From Diacronema lutheri (Eukaryota > Haptophyta > Pavlovophyceae > Pavlovales > Pavlovaceae): a DNA stretch of 64,000 nt. The DNA lies in NCBI GenBank assembly GCA_019448385.1, contig JAGTXO010000048.1, positions 124,001-188,000 on the forward strand, in the 5' to 3' direction. The position numbers and the translations under genes were made by a program. The notes beneath the pieces were generated by a model. The model was not told where the DNA came from, did no database searches, and saw only the letters and a program-made list of their open reading frames with translations. Shown piece by piece: positions 1 through 64,000 of the stretch (position 1 is the stretch's first letter; every line of letters begins with the position of its first letter).

Positions 1-3000
1 CGCAGCGGCGCCTTTGCGCGCCGTTGGCTGCTGCGTGGCCGTGCGCGCGCATTCGCTGGCTGGGCGACGGGCGCGGGGGCGCGCGCGCTGCTCGGCAGAG
101 CCGCGCGCGCGCTCCGACACGTGGGCCTGGCACGGACCCTTCGGACGCTCGCTGCGTCCGCGTCGGCGCGGCTCGCCGCGCGCGCGGCCGTCGTGCGCGC
201 GCTCGGCCGCGACCTCCTCGCCTCGTGGGCGGCGTGGTCGCGTGCGTCGCTCGAGCTACTCCGCCTGCGCGCAGCCGGGCGCGCGTGGGCGGGCGGTGCG
301 GCTGCGCGTGCTCTGGACTCACTCGCGCGTGCCGCGGCGAGCGCGGCCGCCGCGTCCGGTCACCTGCGCGCCGCGCGCGCCGCGTTTGGCGTGCGCGCTA
401 TGCGCGGCGCGCTGGTCGCGTGGGCGGCCGGCGCGCACTCGCTCGGCGCTTGCCGGCGTGCGGCCACCGGGCTGCGCGGCGGCGCGCCGTTGCGTGCGCT
501 GCTGCGCTGGCGCCGGAACGTCACGATGGCAAACTCCGCGCACATCTTGCTCGACGCGTCGTTGCGCAGATGGTCGGACCACTCCGCCGTTGTTGCTGTC
601 GTAGCATGGGCGGCAAAGGCGGCGTCCGCCGCACGCCTCAACGCGGCGCTCCGCCGGCTCGTTCTTGGGCGGACGGCGGCCGCGCTCGACGGCTGGCGCG
701 ATCGTGCGGTCGGCCGGTCGCTGCAGCTCGCGGCGGCGCGCCACCTGCTGCACGGCGCGCTGCTGCGCGGCTTTGCGCGCTGGTCGGCGGGCGTCTTGGC
801 GCTGTCCTCGGCGCGCGCGCTGCTCGCGGCGCAGGCGCGCGGCTGGGCGCATCGCGACACACTGTCGGCGTGGCGCAGCTGGGCGAGCGCTGCTGCGGAG
901 CGTCGGCTTGCGCTGCGCGCTGCGCAGGGCTTTGCGCACGGCGAGTTGGTACGCCTGTTCCACGCGTGGGCGCAGGGCGTGGCCGAGCGGTCGGCGGCGG
1001 CCGCACGCCTCGCGATCCCGGCGCGCCGCTGGTTGCGGCGGCGGACGGCGGCGGCGCTCGACGGCTGGCGCGATCGTGCGGTCGGCCGGTCGCTGCAGCT
1101 CGCGGCGGCGCGCCACCTGCTGCACGGCGCGCTGCTGCGCGGCTTTGCGCGCTGGTCGGCGGGCGTCTTGGCGCTGTCCTCGGCGCGCGCGCTGCTCGCG
1201 GCGCAGGCGCGCGGCTGGGCGCATCGCGACACACTGTCGGCGTGGCGCAGCTGGGCGAGCGCTGCTGCGGAGCGTCGGCTTGCGCTGCGCGCTGCGCAGG
1301 GCTTTGCGCACGGCGAGTTGGTACGCCTGTTCCACGCGTGGGCGCAGGGCGTGGCCGAGCGGTCGGCGGCGGCCGCACGCCTCGCGATCCCTGCGCGCCG
1401 GTGGCTGCGGCGGCGGACGGCGGCGGCGCTCGACGGCTGGCGAGATCGTGCGGTCGGCCGGTCGCTGCAGCTCGCGGCGGCGCGCCACCTGCTGCACCGC
1501 CACGTTCTGCGTGGCCTGTCTGCTTTGACTCTCCACCAGGCCGCCGCGCGCGCTGCGCGCCTGTTGCTTGGCATGTCCCTTCGTCGCTGGGCGAGGTGCG
1601 CCAGGAGTGCGGCCCTAGGCGCGTGGGCCGCCGCGTGTCTCGGCCCGGCGCGTGCCGAGCGGCTGCTTTCTGTCGCGTCTCGCCGCTTCACCAGCTTTGC
1701 GCGCGCGCGCGCGTTGCGCGCATGGGCGTGGGGGACGCTGGAGCTCGTGCGCGCGCGTCGGGCCGCTCGTGCTGCGGCGTCACTCGAGGTGTCACGCTCG
1801 CTCCGCACTTCGTGGGACACGTGGGCATCAACGTTCAACGGCGTGCGTTTCATGGTTGGTGCGATGCGCTACTGGCAGAGCGCCATCGCGGCGCACGCAC
1901 TTCACACGTGGGCGGACTCCGCGTCTCAGTCAGTGGCTGAATCGCTCCTTGCCGAGCGTTCGCTCAGCATGTGGGCGGATGGCGCGCTTGAGCGCGCGTG
2001 GGGCTCGCTTCGAGCGGCGGTTGACGCTGCAGCGCTGATGGGACGCTGCGTGCAGGGCTTTGCGCACGGCGAGCTGGCGCGCCTGTTCCACGCGTGGGAC
2101 AAGGGCGTGGCCGAGAGGTCGGCGGCGGCCGCACGCCTCGCGATCCCGGCACGCCGCTGGCTGCGGCGGCGACTCGGCGCGGCATTTGACGGGCTCGCCG
2201 CTGGCGCGCGCTCGCGCGTCCTTTGCCGTGATGCGGTAGTACGCATGGCGAGCCATGCATCGGTGCGTGCCCTCGCGCGTTGGCGCGATGCGGCTGCATC
2301 GGACGGGCGCGCGCGCGCGCTCGTTGCGCTCGTGCTCGTTTCGCGTGCGTCGTCAGCGGCGCGTGCGTTGCAGCTGGTGACGCTCGTGGCGTGGGCTACA
2401 TCGGTTCGCACTGCGTGCCTTGCTCGCGACGCGCTCGTGCGCGCTCGAGCGGGGGCGGTCGGCCGAGGCTTCTCAGCGTGGCTTAGCGGTGTGGCGGCAC
2501 GAGCCGTCGCGCGCTCCAAGGCGAGCCGCGCCGCTATGCGCTGGCGCGCCGAGTCCTGTGCGGGCGGGCTCGAGTGTTGGGCGCGTGCCGCGCGCGCGCG
2601 CGGCACGTCGATGCGCGCTGCTCGTGCGTTCGCGTACCGTGCCGCAACGCGCGCGTTGGCGCGCTGGGCCAGCATGGCAGCCGCGCGCGTCTTCTCGGTG
2701 CGTGCCGCGGCTCGCTGGCGGCAGGGTGCGTCGGCCGCCGCGCTCGACCGCTGGCGGGCGGCTGCTTTGACGCAGACGGCCGGTGCGCGTGCGGCGTCCT
2801 CATTTGCTCGCACCAGCCTGCTGAGCGCAGCGGCGTTCGCGCTCGACACATGGACGCGATGCGCTGCGCTCAATGGCGCCGCCATGCGCATCGACGCTGC
2901 CGTCGACGCGCGTCGGCTGCTCGGCGCGTGCGGCGCGTCGTGGGCCGCGTGGGCGGCGCGCGCCGCGTCGCTTGCGCTTGCGCGCCGGCTTGTCGCTGCG

Positions 3001-6000
3001 CGCGCGATCAGCGCCGCGCTGCGCCGCTTGCGCCAAACCGCGTCGAGCGCGCGCGCGCGCGCGCGTGGCTTTGGCCGCTGGCACGCGCCTGCCCTTGGCG
3101 CGGCGTTCGTTAGGTGGGCGTCACGCGTGGAGCCCGCCGAGCGTGCGGCGTTTGCGACACGGGCGCTGCTCTGTTGGCGGCGCCGACGCAGCGCGGTGGC
3201 CGTGCGCAGCTGGGCCCATTCGGCGCGCACGCTGCGGCGGATGCTGGTGGGTCTTGGCGCCTTCCGCCATGGCGCGAGAGCGCGCTTCTTTGCCGCATGG
3301 GCGGCCGCGTGCGGCGCGCGCCTCGAGCGGCTCGATTCGCTCTCTACCGTCGGCTTGCGTGTCGCGCACAGGCGCACAGGCGCCGCGCTCGGCTCGTGGC
3401 GTGCCGCAGCGGCTGCGCGATTGCTGCAGCTCGCGGCGGCGCGCCACCTGCTGCACGGCGCGCTGCTGCGCGGCCTAAGTGTGTGGGCCGAGCGAGCGGC
3501 TGCAGCGGCGGTGCGGCGTGCGCTTTTGCGCATGCCGCTTGCTCATTGGGCGCGGCGCGAGCTGTTGGCGGCATTCAGGGCGTTTTTGACGTGCGCCCGC
3601 CCGCAGCTGCTCATGCTGCGAGCGGCGCGCTTGTTGGCGCAGGGCCAAGCCGCGCGCAGTTTTAGCGTGTGGCTTGTCGTCTTGGCCGAGCGGTCGGCGG
3701 TGGCCGCACGCCTCGCGATCCCGGCGCGCCGGTGGCTGCGGCGGCGGACGGCAGCGGCGCTCGACGGCTGGCGCGATCGTGCGGTCGGCCGGTCGCTGCA
3801 GCTCGCGGCGGCGCGCCACCTGCTGCACGGCGCGCTGCTGCGCGGCTTTGCGCGCTGGTCTGCGGGCGTCGCGGCGCTGTCCTCGGCGCGCGCGCTGCTC
3901 GCGGCGCCGGCGCGCGCCTGGGCGGCGCGCGACACGCTGGCTGCGTGGCGCAGCTGGGCAAGCGCTGCTGCGGAGCGTCGGCTTGCGCTGCGCGCCGCGC
4001 AGGGCTTTGCGCACGGCGAGCTGGCGCGCCTGTTCCACGCGTGGGCGCAGGGCGTGGCCGAGCGGTCGGCGGCGGCCGCACGCCTCGCGATCCCGGCGCG
4101 CCGCTGGCTGCGGCGGCGGACGGCGGCGGCGCTCGACGGCTGGCGCGATCGTGCGGTCGGCCGGTCGCTGCAGCTCGCAGCGGCGCGCCACCTGCTGCAC
4201 GGCGCGCTGCTGCGCGGCTTTGCGCGCTGGTCGGCGGTCGTTGCGGCGCTGTCCTCGGCGCGCGCGCTGCTCGCGGCGCCGGCGCGCGGCTGGGCGGAGC
4301 GCGCCGCGAACGCGGCGTGGCGCACCTGGGCAAGCGCTGCTGCGGAGCGTCGGCTCGCGCTGCGCGCCGCGCAGGGCTTTGCGCACGGCGAGCTGGCGCG
4401 CCTGTTCCACGCGTGGGCGCAGGGCGTGGCCGAGCGGTCGGCGGCGGCCGCATGCCTCGCGATCCCGGCGCGCCGGTGGCTGCGGCGGCGGACGGCGGCC
4501 GCGCTCGACGGCTGGCGCGATCGTGCGGCCGGCCCGTCGGTGCAGCTCGCGGCGGCGCGCCACCTGCTGCACGGCGCGCTGCTGCGCGGCTTTGCCCGCT
4601 GGTCGGCGGGCGTTGCGGCGCTTGGCGCGGCGCGCGCGCTGCTCGCGGCGCCGGCGCGCGGCTGGGCGGAGCGCGACAGGCTATCAGTGTGGCGCAGCTG
4701 GGCAAGCGCTGCTGCGGAGCGTCGGCTCGCGCAGCGCGCCGCGCAGGGCTTTGCGCACGGCGAGCTGGCGCGCCTGTTCCACGCGTGGGCGCAGGGCGTG
4801 GCCGAGCGGTCGGCGGCGGCCGCACGCCTCGCGATCCCGGCGCGCCGCTGGCTGCGGCGGCGGACGGCGGCCGCGCTCGACGGCTGGCGCGATCGTGCGG
4901 TCGGCCGGTCGCTGCAGCTCGCGGCGGCGCGCCACCTGCTGCACGGCGCGCTGCTGCGCGGCTTTGCGCTCTGGTCGGCGGGCGTCGCGGCGCTGTCCTC
5001 GGCGCGCGCGCTGCTCGCGGCGCCGGCGCGCGGCTGGGCGGCGCGCGCCGCCCACGCGGCGTGGCGCAGCTGGGCAAGCGCTGCTGCGGAGCGTCGGCTT
5101 GCGCTGCGCGCCGCGCAGGGCTTTGCGCACGGCGAGCTGGCGCGCCTGTTCCACGCATGGGCGCAGGGCGTGGCCGAGCGGTCGACGGCGGCCGCACGCC
5201 TCGCGATCCGGGCGCGCCGGTGGCTGCGGCGGCGGACGGCGGCCGCGCTCGACGGCTGGCGCGATCGTGCGGTCGGCCGGTCGCTGCAGCTCGCGGCGGC
5301 GCGCCACCTGCTGCACGGCGCGCTGCTGCGCGGCTTTGCGCGCTGGTCGGCGGGCGTTGCGGCGCTGTCCTCGGCGCGCGCGCTGCTCGCGGCGCCGGCG
5401 CGCAGCTGGGCGGAGCGCGGCACGCACGCGGCGTGGCGCAGCTGGGCAAGCGCTGCTGCGGAGCGTCGGCTTGCGCAGCGCGCCGCGCAGGGCTTTGCGC
5501 ACGGCGAGCTGGCGCGCCTGTTCCACGCGTGGGCGCAGGGCGTGGCCGAGCGGTCGGCTGCGGCCGCACGCCTCGCGATCCCGGCGCGCCGCTGGCTGCG
5601 GCGGCGGACGGCGGCCGCGCTCGACGGCTGGCGCGATCGTGCGGTCGGCCGGTCGCTGCAGCTCGCGGCGGCGCGCCACCTGCTGCACGGCGCGCTGCTG
5701 CGCGGCTTTGCGCGCTGGTCGGCGGGCGTCTTGGCGCTGTCCTCGGCGCGCGCGCTGCTCGCGGCGCCGGCGCGCAGCTGGGCGGAGTGCAACACGCTAT
5801 CAGCGTGGCGCAGCTGGGCGAGCGCTGCTGCGGAGCGTCGGCTCGCGCTGCGCGCCGCGCAGGGCTTTGCGCACGGCGAGCTGGCGCGCCTGTTCCACGC
5901 GTGGGCGCAGGGCGTGGCCGAGCGGTCGGCGGCGGCCGCACGCCTCGCGATCCCGGCGCGCCGCTGGCTGCGGCGGCGGACGGCGGCCGCGCTCGACGGC

Positions 6001-9000
6001 TGGCGCGATCGTGCGGTCGGCCGGTCGCTGCAGCTCGCGGCGGCGCGCCACCTGCTGCACGGCGCGCTGCTGCGCGGCTTTGCGCGCTGGTCGGCGGGCG
6101 TCGCGGCGCTGTCCTCGGCGCGCGCGCTGCTCGCGGCGCAGGCGCTCGGCTGGGCGGCGCGCGCCGCCCACGCGGCGTGGCGCAGCTGGGCGAGCGCTGC
6201 TGCGGAGCGTCGGCTTGCGCTGCACGCCGCGCAGGGCTTTACGCACGGCGAGCTGGCGCGCCTGTTCCACGCGTGGGCGCAGGGCGTGGCCGAGCGGTCG
6301 GTGGCGGCCGCACGCCTCGCGATCCCGGCGCGCCGCTGGCTGCGGCGGCGGACGGCGGCCGCGCTCGACGGCTGGCGCGATCGTGCGGTCGGCCGGTCGC
6401 TGCAGCTCGCGGCGGCGCGCCACCTGCTGCACGGCGCGCTGCTGCGCGGCTTTGCGCGCTGGTCGGTGGTCGTTGCGGCGCTGTTCTCGGCGCGCGCGCT
6501 GCTCGCGGCGCCGGCGCGCAGCTGGGCGGAGCGCGGCACGCACGCGGCGTGGCGCAGCTGGGCGAGCGCTGCTGCGGAGCGTCGGGTTGCGCAGCGCGCC
6601 GCGCAGGGCTTTGCGCACGGCGAGCTGGCGCGCCTGTTCCACGCGTGGGCGCAGGGCGTGGCCGAGCGGTCGGCGGCGGCCGCACGCCTCGCGATCCCGG
6701 CGCGCCGCTGGCTGCGGCGGCGGACGTCGGCCGCGCTCGACGGCTGGCGCGATCGTGCGGTCGGCCGGTCGCTGCAGCTCGCGGCGGCGCGCCACCTGCT
6801 GCACGGCGCGCTGCTGCGCGGCTTTGCGCGCTGGTCGGCGGGCGTTGCGGCGCTGTCCTCGGCGCGCGCGCTGCTCGCGGCGCCGGCGCGCGCCTGGGCG
6901 GCGCGCGCCGCCCACGCGGCGTGGCGCAGCTGGGCGAGCGCTGCTGCGGAGCGTCGGCTTGCGCTGCACGCCGCGCGCTGGGCGCACCTCGTCGTTGGCA
7001 GCGCCATGACGGCTTGGGCCGTGCGCTCCGCGGTGCGTGCGGTGATGGCCCGCGCGGCGTTGCTTTTTTGGCATGGCGCACGGCGCCGCGCGTTTCGCGG
7101 CTGGCACGAGCACGCGGAGACTGGCGTCCAGGTCAGGCGCGCTTCGGCGCGCTGGCGGCAGGGCGCGGCGTGCGCGGTGCTGGACGCGTTGCGCGCCGCG
7201 TCGACGCTGGCCCGCATGCTCCGCGAGCTCGCCGGTCTGTCACGCTCGCTGCTCGCGCGCGGGGCGGACGCCAAAGCCACCGACGTCGTCATGCGCCTGC
7301 GCGCGCGCGCCAGCGCGCGCCGGCTGCTAGCCGCCGGCGCGCGCGCGTGGGCTGGTGGCGTGCTCGCGCGCGCGGTGCGCGCTTGGCGTGGCGCGCGGCA
7401 GGCGCATCGCGAGGCGGTGGCCACGTCCGAATGGGCGCTGGGTTGCTGGACACGCACGTCGGTCGCGGCGGTCTGGCGTGCATGGGCGTTCGCTGCTGAG
7501 CGCCACCGCCTGATGGCACTATGCGCCACGAGCTTCGCGCGGGGCGAGCTCGGCCGGCTGCATCGTGCGTGGTCGGTGGCCACGCACGCGCGCCTGAGGC
7601 TCCTCGGCATTGCGGGCGTCATCGTCGTGCGGTGGGAGGCGCGCGCGGCGCACGCCGCGTGGCGCTGGTGGCGCGTCGAGAGCGCACGCATGGCGCTCGG
7701 CCGCAGCGCCATGCTGGCCCTCGCCGGCGGACGCGAGATGCGCGCGCTCGGCGGCTGGGCGGCAGCGGCGATGCGCCTCTCGGCGCGCCGCATTGCGCTG
7801 CGCGCCGCGCTCGCGCGCTGGGCAGCCCGCGCACCGGCGGCGGCGCTCGATTGCTGGCTCGACGCAGCGCGCGCCGCGGCGCTCGCGCGCCGCTCGCTCG
7901 TGCGCATGCGCCAGCTCGCACTCTCGGCCGCGCTGCGCGCGATCGCGGCCTCGGCGCGCGGCGCGTACGATGCGGCGGGCACGTCGGGCCTCGCGCTCGA
8001 CCGGTGGGCGCGCGGCGAGCTCGGCGCGTCATGGCAGCTTTGGGCGCGCCTGCGACGCGCATACGGCATCGCGGCCGCGGTCCTGCTCGCGAGCATGTGG
8101 CTGCGCATGCGACCGCGCTTCGCGCAGTGGGCGCGCGCATGGCGCGACGCGGCGCTGCTCGGCGCGGCGACGCACGCGTGGCAGCGCGCCGCCGCCGCGT
8201 ACGCGTTGCGCGCGCTGCACGCGGGCGCCTGGCCCGGTGCGACGCGTGCGCGCGCGCTCGGCCGGTGGCGCAGCGGTGCGCGCGCGCGCGCGCTCGCGCA
8301 GTGGCGGCGCGCGAGCGCGACCGCGATCGCCGACGCGCGCGCCGGTGGCGCGGCGGCGGCATCGAGCTCCGAGCGCGCGCTCGGCCACTGGCGGCTGCGC
8401 GGGCTCGCGCCGTCGCGCGCGCACTGGCGGGCCGTGGCGCTCGCACGCCGGCTGCAGTTGATCGGTGGGTCGGGCCGCACGGCCCTCGCGCGCCGCGCCG
8501 CGCTGCACGCGTGGGCGGCGCGCGCGGCCGCGCAGCCGCGCGGCGTGCGCCGCGCGAGCGGCGCGGCGGCGCGTGCGCCGGCCGATCGTGCGCTCGTTGC
8601 GGCGTGGCGCGGCTGGGCGCATGCGGCTGCGCCGCGCGCGCTCGCGCGTGGCGCGCTGCTCCAATTTGCGAACGGCGCGCTCGTCGGCGCCTTTGGCGGC
8701 CTCGTGTGGCACGCGGCGGCCGTGGCGAAGCGCGCGGCGGCGGACTCGACGCTGCGCGCGTGGCTCGGTGGCCAGCTGCGCGGCGCGGCCGAGCTGTGGA
8801 AGGGGCGGCGGCGGCAGCGGCGCAAGTGGGCCGATCTGCTCGACGCCGCCGCTCGCGCCTGGCTCGGCGGCGCGCGCGCACGCGCGCTCGGCCGCTGGCG
8901 GCTCGGTGCGGTCGACCGGCGGCGCGTCCGCGCGGCCGGCGGCGCGGCGCTCGGCCGCTGGACGGGCGGCGCACGGCGCACGTGCCTCGCGCGCTGGGCG

Positions 9001-12000
9001 CAGGTCCGGCGCGCTCGTGCGCTGGCGCGCCGCGCCGTCGCCGCGATCGCGCAGTCGCGCGCCGCACGCGCGGTGCGCACCTGGGCATGGGCGCTTGGCG
9101 AGCGTGCTCGGCGGCGCGCGCTCGCGCGCCGCGCGCTGCGCAGCGCTGTGCAGCTCGCCGGCGAGGCCGTCCGCCACTGGGCGGCGCACGCCAAGCTGGG
9201 CGCGCTCTCGCGCGCGCAGCTGCGCGAGAGCGGCGAGTACGCCGCGCTTGCCTCGCGCGCGCGCGCGCTGCGCGACTTGGCGCGCGGTGCGGCACACGTG
9301 CGGCGCGCAGCGCAGCTCGACGGCGCTGCGGCCGAGGCGGCGCTGAACCTCGCGCTGCGGCTCTGGCGCGACGTGACACGCCTCGCGCGCGTTGCTGGCG
9401 CCCTCGTACTCGCGACGCGGCTGCACTGGTCGGTCACCGCGCTGCGCGCCGCTGCCCGCCTCTGGGCGCGCGCCGGCGGCGAGCGCGCCGAGCGAACGCT
9501 CATGCGCGCGCTCGGCCGTGCGCGCGCGCTCGGCGCGAGCTGGCGCGCGTGGGCGTTCGCCGCCGCATTGCACCTGACCGCCGTCGCCGCTCGTCTTGCG
9601 ACGGGCACCTCGACGCAGCGCGCGGCCATGAATTGTTGGAGGCGCGTGATCTCCGATGGCGGTGCGGCGAGCCGATTGGACCGTATGGCGGCTGCGCGCT
9701 GGTTGCGCGGCGCTGAGGCGCGCGCACTTGGCTGCTGGACAGAGCGCGCACGAGCTCGTGCGCGAGCGATTGCGCTTGTTGGCGCGTCGGCGCGCGCGTG
9801 GGCGACTCGCGAGCATCGTCGCGGGCTCGCTGCACTTGAGGCCGCCGGCGTTGCGCGGCGGCTGCGTGCGGCCGCTGCACGCGAATGGCGTGGCGGCGCT
9901 GCTCGCTCGGCGATGCGCGCGTGGTGGAAGGCGGGGCACGAGCAGGCGGCGCTCGTCGCCAACGCGCGCTCGCTGCGGCGGGCCAGCGCGTCCGCCGGCG
10001 CTGCCTTCGACGCGTGGATGGCTTCGGCCGCGAGATGGGCAGAGCTGCAGAGCGGCGCAGCGCGCGCGCTGGCCATGTGGGAGGTGCGCTCGGTCATCGG
10101 CGCGTTTGGCTTGTGGGCGGCGGGCGCAAGCCGACGCACGCGCATTCGGCGCGGCGCTGGTTCGTTCGCCCACGGCGAGCTGGCGCGCCTGTTCCGCGCG
10201 TGGGACAGGGGCGTGGCCGAGCGATCGGCGGCGGCCGCACGCCTCGCGATCCCAGCGCGCCGGTGGCTGCGGCGGCAGACGGCGGCGGCGCTTGACGGCT
10301 GGCGCGATCGTGCGGTCGGCCGGTCGCTGCAGCTCGCGGCGGCGCGCCACCTGCTACACGGCGCGCTGCTGCGCGGCTTTGCGCGCTGGTCGGCGGGCGT
10401 TGCGGCGCTTGGCCCGGCGCGCGCGCTGCTCGCGGCGCCGGCGCGCGGCTGGGCGGCGCGCGACACGCTGTCAGCGTGGCGCAGCTGGGCAAGCGCTGCT
10501 GCGGAGCGTCGGCTTGCGCAGCGCGCCGCGCAGGGCTTTGCGCACGGCGAGCTGGCGCGCCTGTTCCACGCGTGGGCGCAGGGCGTGGCCGAGCGGTCGG
10601 CGGCGGCCGCACGCCTCGCGATCCCGGTGCGCCGCTGGCTGCGGCGGCAGACGGCGGCTGCGTTCGACGGCTGGCGCGATGCGGTGGTCGGCCGGTCGCT
10701 GCAGCTCGTGGCGGCGCGCCACCTGCTGCACGGCGCGCTGCTGCGCGGCTTTGCGCGCTGGTCGGCGGGCGTTGCGGCGCTTGGCTCGGCACGCGCGCTG
10801 CTCGCGGCGCCGGCGCGCGGCTGGGCGGCGCGCGGCGCGCACGCGGCGTGGCGCAGCTGGGCAAGCGCTGCTGCGGAGCGTCGGCTTGCGCAGCGCGCCG
10901 CGCAGGGCTTTGCGCACGGCGAGCTGGCGCGCCTGTTCCACGCGTGGGCGCAGGGCGTGGCCGAGCGGTCGGCGGCGGCCGCACGCCTCGCGATCCCGGT
11001 GCGCCGCTGGCTGCGGCGGCAGACGGCGGCTGCGTTCGACGGCTGGCGCGATGCGTTGGTCGGCCGGTCGCTGCAGCTCGCGGCGGCGCGCCACCTGCTG
11101 CACGGCGCGCTGCTGCGCGGCTTTGCCCGCTGGTCGGCGGGCGTTGCGGCGCTTGGCTCGGCGCGCGCGCTGCTCGCGGCGCCGGCGCGCAGCTGGGCGC
11201 ATCGCGACACGCTGTCGGCGTGGCGCAGCTGGGCAAGCGCTGCTGCGGAGCGTCGGCTCGCGCTGCGCGCCGCGCAGGGCTTTGCGCACGGCGAGCTGGC
11301 GCGCCTGTTCCACGCGTGGGCGCAGGGCGTGGCCGAGCGGTCGGCGGCGGCCGCACGCCTCGCGATCCCGGCGCGCCGCTGGCTGCGGCGGCGGACGGCG
11401 GCCGCGCTCGACGGCTGGCGCGACCGTGCGGTCGGCCGGTCGCTGCAGCTCGCGGCGGCGCGCCACCTGCTGCACGGCGCGCTGCTGCGCGGCTTTGCGC
11501 GCTGGTCGGCGGGCGTTGCGGCGCTTGGCTCGGCGCGCGCGCTGCTCGCGGCGCCGGCGCGCAGCTGGGCGGAGCGCGACACGCTGTCGGCGTGGCGCAA
11601 CTGGGCGAGCGCTGCTGCGGAGCGTCGGGTTGCGCTGCGCGCCGCGCAGGGCTTTGCTAACGGCGAGCTGGCGCGCCTGTTCCACGCGTGGGCGAGCGGC
11701 ATGGCCGAGCGGTCGGCGGCGGCCGCACGCCTCGCGATCCCGGCGCGCCGTTGGCTGCGGCGGCGGACGGCGGCCGCGCTCGACGGCTGGCGCGATCGTG
11801 CGGTCGGCCGATCGCTGCAGCTCGCGGCGGCGCGCCACCTGCTGCACGGCGGGCTGCTGCGCGGCTTTGCGCGCTGGTCGGCGGGCGTTGCGGCGCTGTC
11901 CTCGGCGCGCGCGCTGCTCGTAGCGCCGGCGCGCAGCTGGGCGGAGCGCGACACGCTGGCGGCGTGGCGCGGCTGGGCGCTGCTCGGCGCCGAGCGCGCG

Positions 12001-15000
12001 CTGATGCGCCGGTGCGCGCTCGGCTTTGCGCGCGCGGAGGTGGCGCGGCTGCTGCGCACGTGGGCGCTGGCGGCCGTGCTGCGCCGCTCGGCGCGGCTGG
12101 CTGGCGCGCGCATGCTGAGCGGTGCGGCGGTGGTCGGGTTTGCACGCTGGCGCACGACCGTGTCGCGCCGCTTGGACGCGGTTGGCATGCTCGGCGCCGC
12201 ATCGGTCCGTTGGGAGCTGAGCGCACACCGCAGGGCGTTTGCGGGCTGGGCGGCGGGCGCGCGTGTGCGATTGGCGAGCTCGCTGGTCGCGCGGCGGCTG
12301 GTGCACGGCGCGGCGCTGCGCGGCTTTGCCGCGTGGGCTGCGCGTGTGCAGGCGCGGCGCTCGGCGCGCGCTGGGCTCGCGGCGCCTGTGCGCAGCTGGG
12401 TGGAGCGCGCGACGCTGTCCGCATGGCGCAGCTGGTCGTCCGTTTCGGCGGAGCGTCGGCTTGCGCTGCGCGCGGCCCTCGGCTTTGCGCACGGCGAGCT
12501 GGCACGCCTGTTCCACGCGTGGGCGCAGGGCGTGGCCGAGCGGTCGGCGGCGGCCGCACGCCTCGCGATCCCGGCGCGCCGGTGGCTGCGGCGGCGGACG
12601 GCGGCCGCGCTCGACGGCTGGCGCCATCGTGCGGTCGGCCGGTCGCTGCAGCTCGCGGCGGCGCGCCACCTGCTGCACGGCGCGCTGCTGCGCGGCTTTG
12701 CGCGCTGGTCGGCGGGCGTTGCGGCGCTTGGCTCGGCGCGCGCGCTGCTCGCGACGCCTGCGCGCAGCTGGGCGGCGCGCGACACGCTGGCGGCGTGGCG
12801 CGGCTGGGCGCTGCTCGGCGCCGAGCGCGCGCTGATGCGCCGGTGCGAGCTCGGCGTTGCGCGCGCGGAGGTGGCGCGGCTGCTGCGCACGTGGGCGCCG
12901 GCGGCCGCGCTGCGCCGCTCGGCGCGGCTGGCTGGCGCGCGCATGCTGAGCGGTGCGGCGGTGGTCGGGTTTGCACGCTGGCGCACGGCCGTGTCGCGCC
13001 GCTTGGACGCGGTTGGCATGCTCGGCGCCGCATCGGTCCGTTGGGAGCTGAGCGCACACCGCAGGGCGTTTGCGGGCTGGGCGGCGGGCGCGCGTGTGCG
13101 ATTGGCGAGCTCGCTGGCCGCGCGGCGGCTGGTGCACGGCGCGGCGCTGCGCGGCTTTGCCGCGTGGGCTGCGCGTGTGCAGGCGCGGCGCTCGGCGCGC
13201 GCTGGGCTCGCGGCACCTGTGCGCAGCTGGGTGGAGCGCGCGATGCTGTCCGCATGGCGCAGCTGGTCGTCCGCTTCGGCGGAGCGTCGGCTTGCGCTGC
13301 GCGCGGCCCTCGGCTTTGCGCACGGCGAGCTGGCACGCCTGTTCCACGCGTGGGCGCAGGGCGTGGCCGAGCGGTCGGCGGCCGCCGCACGCCTCGCGAT
13401 CCCGGCGCGCCGTTGCCTGCGGCGGCGGACGGCGGCGGCGCTCGACGGCTGGCGCGATCGTGCTGTCGGCCGGTCGCTGCAGCTCGCGGCGGCGCGCCAC
13501 CTGCCGCACGGCGCGCTGCTGCGCGGCTTTGCGCGCTGGTCGGCGGGCGTTGCGGCGCTTGGCTCGGCGCGCGCGCTGCTCGCAGCGCCGGCGCGCAGCT
13601 GGGCGGAGCGCGCCACGCACGCGGCGTGGCGCGGCTGGGCGCTGCTTGGCGCCGAGCGCGCGCTGATGCGCCGGTGCGCGCTCGGCTTTGCGCGCGCGGA
13701 GGTGGCGCGGCTGCTGCGCACGTGGGCGCCGGCGGGCGCGCCGCGCCGCTCGGCGCGGCTGGCTAGCTCGCGCATGCTGAGCGGTGCGCTCACACGCAGC
13801 ATGGCCGCTTGGCGCTCGAGCTTGCGAGATCGGTGGGCGCGTGCGAGTGGCAGCGCTGCGGCAGGTCAAGCGGTGCTGCGCGGCGCCACTCGCGCGTGGA
13901 ACGCGTGGCGCGCGTTTGCGCACCGCGGCGCGCACCGTGCGGTCGGGTCTCTGCGTATCGGTGCGGGCGCGCGTGTCGCGCTCGCGCTCCTGTGTGCGCA
14001 CGCTCGTGCCACGCGGGCTGCCGCGCGCGCTCGCCGCGCCGCGAGCGTGCGATGGCCTGGTGGCGCTCTGGGCGCGAGTATGGACGCGTGGGCGCGCTCG
14101 GCGAGAGGGTGGCGCGCGGCGCGGCGTTTCGTCCGACGGGCGCTGCGCGCTGCTCGCGCGCGCGCGCTGCGTGCGTGGACCAACTGGTCGTACAGCGTCG
14201 GGCTGCTCGCCTTCAGCGCACGCCGATGGGCGATCGCCCGGCGGGCGCATGCGCTTGGCCGTTGGGCCGGCAGGACGCACGAGCGTCCCAACTTCCGGCG
14301 CGCGCTTCCGCACTGGGTGCTCACGAGTCTGGCGAGTGCCCTCGGCGGATGGCACGGCACGACGGCTGAGCGCAAGCTGAGCGGCCTCCTCCTGCCCGCC
14401 GGGCGGAGGCGTGCTGCGCTCCGCGCGAGCGCGCGCTCCCTCGAGCGTTGGCTCAGCTTCGCGGCGCTCGCGAGCGTGCGGCGCGCGCAGGCGCTCGGAT
14501 GCCGGCGGCACGCGACGCTGAGCGCGCAGGCGCGCGCGCTTCGCCACTGGTGCGCCGTTGCGCTGCGCTCGCTTTCCGCCGCACTTGACAGCGCCTCGGT
14601 CGGCGCAACGAGCCGAGCGCGTGTGGGTCTCATCACCCTGGCGCTCGCAGTGTGGCGCGAGGTTGCGGACGTGCGCTCCGTGAGCCAGACGATCCTGAAC
14701 GCGTCCTTCGCCGCCGCGCGCTACCGCGCAAAGTGCATTGCCCTGCTCCTCTGGCGCCGGTCGATCGTGGCCAATTTGCGCGCCGCGCTCGACAGTGCGC
14801 AAGCGGGCGCGGCAGAGGCGGTGCGCTCGCACTTCGCCACGTGGCGTGAGGTACGGGCGCGCACGCGCGGTGCGCCACGCCGCCGCCTTGCGCATGCACT
14901 GGCGCACCTGCGTCGCCGCTCGCAGCTCGCGCTCTTCGCGCGCGAGCAGGCCGTGGGCGCCACGCTGCACGCCGCGGTGACCGGTGCTGCCGGCGCGCTC

Positions 15001-15072
15001 GTTACGCTTCGGCGGCACGCGGCGCTGCGCGCCGTCTTCTGCGGATGGAGGCTTAGCGCCCCCGTGACCTAG
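1..15072 (+). CDS. Giant Sfi1-like Trp/Ala/Arg-rich repeat protein A (5' partial)
   Basis: One frame is open from the first base of the window to TAG at 15070-15072, about 5,020 codons, so the start lies upstream. The protein is a chain of ~31-residue predicted helical units, each with a conserved Trp. The best-kept unit, ARHLLHGALLRGFARW, fits the centrin-binding consensus of the Sfi1 family (A-x7-LL-x3-F/L-xx-W). Four units form a 124-residue higher-order repeat, arrayed at about 670-1500, 3690-6990 and 10180-13790. Between the arrays the units diverge but keep the Trp spacing, and there only this frame stays open over long distances, which argues that it is the coding one. At ~31 residues per unit there would be roughly 160 units. 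The C-terminus (LRAVFCGWRLSAPVT) resembles that of the next giant gene. Family knowledge: Sfi1 proteins are long helices that line up centrins at spindle poles, basal bodies and contractile fibres. Centrin binding here is inference. An alternative is an unrelated Ala-rich helical scaffold. Confidence 0.6.
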   Translation, partial: RSGAFARRWLLRGRARAFAGWATGAGARALLGRAARALRHVGLARTLRTLAASASARLAARAAVVRALGRDLLASWAAWSRASLELLRLRAAGRAWAGGAAARALDSLARAAASAAAASGHLRAARAAFGVRAMRGALVAWAAGAHSLGACRRAATGLRGGAPLRALLRWRRNVTMANSAHILLDASLRRWSDHSAVVAVVAWAAKAASAARLNAALRRLVLGRTAAALDGWRDRAVGRSLQLAAARHLLHGALLRGFARWSAGVLALSSARALLAAQARGWAHRDTLSAWRSWASAAAERRLALRAAQGFAHGELVRLFHAWAQGVAERSAAAARLAIPARRWLRRRTAAALDGWRDRAVGRSLQLAAARHLLHGALLRGFARWSAGVLALSSARALLAAQARGWAHRDTLSAWRSWASAAAERRLALRAAQGFAHGELVRLFHAWAQGVAERSAAAARLAIPARRWLRRRTAAALDGWRDRAVGRSLQLAAARHLLHRHVLRGLSALTLHQAAARAARLLLGMSLRRWARCARSAALGAWAAACLGPARAERLLSVASRRFTSFARARALRAWAWGTLELVRARRAARAAASLEVSRSLRTSWDTWASTFNGVRFMVGAMRYWQSAIAAHALHTWADSASQSVAESLLAERSLSMWADGALERAWGSLRAAVDAAALMGRCVQGFAHGELARLFHAWDKGVAERSAAAARLAIPARRWLRRRLGAAFDGLAAGARSRVLCRDAVVRMASHASVRALARWRDAAASDGRARALVALVLVSRASSAARALQLVTLVAWATSVRTACLARDALVRARAGAVGRGFSAWLSGVAARAVARSKASRAAMRWRAESCAGGLECWARAARARGTSMRAARAFAYRAATRALARWASMAAARVFSVRAAARWRQGASAAALDRWRAAALTQTAGARAASSFARTSLLSAAAFALDTWTRCAALNGAAMRIDAAVDARRLLGACGASWAAWAARAASLALARRLVAARAISAALRRLRQTASSARARARGFGRWHAPALGAAFVRWASRVEPAERAAFATRALLCWRRRRSAVAVRSWAHSARTLRRMLVGLGAFRHGARARFFAAWAAACGARLERLDSLSTVGLRVAHRRTGAALGSWRAAAAARLLQLAAARHLLHGALLRGLSVWAERAAAAAVRRALLRMPLAHWARRELLAAFRAFLTCARPQLLMLRAARLLAQGQAARSFSVWLVVLAERSAVAARLAIPARRWLRRRTAAALDGWRDRAVGRSLQLAAARHLLHGALLRGFARWSAGVAALSSARALLAAPARAWAARDTLAAWRSWASAAAERRLALRAAQGFAHGELARLFHAWAQGVAERSAAAARLAIPARRWLRRRTAAALDGWRDRAVGRSLQLAAARHLLHGALLRGFARWSAVVAALSSARALLAAPARGWAERAANAAWRTWASAAAERRLALRAAQGFAHGELARLFHAWAQGVAERSAAAACLAIPARRWLRRRTAAALDGWRDRAAGPSVQLAAARHLLHGALLRGFARWSAGVAALGAARALLAAPARGWAERDRLSVWRSWASAAAERRLAQRAAQGFAHGELARLFHAWAQGVAERSAAAARLAIPARRWLRRRTAAALDGWRDRAVGRSLQLAAARHLLHGALLRGFALWSAGVAALSSARALLAAPARGWAARAAHAAWRSWASAAAERRLALRAAQGFAHGELARLFHAWAQGVAERSTAAARLAIRARRWLRRRTAAALDGWRDRAVGRSLQLAAARHLLHGALLRGFARWSAGVAALSSARALLAAPARSWAERGTHAAWRSWASAAAERRLAQRAAQGFAHGELARLFHAWAQGVAERSAAAARLAIPARRWLRRRTAAALDGWRDRAVGRSLQLAAARHLLHGALLRGFARWSAGVLALSSARALLAAPARSWAECNTLSAWRSWASAAAERRLALRAAQGFAHGELARLFHAWAQGVAERSAAAARLAIPARRWLRRRTAAALDGWRDRAVGRSLQLAAARHLLHGALLRGFARWSAGVAALSSARALLAAQALGWAARAAHAAWRSWASAAAERRLALHAAQGFTHGELARLFHAWAQGVAERSVAAARLAIPARRWLRRRTAAALDGWRDRAVGRSLQLAAARHLLHGALLRGFARWSVVVAALFSARALLAAPARSWAERGTHAAWRSWASAAAERRVAQRAAQGFAHGELARLFHAWAQGVAERSAAAARLAIPARRWLRRRTSAALDGWRDRAVGRSLQLAAARHLLHGALLRGFARWSAGVAALSSARALLAAPARAWAARAAHAAWRSWASAAAERRLALHAARWAHLVVGSAMTAWAVRSAVRAVMARAALLFWHGARRRAFRGWHEHAETGVQVRRASARWRQGAACAVLDALRAASTLARMLRELAGLSRSLLARGADAKATDVVMRLRARASARRLLAAGARAWAGGVLARAVRAWRGARQAHREAVATSEWALGCWTRTSVAAVWRAWAFAAERHRLMALCATSFARGELGRLHRAWSVATHARLRLLGIAGVIVVRWEARAAHAAWRWWRVESARMALGRSAMLALAGGREMRALGGWAAAAMRLSARRIALRAALARWAARAPAAALDCWLDAARAAALARRSLVRMRQLALSAALRAIAASARGAYDAAGTSGLALDRWARGELGASWQLWARLRRAYGIAAAVLLASMWLRMRPRFAQWARAWRDAALLGAATHAWQRAAAAYALRALHAGAWPGATRARALGRWRSGARARALAQWRRASATAIADARAGGAAAASSSERALGHWRLRGLAPSRAHWRAVALARRLQLIGGSGRTALARRAALHAWAARAAAQPRGVRRASGAAARAPADRALVAAWRGWAHAAAPRALARGALLQFANGALVGAFGGLVWHAAAVAKRAAADSTLRAWLGGQLRGAAELWKGRRRQRRKWADLLDAAARAWLGGARARALGRWRLGAVDRRRVRAAGGAALGRWTGGARRTCLARWAQVRRARALARRAVAAIAQSRAARAVRTWAWALGERARRRALARRALRSAVQLAGEAVRHWAAHAKLGALSRAQLRESGEYAALASRARALRDLARGAAHVRRAAQLDGAAAEAALNLALRLWRDVTRLARVAGALVLATRLHWSVTALRAAARLWARAGGERAERTLMRALGRARALGASWRAWAFAAALHLTAVAARLATGTSTQRAAMNCWRRVISDGGAASRLDRMAAARWLRGAEARALGCWTERARARARAIALVGASARAWATREHRRGLAALEAAGVARRLRAAAAREWRGGAARSAMRAWWKAGHEQAALVANARSLRRASASAGAAFDAWMASAARWAELQSGAARALAMWEVRSVIGAFGLWAAGASRRTRIRRGAGSFAHGELARLFRAWDRGVAERSAAAARLAIPARRWLRRQTAAALDGWRDRAVGRSLQLAAARHLLHGALLRGFARWSAGVAALGPARALLAAPARGWAARDTLSAWRSWASAAAERRLAQRAAQGFAHGELARLFHAWAQGVAERSAAAARLAIPVRRWLRRQTAAAFDGWRDAVVGRSLQLVAARHLLHGALLRGFARWSAGVAALGSARALLAAPARGWAARGAHAAWRSWASAAAERRLAQRAAQGFAHGELARLFHAWAQGVAERSAAAARLAIPVRRWLRRQTAAAFDGWRDALVGRSLQLAAARHLLHGALLRGFARWSAGVAALGSARALLAAPARSWAHRDTLSAWRSWASAAAERRLALRAAQGFAHGELARLFHAWAQGVAERSAAAARLAIPARRWLRRRTAAALDGWRDRAVGRSLQLAAARHLLHGALLRGFARWSAGVAALGSARALLAAPARSWAERDTLSAWRNWASAAAERRVALRAAQGFANGELARLFHAWASGMAERSAAAARLAIPARRWLRRRTAAALDGWRDRAVGRSLQLAAARHLLHGGLLRGFARWSAGVAALSSARALLVAPARSWAERDTLAAWRGWALLGAERALMRRCALGFARAEVARLLRTWALAAVLRRSARLAGARMLSGAAVVGFARWRTTVSRRLDAVGMLGAASVRWELSAHRRAFAGWAAGARVRLASSLVARRLVHGAALRGFAAWAARVQARRSARAGLAAPVRSWVERATLSAWRSWSSVSAERRLALRAALGFAHGELARLFHAWAQGVAERSAAAARLAIPARRWLRRRTAAALDGWRHRAVGRSLQLAAARHLLHGALLRGFARWSAGVAALGSARALLATPARSWAARDTLAAWRGWALLGAERALMRRCELGVARAEVARLLRTWAPAAALRRSARLAGARMLSGAAVVGFARWRTAVSRRLDAVGMLGAASVRWELSAHRRAFAGWAAGARVRLASSLAARRLVHGAALRGFAAWAARVQARRSARAGLAAPVRSWVERAMLSAWRSWSSASAERRLALRAALGFAHGELARLFHAWAQGVAERSAAAARLAIPARRCLRRRTAAALDGWRDRAVGRSLQLAAARHLPHGALLRGFARWSAGVAALGSARALLAAPARSWAERATHAAWRGWALLGAERALMRRCALGFARAEVARLLRTWAPAGAPRRSARLASSRMLSGALTRSMAAWRSSLRDRWARASGSAAAGQAVLRGATRAWNAWRAFAHRGAHRAVGSLRIGAGARVALALLCAHARATRAAARARRAASVRWPGGALGASMDAWARSARGWRAARRFVRRALRAARARALRAWTNWSYSVGLLAFSARRWAIARRAHALGRWAGRTHERPNFRRALPHWVLTSLASALGGWHGTTAERKLSGLLLPAGRRRAALRASARSLERWLSFAALASVRRAQALGCRRHATLSAQARALRHWCAVALRSLSAALDSASVGATSRARVGLITLALAVWREVADVRSVSQTILNASFAAARYRAKCIALLLWRRSIVANLRAALDSAQAGAAEAVRSHFATWREVRARTRGAPRRRLAHALAHLRRRSQLALFAREQAVGATLHAAVTGAAGALVTLRRHAALRAVFCGWRLSAPVT
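670..1500 (+). repeat. Tandem 372-bp module, first array (three copies)
   Basis: The marker gacggctggcg (DGW) recurs at 688, 1060 and 1432, exactly 372 bp apart. The copies are close to identical at the DNA level, and each encodes 124 residues, that is four Sfi1-like units. The third copy decays after about 1500. Confidence 0.9.
3690..6990 (+). repeat. Tandem 372-bp module, second array (nine copies)
   Basis: The DGW marker lies at 3763, 4135, 4507, 4879, 5251, 5623, 5995, 6367 and 6739 with an exact 372-bp period. Variation clusters in the linker after LLAAPAR (for example WAERDTLSAW versus WAARAAHAAW). The constant period with scattered substitutions suggests repeated unequal exchange or gene conversion. 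Confidence 0.9.
10180..13790 (+). repeat. Third array: 372-bp modules with 459-bp inserts
   Basis: Modules have DGW markers at 10291, 10663, 11035, 11407, 11779, 12610 and 13441. From 11779 on the spacing becomes 831 bp, because a 459-bp block (beginning near RGWALLGAERALMRRC, markers at 12001, 12832 and 13663) is inserted after each 372-bp module. The block encodes about 153 residues, or five more Trp units. Confidence 0.85.
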
Positions 15073-15318
15073 GGGATGCGGGCTGGGATGCTGCGGGGAT
15101 GCGGGCGGGGATGCGGGCACGCGCTCGGATGTGGGCAGGGAAGGGGCTGGCGTTCGCGCCCGCGCCACGCGTGTCGTCGGCGCCCTTCACATCCTTCACC
15201 CTCACCGCCCTCGCTCGACGATGCGCGCCGCTCTGTCACTTGGCAGGCCTCTCGTGTGAGTGTGCGTGCGCGAGTGAATGCGAGTGTGCTCGCGCCGGGC
15301 TGGCGCCTTTCATTCGCC
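15073..15318. other. Gap between giant genes A and B; G-rich 3' boundary
   Basis: Directly after the TAG of gene A there are many short G runs (GGGATGCGGG-type repeats, 15072-15145) able to form G-quadruplexes on the coding strand. The reading frame of gene B is open from ATG 15076, but its first ~80 codons are low complexity and lack the Trp pattern, so I treat this stretch as 3'/5' flank. A possible short first exon (ATG 15221) ends at a strong donor, GTGAGT at 15256. I could not find a matching acceptor in phase. Confidence 0.45.
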
Positions 15319-18300
15319 ATGTGGGCGTGCACCGCGCGCGCGCGCGCCCTCCTGGCAGTCGGCGCGGCCTCGTGGCGCGGCGGCGCGCTCGGGCGCGTCT
15401 GGCCGAGTTGGGCGCGCGCGACTGCTCGCCGGATGCGTTGCCTGCGCGCTGCTCTGCGAATGCGCTCGCTCGCGTCGGCGCGGGCGCTACGCCGCTGGCG
15501 TGGTGTCGCTGCGAGAGCGATGGCGGCGTACCTCCTCGCGGGCCAGGCTGGCTTCGCGTGGCAGCAGTGCGGCCTCCTGCGCGGCCTTCGCTCCTGGTGG
15601 CGCGGCCATGCGGCGCGCGCTCGCGCCGCGCGCCGGCGAGTGGCCATCGTGGCGTGGCGCGACGCGGCGGCCAACCACGCATTGCTCGCGTTGCGTTCTC
15701 GCACTGCGGGGCGCGCGCGCCGTGCCGCGCTCCTCGCGCTCCATATGGCCGCGCTGAGGGGCCGCGCACTTGTCCGCGCGCTTGATCGGTGGCATGCACT
15801 GCCTGTCTCCGTCGCGCGTGGCCTCGCGGTGGCGCGCAAGCTGGGCAGCGCGGCGCCACCGCGCGCATTTGCCGCCTGGCGCCGCGCCACGGTGCGACGA
15901 CGTGCGGCACTCGTGCGGCGCTCGCGCGCGGCGCTCGGCGGCTGGGCAGTGCGCGGCACGCTGGCGGCGTGGCGCGGCTGGGCGCTGCTCGGCGCCGAGC
16001 GCGCGCTGATGCGCCGGTGCGCGCTCGGCTTTGCGCGCGCGGAGGTGGCGCGGCTGCTGCGCACGTGGGCGCCGGCGGCCGTGCTGCGCCGCTCGGCGCG
16101 GCTGACTGGCGCGCGCATGCTGAGCGGTGCGGCGGTGGTCGGGTTTGCGCGCTGGCGCACGGCCGTGTCGCGCCGCTTGGACGCGGTTGGCATGCTCGGC
16201 GCCGCATCGGTCGGTTGGGAGCTGAGCGCACACCGCAGGGCGTTTGCGGGCTGGGCGGCGGGCGCGCGTGTGCGATTGGCGAGCTCGCTGGCCGGTCGGC
16301 GGCTGGTGCACGGCGCGGCGCTGCGCGGCTTTGCCGCGTGGGCTGCGCGTGTGCAGGCGCGGCGCTCGGCGCGCGCTGGGCTCGCGGCGCCTGTGTGCAG
16401 CTGGGTGGAGCGCGCGACGCTGTCCGCATGGCGCAGCTGGTCTTCCGTCTCGGCGGAGCGTCGGCTTGCGCTGCGCGCGGCCCTCGGCTTTGCGCACGGC
16501 GAACTGGCGCGCCTCTTCCACGCGTGGGTGCAGGGCGTGGCCGAGCGGTCAGCGGCGGCCACACGCCTCGCGATCCCGGCGCGCCGCTGGCTGCGGCGGC
16601 GGACGGCGGCCGCGCTCGACGGCTGGCGCGATCGTGCGGTCGGCCGATCGCTGCAGCTCGCGGCGGCGCGCCACCTGCTGCACGGCGCGCTGCTGCGCGG
16701 CTTTGCACGCTGGTCAGCGGGCGTCGCGGCGCTTGGCTCGGCGCGCGCGCTGCTCGCGACGCCTGCGCGCAGCTGGGCGGCGCGCGACATGCACGTGGCG
16801 TGGCGCAGCTGGGTGCTGCTCTGCGCCGGGCGCGCGCTGATGCGCCGGTGCGCGCTCGGCTTTGCGCGCGCGGAGGTGGCGCGGCTGCTGCGCACGTGGG
16901 CGCCGGCGGCCGCGCTGCGCCGCTCGGCGCGGCTGGCTGGCGCGCGCATGCTGAGCGGTGCGGCGGTGGTCGGGTTTGCGCGCTGGCGCACGGCCGTGTC
17001 GCGCCGCTTGGACGCGGTTGGCATGCTCGGCGCCGCATCGGTCCGTTGGGAGCTGAGCGCACACCGCAGGGCGTTTGCGGGCTGGGCGGCGGGCGCGCGT
17101 GTGCGATTGGCGAGCTCGCTGGCCGCGCGGCGGCTGGTGCACGGCGCGGCGCTGCAGGGCTTTGCCGCGTGGGCTGCGCGTGTGCAGGCGCGGCGCTCGG
17201 CGCGCGCTGGGCTCGCGGCGCCTGTGCGCAGCTGGGTGGAGCGCGCGACGCTGTCCGCATGGCGCAGCTGGTCTTCCGTCTCGGCGGAGCGTCGGCTTGC
17301 GCTGCGCGCGGCCCTCGGCTTTGCGCACGGCGAGCTGGCGCGCCTGTTCCACGCGTGGGCGCAGGGCGTGGCCGAGCGGTCGGCGGCGGCCGCACGCCTC
17401 GCGATCCCGGCGCGCCGATGGCTGCGGCGGCGGACGGCGGCGGCGCTCGACGGCTGGCGCGATCGTGCGGTCGGCCGGTCGCTGCAGCTCGCGGCGGCGC
17501 GCCACCTGCTGCACGGCGCGCTGCTGCGCGGCTTTGCGCGCTGGTCGGCGGGCGTTGCGGCGCTTGGCTCGGCGCGCGCGCTGCTCGCGGCGCCGGCGCG
17601 CAGCTGGGCGGCGCGCGACACGTTGGCGGCGTGGCGCAGCTGGGCGAGCGCTGCTGCGGAGCGTCGGCTCTCGATGCGCGCCGCGCAGGGCTTTGCGCAC
17701 GGCGAGCTGGCGCGCCTGTTCCACGCGTGGGTGCAGGGCGTGGCCGAGCGGTCAGCGGCGGCCGCACGCCTCGCGATCCCGGCGCGCCGCTGGCTGCGGC
17801 GGCGGACGGCGGCCGCGCTCGACGGCTGGCGCGATCGTGCGGTCGGCCGATCGCTGCAGCTCGCGGCGGCGCGCCACCTGCTGCACAGCGCGCTGCTGCG
17901 CGGCTTTGCGCGCTGGTCGGCGGGCGTTGCGGCGCTTGGCTCGGCGCGCGCGCTGCTCGCGGCGCCGGCGCGCAGCTGGGCGGCGCGCGACACGTTGGCG
18001 GCGTGGCGCAGCTGGGCGAGCGCTGCTGCGGAGCGTCGGCTTGCGCTGCGCGGCGCGCAGGGCTTTGCGCACGGCGAGCTGGCGCGCCTGTTCCATGCGT
18101 GGGCGCAGGGCGTGGCCGAGCGGTCGGCGGCGGCCGCACGCCTCGCGATCCCGGCGCGCCGCTGGCTGCGGCGGCGGACGGCGGCGGCGCTCGACGGCTG
18201 GCGCGATCGTGCGGTCGGCCGATCGCTGCAGCTCGCGGCGGCGCGCCACCTGCTGCACGGCGCTCTGCTGCGCGGCTTTGCGCGCTGGTCGGCGGGCGTT

Positions 18301-21300
18301 GCGGCGCTGTCCTCGGCGCGCGCGCTGCTCGCGGCGCCGGCGCGCAGCTGGGCGGAGCGCGACACGCTGTCGGCGTGGCGCGGCTGGGCGCTGCTGGGCG
18401 CCGAGCGCGCGCTGATGCGCCGGTGCGCGCTCGGCTTTGCGCGCGCGGAGGTGGCGCGGCTGCTGCGCACGTGGGCGCCGGCGGCCGCGCTGCGCCGCTC
18501 GGCGCGGCTGGCTGGCGCGCGCATGCTGAGCGGTGCGGCGGTGGTCGGGTTTGCGCGCTGGCGCATGGCCGTGTCGCGCCGCTTGGACGCGGTTGGCATG
18601 CTCGGCGCCGCATCGGTCCGTTGGGAGCTGAGCGCACACCGCAGGGCGTTTGCGGGCTGGGCGGCGGGCGCGCGTGTGCGATTGGCGAGCTCGCTGGCCG
18701 AGCGGCGGCTGGTGCACGGCGCGGCGCTGCAGGGCTTTGCCGCGTGGGCTGCGCGTGTGCAGGCGCGGCGCTCGGCGCGCGCTGGGCTCGCGGCGCCTGT
18801 GCGCAGCTGGGTGGAGCGCGCGACGTTTTCCGCATGGCGCAGCTGGTCGTCCGTTTCGGCGGAGCGTCGGCTTGCGCTGCGCGCGGCTCTCGGCTTTGCG
18901 CACGGCGAGCTGGCGCGCCTCTTCCACGCGTGGGTGCAGGGCGTGGCCGAGCGGTCAGCGGCGGCCGCACGCTTCGCGATCCCGGCGCGCCGGTGGCTGC
19001 GGCGGCGGACGGCGGCGGCGCTCGACGGCTGGCGCGATCGTGCGGTCGGCCGGTCGCTGCAGCTCGCGGCAGCGCGCCACCTGCTGCACGGCGCGCTGCT
19101 GCGCGGCTTTGCACGCTGGTCGTCGGGCGTTGCGGCGCTTGGCTCGGCGCGCGCGCTGCTCGCGGCGCCGGCGCGCAGCTGGGCGGCGCGCGACACGTTG
19201 GCGGCGTGGCGCAGCTGGGCGAGCGCTGCTGCGGAGCGTCGGCTCTCGCTGCGCGGCGCGCAGGGCTTTGCGCACGGCGAGCTGGCGCGCCTGTTCCACG
19301 TGTGGGCGCAGGGCGTGGCCGAGCGGTCGGCGGCGGCCGCACGCCTCGCGATCCCGGCGCGCCGCTGGCTGCGGCGGCGGACGGCGGCCGCGCTCGACGG
19401 CTGGCGCGATCGTGCGGTCGGCCGGTCGCTGCAGCTCGCGGCGGCGGGCCACCTGCTGCACGGCGCTCTGCTGCGCGGCTTTGCACGCTGGTCGGCGGGC
19501 GTTGCGGCGCTGTCCTTGGCGCGCGCGCTGCTCGCGGCGCCGGCGCGCAGCTGGGCGGAGCGCGACACGCTGTCGGCGTGGCGCGGCTGGGCGCTGCTTG
19601 GCGCCGAGCGCGCGCTGATGCGCCGGTGCGCGCTCGGCTTTGCGCGCGCGGAGGTGGCGCGGCTGCTGCGCACGTGGGCACCGGCGGCCGCGCTGCGCCG
19701 CTCGGCGCGGCTGGCTGGCGCGCGCATGCTGAGCGGTGCGGCGGTGGTCGGGTTTGCGCGCTGGCGCACGGCCGTGTCGCGCCGCTTGGACGCGGTTGGC
19801 ATGCTCGGCGCCGCATCGGTCCGTTGGGAGCTGAGCGCACACCGCAGGGCGTTTGCGGGCTGGGCGGCGGGCGCGCGTGTGCGATTGGTGAGCTCGCTGG
19901 CCGGTCGGCGGCTGGTGCACGGCGCGGCGCTGCAGGGCTTTGCCGCGTGGGCTGCGCGTGTGCAGGCGCGGCGCTCGGCGCGCGCTGGGCTCGCGGCGCC
20001 TGTGCGCAGCTGGGTGGAGCGCGCGACGCTGTCCGCATGGCGCAGCTGGTCGTCCGTTTCGGCGGAGCGTCGGCTTGCGCTGCGCGCGGCCCTCGGCTTT
20101 GCGCACGGCGAGCTGGCGCGCCTCTTCCACGCGTGGGTGCAGGGCGTGGCCGAGCGGTCAGCGGCGGCCGCACGCTTCGCGATCCCGGCGCGCCGGTGGC
20201 TGCGGCGGCGGACGGCGGCGGCGCTCGACGGCTGGCGCGATCATACGGTCGGCCGATCGCTGCAGCTCGCAGCTGCGCGCCACCTGGCGCACGGCGCGCT
20301 GCTGCGCGGCTTTGCACGCTGGTCGGCGGGCGTCGTGGCGCTTGGCTCGGCGCGCGCGCTGCTCGCGACGCCTGCGCGCAGCTGGGCGGCGCGCGACATG
20401 CACGTGGCGTGGCGTGGCTGGGCGCTGCTCTGCGCCGAGCGCGCGCTGATGCGCCGGTGCGCGCTCGGCTTTGCGCGCGCGGAGGTGGCGCGGCTGCTGC
20501 GCACGTGGGCACCGGCGGCCGCTCTGCGCCGCTCGGCGCGGCTGACTGGCGCGCGCATGCTGAGCGGTGCGGCGGTTGTCGGGTTTGCGCGCTGGCGCAT
20601 GGCCGTGTCGCGCCGCTTGGACGCGGTTGGCATGCTCGGCGCCGCATCGGTCCGTTGGGAGCTGAGCGCACACCGCAGGGCGTTTGCGGGCTGGGCGGCG
20701 GGCGCGCGTGTGCGATTGGTGAGCTCGCTGGCCGGTCGGCGGCTGGTGCACGGCGCGGCGCTGCAGGGCTTTGCCGCGTGGGCTGCGCGTGTGCAGGCGC
20801 GGCGCTCGGCGCGCGCTGGGCTCGCGGCGCCTGTGCGCAGCTGGGTGGAGCGCGCGACGCTGTCCGCATGGCGCAGCTGGTCGTCCGTTTCGGCGGAGCG
20901 TCGGCTTGCGCTGCGCGCGGCCCTCGGCTTTGCGCACGGCGAGCTGGCGCGCCTCTTCCACGCGTGGGCGCAGGGCGTGGCCGAGCGGTCGGCGGCGGCC
21001 GCACGCCTCGCGATCCCGGCGCGCCGCTGGCTGCGGCGGCGGACGGCGGCGGCGCTCGACGGCTGGCGCGATCGTGCGGTCGGCCGGTCGCTGCAGCTCG
21101 CGGCGGCGCGCCACCTGCTGCACGGCGCGCTGCTGCGCGGCTTTGCGCGCTGGTCGGCGGGCGTTGCGGCGCTTGGCTCGGCGCGCGCGCTGCTCGCGGC
21201 GCCGGCGCGCAGCTGGGCGGAGCGCGACACGCTGTCAGCGTGGCGCAGCTGGGTGAGCGCTGCTGCGGAGCGTCGGCTTGCGCTGCGCGCCGCGCAGGGC

Positions 21301-24300
21301 TTTGCGCACGGCGAGCTGGCGCGCCTGTTCCACGCGTGGGCGAGCGGCGTGGCCGAGCGGTCGGCGATGGCCGCACGCCTCGCGATCCCGGCACGCCGGT
21401 GGCTGCGGCGGCGGACGGCGGCGGCGCTCGACGGCTGGCGCGATCATACGGTCGGCCGATCGCTGCAGCTCGCAGCTGCGCGCCACCTGGCGCACGGCGC
21501 GCTGCTGCGCGGCTTTGCACGCTGGTCGGCGGGCGTCGTGGCGCTTGGCTCGGCGCGCGCGCTGCTCGCGACGCCTGCGCGCAGCTGGGCGGCGCGCGAC
21601 ATGCACGTGGCGTGGCGTGGCTGGGCGCTGCTCTGCGCCGAGCGCGCGCTGATGCGCCGGTGCGCGCTCGGCTTTGCGCGCGCGGAGGTGGCGCGGCTGC
21701 TGCGCACGTGGGCACCGGCTTACGCTCTGCGCCGCTCGGCGCGGCTGACTGGCGCGCGCATGCTGAGCGGTGCGGCGGTGGTCGGGTTTGCGCGCTGGCG
21801 CATGGCCGTGTCGCGCCGCTTGGACGCGGTTGGCATGCTCGGCGCCGCATCGGTCCGTTGGGAGCTGAGCGCACACCGCAGGGCGTTTGCGGGCTGGGCG
21901 GCGGGCGCGCGTGTGCGATTGGCGAGCTCGCTGGCCGGTCGGCGGCTGGTACACGGCGCGGCGCTGCAGGGCTTTGCCGCGTGGGCTGCGCGTGTGCAGG
22001 CGCGGCGCTCGGCGCGCGCTGGGCTCGCGGCGCCTGTGCGCAGCTGGGTGGAGCGCGCGACGCTGTCCGCATGGCGCAGCTGGTCGTCCGTTTCGGCGGA
22101 GCGTCGGCTTGCGCTGCGCGCGGCCCTCGGCTTTGCGCACGGCGAGCTGGCGCGCCTGTTCCACGCGTGGGCGCAGGGCGTGGCCGAGCGGTCGGCGGCG
22201 GCCGCACGCCTCGCGATCCCGGCGCGCCGGTGGCTGCGGCGGCGGACGGCGGCGGCGCTCGACGGCTGGCGCGATCGTGCGGTCGGCCGGTCGCTGCAGC
22301 TCGCGGCGGCGCGCCACCTGCTGCACGGCGCGCTGCTGCGCGGCTTTGCGCGCTGGTCGGCGGGCGTCGTGGCGCTTGGCTCGGCGCGCGCGCTGCTCGC
22401 GGCGCCGGCGCGCAGCTGGGCGGCGCGCGACACGCTGTCGGCGTGGCGCGGCTGGGCGCTGCTCGGCGCCGAGCGCGCGCTGATGCGCCGGTGCGCGCTC
22501 GGCTTTGCGCGCGCGGAGGTGGCGCGGCTGCTGCGCACGTGGGCGCCGGCGGCCGCGCTGCGCCGCGCGGCACGGCTGGCTGGCGCGCGCATGCTTGGCG
22601 GTTCGCTGCTGCGCGCATTGCACGCCTGGCTGGAGCTGCGCGATGCGCTGCGCGCTTCACGGGTGCGCCTGGCTCGTGCGCTTGTGCACTGCACGTCTGG
22701 GTGTGTGCAAGGCGCGTGGCGGTGCTGGGTGACGTTGGCTGCGAGCCGTGTGGATGCGCAACGCGTGTGGCGTAGGTTCGCCGCGGGGGCAGCTGGTCGA
22801 GCGCTTGACTCGTGGAAGCGGTACGAAACAAGACGCGCGTCTGCGCGCGAGCTGAGCGCGTCGGCGGCGCGGCAGCTCGGCGCGGTCCGCGCCGGGCTCG
22901 CGTGGCGCGCTTGGCGGCGTGCGGTCGGCAGGCGGCGCACGCTGCGCGCAACGGCGACGCGCTGGCATGGCTACGCCGAGGCGCGCGCGCTGCTCGCACT
23001 GCGCGCGCGCGCGCGCGCCGCTCGCGCGGCGTTGCGCACGCAGGCGAGCGCGGCCGCGCAGTGCGCTGCTCGCACGGCTGGCCGCTCCTGGGTGTGGTGG
23101 CGTGGCTCGGCCGCGTCCGCACGACGGCACGGGCGCATGCTGCGCCGTTGGGCTGCGCTCCTCGCGGCGCGCGGCTGGAGCGCGTGGCGCATGCGGCTGC
23201 GCACCGACGCGCGCGCGCGCGCCAGCCGCGCTCGCGCCGCCGCCATCGCGAAAGCCGGCTCGACGAACGGCTCGCTCGTCGCCTGGCGGCTGCGCGCTCA
23301 GCTCAGGCGCGTCAGTGCGTCGCAGCTCGGCTGCGCGCGCGAGTACGCGCGCGCGCGCGCAGCGTGGGCGGCGATAGGCGTGCTCGTGCTCGGCGCGGTC
23401 CGGGCAGGCGTGCATGCGGCGCGCATGCGCGCGCGCCGTGTGACCTTCAGCGACGCGGCGCGCGAGCGGCCTGGCCTCGGCCTGTCGCTCGCGTTCTCGC
23501 TCTGGGACGAGACACGCGCTGCGCTGCGGCTCGAGGAGCTGACGACGCGCGCCGCGAGCGCGTGGCATCGGCTGCGCGAGCAGGGTATCGTGCTGCGCGC
23601 GTGGGAGACGGCGGTGCGTGCGGGCGCGCGGCTCGGTGCGGCAGCCGCGGCGCGCGACGCGGCGGCGCGCGGCGCGCTCCGAGCCGCGCTCCGGCGCTGG
23701 TCGGGCGGCGCGGTGGTCTCGCGTGCGGCCCGGCGGGCGCACCGCGCGGCCATCTCCGCCGACGGCGCGGCGGGGACGAGCGCTGCCCTCCGCCGATGGG
23801 TCGAGAGGGCACGGTACACGCGCGCTGCGTCGCGCGCGCTCGGCCGTTGGGCAGGCGGCGTGTGCGCGCTCGCGATCGCGCGCTGGCTCGCCGCTGCACG
23901 CCCGACCGTCGCGCGGCACAGCGCCGCGCGAAGCGCGCGACAGCTGCTCGTGCCAGCGCGCGCGCTGCACGCGTGGCGCGCCTCCGCGGCACGCGCGCTC
24001 GAGCTGCTCGCGCAGGCCGCCACCGTCACCGCTCGCTGGGAGCTTGTCGACGTGCACGGCGCGTTTGCGCGCGCGCGCGCGCACGCGCATGACGCGCGCG
24101 CGGCGCACGATGCACGTGCGCGGCTGGGCGCGCATGCGCCGGCCGCGGCGTTGCGCGCATGGCGCGCCGCGTCGGCGCTCGCGCCGGTGCTGCGCGGCGC
24201 GCTGCAGCGCTGGCGCGCGAGCGCGGCGGCCTCTGGCCTCGAGCTGTGGCGGCGCGCGACGGACCACGCGCATGGCGCGGGCGCGGTCGCCGCCGCTTCG

Positions 24301-26274
24301 CTCCTGTCGTGGCGGCGCGGCGCGGTTGCCTCCGCGTGGCGCGCGTGGCGGCGCGCGACCGCTGCACGTGCGCGCGCGCGAGCGAGCGTGCGCCTCTGGC
24401 AGCGCGGCTCGGAGCGGCGCCGTGTGGCGGCGTGGCGTGCGGCGGTGGGTTCCGGCGCGCGCGCGCGCGCCGCGGTGGGCCGCGCGCTCGCGCTCTGGCG
24501 CTCGCGCGAGCTGCGCGCGGCATTTGGCACGATGGAGGCCGCGTCCCTCGGGCGCGCGCAGCTGCTCGGCGCGGCGCACTTTTGGCGCCGTGCGGCCGAG
24601 CTGCGGAGCTGGCGAGCGTGGCGAGAAGACGGTGGTGCGGCGCGCGCGCGGCAGCGCGCCGCGCCGATCGCCGCCGCCGTCGGCGCGCGGGCGCGTGCCC
24701 TGCGCTCTGCATTCGAGGCGCTGCGCTCGCACGCGCGCTGGGCGTGGGACGAGGCAGCAGCGCACGCCGCGCGCGCCGACGCCCTCGCCGGCGCTTTCCG
24801 CTCGTGGGCGTCTCGCGGCGGGCGCGAGCGCGCGCCGCGTGCGCCCAGCTCGGGCGCTCCGCCGCCTCGCGCGCCGATGCGAGACGCGCTCGGCGCGCTC
24901 GCCGCCACCGGTCGCGGCCGACGCATGCTCGCCATCGCGGCGGCCGCTTGGGCTGGCGGCGCGTCCGCGTCGGCGTTCCGCGCATGGGCGCACGCCGCGT
25001 CGGCGTGCGTGCAGCTCGAGCGCGCGGCGCACCAGTGGGCGTTGAGCGCACCGCAGCGAGCGTGGGAGCGGTGGCGGGTGCGCGTCGACCGGGCGCACTC
25101 GGCGGGTGCAGTCGCGGCTGCTGCGCTCATCGCGTGGCAGCAGAGCGGGCTGCGCGCGTCCTGGCGCGGCTGGCGCGGCCGAGCTGCCAGCGTGCCACGC
25201 GGCCGCGCGGCGCTCGTCGCCTGGCAGCACGCCTCGTGCGTGCGCGCGCTGCGCGCGTGGTCGGAGTGCACCTTTGCCGCGCGTCGTGCGGCGGTGCTCG
25301 TCGCGCGCGCAGCGGGCGCGCGTCGCGGTGCGCTGCTGCGCGCGGCGCTCGACAGCTGGGCACATGCCGGAGCCGCGGCGCGCGCGCTCGGCGGCCGCGC
25401 GGCGCGGCCGCCGAGCCGCACGGCGGCGGACGCCGTCGACGCGTGGCGCGCGTGCACGCGGCGCGCAAATGCTCTGCTCATCAGCGTCGCCTCGGCGGCG
25501 ATGCGCCGCGAGCTGCGCGTCATCGTCGCCGCGTGGGCCGCATGGGCGCCCGTCGCGCGCGCGGCTGCTCGACTGGCGACGATGCGCGCGGCAGGCACGG
25601 CGTCGCGCCGCAGCCGTGCTGCTCGGTACGGGCTGTTGGCATGGGTTGCGCTGGCCGCCGACGCGCGGCTAGTCGCGCAGCAGCGCGACCAGGGGCGCTC
25701 GCTGCGCGCGCTCGCGCACGCGCGTCGCGCGCTCGGTGCGTGGGCAGCGTGTGCGCGGCGCTCCGCGCGGCTGCGCGCCGGCGCGTTGTCGGGCCAAGCC
25801 GCGCGCGCGGCGCGGCAGGTGGGCGTCAGCTTCCTGCTGCGGCTGTGGCGCGACGTTGCGCGCCTGCGCGCGGTGCGCGGCGCGATCGACGCGGCGGCCG
25901 CCGAGCGCGCGCGCAACGTCGCGCTCGCGCGCGCCATGCGCAGCGTGTGCGCGTGGACGCTGTCGGCGGTGCGCGGCATCGCGCCCGAGTCGGCGGCGAG
26001 CGTGCGCGCGCGCCGAGCCTTTGGCGTGCTGCGCGCACGGGGCGAGGTAAAACGGCGGAGCGCGGCGCCCCTGCGCGAGGGCAGCGCCAGCGCCACGCAC
26101 GCGTTCTCGCGCTGGCGCCAGCTGCACACGCTGCGCGTGTGCGCCGCGACGTGCGCGGCGCTGGTGGTCGACTATGGCCACGTGCGCGGGCTCACGCTTG
26201 CCATCCGCTCGTGGCGCCAGTTTGGTGTGCTACGGACAGTCTTTACCAGCTGGCGCGACAGCACCTCCGCCTGA
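15319..26274 (+). CDS. Giant Sfi1-like repeat protein B
   Basis: About 3,650 residues, ending at TGA 26272-26274. I chose ATG 15319 because the Trp-unit pattern starts there. The same frame is open back to ATG 15076, but the extra leader begins 3 nt after the preceding stop and looks non-coding, and a short upstream exon is also possible. Residues up to about position 22600 of the DNA are modular: ten 372-bp modules mixed with the 459-bp block. After 22600 the units are diverged, with about 31-residue Trp spacing (for example LLRALHAWLEL). The end, LRTVFTSWRDSTSA, parallels the end of gene A. About 115 units would fit. No catalytic or membrane domain is visible. The expected role is a centrin-binding fibre or basal-body scaffold, inferred from the repeat only. 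Shared modules with gene A point to tandem gene duplication followed by homogenisation. Confidence 0.6.
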   Translation: MWACTARARALLAVGAASWRGGALGRVWPSWARATARRMRCLRAALRMRSLASARALRRWRGVAARAMAAYLLAGQAGFAWQQCGLLRGLRSWWRGHAARARAARRRVAIVAWRDAAANHALLALRSRTAGRARRAALLALHMAALRGRALVRALDRWHALPVSVARGLAVARKLGSAAPPRAFAAWRRATVRRRAALVRRSRAALGGWAVRGTLAAWRGWALLGAERALMRRCALGFARAEVARLLRTWAPAAVLRRSARLTGARMLSGAAVVGFARWRTAVSRRLDAVGMLGAASVGWELSAHRRAFAGWAAGARVRLASSLAGRRLVHGAALRGFAAWAARVQARRSARAGLAAPVCSWVERATLSAWRSWSSVSAERRLALRAALGFAHGELARLFHAWVQGVAERSAAATRLAIPARRWLRRRTAAALDGWRDRAVGRSLQLAAARHLLHGALLRGFARWSAGVAALGSARALLATPARSWAARDMHVAWRSWVLLCAGRALMRRCALGFARAEVARLLRTWAPAAALRRSARLAGARMLSGAAVVGFARWRTAVSRRLDAVGMLGAASVRWELSAHRRAFAGWAAGARVRLASSLAARRLVHGAALQGFAAWAARVQARRSARAGLAAPVRSWVERATLSAWRSWSSVSAERRLALRAALGFAHGELARLFHAWAQGVAERSAAAARLAIPARRWLRRRTAAALDGWRDRAVGRSLQLAAARHLLHGALLRGFARWSAGVAALGSARALLAAPARSWAARDTLAAWRSWASAAAERRLSMRAAQGFAHGELARLFHAWVQGVAERSAAAARLAIPARRWLRRRTAAALDGWRDRAVGRSLQLAAARHLLHSALLRGFARWSAGVAALGSARALLAAPARSWAARDTLAAWRSWASAAAERRLALRGAQGFAHGELARLFHAWAQGVAERSAAAARLAIPARRWLRRRTAAALDGWRDRAVGRSLQLAAARHLLHGALLRGFARWSAGVAALSSARALLAAPARSWAERDTLSAWRGWALLGAERALMRRCALGFARAEVARLLRTWAPAAALRRSARLAGARMLSGAAVVGFARWRMAVSRRLDAVGMLGAASVRWELSAHRRAFAGWAAGARVRLASSLAERRLVHGAALQGFAAWAARVQARRSARAGLAAPVRSWVERATFSAWRSWSSVSAERRLALRAALGFAHGELARLFHAWVQGVAERSAAAARFAIPARRWLRRRTAAALDGWRDRAVGRSLQLAAARHLLHGALLRGFARWSSGVAALGSARALLAAPARSWAARDTLAAWRSWASAAAERRLSLRGAQGFAHGELARLFHVWAQGVAERSAAAARLAIPARRWLRRRTAAALDGWRDRAVGRSLQLAAAGHLLHGALLRGFARWSAGVAALSLARALLAAPARSWAERDTLSAWRGWALLGAERALMRRCALGFARAEVARLLRTWAPAAALRRSARLAGARMLSGAAVVGFARWRTAVSRRLDAVGMLGAASVRWELSAHRRAFAGWAAGARVRLVSSLAGRRLVHGAALQGFAAWAARVQARRSARAGLAAPVRSWVERATLSAWRSWSSVSAERRLALRAALGFAHGELARLFHAWVQGVAERSAAAARFAIPARRWLRRRTAAALDGWRDHTVGRSLQLAAARHLAHGALLRGFARWSAGVVALGSARALLATPARSWAARDMHVAWRGWALLCAERALMRRCALGFARAEVARLLRTWAPAAALRRSARLTGARMLSGAAVVGFARWRMAVSRRLDAVGMLGAASVRWELSAHRRAFAGWAAGARVRLVSSLAGRRLVHGAALQGFAAWAARVQARRSARAGLAAPVRSWVERATLSAWRSWSSVSAERRLALRAALGFAHGELARLFHAWAQGVAERSAAAARLAIPARRWLRRRTAAALDGWRDRAVGRSLQLAAARHLLHGALLRGFARWSAGVAALGSARALLAAPARSWAERDTLSAWRSWVSAAAERRLALRAAQGFAHGELARLFHAWASGVAERSAMAARLAIPARRWLRRRTAAALDGWRDHTVGRSLQLAAARHLAHGALLRGFARWSAGVVALGSARALLATPARSWAARDMHVAWRGWALLCAERALMRRCALGFARAEVARLLRTWAPAYALRRSARLTGARMLSGAAVVGFARWRMAVSRRLDAVGMLGAASVRWELSAHRRAFAGWAAGARVRLASSLAGRRLVHGAALQGFAAWAARVQARRSARAGLAAPVRSWVERATLSAWRSWSSVSAERRLALRAALGFAHGELARLFHAWAQGVAERSAAAARLAIPARRWLRRRTAAALDGWRDRAVGRSLQLAAARHLLHGALLRGFARWSAGVVALGSARALLAAPARSWAARDTLSAWRGWALLGAERALMRRCALGFARAEVARLLRTWAPAAALRRAARLAGARMLGGSLLRALHAWLELRDALRASRVRLARALVHCTSGCVQGAWRCWVTLAASRVDAQRVWRRFAAGAAGRALDSWKRYETRRASARELSASAARQLGAVRAGLAWRAWRRAVGRRRTLRATATRWHGYAEARALLALRARARAARAALRTQASAAAQCAARTAGRSWVWWRGSAASARRHGRMLRRWAALLAARGWSAWRMRLRTDARARASRARAAAIAKAGSTNGSLVAWRLRAQLRRVSASQLGCAREYARARAAWAAIGVLVLGAVRAGVHAARMRARRVTFSDAARERPGLGLSLAFSLWDETRAALRLEELTTRAASAWHRLREQGIVLRAWETAVRAGARLGAAAAARDAAARGALRAALRRWSGGAVVSRAARRAHRAAISADGAAGTSAALRRWVERARYTRAASRALGRWAGGVCALAIARWLAAARPTVARHSAARSARQLLVPARALHAWRASAARALELLAQAATVTARWELVDVHGAFARARAHAHDARAAHDARARLGAHAPAAALRAWRAASALAPVLRGALQRWRASAAASGLELWRRATDHAHGAGAVAAASLLSWRRGAVASAWRAWRRATAARARARASVRLWQRGSERRRVAAWRAAVGSGARARAAVGRALALWRSRELRAAFGTMEAASLGRAQLLGAAHFWRRAAELRSWRAWREDGGAARARQRAAPIAAAVGARARALRSAFEALRSHARWAWDEAAAHAARADALAGAFRSWASRGGRERAPRAPSSGAPPPRAPMRDALGALAATGRGRRMLAIAAAAWAGGASASAFRAWAHAASACVQLERAAHQWALSAPQRAWERWRVRVDRAHSAGAVAAAALIAWQQSGLRASWRGWRGRAASVPRGRAALVAWQHASCVRALRAWSECTFAARRAAVLVARAAGARRGALLRAALDSWAHAGAAARALGGRAARPPSRTAADAVDAWRACTRRANALLISVASAAMRRELRVIVAAWAAWAPVARAAARLATMRAAGTASRRSRAARYGLLAWVALAADARLVAQQRDQGRSLRALAHARRALGAWAACARRSARLRAGALSGQAARAARQVGVSFLLRLWRDVARLRAVRGAIDAAAAERARNVALARAMRSVCAWTLSAVRGIAPESAASVRARRAFGVLRARGEVKRRSAAPLREGSASATHAFSRWRQLHTLRVCAATCAALVVDYGHVRGLTLAIRSWRQFGVLRTVFTSWRDSTSA
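15950..22610 (+). repeat. Fourth array: composite 372-bp and 831-bp modules in gene B
   Basis: The block marker ctgatgcgccgg occurs at 16006, 16837, 18412, 19615, 20446, 21649 and 22480. The intervals are 831, 1575, 1203, 831, 1203 and 831, which equal 459 + 372n with n of 1, 4-1, 2, 1, 2 and 1 (1575 = 831 + 2x372). So the array is built only of whole 372-bp and 459-bp blocks. DGW markers of the 372-bp module lie for example at 16618, 17449, 17821, 18193, 19024 and 19396. Confidence 0.85.
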
Positions 26275-26284
26275 GCACGTGGTT

Positions 26285-26327
26285 GCGGGTGGGTCTGTGG
26301 GTTAGGGTGTGGGTGCGGGTTTTGACG
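26285..26327 (+). other. G-quadruplex-capable run downstream of gene B
   Basis: Starting 11 nt after the stop of gene B there are six or more GGG runs separated by 1-5 nt, including a TTAGGG-like segment. On the coding strand this could form a stable G-quadruplex and slow the polymerase. Confidence 0.55.
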
Positions 26328-26363
26328 GGGCGTGCGGCGTGGAGCTGCCGCCCACGCCCCGTC
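26324..26363 (+). terminator. GC-rich hairpin downstream of gene B
   Basis: An 11-bp perfect stem (GACGGGGCGTG with CACGCCCCGTC), an inner 4-bp CGGC/GCCG stem and an 8-nt loop lie 50 nt after the stop codon, directly after the G-rich run. A role in 3'-end formation or polymerase pausing is inference. Confidence 0.45.
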
Positions 26364-26481
26364 AGCGATGGCTGCTCCGTCTTGTGCGAGAGCATACTTC
26401 TCCCCGTGTCCACGTCGCCTAGCGCTCACCGCATGTCCCCGCGCCGGTCCTCGCGCGCGTGCGGCCGCATAGGCGGCGCGT

Positions 26482-29400
26482 GTGAGTGCAGTGCGTGTGC
26501 GTGTCGTGCGACACACGGGCCGTCGGCTCGCGCGCGTGAGGCCGGCGCTGCGCGCGTGGCGCGATGCGGCGCGCGCCGCGGCGCGCCGCGCCCGCGCCGC
26601 AGCCTCGCTTTTGGCTGCGCACTTTGCGCGCGCGCATGCTTGGTGGGCGATCGCCGCACTCGCCTTCGGCCAGCTGCGCGCCGCCACCCGCGGCGGGCAC
26701 CGCATGGCGTGCACGCGCGCCGTTGGCGCATGGGCCGCGCGACTCGCGCACGCGCGTCTCGAGGCGCGCAGCCTGGCCCTCGGGCGTGCCGTGCGCTCGC
26801 GGCGGACGCTGCTTGCTGTGCGCGCCTGGCGGCGCCAGGCCGCCCATGCGCGCCGCGCGCGCGCGCGAGCGTCGCTCGGCGCGTGGCGCGAGGCCGCAGC
26901 GCGGCGGGTGGTCGCTCGCGCGTCGCTCGCCGCATGGCAGTCGGGCGCGAGCGCGCACGCCGTGCGCCTGTGGCGGACGCGCGCAGCGGAGATGTGCGCC
27001 GCGCGCCGACTGCGCGAGCGCGCGCTGAGCGCGACGGACGTCCTTCTCGTCGCGAGCTACGTCCGGGCGTGGCTGCGCGCGTGCGCGCGCGCGCGCACGC
27101 CGCGCGCAGCACGCCGCGCCGCGGCCGGTGCACTGGCGCCGCGCGCGGCCGGGCGCGGGCTGCGCGGCTGGCGCGCGTCCGCCGTCGACGCGGCGCGCGC
27201 GGCGCGGCTGCTGGCGCGAGGCGTGGGCGCGCTGCGCTCGCGGCTGCTCGGCCGGGCCGTGCGCCGGTGGGCCGAGGGCCGCGCGCGCCGAGTACGCCCG
27301 CCCGCCGCCGCGCGCCCGCCGCGCGCGCTCGGCGCGCTTGCGGCATGGCGTGCCGCATCGCAGCGCGCGCTCGAGCTGCGTGCCGTGTCGCGCGCCGCCG
27401 CTGCGCGCGGAGCCGCGCGCACGCTGCCCGGCGCGTTTGCTGCGTGGCGCGGCGTGGGCGGCGCGCGCGCGCTCCAGCGGCGCGCGCTCGCCCACCTCGG
27501 CCTGCGCGCGCTGAGCCAAGGCGTTGTCGCGTGGGCGGGCGCGCACAGCCGCATGGCAGTCGCCCGCTCGCTCGTTGCGCACGCAGGCCGCCGCTGGCGC
27601 AGCGCGACCATGCTGCGCGCGCTGCGCGCGTGGCGGCCGCTCGGCGTGCGCCGCGTTGCGCTGCGCGCGCGCGCCGCGCCGGCCGGCGGCGCGCGGCTGC
27701 GCGCGGCGCTCGCGCGGTGGCACGCGGCCCAGCGCAAGCGCCTCGGCGACGCGGCGGCGGCTGCTGCGCGCTCGGACGGCCGCACGGCCACAGCTGCGAT
27801 CCGCCGCTGGCGGCAGGTTGTGCGCCTCTCGCGCACGGCCGCGTCGCTCGAGCGCGCGATGCTGCTCGTCGCGCGGCGCAGCTCGTTTGCCGACTGGCGC
27901 GGTGTGAGCGGCGCGCGCGCGGCCATGGCTGTGGGGGCGCGCAGGTGGTATGTCACGCGAGTGGCGTGCGCGCTGCGGCACTTGCGCGCGACTGCCCGCG
28001 CGGGTGCCGCGGCGGCAAGTCTGTCGGCGTGCGTGGCGCGTTGGTACGCGGGCCTCTCGGCGCGCGCGCTCGAGCAGTGGCGCACGTGCGTCGACCGCGT
28101 GCACTCTGCCGGCGCGGTCGCGGCGTCGAGCGCGCTCCATTGGCGGCAGCGCGCGGCCGGCCGCGGGCTGCGCGGCTGGCGCGCGCGCGCGCGCGAGCGG
28201 CTGCGTTGGCGCGCGGCGGCCGGCGCACTGGCGCCGCGCGCGGCCGGCCGCGGGCTGCGCGGCTGGCGCGCGTCCGCCGTCGACGCGGCGCGCGCGGCGC
28301 GGCTGCTGGCGCGAGGCGTGGGCGCGCTTCGCTCGCGGCTGCTCGGCCGGGCCGTGCGCCGGTGGGCCGAGGGCTGCGCGCGCCGAGCGCCCCCGCCCGC
28401 CGCCGCGCGCCCGCCGCGCCGCGCGGCGCGGCGCGCGCTCGCGGCGTGGCGTGCCGCATCGCAGCGCGCGCTCGAGCTGCGTGCGGTGTCGCGCGCCGCC
28501 GCAGCGCGCAGCTCGTTCAAACTGGTCATCGCGGCGCACCGCAGCTGGCGGCGCGCATCGGCGCAGCTGCTCGCGCTGCGCCGGGCCGCTCGCCGCCGGC
28601 GCGACGCGGCGCGGTGGGCGGCCATCTTGGCGCTGCGTGCGCACAGCGCGCTGGTTTCGCATGGCGACCGGCTTGTCGGCCGCGCGCACGGCCGCTGGGC
28701 AACGCGCTCCGCAGCGAGCGCGCTGGCGCGCTGGGCCGGCATGCGCCGTGCGCCGCGCGCACTCGGCCGCACACTCGCGAGCGAGCACAGCGGCCGCGTT
28801 GGCCGAGGATGGTTGCGCTGGAGGGAGACGCACGCCGAGCGCGCGCGCGCGCGTGCGGCGGCGACGCGCGCGACGTCGCGCTACGTCGTCGCGTCCCTTG
28901 TACGCGGCGCGCGCGCGTGGGCAGAGGCGGGCGCGTTCAGCCGCGCGTTGCGCAGCGCGGCCCTCGCGCGGCGCGCGGGCGAGGCGGCGCGCGCGCTGGG
29001 CGAGTGGCGTCTCATGGCAGCGCGCGCCTTTTCGGCTGCTCTCGACGCGCAGCAGCTCGAGCACACGAGCAGCCTGCGGCGCGCCCGTGGCACGTGGCAA
29101 CGGTGGTGTAACGGGTGCGCCTGGCGGCGCTCGTGCCCGGTTGTAACGCTCACGGCGAAGCGCCGGCTGCTCGGCGGCGCGTTCGCGCTGCTCAGGGCGA
29201 GCGCGACGCTGCGCGGGCTGAGCGCCGCGCAGAGCGCAGGCTGCGCGCAGTTCGCGGCCGCACGGCGGCGGGGCTCTTTGCTGCGCGCGTGGGTGCGCGG
29301 CACGGTCGCGCACGTCGTGAGGCGTTCGACGGCGGACATGGCGCGGGCCGCGCGGCGCGCCGACGCGCGCATGGCGCTGCGCCTGTGGGTGGACGTGACC

Positions 29401-32400
29401 GCGCTGCGCGGCGTCAACGCCGAGCTGCTTGCGTGCGTCACCGCGCACACGCAGCAGCGGCAGCAGAGGCGCGCGCTCGATGGCTGGGGTGGCAGCACGG
29501 CTGCCAGCTCGCGCAACGCCGCCGCGCGCGTGGCTGGATCGAAGGCGGTTGTCGCGCGCGCGTGGGCATCGTGGGGGGCGCACATCGGCGGCCTGGTGCA
29601 GCGCGGCAAGGCACGCCGTGCGCGCGCGCTCGTCGCTGCGTGCTCGCTGTGGCGCGCAGAGGCGCGCAAATCGTCGGCACGTCTCGCGGCGCTCGGCGAC
29701 TTTGCGCGCGCGCGCACCGCCAAGGCCGCGCGAGCACCGCTTTACGGCTGGCGTGCGCGCTGCCAGGTGCGCCCGCGCTCCGCGCGTGAGCGCGCGCACC
29801 GGGCGCTCGCCCACTGGCGCAGCGCGACCGCGCTGCGCGCGCTGCGCGCGTGGCGGCCGCTCGGCGTGCGCCGCGTTGCGCTGCGCGCGCGCGCCGCGCC
29901 GGCCGGCCGCGCGCGGCTGCGCGCGGCGCTCGCGCGGTGGCGCGCGGCCCAGCGCGAGCGCCTCGGCGACGCGGCGGCGGCGCGTGCGCGCTCGGACGGC
30001 CGCACGGCCACAGCTGCGCTCCGCCGCTGGCGGCAGGTTGTGCGCCTCTCGCGCACGGCCGCGTCGCTCGAGCGCGCGATGCTGCTCGTCGCGCGGCGCA
30101 GCTCGTTTGCCGACTGGCGCGGTGTGAGCGGCGCGCGCGCGGCCATGGCTGTGGGGGCGCGCAGGTGGTATGTCACGCGAGTGGCGTGCGCGCTGCGGCA
30201 CTTGCGCGCGACTGCCCGCGCGGGTGCGGTGGCGGCAAGTCTGTCGGCGTGCGTGGCGCGTTGGCACGCGGGCCTCTCGGCGCGCGCGGTCGAGCAGTGG
30301 CGCACGTGCGTCGACCGCGTGCACTCTGCCGGCGCGGTCGCGGCGTCGAGCGCGCTCCATTGGCGGCAGCGCGCGGCCGGCCGCGCGCTGCGCGGCTGGC
30401 GCGCGCGCGCGCGCGAGTGGCTGCGTTGGCGCGCGGCGGCCGGCGCACTGGCGCCGCGCGCGGCCGGCCGCGGGCTGCGCGGCTGGCGCGCGTCCGCCGT
30501 CGACGCGGCGCGCGCGGCGCGGCTGCTGGCGCGAGGCGTGGGCGCGCTGCGCTCGCGGCTGCTCGGCCGGGCCGTGCGCCGGTGGGCCGAGGGCCGCGCG
30601 CGCCGAGTGCTCGCGCCCGCCGCCGCGCGCCCGCCGCACCGCGCGGCGCTCCGCGCGCTCGCGGCGTGGCGTGCCGCATCGCAGCGCGCGCTCGAGCTGC
30701 GTGCCGTGTCGCGCGCCGCCGCAGCGCGCAGCTCGTTCAAACTGGTCATCGCGGCGCACCGCAGCTGGCGGCGCGCATCGGCGCAGCTGCTCGCGCTGCG
30801 CCGGGCCGCTCGCAAAGTTGTTGCTCGGCACGCGTGGCTCGCGTGGACGCGCGCACGCGGCGTCCGTTTCACTTCTGGTCAGCGCGCTGCTGCTGCGCGG
30901 GCACCCGGCCCCCGCACGAGCGGTGCGTTCCGGCTGCTCGCCGCGCGCGCTGCGCTCGTCGGCGTCGGACGCGAGCACGCGGCGCTCTGCGCGCGCTTCT
31001 CGCACGCGCGGGCGATCGCGCTCGCCTTTGGCTCGCTCGTGCGCGCGACGGTGGCTGCTCTGCGGGCTCATCGGGTCGCAGCTGCCGTTCGTGCTCTCGT
31101 CGCGTCACGGCTGGCCCTGTGGCTGCGCGTGGCGCTCGATGCGGCAGCTCTGCGCCGCGTGCGCTCGGAGCTGCGCCGATTGACGACCGCCGCTGCGCAC
31201 GCGCGCACGCGCGCGCGCGCGTTCGTCGCGTGGGCGCGCGCGACGCTCGTGTCGCTGCAACGCGCGCGCACGCGCGCACGACGCACGGCGGTGGCGCTGC
31301 GCGGCGCGCTCGGCGTGTGGGCGCTCGGCGCTCGGCTGAGCGCGATGCGCACGCGCGCGCGAGCCGAGCGCTCGGCCGCGCCATGCGCTGCGCCGCTCGC
31401 CCTGTGGCGAGACGTTGCGCGGTACGGCGCGGTGCGCGCGCAGATCGGCACCCTCGCCACCGCGCGCGCGCAGTCCCGCGCGGCACAGAACGCGCTCGGC
31501 GCGTGGGCGCGTGCCACGCTCGACGCAATTCGCGCGGGTGGCGCGCCGCTCGTGGCGCGCCGCCGCGCCGCCACGCGCAGCGCCTTCACCTTTTGGGCAT
31601 CGGAGGTGAGGCTTGGTGCGCTGCGCGAGCAGGCGGAGAGCGCGCACCGGTTGGTCGGCGCGTGGCGCGCGTGGCTCGCGCGCCATCGCGCGCGCGTGCG
31701 TGGCGGGCGGCACGGCGAGGCCGGCGCGGTCGACGCGGCCAACGGTCCGGCGGCGGCGGCGGGCGCGGCGGCGGCGGTGTTCGCACGGCGTGCGGCGCTC
31801 GCGAGGTGGCGGCGGCGCGCGGAGCGGCCGCTGGCTCTCCTCGGCCTCGCCGCCGCCGCGCGCGCGCGCTCGGAGCTCGCGCGCGTGCACGCGCACTTTG
31901 CTCGCTGGGCGGCGTCAGGCTATGCGGCGCGCGCGCGCGCGCAGCGCGGCGCGTCCGACGGTCGCACGCTGCTCGCGCGGCCTGCGCTTGCCGCGTGGGC
32001 CGCAGAGGCGCGCCGCCGCGCGCTGCTCGCGCGCCGGCGGGCAGCGTTTGCGAGCGTCAACGCGTGCGCGCGCGCGATGCGACGCTGGTGCGCCGTGCGC
32101 GCGCACGCGCGCGTGCGCGTCGAGCTGCGCGCGAACGGCGCGGCGCGGTGGGCGGTCGCGGCAAGCGCCGCGTGGCTCGCCCGCTGGCGCGCGACGGCAG
32201 CGCAACGCGTGGTCGAGCGACCCTCGGCTGCGCGCTCGGCGTGCCGAAGGGCGCTCGTGCGGTGGCGCGGGCCGCGCGTTCCGAGCGCGGGCACGGCCGC
32301 GTCGGCCTTGGCTCCTGCCGCCACCGCAGCGGCTGCGAGCCGCGCCGCGCTGCGCGAGCGCTTCGGCCGCCTGGCGACGCACTCGCGCGCGCAGATCGTG

Positions 32401-33321
32401 GCGCTTGCATCGGCGGCCGCCGTGAGCGCGCGGCAGGAACTGCGCCTCTCTCACGCGGCGTTTGTGCGGTGGCGGCCGCGCGCGCCGGAGCCCGCCACGC
32501 CGCGCGCGCCGACTCGGCCGCCGCTGTCGCCCGGCCGCGCGAAGCGCGTGAGGTTGCGGAGCGCTCTGTCGCGCTTCGCCGAGTCCGCGCGCGTGCGCGC
32601 ACAGCTCGGCCGGGCGGCCGAGCGCGCGCGCGCGGACGCCGCGCGGCGAGGCCTGGCGCTGCTCGCCAGGGCCGCCGTCGCGCGGCGCGTGGCGCTCGCG
32701 CACGGCGAGCGTGCGGCGCGGCACGTGCGGCGCAATGTGGCCGCGCGTTGGCGGCGCTGGTGCGTTACGCGCGCGAGCGTCGCGCGGGCCGTGGCGCGCA
32801 CTCGCGTCGGCGTGCTCACGCGCGCGGCGGTGCGCGCGTGGCGGCTGCGCGCGCGCGTTGCGCGCCTCGGCGTCAAAGAGCTTCGCGCGAGCGACGCTCA
32901 CGCGGCGGTGGCGCTCGTCAAGCGCGCGCTGCCGGTGGCGATGCGCGCGTGGCGCGCCGAGCTGCTCGTGCGCGCGCACGGCGGGATTGAGCGGCAGGAG
33001 CTGCGCGCATACGCGCGGATGCGCGCCGTCGCAACTGTCGTGCGCCGTTGGGTTCGCGCCATCGTTGCCGTTGCAGCTGAGCGCGCGCTGCTGCCCGCGC
33101 GCGTGCGTCGACGCGACCCGCGCCCGCGAGCGCTGCGCCTGCTGGCGCTCGCGGCGCGCCACCGAGCCGTCGCAGTGACGCGGCTCGAGCAGCTGCGCCA
33201 GCTCGCGCGCCTCGTCGCGCTGGCGCGCGCACTCGGCGCGCTGCGGCTGCGGCTGGCGAAGCGGCGTGCTGGAGGAAGAGCGGGGACGGGTGAGGGGAGT
33301 GGAGTGCAGCAGGCCGCTTGA
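26482..33321 (+). CDS. Giant Sfi1-like repeat protein C (start unresolved)
   Basis: The frame is open from after TAG 26470 to TGA 33319-33321, about 2,280 codons. The Trp pattern (LRAWRDAARAAARRAR) begins near 26530, before the first in-frame ATG at 26704, so either an upstream exon is spliced in or the protein starts at 26704. A strong donor-like GTGAGT at 26482 and an ATG at 26433 hint at a short first exon, but I could not fix the acceptor. Units are more diverged than in genes A and B and lack the 372-bp module. Instead there is a ~1-kb internal direct duplication. Typical units read GRGLRGWRASAVDAARAARL. The last ~100 residues lose the strict pattern. About 70 units would fit. The role is inferred as for its neighbours: a centrin-binding or other helical scaffold. 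No other domain is visible. Confidence 0.55.
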   Translation: MSAVRVRVVRHTGRRLARVRPALRAWRDAARAAARRARAAASLLAAHFARAHAWWAIAALAFGQLRAATRGGHRMACTRAVGAWAARLAHARLEARSLALGRAVRSRRTLLAVRAWRRQAAHARRARARASLGAWREAAARRVVARASLAAWQSGASAHAVRLWRTRAAEMCAARRLRERALSATDVLLVASYVRAWLRACARARTPRAARRAAAGALAPRAAGRGLRGWRASAVDAARAARLLARGVGALRSRLLGRAVRRWAEGRARRVRPPAAARPPRALGALAAWRAASQRALELRAVSRAAAARGAARTLPGAFAAWRGVGGARALQRRALAHLGLRALSQGVVAWAGAHSRMAVARSLVAHAGRRWRSATMLRALRAWRPLGVRRVALRARAAPAGGARLRAALARWHAAQRKRLGDAAAAAARSDGRTATAAIRRWRQVVRLSRTAASLERAMLLVARRSSFADWRGVSGARAAMAVGARRWYVTRVACALRHLRATARAGAAAASLSACVARWYAGLSARALEQWRTCVDRVHSAGAVAASSALHWRQRAAGRGLRGWRARARERLRWRAAAGALAPRAAGRGLRGWRASAVDAARAARLLARGVGALRSRLLGRAVRRWAEGCARRAPPPAAARPPRRAARRALAAWRAASQRALELRAVSRAAAARSSFKLVIAAHRSWRRASAQLLALRRAARRRRDAARWAAILALRAHSALVSHGDRLVGRAHGRWATRSAASALARWAGMRRAPRALGRTLASEHSGRVGRGWLRWRETHAERARARAAATRATSRYVVASLVRGARAWAEAGAFSRALRSAALARRAGEAARALGEWRLMAARAFSAALDAQQLEHTSSLRRARGTWQRWCNGCAWRRSCPVVTLTAKRRLLGGAFALLRASATLRGLSAAQSAGCAQFAAARRRGSLLRAWVRGTVAHVVRRSTADMARAARRADARMALRLWVDVTALRGVNAELLACVTAHTQQRQQRRALDGWGGSTAASSRNAAARVAGSKAVVARAWASWGAHIGGLVQRGKARRARALVAACSLWRAEARKSSARLAALGDFARARTAKAARAPLYGWRARCQVRPRSARERAHRALAHWRSATALRALRAWRPLGVRRVALRARAAPAGRARLRAALARWRAAQRERLGDAAAARARSDGRTATAALRRWRQVVRLSRTAASLERAMLLVARRSSFADWRGVSGARAAMAVGARRWYVTRVACALRHLRATARAGAVAASLSACVARWHAGLSARAVEQWRTCVDRVHSAGAVAASSALHWRQRAAGRALRGWRARAREWLRWRAAAGALAPRAAGRGLRGWRASAVDAARAARLLARGVGALRSRLLGRAVRRWAEGRARRVLAPAAARPPHRAALRALAAWRAASQRALELRAVSRAAAARSSFKLVIAAHRSWRRASAQLLALRRAARKVVARHAWLAWTRARGVRFTSGQRAAAARAPGPRTSGAFRLLAARAALVGVGREHAALCARFSHARAIALAFGSLVRATVAALRAHRVAAAVRALVASRLALWLRVALDAAALRRVRSELRRLTTAAAHARTRARAFVAWARATLVSLQRARTRARRTAVALRGALGVWALGARLSAMRTRARAERSAAPCAAPLALWRDVARYGAVRAQIGTLATARAQSRAAQNALGAWARATLDAIRAGGAPLVARRRAATRSAFTFWASEVRLGALREQAESAHRLVGAWRAWLARHRARVRGGRHGEAGAVDAANGPAAAAGAAAAVFARRAALARWRRRAERPLALLGLAAAARARSELARVHAHFARWAASGYAARARAQRGASDGRTLLARPALAAWAAEARRRALLARRRAAFASVNACARAMRRWCAVRAHARVRVELRANGAARWAVAASAAWLARWRATAAQRVVERPSAARSACRRALVRWRGPRVPSAGTAASALAPAATAAAASRAALRERFGRLATHSRAQIVALASAAAVSARQELRLSHAAFVRWRPRAPEPATPRAPTRPPLSPGRAKRVRLRSALSRFAESARVRAQLGRAAERARADAARRGLALLARAAVARRVALAHGERAARHVRRNVAARWRRWCVTRASVARAVARTRVGVLTRAAVRAWRLRARVARLGVKELRASDAHAAVALVKRALPVAMRAWRAELLVRAHGGIERQELRAYARMRAVATVVRRWVRAIVAVAAERALLPARVRRRDPRPRALRLLALAARHRAVAVTRLEQLRQLARLVALARALGALRLRLAKRRAGGRAGTGEGSGVQQAA
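27593..28593 (+). repeat. ~1-kb direct duplication, copy 1
   Basis: This segment matches 29813-30813 with a constant 2,220-bp offset and no length change, from agcgcgacc (27601 and 29821) to ccgggccgct (28581 and 30801). It encodes about 333 residues of Trp units. An internal ~180-bp part (GALAPRAAGRGLRGW) occurs a further time near 27111-27290. Confidence 0.85.
29813..30813 (+). repeat. ~1-kb direct duplication, copy 2
   Basis: Second copy of the 27593-28593 segment, with a few substitutions only. The two copies diverge abruptly after ccgggccgctcgc. Confidence 0.85.
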
Positions 33322-33400
33322 CGTCCTCGTCTCCGAAATGGAGTGTCTGTTCGGGGTCGAATCCGACTCACGCAGACGGTGACACGACAAGTGAGTGAGC

Positions 33401-33982
33401 ATGCGACATTCCCATCCTGGGCCGCCATCGTGCGCGCCCTGGCGGCCGGCCATCTCGAGCGCTGGAGAGATGGTGGATGTCGTGCCAAGCCACGCGGCGA
33501 GCTACATGAGCCCGCAGTACGTTCAAATGCGCACAGCGTCGGGGCGCATCTACCGAATGCCCGTGGTGGGCGGTGCGGCGCCCGGCGATCGGCTGCGGGC
33601 AAGGAGCGCGGCCGGTGCGCAAGGCGACGCGCACAAGCGCTCGGCGCCGCTCGCACCGCGCGGACCGCAGGAAGCCTCGCCCGCTGACGCGACGATGTGT
33701 GAGCGAGAGACGCCCATCGCGGCTGTTCGCGCGTCGGCGTTGCAGGCGCACGCCCAGGCAGCCACCCGCCCGAGCTCGGACGCGCAGACGCGCGCGCGCA
33801 TTAGGCCGGGCGCGCGCGTGGCGGTGGTGCAAAAGGAGCACCAGCCCACGGGCGAGCTCACCACAGGGGTCGTCTCGCAGATCCTAACCGGCAGCGCGCA
33901 CCACCCGCGCGGCGTGAAGGTTCGCCTCGTCTCGGGCCTCGTCGGCCGCGTGCAGCGCGTGCTGCCCGGTGGTCAGGACTGA
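33401..33982 (+). CDS. YwbE-like (DUF2196) protein with N-terminal extension
   Basis: 193 residues from ATG 33401. Later in-frame ATGs near 33470 and 33508 are possible starts. The last ~60 residues match the small bacterial YwbE/DUF2196 family: IRPGARVAVVQKEHQ, TGELTTGVVSQIL, HPRGVKVRLVSGLVGRVQ. This family is usually only 60-70 residues and its function is not established; the fold is probably a small beta-barrel of the nucleic-acid- or ribosome-binding type (inference). The ~130-residue N-terminal part is low complexity and could hold a targeting sequence, but it has no clear signal peptide. The gene is on the + strand, about 80 nt after giant gene C and convergent with the BAH gene. Confidence 0.7.
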   Translation: MRHSHPGPPSCAPWRPAISSAGEMVDVVPSHAASYMSPQYVQMRTASGRIYRMPVVGGAAPGDRLRARSAAGAQGDAHKRSAPLAPRGPQEASPADATMCERETPIAAVRASALQAHAQAATRPSSDAQTRARIRPGARVAVVQKEHQPTGELTTGVVSQILTGSAHHPRGVKVRLVSGLVGRVQRVLPGGQD

Positions 33983-34138
33983 TGGCAGATCTGAAGAATG
34001 CTGGCGCGCACTCGTGCCAGGCGGCCTGAAGGCCACCTCGCGCGCGGCCAGTCGCCCACGCCTCGGCCGGCGCGCGCGCGCGCGCCGCTCGCGGCCGTGC
34101 GACTTTCTGCGGCCCCAGTCACGGTCATGCGCATCGCC

Positions 34139-35250
34139 TCAGTGCCCCGCTTTGCAGCCCGAGGCGGCGGCCGTGGCGGGGGCCGCGCCGATGCGCATGA
34201 CCTGATCCTTCACGAGCTTGACGAGCGAGCGCACCTCGTCCACGCGTTGCGCGACGTCCTGGCGGTTGCGCTCCACCTTGTCGGCAAGCTTCTGCAGCGC
34301 GCGCTGCGCCTCGGTGTCCTCCTCTGCGCGCGAGGGTGTAGAGCCGCCTGCCCTCCCGCCCTGCTCGGCACGCTTGCCCCTGCGCATCGGCGCAGCAGCG
34401 CGGTCCCGCGGTGTGCCTCAGCGATCGTGCCGCGCGGGCCGGCGCCAGCGCCGCGCGGAGCTTCGGCGCGCGCGCGCGCGAGCGCGCGCCTCTTCGCGGG
34501 CGGCTCGGTCGAGTCCGCCGCCGCGCCGCGCGAAGCGTCCGGCTCGTCGGTCGCGATGGCCGGCGCAGCGTCGGCGCCGGTGAGGCAGTTGCCCGCGTGC
34601 GGCGCGTGCAAACCAAATCGGCCCGTCTGCGGCTCGTACGTGCGCTTGTAGAAGAAGGTGTCGGGCTGCTCGAACACGGCCTTGTTGATCCGATCGGCCT
34701 CGCGCAAGTGGTAGACGGTTACTTTCCTGATGCGGCGTGGCGCGGGGTGGTGGAGTGGCGAGGCGCGGAGCGGGCGTGGGCGGCGGGACCGGCCGGCGCC
34801 GAGCGACGCCGAGCGCGCGGCGCTCAGCAGCGGCGACGCGCACCGCTCGATCGCCGCGGCGGGGCTGTCGTCGCTCGTGTGCGAGAGGAAGAGCTCGCGC
34901 AGGTGGTACGGCGGCTGGTCGGATGGTTGCTCGAGGTGCACCGAGCGCCAAAACCAGCGCGTGGTGACCATCCGCTCGCCGTCGGCGTCTTCGAACAGGC
35001 GCGTGATCAGCCCGATCTCGCACGGCATCCCGACCTCCTCGGGGTGCAGGTAGACCTGGTCGCCAAGCGAGATCGTCTGGCCGTACACGCTGATCGACAC
35101 ATAGTCGCTCACCGGCTGCTCCGCGCCGTCGACAAGCCGCGTGCCGGGCTTGGGCTCGCCCAAGCAAGTGAGCGACTCCTCACCCTCCGCGGGCATGCGC
35201 ACGAGCATGCCGTTGCCATCGATATTTTCGAGCTGCGGCGGCCCTTCCAT
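34139..35250 (-). CDS. BAH-domain chromatin protein
   Basis: ATG at 35250 (MEGPPQLENIDGNGMLV). A bromo-adjacent homology domain is clear: ISLGDQVYLHPEEVG, CEIGLITRLFEDADGE, TTRWFWRSVHLE, HLRELFLSHTSDDSPAAAI, KVTVYHLREAD, DTFFYKRTYEPQTGRF. An intron at 34727-34843 (GTGCGC...CATCAG, 117 nt) interrupts the domain. Removing it joins AAAIER to KVTVYHL, as in other BAH domains; unspliced it reads through in frame. The C-terminus must change frame: the final exon encodes EEDTEAQRALQKLADKVERN and a coiled coil ending at TGA 34141-34139. A GC-AG intron between about 34500 and 34326 is my best guess for that join. BAH proteins of this class read histone marks or sit in origin and silencing complexes. 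It is divergent from KAP3 with 115 nt between start codons. Confidence 0.75.
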
Positions 35251-35365
35251 CGCTCGCCGAGGCCGAGTGTGCAAACTGCAAAGCCGCGAGCAGCGGTCCG
35301 GTGAAGGGCGGGGGTGCAACGGCCGCGCGCAGCACACGGCCGCGCGCGCGCGCGGCCAGGCAGCG

Positions 35366-38279
35366 ATGGATGGTGCGAATGCGCGATTCATGAAGCGCAA
35401 GGTGAAGACGGGCTCGATCGAGGTGGACGCCGAAAGTGCGCGCCGGACGCGCCGCGCGCGCGCGCGCAAGCGCGGCCGACCGGCGCACGCCGCTCAACGG
35501 GCGCCGCCGCCGCGCTCGTGCGGTGCCCTTGCCGCGCAGCGTGCACCCTAATCGTCAACTACGAGGTCGAGGCGACGGTACTCGGCGACATGGGTGAGCC
35601 TATCGTCGCCGAGCGCAAGTCCAACCAGAAGCTGATCAGGCTGAAGGCCCTCGACGAGAACACGGACGTCGGCCGGCTCGTCGACGAGATCCTCGACAAG
35701 TGCAAGCTAATCCACGAGTCGAAGCGCGCGCTGGTAGAGGGGCTGCTCGTCGACTTGCAGCGCCAGCAGCAGCACGGCGCGCGCGCCGGCGGGGCGCGTC
35801 GTTCGCGCGAGCGCGTCGACGGCGCGGGCAGCGGGGGCGTGCAGGGCGGCGAGCCGGGCGACAGCGGCGGTGAGGTCGCGAGCCTCGACCGGCTTGGCAC
35901 CTACATCGACGCATGCTACGAGGGGGTGGAGCACGCGATCGTCGCAACCGGCCAGCTGCTCCAGCTTGCGCGCGAGCCCGCGCAGCTCGAGCCGCTCGTG
36001 AACGACGACCGTCTGCTCGGGTGCGTCACGCGTTTGCTCAACGACGAGGGGCGGCGGTCGGCTGACCTCGCGATCAACATCGTGTCGGTGCTGTACGCGC
36101 TCTCGGCGTACTCCGACTTCCACGCGGCGCTGCTCGAGTTCAAGGTCGGCTCGCTCGTGATGGATGTTGTCGATCTCGAGATCAAGCGCCACGCGCTGCG
36201 CGAGCGCGAGCGCGCGTCGGCGCCGCCCGACACGGGCGCGTCCGCCGCCGACGAGGCGCGGCGCGACAAGCTGCGCCTCAAGAAGCAGGAGCGGCTGCTC
36301 TACGTGTGCTGCCACGTGCTGCTCAACCTGGCGGAGGACATCAACACCGAGCGCAAGATGTGCAACCACGGCCTGCTGCCAATGCTCACTGCACTGCTCT
36401 CGCGGCACAATGGCGATCTGCTCCTCCTTGCGCTCGCCTTCTTGCGCAAGCTCTCCATCTTTGGCGAGAACGCGGACGAGATGGCGCGTGCGCGGCTGGC
36501 GGACAAGCTGATCGCCTTCGTGCCCAACAAGCACGAGGGCGTGCTCGAGCAGGTCCTACACCTCGCGTACAACCTCGCCTTCCACCCAAAGTGCGCCGCG
36601 CAGCTCGGCGCCGCCGGCCTGTCGGCTAAGCTGCTCGCGCTCCTGCGCCGCGGCCGGCACCGGCTGCTCGCCGTGCGGCTGCTGTACATGCTCTCGGCGC
36701 GCGACGACGAGAAGGCGAAGATGATCCCGTCCGTGCCGATGCTCGTCGGCACCGTCATCAACACGCCCGACCCGTCGCTCGTGCCGCCGGAGGTGCTCGC
36801 GCTGCTCGTCAACCTGTGCGCCAACGCGGACGCCGCGCGCGCGTGCGCGACGGCGCGCGGTGCGCTGCGCGGGCTCGTCGCGCTCGGCGTGCGCGGGCAG
36901 CACGTGCTCGCGCTCAAGCTGCTGCGCAACCTCGCGCTGCACCCGCGCGAGGAGCATTGCGAGGAGCTCGCGCGAACGTACGCGGCCGACGTGCTCGAGC
37001 TCGCGCACTCGGCGCTCGTGCCCGACGTGCAGCTCGAGGCGCTCGGCCTGCTCGCCGACCTGCCGCTGCAGTGCGTCGACGAGCTGCCCGAGCTCCTCGC
37101 GAGCAGCGGCGCGCTCGAACTCGCCGCGCAAACCCTCGGCCCGCGCGCCGCCGCCGAGGGCGACGCGGTGCTCGAAGCCGTGCGCTTCGTCGGCGCGTGC
37201 GCAGCGCACGCGGGCTGCGCGCCGATCCTCGCGCGCTCGGGCCGGCTGCTGCCCGCGCTGCTCGACGTGCTCTCCGCCCAGCAGGATGACGACGAGATCG
37301 TCCTCGCCGCCGTCCACGCCTTCTACCGGCTGCTCTGCGCCGAGGTAGGGCATTGACTGGCGCGGCGTCGCGCGCGCGCGCCGCGCCCGCACGCGCGCCC
37401 ACGCGCGCGCGATCACGACGCCTCGCCCCGCCCCGCCGTGCCGCGCCGTTCGGCAGGAGGCGCGCGAATGGCTTCTCTCCGAAAGCCAGCTCGTCAGCCA
37501 GCTGCTCGAGCTGCTGTCGGACAAGTGCGCGCCGGTCAGGTCGATCGCCTCGTCCGCGCTCGACATCGTCGCGCAGCACGATGCGAGCGGTGAATGGGTC
37601 GCGCTGATCCGGCAGCGCAAGTTCACCTCGCACAACCACGAGTGGCTCGAGGCCGTGCAGGAGGACGACCTCGAGCGCTACCAGGCGCGCGCCGCGCGCG
37701 GGCGCGCCGTGCGGGCGTGCCGTGCGTGCGAGCGCCCCAGGCGTGCACAGCGCCCCAGGCGTGCACAGCGCCCCAGGCGTGCACAGCGCCCCAGGCGTGC
37801 ACAGCGCCCCAGGACAGCGCCCCAGGCGTGCACAGCGCCCCAGGCGTGCACAGCGCCCCAGGCGTGCACCCTCTCGCGCCGAAGCGCCCGACCGCCGACG
37901 CGCGACCGTCCGCCCCGCCGCGCAGGAGGCGATGGCCATCAACCAGGCGCTCGGCACGGCGGCCGTCGCCGTGCACGACGTCTCCGAGCTCGACGACGAC
38001 GCGTTTGACGGCGCGCTCCATCACGGCGAGCTGTCGCGCGCGCGCGTCGAGTATGACGGCGGTGGCGGGTACGCCGAGCCGTACGGCGCCGAGTATGGGC
38101 TCGACGCGCGCGCGCCGGGCGAGCTCGCCTCATCGGCGCACGCGTTTGGCGCGCTCTCGGACGAGGCCTACCTCGGTATGGGCGGCGAGGAGGCGTCGTA
38201 CGAGGAGGGCGAGGAGGACGACGACGAGGGCGATGACGACGAGGAGATCGACGCCGGCGAGCTTGAGCGGGCACGCTAG
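35366..38279 (+). CDS. KAP3: Kinesin-associated protein 3 (KAP3), kinesin-II accessory subunit
   Basis: Four exons reconstructed: 35366-35435, 35540-37344, 37457-37708 and 37926-38279, about 826 residues (animal KAP3 is ~790). Exon 1 encodes MDGANARFMKRKVKTGSIEV, like the animal N-terminus. Exon 2 starts LIVNYEVEATVLGDMGEP and carries the KAP domain and armadillo repeats (YVCCHVLLNLAEDINTERKM, LALAFLRKLSIFGENADEM). Exon 3 gives LDIVAQHDASGEWVALIRQR and HNHEWLEAV. Exon 4 is the acidic tail ending EEIDAGELERAR. Introns are GTGCGC..CAG, GTAGGG..CAG and GTGCGG..CAG, and all keep phase. KAP3 links the two motor subunits of heterotrimeric kinesin-II to cargo and is needed for anterograde intraflagellar transport, so the organism is expected to build flagella. 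Exon 3's exact 3' end could also be after CAG 37684 (GC donor). Confidence 0.9.
37732..37870 (+). repeat. 18-bp minisatellite inside KAP3 intron 3
   Basis: About seven copies of the 18-bp unit GCGTGCACAGCGCCCCAG plus one shortened copy. Each unit holds CAG acceptor-like triplets and a GTGCAC donor-like hexamer. The array lies wholly inside the intron 37709-37925. Confidence 0.85.
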
Positions 38280-38653
38280 TGGCCCCCTGAGCCGTCCCCT
38301 GAGCCGTCCCCTGAGCCGTCCCCTGAGCGGTCAGGACGAGGAGATCGACGCCGGCGAGCTCAAGCCGCCAGCTAGCACGGTTGCACGGTCGTCAACCACA
38401 AGCACATTCACGGCGCACATGCCTGCATTGCCGCGCAACAAGCAGCGGCTGCGCGCGCCTTGAGCAGCGCCAGCTGCCGTACATCTGGCGCGCCTCGTGT
38501 AGCGCTCGTGCAGCGCTTGCAGCACGAGGCGCGCACCGGCAACTCGGGCATCAGAGCATCAGAGCGCATTTTCAAACCTTTCCCGAGGATTTCCGATTTT
38601 CCCGGGGCGGGCCCATATATTCTTGCGAGGCGCGGAACGACGGGCCGCGCGCC
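38280..38653 (+). repeat. KAP3-Misato intergenic region: 12-bp repeats and duplicated KAP3 end
   Basis: Four copies of the 12-mer GAGCCGTCCCCT (38289-38330) follow the KAP3 stop. Then about 26 bp encoding DEEIDAGEL of the KAP3 tail are repeated at 38335-38360 behind a CAG (38332-38334), and this copy continues into a different tail (KPPASTVARSS...). The rest to the Misato start shows only a TATA-like site. Confidence 0.7.
38614..38621 (+). promoter_or_regulatory. TATA-like box of the Misato gene
   Basis: CATATATT stands alone in GC-rich DNA 33-40 nt before the ATG at 38654, which would imply a very short 5' leader. Confidence 0.4.
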
Positions 38654-40630
38654 ATGAAGGAGATCGTCACGCTGCAGTTCGGCCCGCTGGCCAACCACGT
38701 CGGCGCACACCTGTGGAGCATGCAGGACGAATGGGTGGCCAACCACCACGCCGCGCGCGATGCCCAGCCCGCCGCGGACGACGATGAGGCCGAACTCGAG
38801 TTTGCGCGCGACGTGATGCTGCAGCGCATCGGCTCGGCGTCCGGCCGGCGCGAGTTCCACGTGCCGCGGCTCGTGCTCGTGGAGCGGCAGGGTGAGCTTG
38901 GCGTGGTCGGGCAGCGTGGCTTTCAGTTCGCCGCACCGTTCGAGGCCCTCGATGACGCCGCCATCGCATCGGCGCGGCAGGCGTGGGGAGGCGCGGTGCG
39001 CGTGTGCGAGGCGGACGTGTTTGCGCCGCACCCGTTCGTCGCGCAGCTGCGGCAAGCGGTCGACGAGGAGGGCGGCGAGGAGGGCGATGCGGAGGGTGAG
39101 TGGGCGGAGGAGTGCGAGGACGCGCACGCGTTGGACGGCGGCGAGGACGCGGCCGCCGGCGCCGACGAGCAGCGCGGCGCTGGCGGTGTCCTCGTTTCCG
39201 CCAACGACTTCTCCTTCCGCCAAAGCGTCCGGCATTGGTCTGATTACCTGCAGCTCGACGTGCATCCGCGCTCGGTGCACGAGCTCAAGGACTACACGCA
39301 CGGCTACTCGCGCCTCAACCGCTTTGCCGACGGCCGCGCGCTGCTCGGAGGCGCGCTGGGCGGGGGCGGCGCGGCCGCCGACGGCGACGCGCTGCTCGAC
39401 GCCGTGCGCCGGCAGCTCGAGCCGTGCGACCTGCCGCAGGGGCTGCTGGTGCTCGCCGACATGGACTCGGCGTACGGCGGCCTCGCGCACGCCACGCTCC
39501 TCGCCATCGGCGACGAGCTCGGTCGCCTCGGCTCCTTGGTGTTTGGGCTCGGTGAGGGCGCGCACGCGCATGCGAGCGATGGCGGCAATGGCGGCGGTGG
39601 CAGCGATGGCGGCAATAGCGGCAATATCGGCGATGGCGGCGATGGCGGCGGCGACGGCGGCAGCGGCGCCGCGCCACGCCTGCCCAACGAGGTGGTTTCG
39701 AATCGCACGCGCGCGCTCGCCGCCTTCTCCGAGTCAGCTTCGCTGTACGCCCCGCTTGAGCTGCCCACGGCCGGCGCGCGCGCCTCCGGCTGGCCTGACG
39801 TGCTCGGCGGCATGGGCAGCCGTTACGAGCGCGCGGCCGCGCTCAGCGTGGCGATCGACGTGCTCATTGCGCCGTGCCGCGCGCTGCACTCGCCGCACCA
39901 CCGGCCGATCTCGTGGCTTACGTCCGTCGCGTCCGTCACGTGCGCGACCAAGGCTGTCTCCGCTTCCGCCGCCTACCCCGTCGTGCGGTGGGGCACGCAG
40001 CCCGCGGGCGCGTGGCGCGCGGGCGCGTCGCTCTGCCCGCTGCTGCGCGCGTCGGCGCTGCGCAGCGCGCACGCGCCGCTGCCTCCCATCGCGCACCTGC
40101 TCGCCGCGCGCGGCTGTGAGGCGTTGCGGCCGCCGCCGGGCGGCGACGCCGCGCGCGGCGGCGACGGCCGCGCGCCGCCCGCCGAGCGCGAGCGCGCGGC
40201 GGGCCGCTCGCACGACGCGTGGTGGGCGGCGCCGGGCGAGGTGGGAGTCGGGCGGCACCACCTGCTGCGGCTTCGCACGTCCATCGACCTGCCGACTTCT
40301 TTCCCGCAGTTCTTCACCCTTGCCGCCGCGCGCGCGCTCAGCTCGCGCGCGGCCTACCGATCGGCCGACGTGTATAACCTGCCGGCGATCGCGCGGCTCG
40401 AGAACAGCGCGCTGCTCTGCGTGGGCATCAAGGAGGCGGAGGTCGCGCTGCGGAAGCAGATGCGCGTGACGGGCGGACGCGTCGAGCACGACGAGCCCGA
40501 CGAGCCCGACGAGCAGACGTGCGAGCTGCTCGCGCAGATGGCCGAGGACTACGCCGCGTGCGCGCCGGCGGGCGGAGCGGCCCTCCTCGATGGCGAGCGC
40601 GACAGCGGGCCCGACATTGACGATACGTAG
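38654..40630 (+). CDS. Misato/DML1-like tubulin-fold protein
   Basis: 658 residues, no intron needed. The start MKEIVTLQFGPLANHVGAH is the Misato segment II signature (EVLTLQ-G--A--VGAH-W). Further family blocks are VRHWSDYLQLDVHPRSVHEL, CDLPQGLLVLADMDSAYGGL and LGSLVFGLG, then a tubulin-3-like part near residue 400 (AALSVAIDVLIAPCRALHSP) and SIDLPTSFPQFF. Yeast and animal homologues act in mitochondrial distribution and morphology; the fly protein was also linked to mitotic tubulin assembly. It is longer than the ~540-570-residue relatives because of acidic inserts near residue 140-175 and a Gly/Asp/Asn/Ser-rich tract at about residues 306-340 (DNA 39570-39665). Its stop is 19 nt before the next ATG. 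Confidence 0.85.
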   Translation: MKEIVTLQFGPLANHVGAHLWSMQDEWVANHHAARDAQPAADDDEAELEFARDVMLQRIGSASGRREFHVPRLVLVERQGELGVVGQRGFQFAAPFEALDDAAIASARQAWGGAVRVCEADVFAPHPFVAQLRQAVDEEGGEEGDAEGEWAEECEDAHALDGGEDAAAGADEQRGAGGVLVSANDFSFRQSVRHWSDYLQLDVHPRSVHELKDYTHGYSRLNRFADGRALLGGALGGGGAAADGDALLDAVRRQLEPCDLPQGLLVLADMDSAYGGLAHATLLAIGDELGRLGSLVFGLGEGAHAHASDGGNGGGGSDGGNSGNIGDGGDGGGDGGSGAAPRLPNEVVSNRTRALAAFSESASLYAPLELPTAGARASGWPDVLGGMGSRYERAAALSVAIDVLIAPCRALHSPHHRPISWLTSVASVTCATKAVSASAAYPVVRWGTQPAGAWRAGASLCPLLRASALRSAHAPLPPIAHLLAARGCEALRPPPGGDAARGGDGRAPPAERERAAGRSHDAWWAAPGEVGVGRHHLLRLRTSIDLPTSFPQFFTLAAARALSSRAAYRSADVYNLPAIARLENSALLCVGIKEAEVALRKQMRVTGGRVEHDEPDEPDEQTCELLAQMAEDYAACAPAGGAALLDGERDSGPDIDDT

Positions 40631-40649
40631 GGGGGCATGATCGCTGCCA

Positions 40650-42578
40650 ATGAGATTTCTCCCAGTGAGTGACAACAAAATGCTCGCCGGTCGCCAGTTC
40701 GCGACCGGCCAGATTCGCGCGCGCGCGATGGGCCGCCCGCAGCTCGTCGTGGTGGCGCTCGTCGCGCTCGGCCTGCTCATCTTTGTACAGGTGCTGCGCG
40801 TCACCAGCTCCGACGTGGGCATGGGCCGCTTCGTCAGCCGCTCGCCCATCTCGGTGCAGCAGCGAGCGAGGGCGCTCGCCGCGCTGTCGGCTGCTCGGCC
40901 AGACGCGCCGCCGCGCGCGCCCGCACCGCAGCTCGACGGCTCACAGCGCCACGACCGGGAGCGCGCGCCGACGCCAAACGCGACGCGTGCCGCGGCTCTT
41001 GCTGCCCGCGCGCGGCTCGCCGAGCCCAACGGCCTCGACGCGTGCGCGTACGAGCCGGCGGCCGACCCGCGCGCGCTCGGCGCCGGCCCGCACGAGCCGC
41101 CCGTCGTGCCGCTATCGGACACGACGACGTGCCCGGGCCGCTCGCCGTTCCACACGCTGCTGACCGCGCAGGGCACAACGTACCAGGGCTGGCAGGCGCG
41201 CATCATGTACTACCACTGGCGCAAGCAGCGCGCGGCCGCGGGCCGGTGCACCGACATGACTGGCTTCACGCGGCTGTGCGCGAGCAAGGACGGCGCGCCC
41301 GACGGCCTCGAGGCGTCGATGCCGACCATCTATATTGCGCAGCTGCCCGACGAGCTCATCCGATCGCACTTTGGCTTTGGCGTCCTCAACCGGCCCCATT
41401 CGCTCAAGGTTCTCCTGCAGACGCCGCACCTCCTCGCGCGCATCACCGAGGAATTTGTGCTCATCGCCGAGACGGACCACGTGCTCACGCGGCCGCTCGT
41501 CAACCTGGCGACGCGCACCACCCCGGCCGCGTTCGTCTTCGGCTACATGCACGCGCACGCCGGCGTGGATTGGGTGGTCAAAAAGTATTGGCCGCAGGGA
41601 AGCCACGCGCGCGTGCAACCGATTGGCCCGTCGCCCGCGATGATCAGCAAGGCGCAGCTCGCGACCTTCGTGGACGACTGGCTCGCCTTCTCGCTCGACC
41701 TGCGCTCCAACGCGGACGCAGAGGCGGTAATCCAGGGGTGGGTGCAGGAGATGTGGGGCTACTCGATCGCGGCGGCAAAGGCGGCCGTCGAGCACAAGCT
41801 GGCGCGCGCACCGCGCGCACCGCGCGCTGCACGCGCACGCATCCGCTGCGATCGAGTAGCCCCGATGGCAGATGCGAGCATCCGCGCGCCCTACCGCGGC
41901 CTCACGCGACCGCACCCGCTGCGCGCGCGCGCGCGCCTCCGGTGGCAGGTGCACGACTTTCAAATCGAGCCAGGCGCGCACGTGCGGCAGCTGGCGCCGA
42001 CCTTCTGGCGGAGCGTGCACATCTTCCACTTCACGTACGGCATCGAGTTCAAGATGGACGGCACGCCGCAGGGCGTCAACCAGATCGGCGAGTGGTCGCT
42101 CGATAAACGCCACTACGGCGGCGCCTACCCACCGCTCGACCTCGAGCCGCCGCCCGCTGGGGCAAACGCGGCCGCGTGCTGGCTGCTGCAGGCGTTCAAC
42201 GAGGCGATGAGCGCGGACCCGGCGTGGCCGCGCTCGAGAGCCTTTGGCACGATCGGCTGGCGCCGCGCGTGCAGCCCGCCCGAGCGAATTGCGGCGCACC
42301 CGGTCGCCTCGCGGCTGGGCGGGAGCAAATGGACGTGGGCGGGGATTGACGGGCTCGAGTTTGTCGGCCCGTGCGACGTGAAGACGCCGTGGGGCGTGGG
42401 CAAATGGGGGCTGCAGACGAGGAGCCGGCTGTGCGACGCCGACTGCGTCGCGTCGAGCATCTTCCTCGACTTCTCGGGCGCGCACCACACGGTCGTCTTC
42501 TCGCCGGACCTTGCGACGTTCGAGTCGACGCGCGTGGGCGACGGCGAGAAGGTGGCGGGCGTGCGCGCCGCCGGCTGA
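40650..42578 (+). CDS. Hydroxyproline O-arabinosyltransferase-like (GT95) protein
   Basis: Two exons, 40650-41801 and 41949-42578, about 593 residues. The intron is GC-AG (GCGCGC..GTGGCAG, 147 nt) and joins AAVEHKL to VHDFQIEPGAH. It is a type II membrane protein: the anchor LVVVALVALGLLIFVQVL directly follows MGRPQ at 40728, and that ATG is an alternative start that leaves more room after the Misato stop. The catalytic domain matches plant HPAT/RDN1 enzymes: YQGWQARIMYYHWRK, GFTRLCASKDG, VLNRPHSLKVLLQ, VLIAETDHVLTRPLVNLA (the E-x-D-H pair is the expected metal/sugar site), IGPSPAMISK, FHFTYGIEFKMDG and GEWSLDKRHYGG. Family members add arabinose to hydroxyproline in cell-wall glycoproteins or secreted peptides in the Golgi. 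The acceptor here is unknown. Confidence 0.85.
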   Translation: MRFLPVSDNKMLAGRQFATGQIRARAMGRPQLVVVALVALGLLIFVQVLRVTSSDVGMGRFVSRSPISVQQRARALAALSAARPDAPPRAPAPQLDGSQRHDRERAPTPNATRAAALAARARLAEPNGLDACAYEPAADPRALGAGPHEPPVVPLSDTTTCPGRSPFHTLLTAQGTTYQGWQARIMYYHWRKQRAAAGRCTDMTGFTRLCASKDGAPDGLEASMPTIYIAQLPDELIRSHFGFGVLNRPHSLKVLLQTPHLLARITEEFVLIAETDHVLTRPLVNLATRTTPAAFVFGYMHAHAGVDWVVKKYWPQGSHARVQPIGPSPAMISKAQLATFVDDWLAFSLDLRSNADAEAVIQGWVQEMWGYSIAAAKAAVEHKLARAPRAPRAARARIRCDRVAPMADASIRAPYRGLTRPHPLRARARLRWQVHDFQIEPGAHVRQLAPTFWRSVHIFHFTYGIEFKMDGTPQGVNQIGEWSLDKRHYGGAYPPLDLEPPPAGANAAACWLLQAFNEAMSADPAWPRSRAFGTIGWRRACSPPERIAAHPVASRLGGSKWTWAGIDGLEFVGPCDVKTPWGVGKWGLQTRSRLCDADCVASSIFLDFSGAHHTVVFSPDLATFESTRVGDGEKVAGVRAAG

Positions 42579-42619
42579 TCGGGGCGGTGCGCCCTATGCC
42601 AGCCATGCCCCCTGTGCAC

Positions 42620-45235
42620 TCAACATTCGGTCCGGACAATGCCGGCCACATTGGCCACAGAGGCCTCTGCCTGCGCATCTGTGAGCCATGGCTGCGCAAA
42701 GACGCCCCCCGGGTCGAGGGCGCGCGACACTTTGCAGAAGCGCTCAGCACGCGCGCCAAAGACGCGGCCGACGTAGCCGGGCGGCAGCGCCCGCGCCTTG
42801 CCCCAGTGCGGCGTCGCGCACAGCCGCTGCATCGCCACCTCGAAGGGCCGCACGACGTCGGCGGCGTGCTCCGCGCGCGTGCGCCACCAGACGTTGAAGC
42901 AGCACGCGCCCTGTGGCGCGCCGCTGTTGCACGCGAGCAGCGTGTCGCGCTGCGGCGGCCCGACAAACTTGAGCTCGACGAGCCTGCCGCGGTGCGATTC
43001 GCCCAGCGCGGCGCGCAGCGCGGCCACCCCGTCCGGCGCGCGCGCGAGGGGCAGCGCGTACTCGCTCGACACCCACGCCGTCCGCGCAGCCGCAGTCGAG
43101 CGCGCCGGAGGGCCATGCGCGCGTGTGCACGCCTCTTCGTCCTTGTCGTCGGCCGCCTCGTCCGCGCCGGTGCCGTCGGGCGGCAGCTGCGCGTCGGCCG
43201 TGCCGTGGCCAAACCAATTGAGCCCATCGTAAGGCTTAACGCCGCGCTCGTCAGCGGCGGTCGGATCGGCCACGCTGCTGGCCTGCTGCTCCGGCTGGCG
43301 CGAAAGCGTCGAGAGGATCGCATCGTCCTCGCCGAGCCGCCAGTGCACCCAGGCATGCTCGTGTGAGGCGGCGAGCGCGAGCAGCGCGGCGACGTCTTGC
43401 GCTGTGCGGAGCGGCACCCGCTGCGCGCCGCGCCGCACGGCGTAGATCGGGCACACGCTCAGCTCGGCGGCGACGAGCACGCCGAGCACGCCGCACGAGA
43501 CACGCGCGGCCGCGAGCACCTCGCCATGCGCACACGCCGCGCCGCCATCGTGCAGCCATGCCGCACGCCCGTCGGCAGTAACGATGCGAACGTCCGTAAC
43601 CAAATCGGCGAGCGAGCCATGCACGAGGCTCGAGCCGTGGCTGCCGCAGCAGAGCGCGCCGCCGAGCGTGGCGTCCAGGTGCATGGGCACGGACGGCAGG
43701 CATAGGCCGTGCGCGCGCAGCACAGCGCCCAGCTCAGAGAGGCGCATACCCGCGCCTGCTCGTACGAGCGCGCCGTGCGAGGAGGGGGAGGAGGGTGAGA
43801 AGGGAAGCACGTGCGCCCAGCGTAGGCCGTGCACGTGCAGCCACGCGCAGCGCGCGCCCGCGTGCGGCGGCGCCCACGAGTGGCACGCGCCCACCACCAC
43901 GCAGCGCGCGCCCGCTCGCTCGATCTGCGCGAGCGCGTCGGCAACGTCGCGCTCGTTCGCGCACACGACGCGCTGCGGCGCGTGCGCCAGCCACGTGCCC
44001 ATCGCGCCGCCGAGCGACCCGCCCGCGCACAGCGGCGCGCGCGCGCGCTCGGGCTCCGCGCGCGCGCCGTACGCCGCCGCGCTCGCGAGGATGGCGTCGA
44101 CCACGAGCGTGTCGCGCGCTGCCTCGACGGCGGCCGTGCGGTGCGCGCCGGCCGGCGTGGGCAGCAGTCCGAGAATGTGCGCGCTATGCCGAGCCGCGTC
44201 GAGGAGCGCGGCGCGCACGCCGCCGCACACCCACCCGTCCGCGTGCAGCCGCTCCACGCCCTCGCCGCCCTCGCCGCCCTCAGCCGCCGCCGGCGCGTCG
44301 GCGCACGCCGCGGCGCGAGGCGCGGGCGTGCCATCGGCCGCAGTCACGGTGAGCGTGTTGTCGTCCATGCGCCATTCGATGCGACCGCGCGGCCCACTGA
44401 TGACGACGGCCGCGCGCGCTGGTCCCCGCTCGTCCGGCGCGAAGCTCCAGCGAAAGCGACCGCTCAGACGCCGCGCGTCGCACGCGTGCGCCAAGCGCGC
44501 GCTGCCCGCCTCGCCGCCGCCGTCGACGCGCGCGTCGCTCGCGCTCTCGACGTCGCCAAACCAGACGCGCAGCGCACGCAGCACGTGCACGCCCACGTCG
44601 AGCAGATGGTAGCCCGCGTACGCACCGGGCTGGCGCCAGCCGCGGCCAGCGGATACGCCATCGCGGCCAGCGTCGCCGGGCATGGCGTGCTCGCCGGCGG
44701 GGCGGAGCGGCTGGATGAGGTCGACGGCGTACGACAGGGGCTCGCCAACTGCGCCGCCCTCGAGCAGCTCGAGCACGCGCAGCACGCCCGGCTTGCACGC
44801 CCAGTTCTCGAGCACGCTCCACGCGCACGCCGGCGGCGCGGCCGCGAGGAGCGCGAGGAGCGCGGCGCACGCGCGAGGGTCGGCGGCGGCGGGCTTCTCG
44901 GAAATGACGCTCTTGCCCGCGGCGAGCGCGCGCTCGACGAAGACGGGCTGCACGGGGATGGGCAGCGCAACGTCGAGCACGTCCACCTCACCGTCCGTGA
45001 GCAGCGCGTCAAACTCGTCGAACCAGCGCAGCCGCCTGCCCCACGCGCCGAGCCGCTTGCGCGCGCGCTCGGTCGAAACACCAGCGCGGCAGTAGACGGC
45101 GACGACGCGCACGCGAAAGCCAAGGTCGCGGCGCCTCTCGATGCGCTGCCACGCCGGCGCGTGCGCGCGCTGCAAAAACCAGCCGCCTCCGCCCACGAGC
45201 GCGACGCGCAGGTCGCCGCCGTCCGTCGACATCAT
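42620..45235 (-). CDS. Fusion: Gfo/Idh/MocA oxidoreductase + FAD-linked aldonolactone oxidase
   Basis: 871 residues, one uninterrupted frame, ATG 45235 down to TGA 42622-42620. Residues ~1-390 are a Gfo/Idh/MocA dehydrogenase: N-terminal Rossmann strand LRVALVGGGGWF, VDVLDVALPIPVQP, and the family EKP motif in SVISEKPAAADPRA. A second domain, with GYHLLDVGVHVLRAL, holds the likely HxxD/H-type catalytic region. Residues ~400-600 are a PCMH-type FAD domain: QRVVCANERDVADALAQIE, VVVGACHSWAPP (the His matches the FAD-linking His of the gulonolactone-oxidase group) and HLDATLGGALCCGSHGSS. Residues ~600-871 are the ALO/GULO substrate domain with HWGKARALPPGY and a typical FCKVSRALDPGGVF end. Such oxidases make ascorbate-type lactones. 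The dehydrogenase may act earlier on a sugar or lactone. It is head to head with GH3, start codons 21 nt apart. Confidence 0.8.
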   Translation of the reverse strand: MMSTDGGDLRVALVGGGGWFLQRAHAPAWQRIERRRDLGFRVRVVAVYCRAGVSTERARKRLGAWGRRLRWFDEFDALLTDGEVDVLDVALPIPVQPVFVERALAAGKSVISEKPAAADPRACAALLALLAAAPPACAWSVLENWACKPGVLRVLELLEGGAVGEPLSYAVDLIQPLRPAGEHAMPGDAGRDGVSAGRGWRQPGAYAGYHLLDVGVHVLRALRVWFGDVESASDARVDGGGEAGSARLAHACDARRLSGRFRWSFAPDERGPARAAVVISGPRGRIEWRMDDNTLTVTAADGTPAPRAAACADAPAAAEGGEGGEGVERLHADGWVCGGVRAALLDAARHSAHILGLLPTPAGAHRTAAVEAARDTLVVDAILASAAAYGARAEPERARAPLCAGGSLGGAMGTWLAHAPQRVVCANERDVADALAQIERAGARCVVVGACHSWAPPHAGARCAWLHVHGLRWAHVLPFSPSSPSSHGALVRAGAGMRLSELGAVLRAHGLCLPSVPMHLDATLGGALCCGSHGSSLVHGSLADLVTDVRIVTADGRAAWLHDGGAACAHGEVLAAARVSCGVLGVLVAAELSVCPIYAVRRGAQRVPLRTAQDVAALLALAASHEHAWVHWRLGEDDAILSTLSRQPEQQASSVADPTAADERGVKPYDGLNWFGHGTADAQLPPDGTGADEAADDKDEEACTRAHGPPARSTAAARTAWVSSEYALPLARAPDGVAALRAALGESHRGRLVELKFVGPPQRDTLLACNSGAPQGACCFNVWWRTRAEHAADVVRPFEVAMQRLCATPHWGKARALPPGYVGRVFGARAERFCKVSRALDPGGVFAQPWLTDAQAEASVANVAGIVRTEC

Positions 45236-45240
45236 TTTTG

Positions 45241-45262
45241 CGCCATCGCACGTGCGATGGCG
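45241..45262. promoter_or_regulatory. Perfect 22-bp palindrome with central CACGTG between divergent genes
   Basis: The half-site CGCCATCGCAC is followed by its exact complement, giving a 22-bp perfect palindrome centred on a CACGTG box (45248-45253). It fills the gap between the two divergent start codons and overlaps the GH3 ATG (45257). CACGTG is the classic bHLH/bZIP site. Confidence 0.6.
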
Positions 45263-47467
45263 CGTGGGGTCGCGGTCGTGCTCGTGCTCGCGGGGGTGCT
45301 GGACGGCGCGGCGGCGCTGGACGGCGCGGCGGCGTTGGACGGCGCGGCGGCGCTGGACGACGTGGCGCTTCTGGACGGTGCGGCGGCGCTGGACGGTGCG
45401 GCGGAGCGCGTGCTCGCGCAGATGAGCTTTTCGGAGAAGGTCTCGCTGCTGCACGGCACGGGCGCGACCGAGCCGTACGTGGGCAACACGCGCGCCGTCG
45501 AGCGCCTCGGCGTGCCCGCGCTCGCGCTCAACGACGGGCCGCAGGGCATCCGCGTCGACCGCTTCCCCGGCACGAGCACGCAGTGGCCGTCGGCGCTCAC
45601 CGTCGCGGCGACATGGCACGAGCCGTCCATCCGCGCGTGGGGCGCGGCGATGGCCGCCGAGTTCCGCCGCAAGGGCGCCAACGTCTTCCTCGGCCCTGGC
45701 CTCAACGTCGCGCGCTCGCCGCTCGGCGGGCGTGGCTTTGAGTACCTGTCCGGTGAGGACCCGTACCTTGGCGCGACGCTCGTGCGCCCCTTCATCCGCG
45801 CGGTGCAGGCCGAGGGCTTGATCGCATGCGCCAAGCACTGGCTGCTCAACAACCAGGAGACGGATCGGCTGACCGTTTCGGTCAAAGTGAGCGCGCGCAC
45901 GCTGCGCGAGCTGTACGCGCCGCCCTTTGCGGCGGCGATCGAGGCGGGCGTGGGCAGCATCATGTGCTCGTACAACCGCGTGGGTGGCGAGTGGTCGTGC
46001 GAGAACGCGCGCACGCTTGGGCTGCTGCGCGGCGAGCTCGGCTTTGGCGGTTTCGTCGTCTCAGACTGGGGTGCGGTGCACTCGACCTCGCTGAGTGCGG
46101 GTCTCGACCAGGAGATGCCCGGCGGCGTTTTTCTCAACGAGAGCAGCCTTGCGCGGGTGCCGCGCAAGCTGCTCGACCTGGCGGCGCTCCGCGTGCTCCG
46201 TGCGATGGAGTCGGCGAAGCTGCTTCGGCCGCCCGGTGCGTTGGGCGTGCCCCCGGAGCCGCCGCCGGACGCGTCGCGCAACGTCACGTCTGACGCCAAC
46301 CGGCGGCTCGCGCGGCAGCTGGCCGCGCGCGCGACCGTGCTGCTCAAGAATGACGGGCGCCGCCTCTTGCCACTCGCGCGCACCGCCGCCGCCGCACCAA
46401 CGCGCACGCTCCTCGTCGTCGGAAGGCAAGCGATCGCGCCTCTGACGGGCGGAGGAGGCAGCGGCGCGGTCGTGCCCGCGGCCGTCGTGACGCCGCTCGA
46501 CGCGCTGCGCGAGCGGCTTGGCGTCGACGGCGGCGGCGGCTTCGTCATCTCGTACGACGCGGGCGACGACGCGCGCGCCGCGGCGGAGGCCGCGTGCCGC
46601 GCTGATCTTGTGCTCGTGCTCGCGCGGTGCGGCTCGACGGAAGGCACTGATCGTGCCGACCTGCGGCTGGGCGAAGGGCAGGACGAGCTGCTGCGCGCGA
46701 TCGCGGCGGCGGCGGGCGAGCGGACGATCGTCGCGCTCGTCACGCCCGGCGCGGTGCTCACGGCGCCGTGGGCCGCGCAGACGGCAGCCATCATCGCGCT
46801 CGGCCTGCCCGGCGAGGCGCACGCGCATGCGCTCGTTGACGTGCTGCTCGGCGAGGCGGAGCCGGCGGGGCGGCTGGCGGTGAGCTGGCCCAACGTGCAC
46901 AACGAGGCCAACTGGACCGCCGCGCAGTTCCCCGGCACGGGTGCGGGCGGCACGGTCGAGTACGCGGAGGGCTTACTTACGGGCTACCGCTGGTACGATG
47001 CACTTGGCCTCGCGCCCGCCTTCTCGTTCGGGCATGGCCTCTCGTACGGCGGGCCCTTTGAGTACGCGCGCCTGCGCGTGCAGCCGCGCGCGCGCGGCTG
47101 CACGCGCGGGCGGCCGGGCGATGGCGGCGAGTGCAAAGTTGCTGTGCGCCTCTCGCTCGCCAACCGTGGCAGCCGCGCGGGCGTCGAGGTGGCACAGCTC
47201 TACGTACGGCTGCCCGACGCGGAGGGCGAGCCGTTCGTGCAGCTGCGCGGCTTCGCTGCGCACGAGCTCAGTCCGGGCGAGTCGGTCGACGTGGCCTTCT
47301 GGCTGCGGCCGAGGGACCTGGCGGTGTGGGGCGAGCGCAATGGCGGCGGCTGGCGGGACGTGTGCGGGCGCGTCGGCATCCTCGTCGGCGCGTCCGTGCG
47401 CGACATCCGGCTGCGCGGCGCGCTCGGCGTGCCGTGCCCCAGCACGGCGGCGACCGCGGTGATCTGA
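45257..47467 (+). CDS. Secreted GH3 beta-glucosidase-type glycoside hydrolase
   Basis: 736 residues. The start MARGVAVVLVLAGVL gives a signal peptide, followed by a run of LDGAAA hexapeptides (18-bp DNA repeats, 45298-45405), then the mature start ERVLAQMSFSEKVSLLHG. GH3 landmarks: GRGFEYLSGEDPYLGA, CAKHWLLNNQETDR (Lys-His substrate motif), and GGFVVSDWGAVHS with the Asp of SDW as nucleophile. In the second domain, CGSTEGTDRADLRL contains a candidate acid/base Glu. A C-terminal fibronectin-III-like domain (VEVAQLYVRLPDAEGEP, LRGFAAHELSPGESV) completes the common three-domain form. It probably releases glucose from beta-glucans or glucosides outside the cell or in the vacuole. The substrate cannot be read from sequence. 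The promoter overlaps that of the divergent dehydrogenase-oxidase fusion. Confidence 0.9.
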   Translation: MARGVAVVLVLAGVLDGAAALDGAAALDGAAALDDVALLDGAAALDGAAERVLAQMSFSEKVSLLHGTGATEPYVGNTRAVERLGVPALALNDGPQGIRVDRFPGTSTQWPSALTVAATWHEPSIRAWGAAMAAEFRRKGANVFLGPGLNVARSPLGGRGFEYLSGEDPYLGATLVRPFIRAVQAEGLIACAKHWLLNNQETDRLTVSVKVSARTLRELYAPPFAAAIEAGVGSIMCSYNRVGGEWSCENARTLGLLRGELGFGGFVVSDWGAVHSTSLSAGLDQEMPGGVFLNESSLARVPRKLLDLAALRVLRAMESAKLLRPPGALGVPPEPPPDASRNVTSDANRRLARQLAARATVLLKNDGRRLLPLARTAAAAPTRTLLVVGRQAIAPLTGGGGSGAVVPAAVVTPLDALRERLGVDGGGGFVISYDAGDDARAAAEAACRADLVLVLARCGSTEGTDRADLRLGEGQDELLRAIAAAAGERTIVALVTPGAVLTAPWAAQTAAIIALGLPGEAHAHALVDVLLGEAEPAGRLAVSWPNVHNEANWTAAQFPGTGAGGTVEYAEGLLTGYRWYDALGLAPAFSFGHGLSYGGPFEYARLRVQPRARGCTRGRPGDGGECKVAVRLSLANRGSRAGVEVAQLYVRLPDAEGEPFVQLRGFAAHELSPGESVDVAFWLRPRDLAVWGERNGGGWRDVCGRVGILVGASVRDIRLRGALGVPCPSTAATAVI

Positions 47468-47540
47468 TGCGGCCTGATGTTGCGTGCGCCCTTTCGCTCG
47501 CTCCCTCCGTCACGCCTCGGCCCCGTGCGCGCCCCTCCTG

Positions 47541-47570
47541 CTGACCCGCCTGTAAGCGTCGTTAGTATCT
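47541..47570 (+). promoter_or_regulatory. Recurrent element (GCGTCGTTAGTAT), copy 1
   Basis: TGACCCG, a short variable part, then GCGTCGTTAGTAT. The same element occurs three times upstream of the PCGF gene, in the same orientation relative to that gene. Here it is 127 nt before the cyclodeaminase ATG. It may be a core promoter element or a mobile-element remnant. Confidence 0.4.
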
Positions 47571-47696
47571 GATGCGACGGTTTCATCCAGACTCGGAGGA
47601 CCGTTTTCGGTTTCCCCTCTGCATGATCAACCCATCATCAAATTCTTGACTGCGGAGTCCAGCGTGCACCCGAGACCGTGGCCGCATCGGACGGCC

Positions 47697-48281
47697 ATGT
47701 CCTCCGCATTCGCGAGCACGAGCGTGGGCGACTTTGTGACCGAGCTCTGCGCGAAGACGCCAACGCCGGGTGGCGGTGCGGCGGCGGCCGTCACGGCAGC
47801 GGTCGGCGAGGCCGCCGCGGCGATGAGCTGCGCGTACACGCAGCGCAAGAAGGACGTCGAGTCGGGCGCGGCGGCCAAGGCGTCCGAATTGCAGGCGCTC
47901 CTCTCGCCCGCAAAGGTGCTCACGTTTGCGGACGCCGACGCCGCCGCCTACGCAGAGCTGCAGGCCTCGTGGAAGGCGACCGACATGCCCGCCGAGCAAA
48001 AGGCGGCCATCGAGGCGCGCGCGCTTGCCGTGCCTGTCGAGTTGATCGCGCACTGCCGCACGCAGATCGACGCGATCCTGGCTTTCCTGCCGCACTGCAA
48101 TCCGGGCATCACCTCCGATGCAAAAGTCGGCATCCATCTCCTCGCGGGCGCGGCGCGCGCGGCGTACCAGACGGCGGCGGTGAACAACCCGCCGGACGAG
48201 GTGAAGGCGGCCATGTGGGTGCATGTGCTGCACATCCTTGACGCGGAGCACAAGATCATGGGGGCCGACTCGATGTCATGA
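47697..48281 (+). CDS. Cyclodeaminase/cyclohydrolase (FTCD_C family)
   Basis: 194 residues from ATG 47697 (MSSAFASTSVGDFVTELC). It matches the formiminotransferase-cyclodeaminase C-terminal family: the N-terminal loop TPTPGGGAAAAVTAAVGEA is the folate-binding PxPGGG signature, followed by an all-helical body with LTFADADAAAYAEL and SDAKVGIHLLAGAARAAY. It stands alone, without the formiminotransferase domain found in the animal enzyme, like bacterial methenyl-THF cyclohydrolase FchA. The likely reaction is therefore ring closure/hydrolysis of a one-carbon folate (formimino- or methenyl-tetrahydrofolate). The exact activity is uncertain. No targeting peptide is obvious, so cytosol is likely. 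Confidence 0.8.
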   Translation: MSSAFASTSVGDFVTELCAKTPTPGGGAAAAVTAAVGEAAAAMSCAYTQRKKDVESGAAAKASELQALLSPAKVLTFADADAAAYAELQASWKATDMPAEQKAAIEARALAVPVELIAHCRTQIDAILAFLPHCNPGITSDAKVGIHLLAGAARAAYQTAAVNNPPDEVKAAMWVHVLHILDAEHKIMGADSMS

Positions 48282-48528
48282 TGGCACGCCGCGTACGCGT
48301 GTGCCCGCGACGCCGACTGGCTGTGGCCGCGAGGCTCGGTCGCACTCGGAGGCGCGGGCCCCCAGCGGGCACGAGCGAACGTGGCATGCCATCGCGCGGG
48401 CGGCATGTGCGATGTTGCGCGAGGCATGGCCGGTGTAGCTGCTCTCGCCGTAGTCCAGGTGCGGCGCGAGCGACGCTGTGACGTTCAGTCGCAAAACATG
48501 CTGCACGGGGCACTGAGGGCCGGTCACG

Positions 48529-49398
48529 ATGGCCGTCCACATGCTCGCGCTGGCCGCGTGTTTAGCGAGCGCTCGCCCGGTGATCACATCCGGGAAGAAC
48601 CCGGTCGTCAAGGCGCTCCGCCGCCTCGAGAGCCGGCGTCACCGCGAGCGCGACGGCCTGCTTCTCCTCGAGGGCCTCCGGCTCGTGACCGACGCGCTCG
48701 ACGCCGGCTTTTGCGCGGAGACCGTCCTCGTCGCGGAGGCGCTGCTCGCGCAGCAGCCGGGGCTGCAGCGCGTGCTCGCCGCGCTGCCCGCCGGCGTCGT
48801 CTCGCTCGCCGACGAGGCCGCGCTCGCCGCCGCGTGCACCACCGTCAGCCCTCAGGGCATCGTCGCAGCCGTGCGCATGCCAGAACGCACCGGCGCGCTG
48901 CCCGACGCGGCATCGCTCGTGCTCGTGCTTGACAACCTGAGCGACCCGGGCAACGTGGGCACGCTGGTGCGTGGCGCGGCCGGCTTCGGCTGCGATGCCG
49001 TCGTCGCGCTCGGTGCTTGCGCCGACGCTTGGAGCCCAAAGGCTCTGCGCAGCGCGATGGGCGGCACGTTCCGCCTGCCGATCGTGCCCGCGCAGGAGTG
49101 GGCGCAGCTGCGCGCGCAGCTGCAACGCGCGGGGCTGCGTGTGCTCGCGGCGGACGGTGGCGTCGCTGCGAGCGATTATGCCGCCGTCGACTGGCGTGCG
49201 CCCCTCGCTGTGGTGATCGGTAGCGAGGCGACCGGCCTGTCGGAGGCTGTCCGCGCGGACTTGGCCGCGGGCAGCGTGTGCGCCGTCGGCATCCCAATGG
49301 CAGCGGGGCTCGACTCACTCAACGCGGCGATGGCGGGCACGGTGCTGCTCTCCGAGTGCGCGCGGCAGAGGCGAGGGAACACGGCGCGATCCGGCTGA
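48529..49398 (+). CDS. SpoU/TrmH-family RNA 2'-O-ribose methyltransferase
   Basis: 289 residues. Residues 1-17 (MAVHMLALAACLASARP) look like a signal or organelle-targeting leader. Then comes the usual start VITSGKNPVVKALRRLESRR and the SpoU substrate-binding domain (LLLLEGLRLVTDALDAGF, VSPQGIVAAVRMP). The SPOUT knot has the three family motifs: LVLDNLSDPGNVGTLVRGA, VVIGSEATGLSE and IPMAAGLDSLNAAMAGTVLL. These enzymes use S-adenosylmethionine to methylate ribose 2'-OH in rRNA (TsnR/RlmB/MRM types). The leader suggests a plastid or mitochondrial rRNA target, which is inference. No introns are needed. Confidence 0.85.
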   Translation: MAVHMLALAACLASARPVITSGKNPVVKALRRLESRRHRERDGLLLLEGLRLVTDALDAGFCAETVLVAEALLAQQPGLQRVLAALPAGVVSLADEAALAAACTTVSPQGIVAAVRMPERTGALPDAASLVLVLDNLSDPGNVGTLVRGAAGFGCDAVVALGACADAWSPKALRSAMGGTFRLPIVPAQEWAQLRAQLQRAGLRVLAADGGVAASDYAAVDWRAPLAVVIGSEATGLSEAVRADLAAGSVCAVGIPMAAGLDSLNAAMAGTVLLSECARQRRGNTARSG

Positions 49399-49443
49399 GT
49401 GGGAGGATTCCCGGCCGGAACGGCGTGCGCGTCCCCTCTCTCT

Positions 49444-49469
49444 CCCCCCCCCCCCCCCCCCCCCCCCCC
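49444..49469. repeat. Poly-C homopolymer tract
   Basis: 26 consecutive C between the SpoU gene and the 3' end of the metaxin gene. Seen as poly-G from the metaxin strand. Confidence 0.9.
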
Positions 49470-49586
49470 ACCTCCTCTTCCTGCCCTTTGCTTTCTGGCC
49501 GGACCACTGCCAGTCTGCCACTGCTCCGCTCGTCCAGGTGAAAAACACGGCTCACAGCTTGCAGAGCTCTCCGTGCGTCGAGAAAG

Positions 49587-50633
49587 TCACTCATCATCGT
49601 CGTCATCGTCGTCGTCATCACCGTCGTCGTCCTCCTCCGCGCCGCCGGCGCCGGACGCGTCGGCGATGGCGCTGAGGAGTGCTGGCAGGAAGTGAGAGAC
49701 CACGTAGAGGGCGAACGCGCCCACTCCGCCCAGCACAAACTGGCGCGAGCGCCGCCGCTCGCGCAGCCGCTTGGCCGCGGCCTCGCTCAAGGGCGACGGG
49801 GCCGGCGTCGCGGCCGTGGCGCGTCCGCCGGCGCCCGCGGCGGCTGCGGCGCGCGGCTCGACCACGCCACGCTCGAGCCGTGCACGCGACGGCCCGTCGG
49901 CGAAGAAGGCGGCAAGGCAGCGGTCGGCGTGCGCGCACAGGTTGGCGTGCGCGCCGAGCGCGCGGCGGAGGCCGTCGGCGGGGAGCGGGCAGCGCTGGAT
50001 CGTCGCGAGGTAGGCGAGGGCTGCCGCGTCGAGCGAGCCCGGGCGCTCGCCCGCAAAGTATGGCCGCGTGCCCAGCCGGACCGCAAGCGCGTCGAGCGCG
50101 CGCACGGCGCGCGCGTGCGCCTCGTGCGGCGACGCAAGGCCGCGGCGCGCGAGGAGGGCAAAGACGCGGCGCTGGGTTTGCCAGGGGCCGTAGAGGCTGA
50201 GCGGGAAGGGCAGCCGCGCCGCGTACACTGGCCGCGTCACCTGCTCATAATTTGGCTGGTCGAGCCACATGGCGTGCAGCAGCGCCGGCTGGAGCGCGTC
50301 GCTCACGAGGGACGTGTACGCCGCGCTGTCCGCGCGCTCGCGCGCGTCGAGCCCGAGCGCGCCGTCGAGATCGATGCCGAGGGAGGCCAATGCCTCAAAC
50401 TGCTCGTGCCCGTAGCCATACGAGCGACCCGCGCCGACCGTCAGCACGGGCAGGGCGGACGCCGGCGAGAGCCGCGCGCCCGCCGCCTCGCTCAGCGCAA
50501 AGTCAGCGGGCGAACGCAGGCCGAAGAAGTGCAGGTAGGCGAGCGTGTGCGTGCACTCGGGCGAGATCGAGGGCAGCCCGAACGCCGGGCCCAAGCACAC
50601 GAGGTCGAGGCGCGGCTCGCCATCATCCGCCAT
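49587..50633 (-). CDS. Metaxin-like outer mitochondrial membrane protein
   Basis: 348 residues, ATG 50633. The N-terminal GST-like half has LDLVCLGPAFGLPSISPEC and YGYGHEQFEALASLGIDLDG. The middle is metaxin-specific: RADSAAYTSLVSDALQPALL, MWLDQPNYEQVTRPVYA and LPFPLSLYGPWQ. Then the GST C-terminal fold: GTRPYFAGERPGSLDAAALA, YLATIQRCPLPADGLRRALG and HANLCAHADRCLAAFF. A C-terminal anchor (FVLGGVGAFALYVVSHFLPA) precedes an Asp/Glu tail, so the protein is tail-anchored. Metaxins belong to the SAM/MICOS bridging machinery that inserts beta-barrels into the outer membrane. The gene is divergent from the PhyH-like gene with a 12-nt gap. Confidence 0.9.
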   Translation of the reverse strand: MADDGEPRLDLVCLGPAFGLPSISPECTHTLAYLHFFGLRSPADFALSEAAGARLSPASALPVLTVGAGRSYGYGHEQFEALASLGIDLDGALGLDARERADSAAYTSLVSDALQPALLHAMWLDQPNYEQVTRPVYAARLPFPLSLYGPWQTQRRVFALLARRGLASPHEAHARAVRALDALAVRLGTRPYFAGERPGSLDAAALAYLATIQRCPLPADGLRRALGAHANLCAHADRCLAAFFADGPSRARLERGVVEPRAAAAAGAGGRATAATPAPSPLSEAAAKRLRERRRSRQFVLGGVGAFALYVVSHFLPALLSAIADASGAGGAEEDDDGDDDDDDDDDE

Positions 50634-50645
50634 AGTTCACGTGGG
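50634..50645. promoter_or_regulatory. 12-nt divergent promoter core with CACGTG
   Basis: The whole gap between the metaxin and PhyH-like start codons is 12 nt and contains CACGTG at 50638-50643, the same box found between the GH3 and fusion-oxidoreductase starts. Confidence 0.5.
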
Positions 50646-51497
50646 ATGCTGCACACGATGGCGCTCGGCGAAGGCGATGGTAGATGGTGGACGGCCGCAA
50701 TGAGCATGGCCGTTGGGTTGTTCACGGCCGTCCTTGTGCACCGCGGCGTGCGCTACCGGCTACGGCAGCTCAAATGCGCTGCCTGTCCGTCCGCACTGCC
50801 GTCCGCCGACGTGACGCTCGATGCGTCCACGTCGGCCGACGTGGACGCAATCGCCACATGCGTGCGCGCGCACGGCGTGTGCTGCGTGCACAACTTCTTC
50901 GGCGCGGCGCAGGTGGAGGAGTGGGGGGCGGAGGTGCGCAGGCTGCGTGAGCTCGACCGAGCGACCAGCGTGCGCAACCGCAACACTGGCCGCAGCGAGT
51001 ACAATTTTGATCCGCACGCGCCGCCGTTTGCGCGCACGGCGGCGGGCAGCGTCCTCGCCGACGAGCGGCTTGTGCTCGTGTTCAAGCGGCTGCTCGGCGC
51101 AAAAGTGCGCGTGGAGACGGCGGGAAGCGTCTTTGCTGAGCCTGGAGCCGTCGCGCAGCGCTGGCACCAAGACGTGCCGCACCTGTTCACGACCGGCGCG
51201 CACCTGCCCGCGCACTTCATCGCCGCGTTCGTGCCGCTCTGCGAGCTCACGCGCGTCAACGGGCCGACCGAGTTTCGCGTGGGCAGCCACGTGAAGGCCA
51301 ACGTCGTGCGTGCGCCGCAGGAGCTCGTGCTCACCTGCCCGCTCGGCTCGGTCGTCCTCTTTGACGGGCGTGTCTTCCACCGCGGCGGCGCCAATGGGAG
51401 TGGGTGCGCGCGCGAGGTGCTGTTCGTCAACGTGTGCAGGCACTGGTACCGCGACATGAGCAACAAGGTGGAGAACCGCCTCGAGCAGCTGCTCTGA
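50646..51497 (+). CDS. Membrane-anchored phytanoyl-CoA dioxygenase (PhyH)-like protein
   Basis: 283 residues from ATG 50646. An N-terminal anchor (WWTAAMSMAVGLFTAVLVH) precedes a PhyH-type Fe(II)/2-oxoglutarate oxygenase fold: VCCVHNFFGAAQVEEW, AQRWHQDVPHLF with the HxD iron motif, FIAAFVPLCELTRVNGPTEF and GSHVKANVV, then GSVVLFDGRVFHRGGAN with the distal His, and an Arg in REVLFVNVCRHWYRD that could hold 2-oxoglutarate. The enzyme should hydroxylate a small molecule or lipid, but the substrate is unknown. Its 3' end is 40 nt from the end of the PCGF gene, facing it, and this junction is copied in reverse at 53569-54284. Confidence 0.8.
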   Translation: MLHTMALGEGDGRWWTAAMSMAVGLFTAVLVHRGVRYRLRQLKCAACPSALPSADVTLDASTSADVDAIATCVRAHGVCCVHNFFGAAQVEEWGAEVRRLRELDRATSVRNRNTGRSEYNFDPHAPPFARTAAGSVLADERLVLVFKRLLGAKVRVETAGSVFAEPGAVAQRWHQDVPHLFTTGAHLPAHFIAAFVPLCELTRVNGPTEFRVGSHVKANVVRAPQELVLTCPLGSVVLFDGRVFHRGGANGSGCAREVLFVNVCRHWYRDMSNKVENRLEQLL

Positions 51498-51920
51498 TCA
51501 ACGACGTTCTCGATGCTCGCAGTCTGACAGCGCCGTGCTACCACGGGCGTGCGTCTGCGCCGCCATGCAGCGCAGGCGGCGCAGCTGCAGGCGCGCTCGC
51601 GGCCGACTTGCGCGCCTCGCGCTTTGCGACGCGAAAGGTCATCATCATGTCCTGCAGCGGGTTGTTCCAGTACTCGCGGTAAACGTACGCGAGCGTCCAG
51701 TCGGGCCTGAGCAGCTGCTCGTGGCAGAAAAACTGCAGCACGCAATCCGCACCGATATCGCCTGCCGTGCCGAGCAGGTAGCACGCAAAGTGCGCCATGC
51801 TCATCGTGCTGTCGACGAGGAAGAAAGGGCGCTCGAGGTGCAGCGGCAGAAGCGTGTCCGGCTGCTCCTGCAGCGAAAAGGAGAGCTTCTCGTCGTGCTG
51901 CTCGATGCGACCGCGCCGCT
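51201..51920. repeat. Inverted repeat, left arm (original)
   Basis: This 720-bp stretch, the 3' part of the PhyH-like gene plus the last exon of the PCGF gene, recurs inverted at 53569-54284 with few substitutions. The spacer is 1,648 bp. Confidence 0.9.
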
Positions 51921-52899
51921 TGGCTTGCGGCTCGATCGACTGGGCGGAAGAGGGAAAGGGGGGGGGAAGGGGGGGGGGGGGGGGGGCAAGGCGGAGCGGT
52001 CGAGTCAGCTCTTGAAGGCGGAAGAGAGCCGTGCACGCGGCGGGGCGAAGGGCTCTGAAGGAAGCGGAAAGGCGCGTGCCACCGCGCAGCCGTGCACGGC
52101 GCACCAGCGACCTGCGATTCCGCTCGCCATCGCCGCGCGCCGGCGCGTCGCCGCCATCGTGGCCGCAGGCATCGCTGTCCGGCGGCAGTGGGAAGACCCG
52201 GTCGACGAGGGATTGGAGGGTGCGGTCGTTGCGCACGAGCTCGGCGGGATTCGCGCCGAGATCCAGCTGGCACGACGGGCAGACGTGCGAGCGCGCAAAG
52301 TGCTCCTTAATGCACCGCTTGCAAAAGGTGTGCAGGCATTCGATGATGGTGCACGCCTCCTGCAGGTAGCCCATGCACAGCGAGCACGCGAGGTGCGCGT
52401 TGAGCAGCCGCGTCTGGAAGGTGATCTGCACGGCATCGCGCACGGGTGGCGGGTACTCGCCCGCGGGCACGGCGAAGGGCTCGGCCGCGCCGGGTTCGGT
52501 GCGGCGCGGGAGCGTGCGCGGCTCTTCGTGGAACGAGTTGAGGTCAAACGCTTCGAACAGCTGCGACGGCGAAAGCTGCGCTCCGCCTTCGCACGTGGCG
52601 AGCGCGTGCTCGCGCAGCGCCTGAATTTTCAGCGCAATCGCCTGCAGCGAACGCTGCACGTGCTGGTTCGCCTCGCCCGCCTCCTCGAGCACGCGCGTCG
52701 CGATCGCGTGGCACAGCCGGTGGTACTCGCTCCCCTCGGCGATGCACGTGGCCGAGGCGCGCTCGAGTGGGAATTGCGCCGCGGGGTAGTAGTTATGGTT
52801 GGCCATGAAGATCGGGTCGCGCAGGCAGCTGTAGATCACATCCACCTCCTCGGGCGTCCACTTGTTGAGCGGATGGCCCCGCCGGCCCCGCACGGGCAT
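51538..52899 (-). CDS. PCGF-type RING finger protein (polycomb PRC1-like)
   Basis: About 398 residues, ATG 52899 (MPVRGRRGHPLNKWTP). The RING finger has the polycomb group spacing: CSLCMGYLQEACTIIECLHT, FCKRCIKEHF, then VCPSCQLDLG and RNDRTLQSLVDRVFP, as in BMI1/PCGF and plant DRIP proteins. The C-terminal RAWUL ubiquitin-like domain follows: EKLSFSLQEQPDTLLPLHLE, STMSMAHFACYLLG, DCVLQFFCHEQLLRPDWTLA. An intron at 51940-52104 (GTGCGC..CCGCCCAG, 165 nt) holds long C/T tracts. It reads through in frame if retained, but removing it shortens a proline run. The ~90-residue region before the RING is not recognised. The expected role is a subunit of a PRC1-like H2A ubiquitin ligase, in the nucleus. 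Recurrent 30-nt elements lie just upstream. Confidence 0.85.
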   Translation of the reverse strand: MPVRGRRGHPLNKWTPEEVDVIYSCLRDPIFMANHNYYPAAQFPLERASATCIAEGSEYHRLCHAIATRVLEEAGEANQHVQRSLQAIALKIQALREHALATCEGGAQLSPSQLFEAFDLNSFHEEPRTLPRRTEPGAAEPFAVPAGEYPPPVRDAVQITFQTRLLNAHLACSLCMGYLQEACTIIECLHTFCKRCIKEHFARSHVCPSCQLDLGANPAELVRNDRTLQSLVDRVFPLPPDSDACGHDGGDAPARGDGERNRRSLVRRARLRGGTRLSASFRALRPAACTALFRLQELTRPLRLAPPPPPLPPPFPSSAQSIEPQAKRRGRIEQHDEKLSFSLQEQPDTLLPLHLERPFFLVDSTMSMAHFACYLLGTAGDIGADCVLQFFCHEQLLRPDWTLAYVYREYWNNPLQDMMMTFRVAKREARKSAASAPAAAPPALHGGADARPW

Positions 52900-52910
52900 A
52901 GGTACTGCGC

Positions 52911-52949
52911 GTTGAAATTTAAATACTAACGACGCTTTCCGACGGGTCA
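52911..52949 (-). promoter_or_regulatory. Recurrent element, copy 2 (PCGF promoter)
   Basis: Read on the minus strand: TGACCCGTCGG, then GCGTCGTTAGTAT and TTTAAATTTCAAC, ending 11 nt before the PCGF ATG. The ATTTAAAT part may act as a TATA-like box. Confidence 0.45.
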
Positions 52950-53353
52950 ACAGATGGGGTCAGGAAGTGCGCAGCGAGGCGCCAGGCGGAGCAGGCCCAA
53001 AGGCCCACTCGCGCCTAGCCACCGCGCGCCGCCGCCCGCGCGCCGCCGCACCGGTGGCCGCCGTCACTCACACCACCGGCCGACGCGCACGCGCACGCCG
53101 AGGCCCGAAGATCGTCGGCGACGACCGCCACCCCCGAGCCGCCGCCTGCCACGTCGCCAAGCCGCCCGCCGCCGCTGCAGAGCGCGACGCCCGCCGCCAG
53201 CGAGCCGCCGCCCTCCCCGCCGCGTCGCAGCCCCCTGCCGCCGCCGCGAAGCGTACCGCCACCCGCCGCCAGCGTGGCAAGCGCCGCGATGCTGGCCGCG
53301 TGGCCGCGCACGCGCGCCCCGCCATCCCCAAACCCACCGACCGGGGCGAAAAG

Positions 53354-53391
53354 TATAAATATACTAACGACGCTTCCGACGGGTCAGGAAG
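53354..53391 (-). promoter_or_regulatory. Recurrent element, copy 3, with TATA-like sequence
   Basis: Minus strand TGACCCGTCGGAA, GCGTCGTTAGTAT, then a TATTTATA box (53354-53361). No clear gene follows on that strand. Confidence 0.4.
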
Positions 53392-53405
53392 TGCGGGGTC
53401 AGGAA

Positions 53406-53443
53406 GTTGAAATTTAAATGCGAACGACGCGTCGGGGCGAGTC
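53406..53443 (-). promoter_or_regulatory. Recurrent element, copy 4 (diverged)
   Basis: It shares GTTGAAATTTAAAT and CGAACGACGC with copy 2 (52911-52949) but has changes in the TTAGTAT core. Confidence 0.35.
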
Positions 53444-53568
53444 ACTACTGTGCCAGTCATCAGCGGCAGAGGAGCAAGAAGCCACCCACGTCGTCGACGC
53501 CTGCGCAGCCTGGCAGCCCGAGCGACGCCGCGCAGAGAGGCGACCGGCGTAGCAGGCTTAAAGGCCCT

Positions 53569-54284
53569 AGCGGCGCGGTCGCATCGAGCAGCACGACGAG
53601 AAGCTCTCCTTTTCGCTGCAGGAGCAGCCGGACACGCTTCTGCCGCTGCACCTCGAGCGCCCTTTCTTCCTCGTCGACAGCACGATGAGCATGGCGCACT
53701 TTGCGTGCTACCTGCTCGGCACGGCAGGCGATATCGGTGCGGATTGCGTGCTGCAGTTTTTCTGCCACGAGCAGCTGCTCAGGCCCGACTGGACGCTCGC
53801 GTACGTTTACCGCGAGTACTGGAACAACCCGCTGCAGGACATGATGATGACCTTTCGCGTCGCAAAGCGCGAGGCGCGCAAGTCGGCCGCGGGCGCGCCT
53901 GCAGCTGCGCCGCCTGCGCTGCATGGCGGCGCAGACGCCCGTGGTAGCACGGCGCTGTCAGACTGCGAGCATCGAGAACGTCGTTGATCAGAGCAGCTGC
54001 TCGAGGCGGTTCTCCACCTTGTTGCTCATGTCGCGGTACCAGTGCCTGCACACGTTGACGAACAGCACCTCGCGCGCGCACCCACTCCCATTGGCGCCGC
54101 CGCGGTGGAAGACACGCCCGTCAAAGAGGACGACCGAGCCGAGCGGGCAGGTGAGCATGAGCTCCTGCGGCGCGCGCACGACGCTGGCCTTCACGTGGCT
54201 GCCCACGCGAAACTCGGTCGGCCCGTTGGCGCGCGTGAACTCGCAGAGCGGCACAAACGCAGCGATAAAGTGCGCGGGCAGGTG
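53569..54284. pseudogene. Inverted duplicate of the PhyH/PCGF 3' junction (two truncated gene copies)
   Basis: The + strand at 53577-53987 repeats the PCGF RAWUL exon (EKLSFSLQEQPDTLLP onward), but the RING part is missing and the stop is lost to a new tail (ADARGSTALSDC). The minus strand at 54284-53988 repeats the last ~95 residues of the PhyH-like protein (EFRVGSHVKASVVRAPQEL) without the HxD iron site. Both copies are therefore broken genes. Substitutions are few, so the copying event looks recent. It could still be transcribed, and would then be complementary to both parent mRNAs. Confidence 0.85.
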
Positions 54285-54405
54285 TACTGCGCACAAAAGC
54301 CTTTTGCACGTTTTTCAATCTTGTCGCCCGCGCGGAAGAGCGACAGTTTGCCGGGTTCGGGATCGGTCGCGCGCTGTGTGGCGCCCTTCTTCCACCAGCC
54401 AGGCG

Positions 54406-54867
54406 ATGATGCTGCTCTCGAAATTCGCACAGCTCAGCCTGCGCGCGATGGGCTCGGGCGCGCCGCCGCTCGTGTGCGGCCCCTCTTTGCACGCGTGCGC
54501 GCGCGCCCTCGGCACGGCCGCAACGCCCAAGTCCAACGGTCGTCGCGCCAAGGACGGCAAGCCCAAGCGACCCTCGACCGCGTACATCTTGTTTTGCAAG
54601 GACGAGCTTTCGCGCATGCAGACTGAGAACTCCATCCTCCGCGGCGCTGATCGAATGAAAGCCGCCGCCGAGAAGTACCAAACGGCCAAGGAGTCGGGCG
54701 CCACTGCCCTCGCGCAATACGAAGCGGCAGCGGCTGCCGACAAGAAGCGCTACGAGAAAGAGCTGACCGCCTTCCGTGAGTCGAACGGCGCGGACAAGAA
54801 GAAGCACGGGAAGCAAAGCGCGAGTGTTGCCATGGGCGCGAGCGCCGACGCGGGTGCGAAGGAGTGA
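54406..54867 (+). CDS. Organelle-targeted HMG-box protein
   Basis: 153 residues, starting at tandem ATGs 54406/54409. The N-terminus MMLLSKFAQLSLRAMGSG to ARALGTAATPK is rich in Leu/Ala/Arg/Ser without acids, as in a mitochondrial presequence. A single HMG box follows: GKPKRPSTAYILFCKDELSR, MQTENSI, AAAADKKRYEKELTAFRES. The central part is divergent and lacks the usual Trp. A basic tail ends in ASADAGAKE. By analogy with Abf2/TFAM, a mitochondrial DNA-packaging role is likely; a nuclear HMGB role is the alternative. Its promoter region directly adjoins the inverted duplicate. Confidence 0.75.
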   Translation: MMLLSKFAQLSLRAMGSGAPPLVCGPSLHACARALGTAATPKSNGRRAKDGKPKRPSTAYILFCKDELSRMQTENSILRGADRMKAAAEKYQTAKESGATALAQYEAAAAADKKRYEKELTAFRESNGADKKKHGKQSASVAMGASADAGAKE

Positions 54868-55099
54868 CGCTGTCCGTCCGCTCCGCTGACCGGCTGGTGA
54901 GCTGCGCATGACGAGGCGTCCGCTGCACGCACGCATCGGCCGACCCAGAGACGCAATCAGCGCGCACGTGCGCGTGCTCTGCAGTTTGGCAGTAAGGCCC
55001 CGGCCGCAGCCTCGGCTCGGGCAACACCTTTTTTTCCTCCCGGAGACAACGGGCGCCGATCAGATTGAGAGGGCCCGCCGACAACGGCACGCCGCACGG

Positions 55100-55951
55100 T
55101 CATGCGGACACTCGACCGAGGCGAAATGCGAAGAGCGCGCTCGCCGACGCGAGCGCGAGGACGAGCACGGCGAGCGCAGCGCGCATCGCTGCCCTCGCGT
55201 GCGCAACGTCCCTGCGGTACGCAGGCGCGTTCAGCATCGCCTGCCTCTCCGCAATCGCCGCCGCGGCCTCGTGCAGCTCGGCACGCGAGCGGCGCGCGGG
55301 CTCGGCGGCCTCGAGCACCTGGCGCACGACCCGCTCGTCGGCATCAGCCTCGAGGCGCACGCGAAGGGTGCCGAGAAGCAGCTGCTCCTCGTCGGCCCCC
55401 TTCACGGTCGAGATTGCAAAATCAGCGCGCACGCGCAGCGAGCCCTCGGCCGCTGACGGGAGGTTGAGGTCAAAGGTGACGCTGCCAGGCACGGCGCAGA
55501 CGGCGATGGAGAGGTCTAGGTCCGCCCACTGCTGCAGCTCGGCCGTGATGGGCGCCAGGACGCTCTGGTCGGCCATCTGCCAAACGAGCTGGTGGCCGGC
55601 GTCGGCGGCCGCAAACGCGATGATCTCGTCCGGCTGCGTGAGCGTGCCTCGCTCCAGCGTGGTGATCGTAAAGACGAGGCGCCGCATGTCTTGCACGTGC
55701 CCGAGCGACTGCCTCGCCTGCCGCGGCCGCCGCTCGTAGTACTCGAAGAAGTCGCGTGTTGCGCCCAGCCGCTCGTTGGTCGCAGTCACCGCGCGGGGCG
55801 AGCCGATGCGCCGGTGGAAGCGGACGAGCTGCGCGCGCGTGCGGCGCACGCGCAACCACCAGGCGAGCTGCTCGGGCGCGTTGATCCTCGAGCGCGCGGC
55901 GCGAGAGCGCAGGCCCGAGGATTCTGAGACGGGCTGGAGCGGCCACTCCAT
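55100..55951 (-). CDS. Hypothetical protein with C-terminal membrane anchor
   Basis: 283 residues, MEWPLQPVSESSGL at 55951. I do not recognise the family. A soluble part with alternating helix and strand (DMRRLVFTITTLERGTL, DLDLSIAVCAVPGSVTFDL, LLGTLRVRLEADADERVV) is followed by a helical stretch and one hydrophobic segment, ALAVLVLALASASALFAF, five residues from the end, so the protein may be tail-anchored with the bulk facing the cytosol. The start codon lies in a CCATGG site, so a + strand ATG overlaps it at 55950. No intron is needed. The consistent, non-repetitive sequence favours a real gene. Confidence 0.55.
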   Translation of the reverse strand: MEWPLQPVSESSGLRSRAARSRINAPEQLAWWLRVRRTRAQLVRFHRRIGSPRAVTATNERLGATRDFFEYYERRPRQARQSLGHVQDMRRLVFTITTLERGTLTQPDEIIAFAAADAGHQLVWQMADQSVLAPITAELQQWADLDLSIAVCAVPGSVTFDLNLPSAAEGSLRVRADFAISTVKGADEEQLLLGTLRVRLEADADERVVRQVLEAAEPARRSRAELHEAAAAIAERQAMLNAPAYRRDVAHARAAMRAALAVLVLALASASALFAFRLGRVSA

Positions 55952-56096
55952 GGCTGGGCCCAGAATTCCCGCGCTTCGCGCACGCTCCGTGTGGACGTCG
56001 ACGAGTTCGGCGGTGGCGATCCTTCCCCGCGGCGGGCGATGTGCGAAGCGAGGCGCGCGGCAGTGTGTTGCGCCAAGCGTGTCACCCTACGTTGCC

Positions 56097-56618
56097 ATGG
56101 GCGGCTCGAAGGAAGAAGAGGAGGAGGGCGAGAGAGGGGGCGACGACGACGACAAGAGCAGTGGTGCGCGAGCAGCGATGGCTTTGCGACGGACGACTGC
56201 AGCGAGCGCGACGCACGCGGCCGAGCCGACGCCGCCGCGCCGGGAGCTTGGGCACGCTCCTCACAGCTTGGAAAAGTCTGCTGCGGTCGCGGCGTGCTTC
56301 CCCGTCATGCCCGAGGCGTTGCTCGCCGGGCCCACCGGCGGCTTCTTCGCGACGCACCCTCGCGAACCGGCGCAGTCCGCGCCGGCTCGCGCGCGAGCAC
56401 AGCTTGCGCGCACGCAACCGCAGGCACAGCCCGTGCGCCAGCTCTGGCACAGCCCGTGCGCCAGCTCTGGCGTAGCCCGTGCGCCAGCTCTGGCACAGCC
56501 CGTGCGCCAGCTCTGGCGTATATACCGTGCGCGAGCTCATCGAACTGCGCCGGCGCGTCGCCGATGTCGCGAGCAGCGCCGTACCGCGCGACGGGTGATG
56601 GGCGCAGGTTGCGCTCGG

Positions 56619-56675
<57 letters not shown>

Positions 56676-56804
56676 GCCCTATGGTTCGTCTCGCCACGAT
56701 GGCGGCGCGTTGGCTTGGCGCACGACGCGCTCCGCACAACTTTCATTTGCGAGGGCTGCGCGCCGTGCTGGCCGCGCGCGCCGCACTGCGTGAGCCGCGC
56801 CTGA
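56097..56804 (+). CDS. Hypothetical gene, exon structure uncertain
   Basis: A good start context (gccATGggcggc) opens MGGSKEEEEEGERGGDDDD, then PVMPEALLAGPTGGFFATHP. After about 56420 the frame runs into 23-bp repeats. A convincing coding piece, YTVRELIELRRRVADVASSA, lies in another frame at 56521-56580, so an intron across the repeats is likely. It is followed by a donor-like GTGATG and a long GGC run. The family is not recognised and the 3' end is not resolved; the end given is the stop of the unspliced frame. It is possibly divergent from the gene at 55100-55951, with 145 nt between the starts. Confidence 0.3.
56424..56540 (+). repeat. 23-bp tandem repeats (four copies plus a diverged fifth)
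   Basis: Units start at 56424, 56447, 56470 and 56493 (GCACAGCCCGTGCGCCAG plus CTCTG). A fifth, diverged unit becomes the coding start TVRELI. Each unit carries CAG and GTGCGC, the acceptor and donor sequences used elsewhere in this window. Confidence 0.85.
56612..56675 (+). repeat. (GGC)n triplet tract
   Basis: About 20 near-perfect GGC triplets, interrupted once by GGT. Probably intronic or untranslated. Confidence 0.8.
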
Positions 56805-56876
56805 CCAATCCACGCGTGGACCAGCCGCGCCTGACCAATCCACACGTGGACCAGCCGCGCCTGACCAATCCACATG
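56795..56876 (+). repeat. 30-bp tandem repeat (2.7 copies)
   Basis: The unit CTGACCAATCCACGCGTGGA plus CCAGCCGCGC repeats at 56801, 56831 and 56861. It contains CCAAT-like and palindromic CCACGCGTGG parts. The surrounding 56805-57078 shows no other gene. Confidence 0.85.
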
Positions 56877-57078
56877 CTTTTGCCGATGGCGCGCTGAAAG
56901 CGGCGAATCCGCGCCCTACGTGTGAGCGCGGCCCGTTTGAGGCGCCGTCGAGGCGCCGTCTGGGGCAAGCCTGCTGCCGGCTGCGCCGATACGAATGTAC
57001 AAGGAGGGGGGGTGGGCCTGTCACCTCGGCGTCGCCCCCCCCCCCCCTCCCCCCCAACCGGGGTGGAGTCCCTCATCA

Positions 57079-57168
57079 TCACTCGGAGTAGCTGCGCACA
57101 TTGGCGTTGGCGCGCGGGGGGGGGGGGGGGGGGGTGGGGGGGGGGGGGGGGACATTGGCGTTGGCGCG

Positions 57169-57209
<41 letters not shown>

Positions 57210-57668
57210 AAGGTGCATCAGCGCGGGCGGTGGGCGCGCGCACAAGTGGCGCGACGCAGGGCTGCACTGACCGCGGCGAGCGGCGCGCGCAGCGCGTAGC
57301 GCGCGACCGCACCCAAAAAAGTTGACGCCGCCAAAGAGCGAGAGGCAGACGACGACGAGGAAGGGGACCATGAGGACGTACAGCGACGAGCCGTCCCATG
57401 CAAGGTTGTCGGGCACGTACTCCGTCTTGGGCGTGCGGTCCGCCTTGTACGCGGCGCGCTTCTCCTTGGTGAGCGGGCCGAGGTCGGTCAGGTCGTACTC
57501 ACCCTTGTCGCTGCCCTTCCCGCCAAAGATCATGCGCGCGCCGAGCGCGCCGTGCCGCGGCGCACGCCTCGCTGCGCACAGCGCCGACGGTGCGCGCGCC
57601 GACGGCGAGCACACGTGCGCCGAGGCCGTCACGACGAACAGGAGCAGCGTGAAGCGAATGATCGCCAT
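57079..57668 (-). CDS. Small membrane protein with plastid-type leader
   Basis: Two exons, 57668-57313 and 57091-57079, about 122 residues. The leader MAIIRFTLLLFVVTASAHVC is a signal peptide, followed by an Arg/Ser/Ala transit-like part (PSARAPSALCAARRAPRHG): the bipartite form used for secondary plastids. The mature part runs IFGGKGSDKGEYDLTDLGPL, KTEYVPDNLAWDGSSLYV, one transmembrane helix (VLMVPFLVVVCLSLFGGV) and NFFGYSE. The last exon is only 13 nt (C TAC TCC GAG TGA). The join (GTGCGG..GTGCGCAG, 221 nt) keeps phase and gives GGVNFFGYSE. The shape resembles small thylakoid photosystem subunits, but I do not recognise the family. It is head to head with the riboflavin kinase gene. Confidence 0.65.
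57099..57207. repeat. Long poly-G tracts with duplicated 26-bp unit inside an intron
   Basis: G runs at about 57116-57151 (one T inside) and 57171-57207 (37 G) are each preceded by ACATTGGCGTTGGCGCGC. On the minus strand they are poly-C tracts just before the acceptor of the small membrane protein gene. Confidence 0.85.
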
Positions 57669-57690
57669 CGTCTTTGGAGGGTGCGGGAAG

Positions 57691-58851
57691 ATGGCGATGC
57701 CACGGATGCGGGCCGTGATCTTCGACCTGGACGGCGTGCTCATCGACTCGGAGCGGCTGATGCACGAGGTGACGGGCGAGATCGTGCGCGAGCATTTTGG
57801 CAAGGCGTACGAGCCCGAGCGCTTTGCGGCGCTCCTCGGCCGCAGCCCGCGCGACGCGGTCGCCGAGCTGATCGCAGCGCTCGAGCTTCCGTGCTCGGTC
57901 GACGAGTACCTCGCGCTCTCGTCGCCGCGCCTCAACGAGAGGTGGGCGAGCGCCGCGCCGATCCCCGGGGCGGCCCGACTCGTGCGCCATCTGCACGCCC
58001 GCGGCGTGCCCATCGCCGTCGCGACGAGCTCGGAGCGGCCGTCGGTCGAGCGCAAGATGGGCGCGCACTCCGACTGGTTTGGGCTCTTCGCCGGGCGGGT
58101 TGTCACATCGACGGACGTGCCGGCGGCGAAGCCGGCGCCCGACGTCTTCCTGCGCGCGTGCTCGCTGCTGCCCGGCGCGATCGAGCCGAGCGAGTGCGTG
58201 GTGATCGAGGACTCGCCCAACGGGATCGTTGCCGCGCGCGCGGCGGGCATGCGCGCGGTCGCGCTCATCTCGGACAGCGTGCCCGTCGCCGCGTACGACG
58301 CGGCTGCGCCTAACGAGCGGCTGCTCTCGCTCTACGACGCCTCGCCGGCGACGTGGGGCCTGCCCCCCTTCGCCGACCGCGTAGCGCGCACTGTACCATG
58401 CGACGCGCCGCTCAGGTTGCGCGGCGAGGTCGTGCGCGGCTTCGGGCGCGGCTCGAAGGAGCTGGGCATCCCGACCGCCAACCTGCCCGCCGACGCGTAC
58501 GCCGAGCTGCTCTGCGCCGCCGCGTGCGGCATCTACCACGGCTGGGCGCAGGTGGACGACGGCCCCGTGCGCAAGATGGTCACGTCGGTCGGTCGCAACC
58601 CGTTCTACGGCAACAAGATGCGCACAGTCGAGCCGCACATCCTGCACGCCTTCTCGGACGACTTTTACGGCGCGACGCTCCGCCTCGTGATCGTCGGCTG
58701 GGTGCGCTCCGAGGCCAACTTTGAGAGCCTCGAAGCGCTCATCCGGGCGATCCGCGCGGACATTGAGACGGCTCGGGTGGCGCTCGATGAGCCCGTCTTC
58801 GCGGCCGCGAGGTCCGACGCCTTCTTCGTGCAGCCCGCAGCGAGCACGTGA
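57691..58851 (+). CDS. Bifunctional HAD phosphatase (FMN hydrolase) / riboflavin kinase
   Basis: 386 residues from ATG 57691 (MAMPRMRAVIFDLDGVLIDS). An upstream in-frame ATG (57658) would overlap the divergent gene's start. Residues ~1-225 are a HAD hydrolase with DLDG nucleophile motif I, VATSSERP motif II, the motif III Lys in AAKPAPDVF, and VVIEDSPNGIVAA motif IV. Residues ~243-386 are a riboflavin kinase: RGEVVRGFGRGSKELGIPTA, then NL, MVTSVGRNPFYGNKMRTVEP. The same fusion is known from plants (FMN/FHy), where it makes FMN from riboflavin and ATP and also hydrolyses FMN back. So this gene should set FMN levels. No clear targeting leader. No introns. Confidence 0.9.
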   Translation: MAMPRMRAVIFDLDGVLIDSERLMHEVTGEIVREHFGKAYEPERFAALLGRSPRDAVAELIAALELPCSVDEYLALSSPRLNERWASAAPIPGAARLVRHLHARGVPIAVATSSERPSVERKMGAHSDWFGLFAGRVVTSTDVPAAKPAPDVFLRACSLLPGAIEPSECVVIEDSPNGIVAARAAGMRAVALISDSVPVAAYDAAAPNERLLSLYDASPATWGLPPFADRVARTVPCDAPLRLRGEVVRGFGRGSKELGIPTANLPADAYAELLCAAACGIYHGWAQVDDGPVRKMVTSVGRNPFYGNKMRTVEPHILHAFSDDFYGATLRLVIVGWVRSEANFESLEALIRAIRADIETARVALDEPVFAAARSDAFFVQPAAST

Positions 58852-58878
58852 CGTTGCACGTACCGTCGGCAGGGCCGT

Positions 58879-58903
58879 GGGGGGGGGGGGGGGGGGGGGG
58901 GGG
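58879..58903. repeat. Poly-G homopolymer tract
   Basis: 25 consecutive G in the 122-nt gap between the riboflavin kinase stop and the likely start of the P450-lipoxygenase gene. Confidence 0.9.
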
Positions 58904-58973
58904 CGGCCTGACCCTGACAGTGACAGGCCGTCCACCGCCACATTTTGAAACGCCCTGCTGTGGGCAATCTCGC

Positions 58974-61900
58974 ATGCCCTCCGACACGGACACCGGGCGC
59001 AAACGCACCGTCGACCGGAGCCAGCCGCCGTCCTTACGGCCGCTCGACGGGTCGCGCGTGCATTTTGACCTCGCCGCGGCCAAGCCTGCACGCACCTGCG
59101 TGGCAATGATGCCGGGGTCCGAGGCCGAGGCCGTCGGAGCCGCGGCCACGCCCGCCTCGTCGCTCGACGCACCGCCCGCGCGCGCGCCGCTGCGCACACC
59201 GCCGCCCCCGCCGCGGGACCCGCGCCCGCGCCCGGCGCGAGGCCTGCCGCTTTCCGCCTCGCCCGCCTCACCGTCTCGTCCCCCGCCGGCGTCAGTAGTA
59301 CCGCCACCGCCGCCGCTTCCGCCGCCTCTGCTTCCGCCGCCTCCGTACGCGCTCGAGCGGTCGCCGTCGAGCCGGATCTACGGGCTGCGCGTCTCGGGTG
59401 CGCTCTCGCGCTTCGTCGCGCTCGCCGCGCTGCTCGTCGCGTTTGTCGGCGTGGTGCGTTGTCCCGCCGGGCGCGAGGGCCTCGCGCGCGTCGACATTGC
59501 CCTACGCTGGCGGTTCGCATCGCTGCACGTGCGTGACGGCCACGAGCCATCCGCGTGGCGCAGGGCGGTGCAGCTCGCCGTGCGCACGGCGCTCGGCGCG
59601 TGCGTCGGCGTGCCGATCGCGGTGGCGACGGGCGGCGACCCGCTCGCGCACATGGAGACATACGCGCGCGCGGCGGACGGCGGCGCGTTCCCATTCCGCG
59701 ACGGCGTCGCGCTCGGCTCCCACGACGAGGTCTCGGCGGTCGTCGGCGGTGCACACCAGCCGCGCCGTCCGACGGTGCTCGCGCATCCGCTGCTCGTTGC
59801 CGACCCGATCGCGCGCGAGTGCATGCGGCGTGACACGCTCATCTTCGTGCCGTCGGGCCCGCAGCACGCCGCGATCCGCGCCGCCGTGCGTGAGGCGGTG
59901 CCGGGTTTTGGGCGGGCGGGGGCTGCGCCCGACTTGCATGCGCCAAGCGGCGAGGGCGGCGGTGGCTGCGCGGGGCAGACCGACGCGCTCGCGGCGTGCG
60001 CGCCGGTGCGATCGGTGCGCGAGCTGCTCGGCGTGGTGCCTGGCCAACCGCTCAACGTTTCGGCCGTGCGGCGGATCGTGCTGAGCACCCTTTTTGAAAG
60101 GATGATGGGCGTTACACCCGCGGAGGGCGTGCTGCAGCAGATGGAGAGCTATTACGCCAGCCTGCCGCTCTGCCTGCTCGGCGTGCGCAAGGAGCGGACG
60201 CGCGAGGCGCGCGAGGCGACCGCCGCCGCCGTGCTCGCCTCGCCCACCGGCGAGCGCGTGCGCGCCATCTGCGCGCGCGACGGGTGCCACGCGACGGCGC
60301 TCGCGCAGCAGCTCGCGGACGGCTTGCTCTTCGCGGGCGGGTACGGCACGACGCACCTCGCGCTGCACACGCTCGAGCGTATCCGTGTCGACCCGTCGCG
60401 CATGGTGCCCCTCTGGCGGCGCGACCCGCTCGCCTTTGCGCACGAGAGCGCGCGGCTCGACCCGTCCGTGCTGTCCGTGACCGCGCTCGCGCCGGCCGGC
60501 GGCGCGGTCGTGCGCACGGCCGACCGCGGCGTGGTGCGGCTCGCGGAGGGCGTGCCGATGCAGCTGCTCCTCTCGCACGCGAACCGCGACCCGGCCGTCT
60601 TTCCCAAGCCGCTCCTCTTCGACCCTACGCGGCCCAACCTGGGCAAGGCGAGGCGCGGCGACGCGCGCGCGCGCGCGCGCGCGCGCGCGCGCTGCGCGCG
60701 CGCCGCCCACGCGACGGCAGCGCGCGCCGCCCCGCCCGCCCGTCGTCCCGCCGCGGTGCGCGCAGGTCCTTTCGTGGAACGGTCTGCTCTCGTCTGTAAG
60801 TCATGGCGTCGCACCACGTGGGTGCATCGGGTACACCCTCTCTGCCGAGATTGTACTGCAGCTCGTGAGCGCCGGCCTGCCCGCCGAGATCGACCCGCCG
60901 TCGCCCGCCGTCGCGAGCGGCGCGCAGCTCGCGGACGAAGCACGGCTCGCGCACGCCACGCGGCAGGCGGGCGGCGCGCCGCCGGACGGCGCGGCGGGCG
61001 ACGGGCGACGGCGCGCCGTGCTGCGCACCGCGTACCTCGCGTGGGGCCTCGCGTGCGTGCTGGGCGGCACGGTGCTTCCGACGCTGCTCGCGAGCTTTGG
61101 CGGCCCCGCGACGAGCTGCGTGTGCATCTTCTGCAACGCGCAGCAGGCGGTGGTCCTCGGTTGGCTCGCGCGCGCGCAGCATCTGCGCGTCGCGGACATA
61201 TACGTGCCCGGTTCGTCCGGCCTCGTCGAGGTGAAGAACGCGCTCGCGCTCGTCGAGTACGCGGGCTACTGCGGCTGCGCGGTCGCGTGGCTACGGCTGT
61301 GGCTCACGCTCAAGCACCACGCGCTCGGATCGGCGCAGGCCGAGTCGCTCGCCGAGAGCGCGGCAGCGTACCGGATGTGCGCGGCGGTGCTCCTCCTCGT
61401 CGGCGCGCTGCACGCGCAGCTCGGCAGCGCGCTCGACGCGGGCGTGTACTACGCGGTGTGCCTCGCCGCCTTCCTGCCCGCGAGCCTGCTCAGCCTCGGC
61501 GCGGCGCTCGTCTTCTGGCGAGACCACGGCAGACATCGCGTTCTCCTCCTCTGCTCGGCGCAAGCCGCCTTCTCCGCGGCCAACCTGCTCTGCGACGCGC
61601 TCGGCCACGGCAGGCCGCTCGATGCGCTCCTCGCGCAGCTCGGCGTCGGCGTCGGTGCGGCGGTCGGCGCGCAGCACGGCGACACGGCGGTTGCGTCCAT
61701 CGTGGCAAGTGTCTTCTCGTGTACGCTGCTCGGTAGCATGTTCGTCTCAGCGGCGGCGATGGACGGTGAGCTGCTGCGCGCCTACGACTACGCCTATCCG
61801 ACGGCTCGCACGCTCCGTACGCTCCTCTCGTTCAAGCAGACGCTGCCGCTGCTGATCGTCGCGCTCACGATCGGCACGCACACACTCGTGCTTCCCCTCC

Positions 61901-64000
61901 TCACCGCCGACGCCGCGCGCTGCTCGAGCGAGCGCGCCGAGCTTGAGACGCACGCCTCGCTCGTCGCGCAATGCGAAGATCCCGCCGCACCCGCCACCGC
62001 CACCGCCGCCGACGCGATCGACGCGCGGCGAGACGGCGGCAGCGTAAGCGGCACGCCGCCATCATTATCATTACTCGGCAGCCCATCGATGGCGGCGCCG
62101 CCATCATTACTCGGCAGCCCATCGATGGCGGCGCGCCTGCCCGCCGGGTGCGCGGCGGACCCGACGGGCGCGCTCGACGCGCACACGCGCCTCTACTTTG
62201 CGCTGATCCGGACGCTCGACGACGGCGTGCAGCCGGACGCGTCGGTTGTTCGGCCGCCAATCGAGACGGGCGGCTCGGCTCTGCCTGCGCTCGACCTGTT
62301 CCCCGGGCTGCGCGTGCCCACCTACGACGAGGACGAGGATCTGGATACGGCCTCGTCCCTTGTCAACCAGCTCTTCGACGCGTACGTGCGCTCGGCGCCC
62401 TTCTTCCCGCTCGCAGACTCGGCTGTCGGCTGGGTGCCAACCGACGCCGCCGCCGCGGCGCTCGACGGCCAGCTGCCGCTCGGTGGCGCGTGGGTGGCGG
62501 GCGGCGGCGCGGGCGGTGGCGGGCGCGCGGCCGCGCACGCCGCGCGGCCGGCGCAGCCGCCCGCCTCGGCTGCGGCTGCGGTCGAGGCGGCCGCGCGCGC
62601 CGTCGACGGCGAGGTGCGTGCGCTGATGGTCCGGCTGTCCGGACGGATGCTGCCCGAGCCGCTTTACGACTATGCGCATGCGCTCGGCGGAGAAGGAGAA
62701 GGAGAAGGAGGGGGGCACCCGCTCCTCACGGATGCGGCCCTCGCGCACATCGCCTTTGGCGGCATTGGCGCACACCTGCCGCGCCGCGCGCGCGCGCCGC
62801 CCGCCGTCGCGCTCGCCGCCGCCGCCGATGGCAGCGATGGCAGCGATGGCGGCGGTGGCGGCGATGGCGGCGGTGGCGGCGATGGCGGCGATGGCAGCGG
62901 TGGCGGCGATGGCGGCGGTGGCGGCGCGTGCGCGGTGCGCGCGGTACCCGAGGGCGCCGCCTTTGAGCTGGACATGTCGTGGATGTGCGCGCTGAGCGTG
63001 CGGCCTGGCTTCGAGCGGTATGGCGCCGTCGCCTTCTTCGACGGCGCGCAGCGCCCGCTCGCCATCTGGTGGAGCCACGCCGGCGTGCTCGTGCGGCCGG
63101 GTGGGGCGCGCCGCGCGCCAACGCGCGCCGCGTGCGCCGCGCGCCGCGCGCCGATCGCGCGGCGCGCGTCACGCGGCCGCGCGCCGTCGCGCTTTGCCGC
63201 GCCGCGCCGCGCTGCGCAGGCGACGCGGCGTGGGCGCACGCCAAGTGGGCGTGGCGCTCGTCCGTGCTGTCGGGCGTGACGCTGCGCGAGCACCTGACGA
63301 TCGTGCACCTCGTCGTCGGCAACGCGCTCGTCACGACCACGCGCGAGCAGCTGCGCGCCTCGCACCCGGTGCGCCGCCTGCTCAAGCCGTTCACGTACCG
63401 CACGGTGGCGGTCAACCGCGGCGCGCGCAACCTGCTCACGTCGGAGCTCTCGCTGCTGCACCGCGCCGTCGCGCTCGACGCGGCCGGTCTGCACGCCGCG
63501 TTCAACGCGTCGATCTCTCTCGCGCGCGCACAGCTCGACCCGCTCTCCGATGCGCTGCTCGGCGCGGCGGAGCCGCCGCTGCGCGTGAGCCCGAGCGCCA
63601 CGCCGTTCGCGCACGACGCGGCCGCGTTCCGTGCAGTCGTGCGCCGCATGGTCAGCGCGTACGTGCTCGAGTATTACGAGAGCGACCAGGCGCTCCTCGA
63701 CGACACGCAGCTGCGCGCCTTCTGGACGGCCCTGCGCGCGTGGTTCGCGCGGCTGCCCGCGCTCGCCGACGGCGGCGAGGTGGTGGAGGGCGCGTGGCCG
63801 CTGCAGCGCACGCGCGCGCGCACGCCGCGCGAGACGCTCGTCGATGCGCTCACGTCGCTCGTCGTGCACGTGACGGCCGTGCACAAGCACGTCGGCCCGG
63901 CGGGCGAGTACGTGCGCGATCCGCGGTACGCGGGCGCGAAGATCCGGCCGGGCGCGGAGGTGGCGGACGTGCAGGCGGCCGTGCAGGTCCTGTCGATCGC
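58974..64000 (+). CDS. Cytochrome P450 (CYP74-like) - polytopic membrane - lipoxygenase fusion (3' partial)
   Basis: Exons 58974-60647, 60766-63100 and 63220 to beyond the window. Introns are GCGAGG..GCGCAG (118 nt) and GTGGGG..GCGCAG (119 nt), both in phase. Start MPSDTDTGRKRTVDRS; then a Pro-rich stretch and an anchor (FVALAALLVAFVGVV). P450 part: E-x-x-R in AHESARLDP (60444), NRDPAVFPKPLLFDPTRPN, VLSWNGLLSSVSHG and the Cys-ligand loop APRGCIGY (Cys codon 60823). The SWNG and I-helix features recall the CYP74 clan (allene oxide/hydroperoxide metabolism). About eight hydrophobic segments follow (61010-61910). The lipoxygenase part has AVAFFDGAQRPLAIWWSHAG, then WAHAKWAWRSS, iron-ligand HxxxxH in REHLTIVH, LRASHPVRRLLKPFTYRTV, VLEYYESDQALLDDTQLRAF and VTAVHKHVG. 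It probably makes a fatty-acid hydroperoxide and rearranges it. Confidence 0.75.
62062..62130 (+). repeat. 36-bp direct duplication in the linker before the lipoxygenase domain
   Basis: The stretch encoding SLLGSPSMAA occurs twice in a row (from about 62065 and 62100) in a low-complexity linker between the last hydrophobic segment and the lipoxygenase part. Confidence 0.8.
62820..62932 (+). repeat. GGC/GAT hexamer minisatellite coding a Gly/Asp/Ser linker
   Basis: Repeats of GATGGC and GGTGGC encode a flexible Gly/Asp/Ser-rich loop inserted in the lipoxygenase domain just before CAVRAVPEGAAFELDM. It resembles the GAT/GGC repeat insert in the Misato gene (39570-39665). Confidence 0.8.

Follow-up and report, generated by a model that had tools for sequence, protein, structure and literature searches.

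A three-exon gene predicted near the end of the analysed window, a 64,000-nucleotide stretch of the Diacronema lutheri genome, encodes a protein in which a hydrophobic anchor, a cytochrome P450, six to eight hydrophobic segments and a lipoxygenase (LOX) domain follow each other in this order. That this P450–membrane–LOX fusion is real and forms one polypeptide, as the original prediction had proposed, is confirmed at the sequence level by the reading frame, by the motifs and by the same order in E. huxleyi. The protein has about an even chance of being a membrane-bound single-chain oxylipin synthase, in which a hydroperoxide-rearranging P450 would be fused to a LOX without an ordinary dioxygenase role; this LOX belongs to a clade, termed His-minus below, that lacks the first iron-ligand His and Asn694. 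What the sequences show is that the fusion exists and occurs in two haptophytes, that the ligand loss extends across the clade, and that bacteria pair the corresponding genes and in one case fuse them; the shared arrangement in a coccolithophore, together with the frequent adjacency of the two genes in bacteria, points to an unusual lipid-signal synthase. Oxylipins have central roles in both signalling and defence.

Gene structure and haptophyte relatives

The predicted gene comprises the following features, all on the forward strand.

58974–63100 (exons 1 and 2), with the last exon extending past the window to window-equivalent position 64214, +: predicted three-exon gene
58974–60647, +: exon 1, 558 codons; Pro-rich N-terminus, anchor, and P450 until shortly before the Cys loop
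59400–59456, +: hydrophobic anchor, within exon 1
60648–60765, +: predicted intron 1, GC-AG, phase 0, 118 nt, 92% G+C
60766–63100, +: exon 2, a single open frame; P450 Cys loop, multi-pass membrane region, linker, and start of the LOX domain
61036–61905, +: membrane region with eight hydropathy peaks (six on a stricter scale)
63101–63219, +: predicted intron 2, GT-AG, phase 1, 119 nt; the E. huxleyi match stops at 63099
63220–64000 (part within the window), +: exon 3, LOX core (PF00305); runs beyond the window, stop codon ending at 64214

The predicted product has 1,667 amino acids and the C-terminus STSVSI. The gene start that had been anticipated was retained, but the gene is not contained in 58974–64000, since its end lies outside the window; likewise, the two introns described as in-phase do preserve the spliced frame, yet both shift the genomic frame.

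The E. huxleyi protein EMIHUDRAFT_228891, found in the search for the same architecture among haptophytes that the original prediction had called for, carries this domain order in one annotated protein. Its conserved blocks end at both predicted exon borders, and its match to 59610–60647 stops exactly at the predicted donor of intron 1. The P450, membrane and LOX parts are joined within exon 2, where a 778-codon open stretch contains the Cys loop and all middle membrane segments and reaches into the LOX domain. G+C content by codon position over the whole coding sequence is 0.77/0.57/0.89; when residues 1–1600 are divided into 16 blocks of 100 codons, third positions equal or exceed first positions, and second positions are lowest, in 15 of them, the sole exception being a Gly-rich block at 1201–1300 (0.86/0.68/0.77), and this pattern continues through the joins. 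All of this argues against an annotation artefact, in which two or three adjacent genes were read through as one; the E. huxleyi match and the exon borders were the grounds for rejecting the two-gene reading. Such an artefact is highly improbable, even though long open frames are common at a G+C content of 76%, the donor of intron 1 is GC, and the exon structure is predicted from sequence. A D. lutheri database entry for the fusion gene was not found among proteins of 917–2917 amino acids, a further point for the artefact; the gene may carry another annotation or lack one.

The expectation of about eight hydrophobic segments agrees with the eight hydropathy peaks. The membrane region aligned to its E. 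huxleyi counterpart with a local score of 251; the highest-scoring of 500 shuffles reached 73. It had no credible Pfam match (best 0.26, to an unrelated motif), and hhalign related it neither to the membrane parts of C47 and C33 nor to the ABA4-like part of P0003. A clear P450 Cys loop was not found by alignment in the E. huxleyi gene model, which may mean either that the model is wrong or that the P450 is dead. An AlphaFold model of the E. huxleyi protein (6-row alignment) reached a mean pLDDT of 35.7 and was set aside.

Other domain orders occur in the D. lutheri paralogue KFE25_007101 (C2–P450-like–LOX) and in an ENA protein (membrane–P450–LOX). The middle part of C82 was considered as a P450 and rejected: no P450 occurred among its PDB matches, and hhalign gave 66% probability both to the haptophyte profile and to the P450 of L055, so that it can be called P450-like only. 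A repeated protein search with alignment A1 again returned P0002 alone, and none of 16 candidate stretches was confirmed as a viral relative.

The P450 domain

60330–60353, +: I-helix FAGGYGTT, without the acid of the acid–alcohol pair; identical in E. huxleyi
60444–60455, +: ExxR motif (ESAR), residues 491–494; aligned in P0001–P0003
60823–60825, +: haem Cys codon in RGCIGY, residue 578

The ExxR motif and the Cys-ligand loop are in register in the alignment, and the Cys is present in the window protein, in P0003 and in the bacterial fusion L078. Profile searches, proposed earlier as a check on both halves, detected the LOX by Pfam (PF00305, 2.4e-10, 40 bits vs. a cut-off of 23.6); the P450 remained below the Pfam cut-off (PF00067, 17.1 vs. 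22.8 bits, E 0.0024) but was recovered by a 3-row family profile, which matched solved P450s at 4.8e-9. CYP74 chains were absent from the best 60 of the 174 PDB matches to this profile, where other P450s appeared instead. A 3-row CYP74-type profile matched the window P450 at 5.1e-10, but this P450 was absent from the matches of an 8-row CYP74-type profile at E ≤ 1; on these comparisons the label “CYP74-like” is not secure. With respect to the pair loss used as a CYP74 criterion, the I-helix acid is missing and the Thr is retained; absence of the acid is as expected for hydroperoxide chemistry. The original prediction of a CYP74-like P450 working without O2 or reductase is favoured by the missing I-helix acid and by CYP74-type partners in bacteria, one of them fused, but not by a firm CYP74 affinity of the window P450 itself.

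The lipoxygenase domain and its iron site

63276–63278, +: Val codon at the aligned position of the first LOX iron-ligand His, which we take to be His499 in the numbering of soybean LOX-1
63291–63293, +: His aligned with iron ligand 504
63306–63308, +: next His, aligned with position 509
63882–63896, +: HKHVG, in which His aligns with ligand 690 and Gly (His+4) replaces Asn694

The HxxxxH motif noted previously is present, but when aligned from WxxAK it consists of the second and third His, the first being replaced by Val, and is not the usual first ligand pair. The three-His iron site (499, 504, 690) is therefore incomplete, with the other two His present; Gly stands where Asn, Ser or His would be expected at position 694, and the C-terminal Ile/Val carboxylate is found at the exact end of the protein (STSVSI*). 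The first iron His is missing in all 30 clade rows (the window LOX and 29 aligned clade-mates), and Asn694 is also absent across the aligned rows; the second ligand His is retained in 30/30 rows and the 690-equivalent in 29/29 where covered, in rows from both bacteria and eukaryotes, most of which also keep the exact C-terminus. In the tree, 27 clade rows separate from seven canonical-type LOX rows at 100/99. Loss of the first His is not unique to this clade; among 33 other LOX rows it occurs alone in 10, these 10 being bacterial LOXs that retain Asn where covered. With first His and Asn694 lost, leaving a reduced metal site or none, an ordinary dioxygenase role is unlikely for the LOX half, and the claim that it makes a hydroperoxide in the ordinary way was not upheld.

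Bacterial pairing and fusion

At 12 of 22 bacterial clade loci a P450 gene lies within 3 kb, as detected with search profiles partly built from the same neighbours; three of the ten remaining loci are on short or cut contigs. A Pfam scan of the neighbour P450s at L055, L056, L065, L069, L070 and L072 gave matches above cut-off at L056 (two), L065, L069 and L072, below cut-off at L070, and none at L055. An 11-row T-type clade that appeared P450-free with the first profile did not remain so, since a CYP74-type profile finds P450 frames beside six of its members (L060–L065). P450 adjacency as a mark of the His-minus clade is weakened by a control on 20 genomes that carry other LOXs: among the matches listed, at least 3 of these genomes show a P450 within 5 kb, a looser criterion applied with a different method.

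At L072, a canonical LOX, a CYP74-type P450 and a His-minus LOX occur within 8 kb, and the P450 has CYP74A allene oxide synthase as its closest PDB match (8.3e-28). One bacterial genome encodes a CYP74-type P450–LOX fusion (L078) with a hydrophobic stretch between the halves; its P450 part matches CYP74A at 3.6e-12 and its LOX part Pseudomonas 15S-LOX at 3.3e-7, with Ser replacing the first His and Gly replacing Asn694. A canonical LOX gene adjoins this fusion. The L070 locus additionally carries a patatin phospholipase.

Proposed function and alternative explanations

In the proposed oxylipin synthase, a lipid hydroperoxide would enter from the membrane, its most likely source being a canonical LOX (D. 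lutheri C47); the P450 half, without the O2-activating acid, would rearrange it without O2 or reductase in the manner of CYP74 enzymes, and the His-minus LOX half might bind the same lipid and act at a step preceding or following that of the P450, using two His and the C-terminal carboxylate as a reduced metal site, or no metal. The membrane segments could hold the two halves at the site of polyunsaturated acid release. It is possible, and suggested here tentatively, that the His-minus proteins constitute a LOX-fold enzyme class not described before, two-His/one-carboxylate or metal-free, which would act on lipids derived from hydroperoxides, either following a CYP74-type P450 or jointly with it, and would occur as a pair or fusion in bacteria and as a single membrane-spanning machine in haptophytes.

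Alternatively, and in line with the original prediction, the LOX half might be an active dioxygenase that passes its own hydroperoxide to the fused P450 in a self-contained tandem enzyme, its iron being held by the two retained His together with the C-terminal carboxylate, with the 509-equivalent His as a possible further ligand. The LOX fold motifs, the C-terminal SVSI and the clearly conserved two ligand His are consistent with this reading, as are the catalase–LOX and dioxygenase–P450 fusions that place a LOX or dioxygenase and a haem enzyme in one chain; moreover, other LOXs lose the first His yet keep Asn694, so that the first-His position may be dispensable. It is nevertheless rather unlikely, given that the first His is missing throughout the clade and Asn694 is replaced, and that the canonical LOX genes at L078 and L072 would be redundant if the His-minus LOX made the hydroperoxide. 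It is improbable that the LOX half is a remnant without catalysis, serving the P450 as a scaffold that binds lipid or docks to the membrane: the loss of two metal-site ligands and the persistence of the P450 Cys would fit, but the ligand His and, in most rows, the exact C-terminus are retained across bacteria and eukaryotes, which is more than a plain scaffold needs. For the His-minus clade as a whole, the absence of one of three iron-ligand His and of Asn opens to test the question of which reactions a LOX fold lacking the standard metal site can catalyse.

Comparison with known systems

In catalase–LOX fusions the haem part is N-terminal and the LOX is canonical, as is the LOX of the plant LOX2–AOS–AOC2 complex; in fungal dioxygenase–P450 fusions the dioxygenase is N-terminal. 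We know of no catalase–LOX fusion with a multi-pass membrane region. Fusions of a haem dioxygenase with a P450 and of a catalase-like enzyme with a LOX are already known; the D. lutheri protein would add LOX–P450, in ecologically important haptophytes that include E. huxleyi.

Catalase-related allene oxide synthase–LOX fusions of corals and cyanobacteria (exemplified by the solved chain 3dy5) resemble the D. lutheri protein in combining a haem enzyme and a LOX in one chain; their haem part is catalase-like, whereas that of D. lutheri is a P450, and the catalase family was not found among the Pfam matches of the D. lutheri protein. The fungal fusions (LDS, AOS and EAS types) join a fatty acid oxygenating enzyme and a P450 in one chain; there the dioxygenase is a haem enzyme, whereas the D. 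lutheri partner is a LOX. The CYP74 clan (AOS, HPL, DES, EAS) comprises LOX-cascade P450s independent of O2 and reductase; the bacterial partners at L072 and L078 match CYP74A, whereas the similarity of the window P450 is weak and inconsistent. The plant LOX2–AOS–AOC2 complex is reported to bring LOX and CYP74 together at the plastid envelope membrane for channelling (PMC6411374); there the components are separate proteins, whereas in D. lutheri they form one chain.

Gene Model and Domains of the Fusion Protein

The P450-membrane-lipoxygenase (LOX) gene of Diacronema lutheri lies in a genome analyzed here at 43.49 Mb in 103 contigs (the window is C98:124001-188000; the published NIVA-4/92 assembly is 43.503 Mb, PMC8379373), and its predicted model comprises:

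58974-60647, + strand: exon 1
60648-60765 interval, + strand: intron 1, GC-AG, 118 nt
60766-63100, + strand: exon 2
63101-63219 interval, + strand: intron 2, GT-AG, 119 nt
63220-64214, + strand: exon 3, last 214 nt beyond the window

The three-exon translation yields a 1,667-aa product ending in RLSTSVSI. The E. huxleyi homolog EMIHUDRAFT_228891 matches the gene at 59610-60647, 61162-61317, 62158-62475, 62965-63099 and 63255-63968, and two match ends coincide with predicted donors or fall one base short. Codon-position G+C (0.77/0.57/0.89) supports coding throughout, with an exception in one of 16 blocks (Gly-rich residues 1201-1300), where position 3 falls below position 1. The gene's own database entry was not found in a protein search of lengths 917-2917 aa, and the words "lipoxygenase" and "P450" are absent from the main text of the genome paper (PMC8379373). 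Upstream, one gene encodes a HAD phosphatase fused to a riboflavin kinase (PF00702, PF01687; window 57271-58851, +); the downstream gene, on the opposite strand, encodes a longin/synaptobrevin SNARE (L007:6310-7191, -).

The LOX domain of the original prediction, which had proposed a single P450, multi-pass membrane and LOX polypeptide, was recovered by Pfam (PF00305, 2.4e-10). The P450 part by itself remained under Pfam's cut-off, but a P450-part profile of three family members found solved P450s (4.8e-9; CYP150A6 was the top match among the best 60 of 174 PDB matches). ExxR and Cys are both present; the I-helix reads FAGGYGTT in the window and E. huxleyi proteins and IAGAAAPC in a related ENA protein, the usual acid being missing. 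The predicted count of about eight hydrophobic segments is reproduced as eight peaks on one hydropathy scale (residues 649-938) and drops to six peaks on a stricter one. E. huxleyi has a homologous middle region: 271 places align at 30.6% identity, and the score of 251 compares with a maximum of 73 in 500 shuffles.

Eukaryotic Relatives

The search for the same architecture in haptophytes succeeded in E. huxleyi, whose protein has the order P450-membrane-LOX in a model without a clear Cys loop. In the ENA protein, an ABA4-like membrane domain (residues 45-143) is fused ahead of P450 and LOX. D. lutheri itself encodes a C2-P450-like-LOX paralogue (100% identity to KFE25_007101 across 83% of the query), a membrane-LOX protein (C33), a further relative (C61), and a canonical LOX whose N-terminal part has three hydrophobic segments (L010:4866-8180, -). 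Further relatives may exist, since each protein search covered about 8000 candidates.

A LOX Clade Without Two Ligands

At the first iron ligand (His499 in soybean LOX-1), Val is aligned in the paralogue against Pseudomonas 15S-LOX, and likewise in the window LOX against ALOX12-type chains. A prokaryote genome scan reduced 65 candidate stretches to six loci, four of the first-His-less type (L013-L016) and two canonical cyanobacterial. Within the class of genome G001 (394 genomes) a nine-row profile matched a single genome, and within the phylum of genome G003 (377 genomes) it matched 63; its weaker matches were mostly other LOXs. Regions were taken from G003, G001 and 19 places in other genomes (17 strong, 2 weak), and 13 were added later, picked for long frames or P450 neighbors. 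From 36 aligned LOX rows, six were left out as canonical-clade and 30 kept, window included. The first-ligand residue in these is V (10), T (11), A (4), L (2), G (2) or S (1); the second-ligand His (504) is present in 30/30 and the 690-equivalent His in all 29 rows covering that site, and the Asn694 position, read by hand, holds Gly in 23/29, Ser, Ala and Gln in two each, and Asn in none. At one clade locus, a frame adjoining the LOX weakly matches metallopeptidase-type PF07737/PF06167 (L058:6821-7792, +).

The comparison set was the weaker-scoring one, 17 loci plus 15 later ones, duplicates across loci being removed by hand. Among its 34 distinct LOX rows spanning the first ligand, 23 have His and 11 another residue (Q 5, G 2, and A, E, S and Y 1 each). 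The 11 include a bacterial P450-LOX fusion (L078), which also has Gly at Asn694; the other ten fall outside the clade by score:

L044, L045, L048, L052, L075, L077, L080, L082: ten bacterial rows from outside the clade, with the first iron His replaced by Gln, Gly, Ala, Glu or Tyr

Some of these adjoin a further LOX gene in which that His is intact. First-His loss is thus recurrent among LOXs, and the double loss (His and Asn694) marks the clade: outside-clade first-His-less rows keep Asn where covered (8/8). A paper on brown-algal LOXs reports an isolated first His to Tyr change in two of them, although a later passage describes the five sites as conserved with a single exception (PMC5712309).

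In the main tree (34 rows; C61, C33 and L055_5533 omitted as long or fragmentary, two L078 rows added), a split supported at 100/99 sets 27 clade rows apart from seven canonical-type rows; the window and E. huxleyi proteins pair (100/100) as sister to an 11-row bacterial clade (93/93). The tree retaining the omitted rows splits 6 canonical-type from 29 others (100/99), with the sister relation at 89/94. Only two of the ten outside-clade first-His-less rows (both L075) were included in the trees.

P450 Genes Beside Bacterial LOX Loci

A P450 lies within 3 kb of the LOX in 12 of 22 bacterial clade loci, as judged with P450 profiles partly made from the same neighbor genes:

L055, L056, L014, L060-L065, L069, L070, L072: P450 within 3 kb
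L016, L024, L057-L059, L066-L068, L071, L073: the ten other clade loci

L056 and L014 are not independent because they are close relatives; among the ten, three (L016, L024, L067) come from contigs that are short or cut, and L057 has a P450 piece at 5.4 kb. Neighbors of L056 (two), L065, L069 and L072 pass the Pfam P450 cut-off in a scan that excluded L060-L064; that of L070, which also carries a patatin phospholipase (5.7e-23), falls below it (18.1 of 22.8 bits), and no P450 match was found by Pfam for the L055 neighbor. The nearest PDB chain to the L072 P450 is CYP74A (8.3e-28), which the L063 P450 matches weakly (6e-4), behind ferruginol synthase (3.7e-4). In the lake MAG of L055, three LOX-like genes surround a P450-like gene (L055:5533-11169, +). 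At least 3 of 20 control genomes (G653, G657, G735), picked for weaker-scoring LOXs and searched by a method unlike that for the clade loci, have a P450 and a LOX no more than 5 kb apart; 14 of 17 checked carry the first-ligand His in at least one LOX row. Pairing of LOX with P450 genes is thus a general pattern, one that may be denser in the clade.

One bacterial locus carries the two domains in a single frame:

L078:3616-8579, - strand: CYP74-type P450-LOX fusion adjoining a canonical LOX gene, genome G717

Counted from the first likely Met, the fusion protein has 928 aa; it is a further case of the domain order of the D. lutheri fusion. Its P450 part matches CYP74A in PDB (3.6e-12), and a hydrophobic stretch lies around frame residue 709. 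A Pfam scan reported P450 alone and did not find LOX; the LOX part was detected by PDB sequence search (3.3e-7) and by the LOX profile, with Ser at the first ligand and His at the second and within HEVVG. Its LOX branch is long (2.5) and its tree placement unsure.

Proposed Chemistry

The original prediction had the LOX half making a hydroperoxide for a CYP74-like half to rearrange. Ordinary dioxygenase activity is unlikely in a LOX half that lacks two ligands, and this part of the proposal is not upheld; yet the LOX half is likely not dead, since the remaining His residues and the C-terminus are kept. Given an I-helix without the acid, and P450 partners of CYP74 type in bacteria, hydroperoxide rearrangement would be the likeliest chemistry of the P450 half; CYP74 enzymes work without O2 and without redox partners, as stated in a review (PMC10813956). 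We tentatively consider an undescribed LOX-fold class, two-His/one-carboxylate or metal-free, that would act after or with a CYP74-type P450, as a pair or fusion in bacteria and one chain in haptophytes; we regard this as possible but short of even odds, and slightly less probable because first-His loss recurs outside the clade. A LOX-P450 fusion was not found in the open-licence PMC literature that was searched. The canonical LOX neighbors in L078 and L072 suggest that the hydroperoxide comes from a separate supplier.
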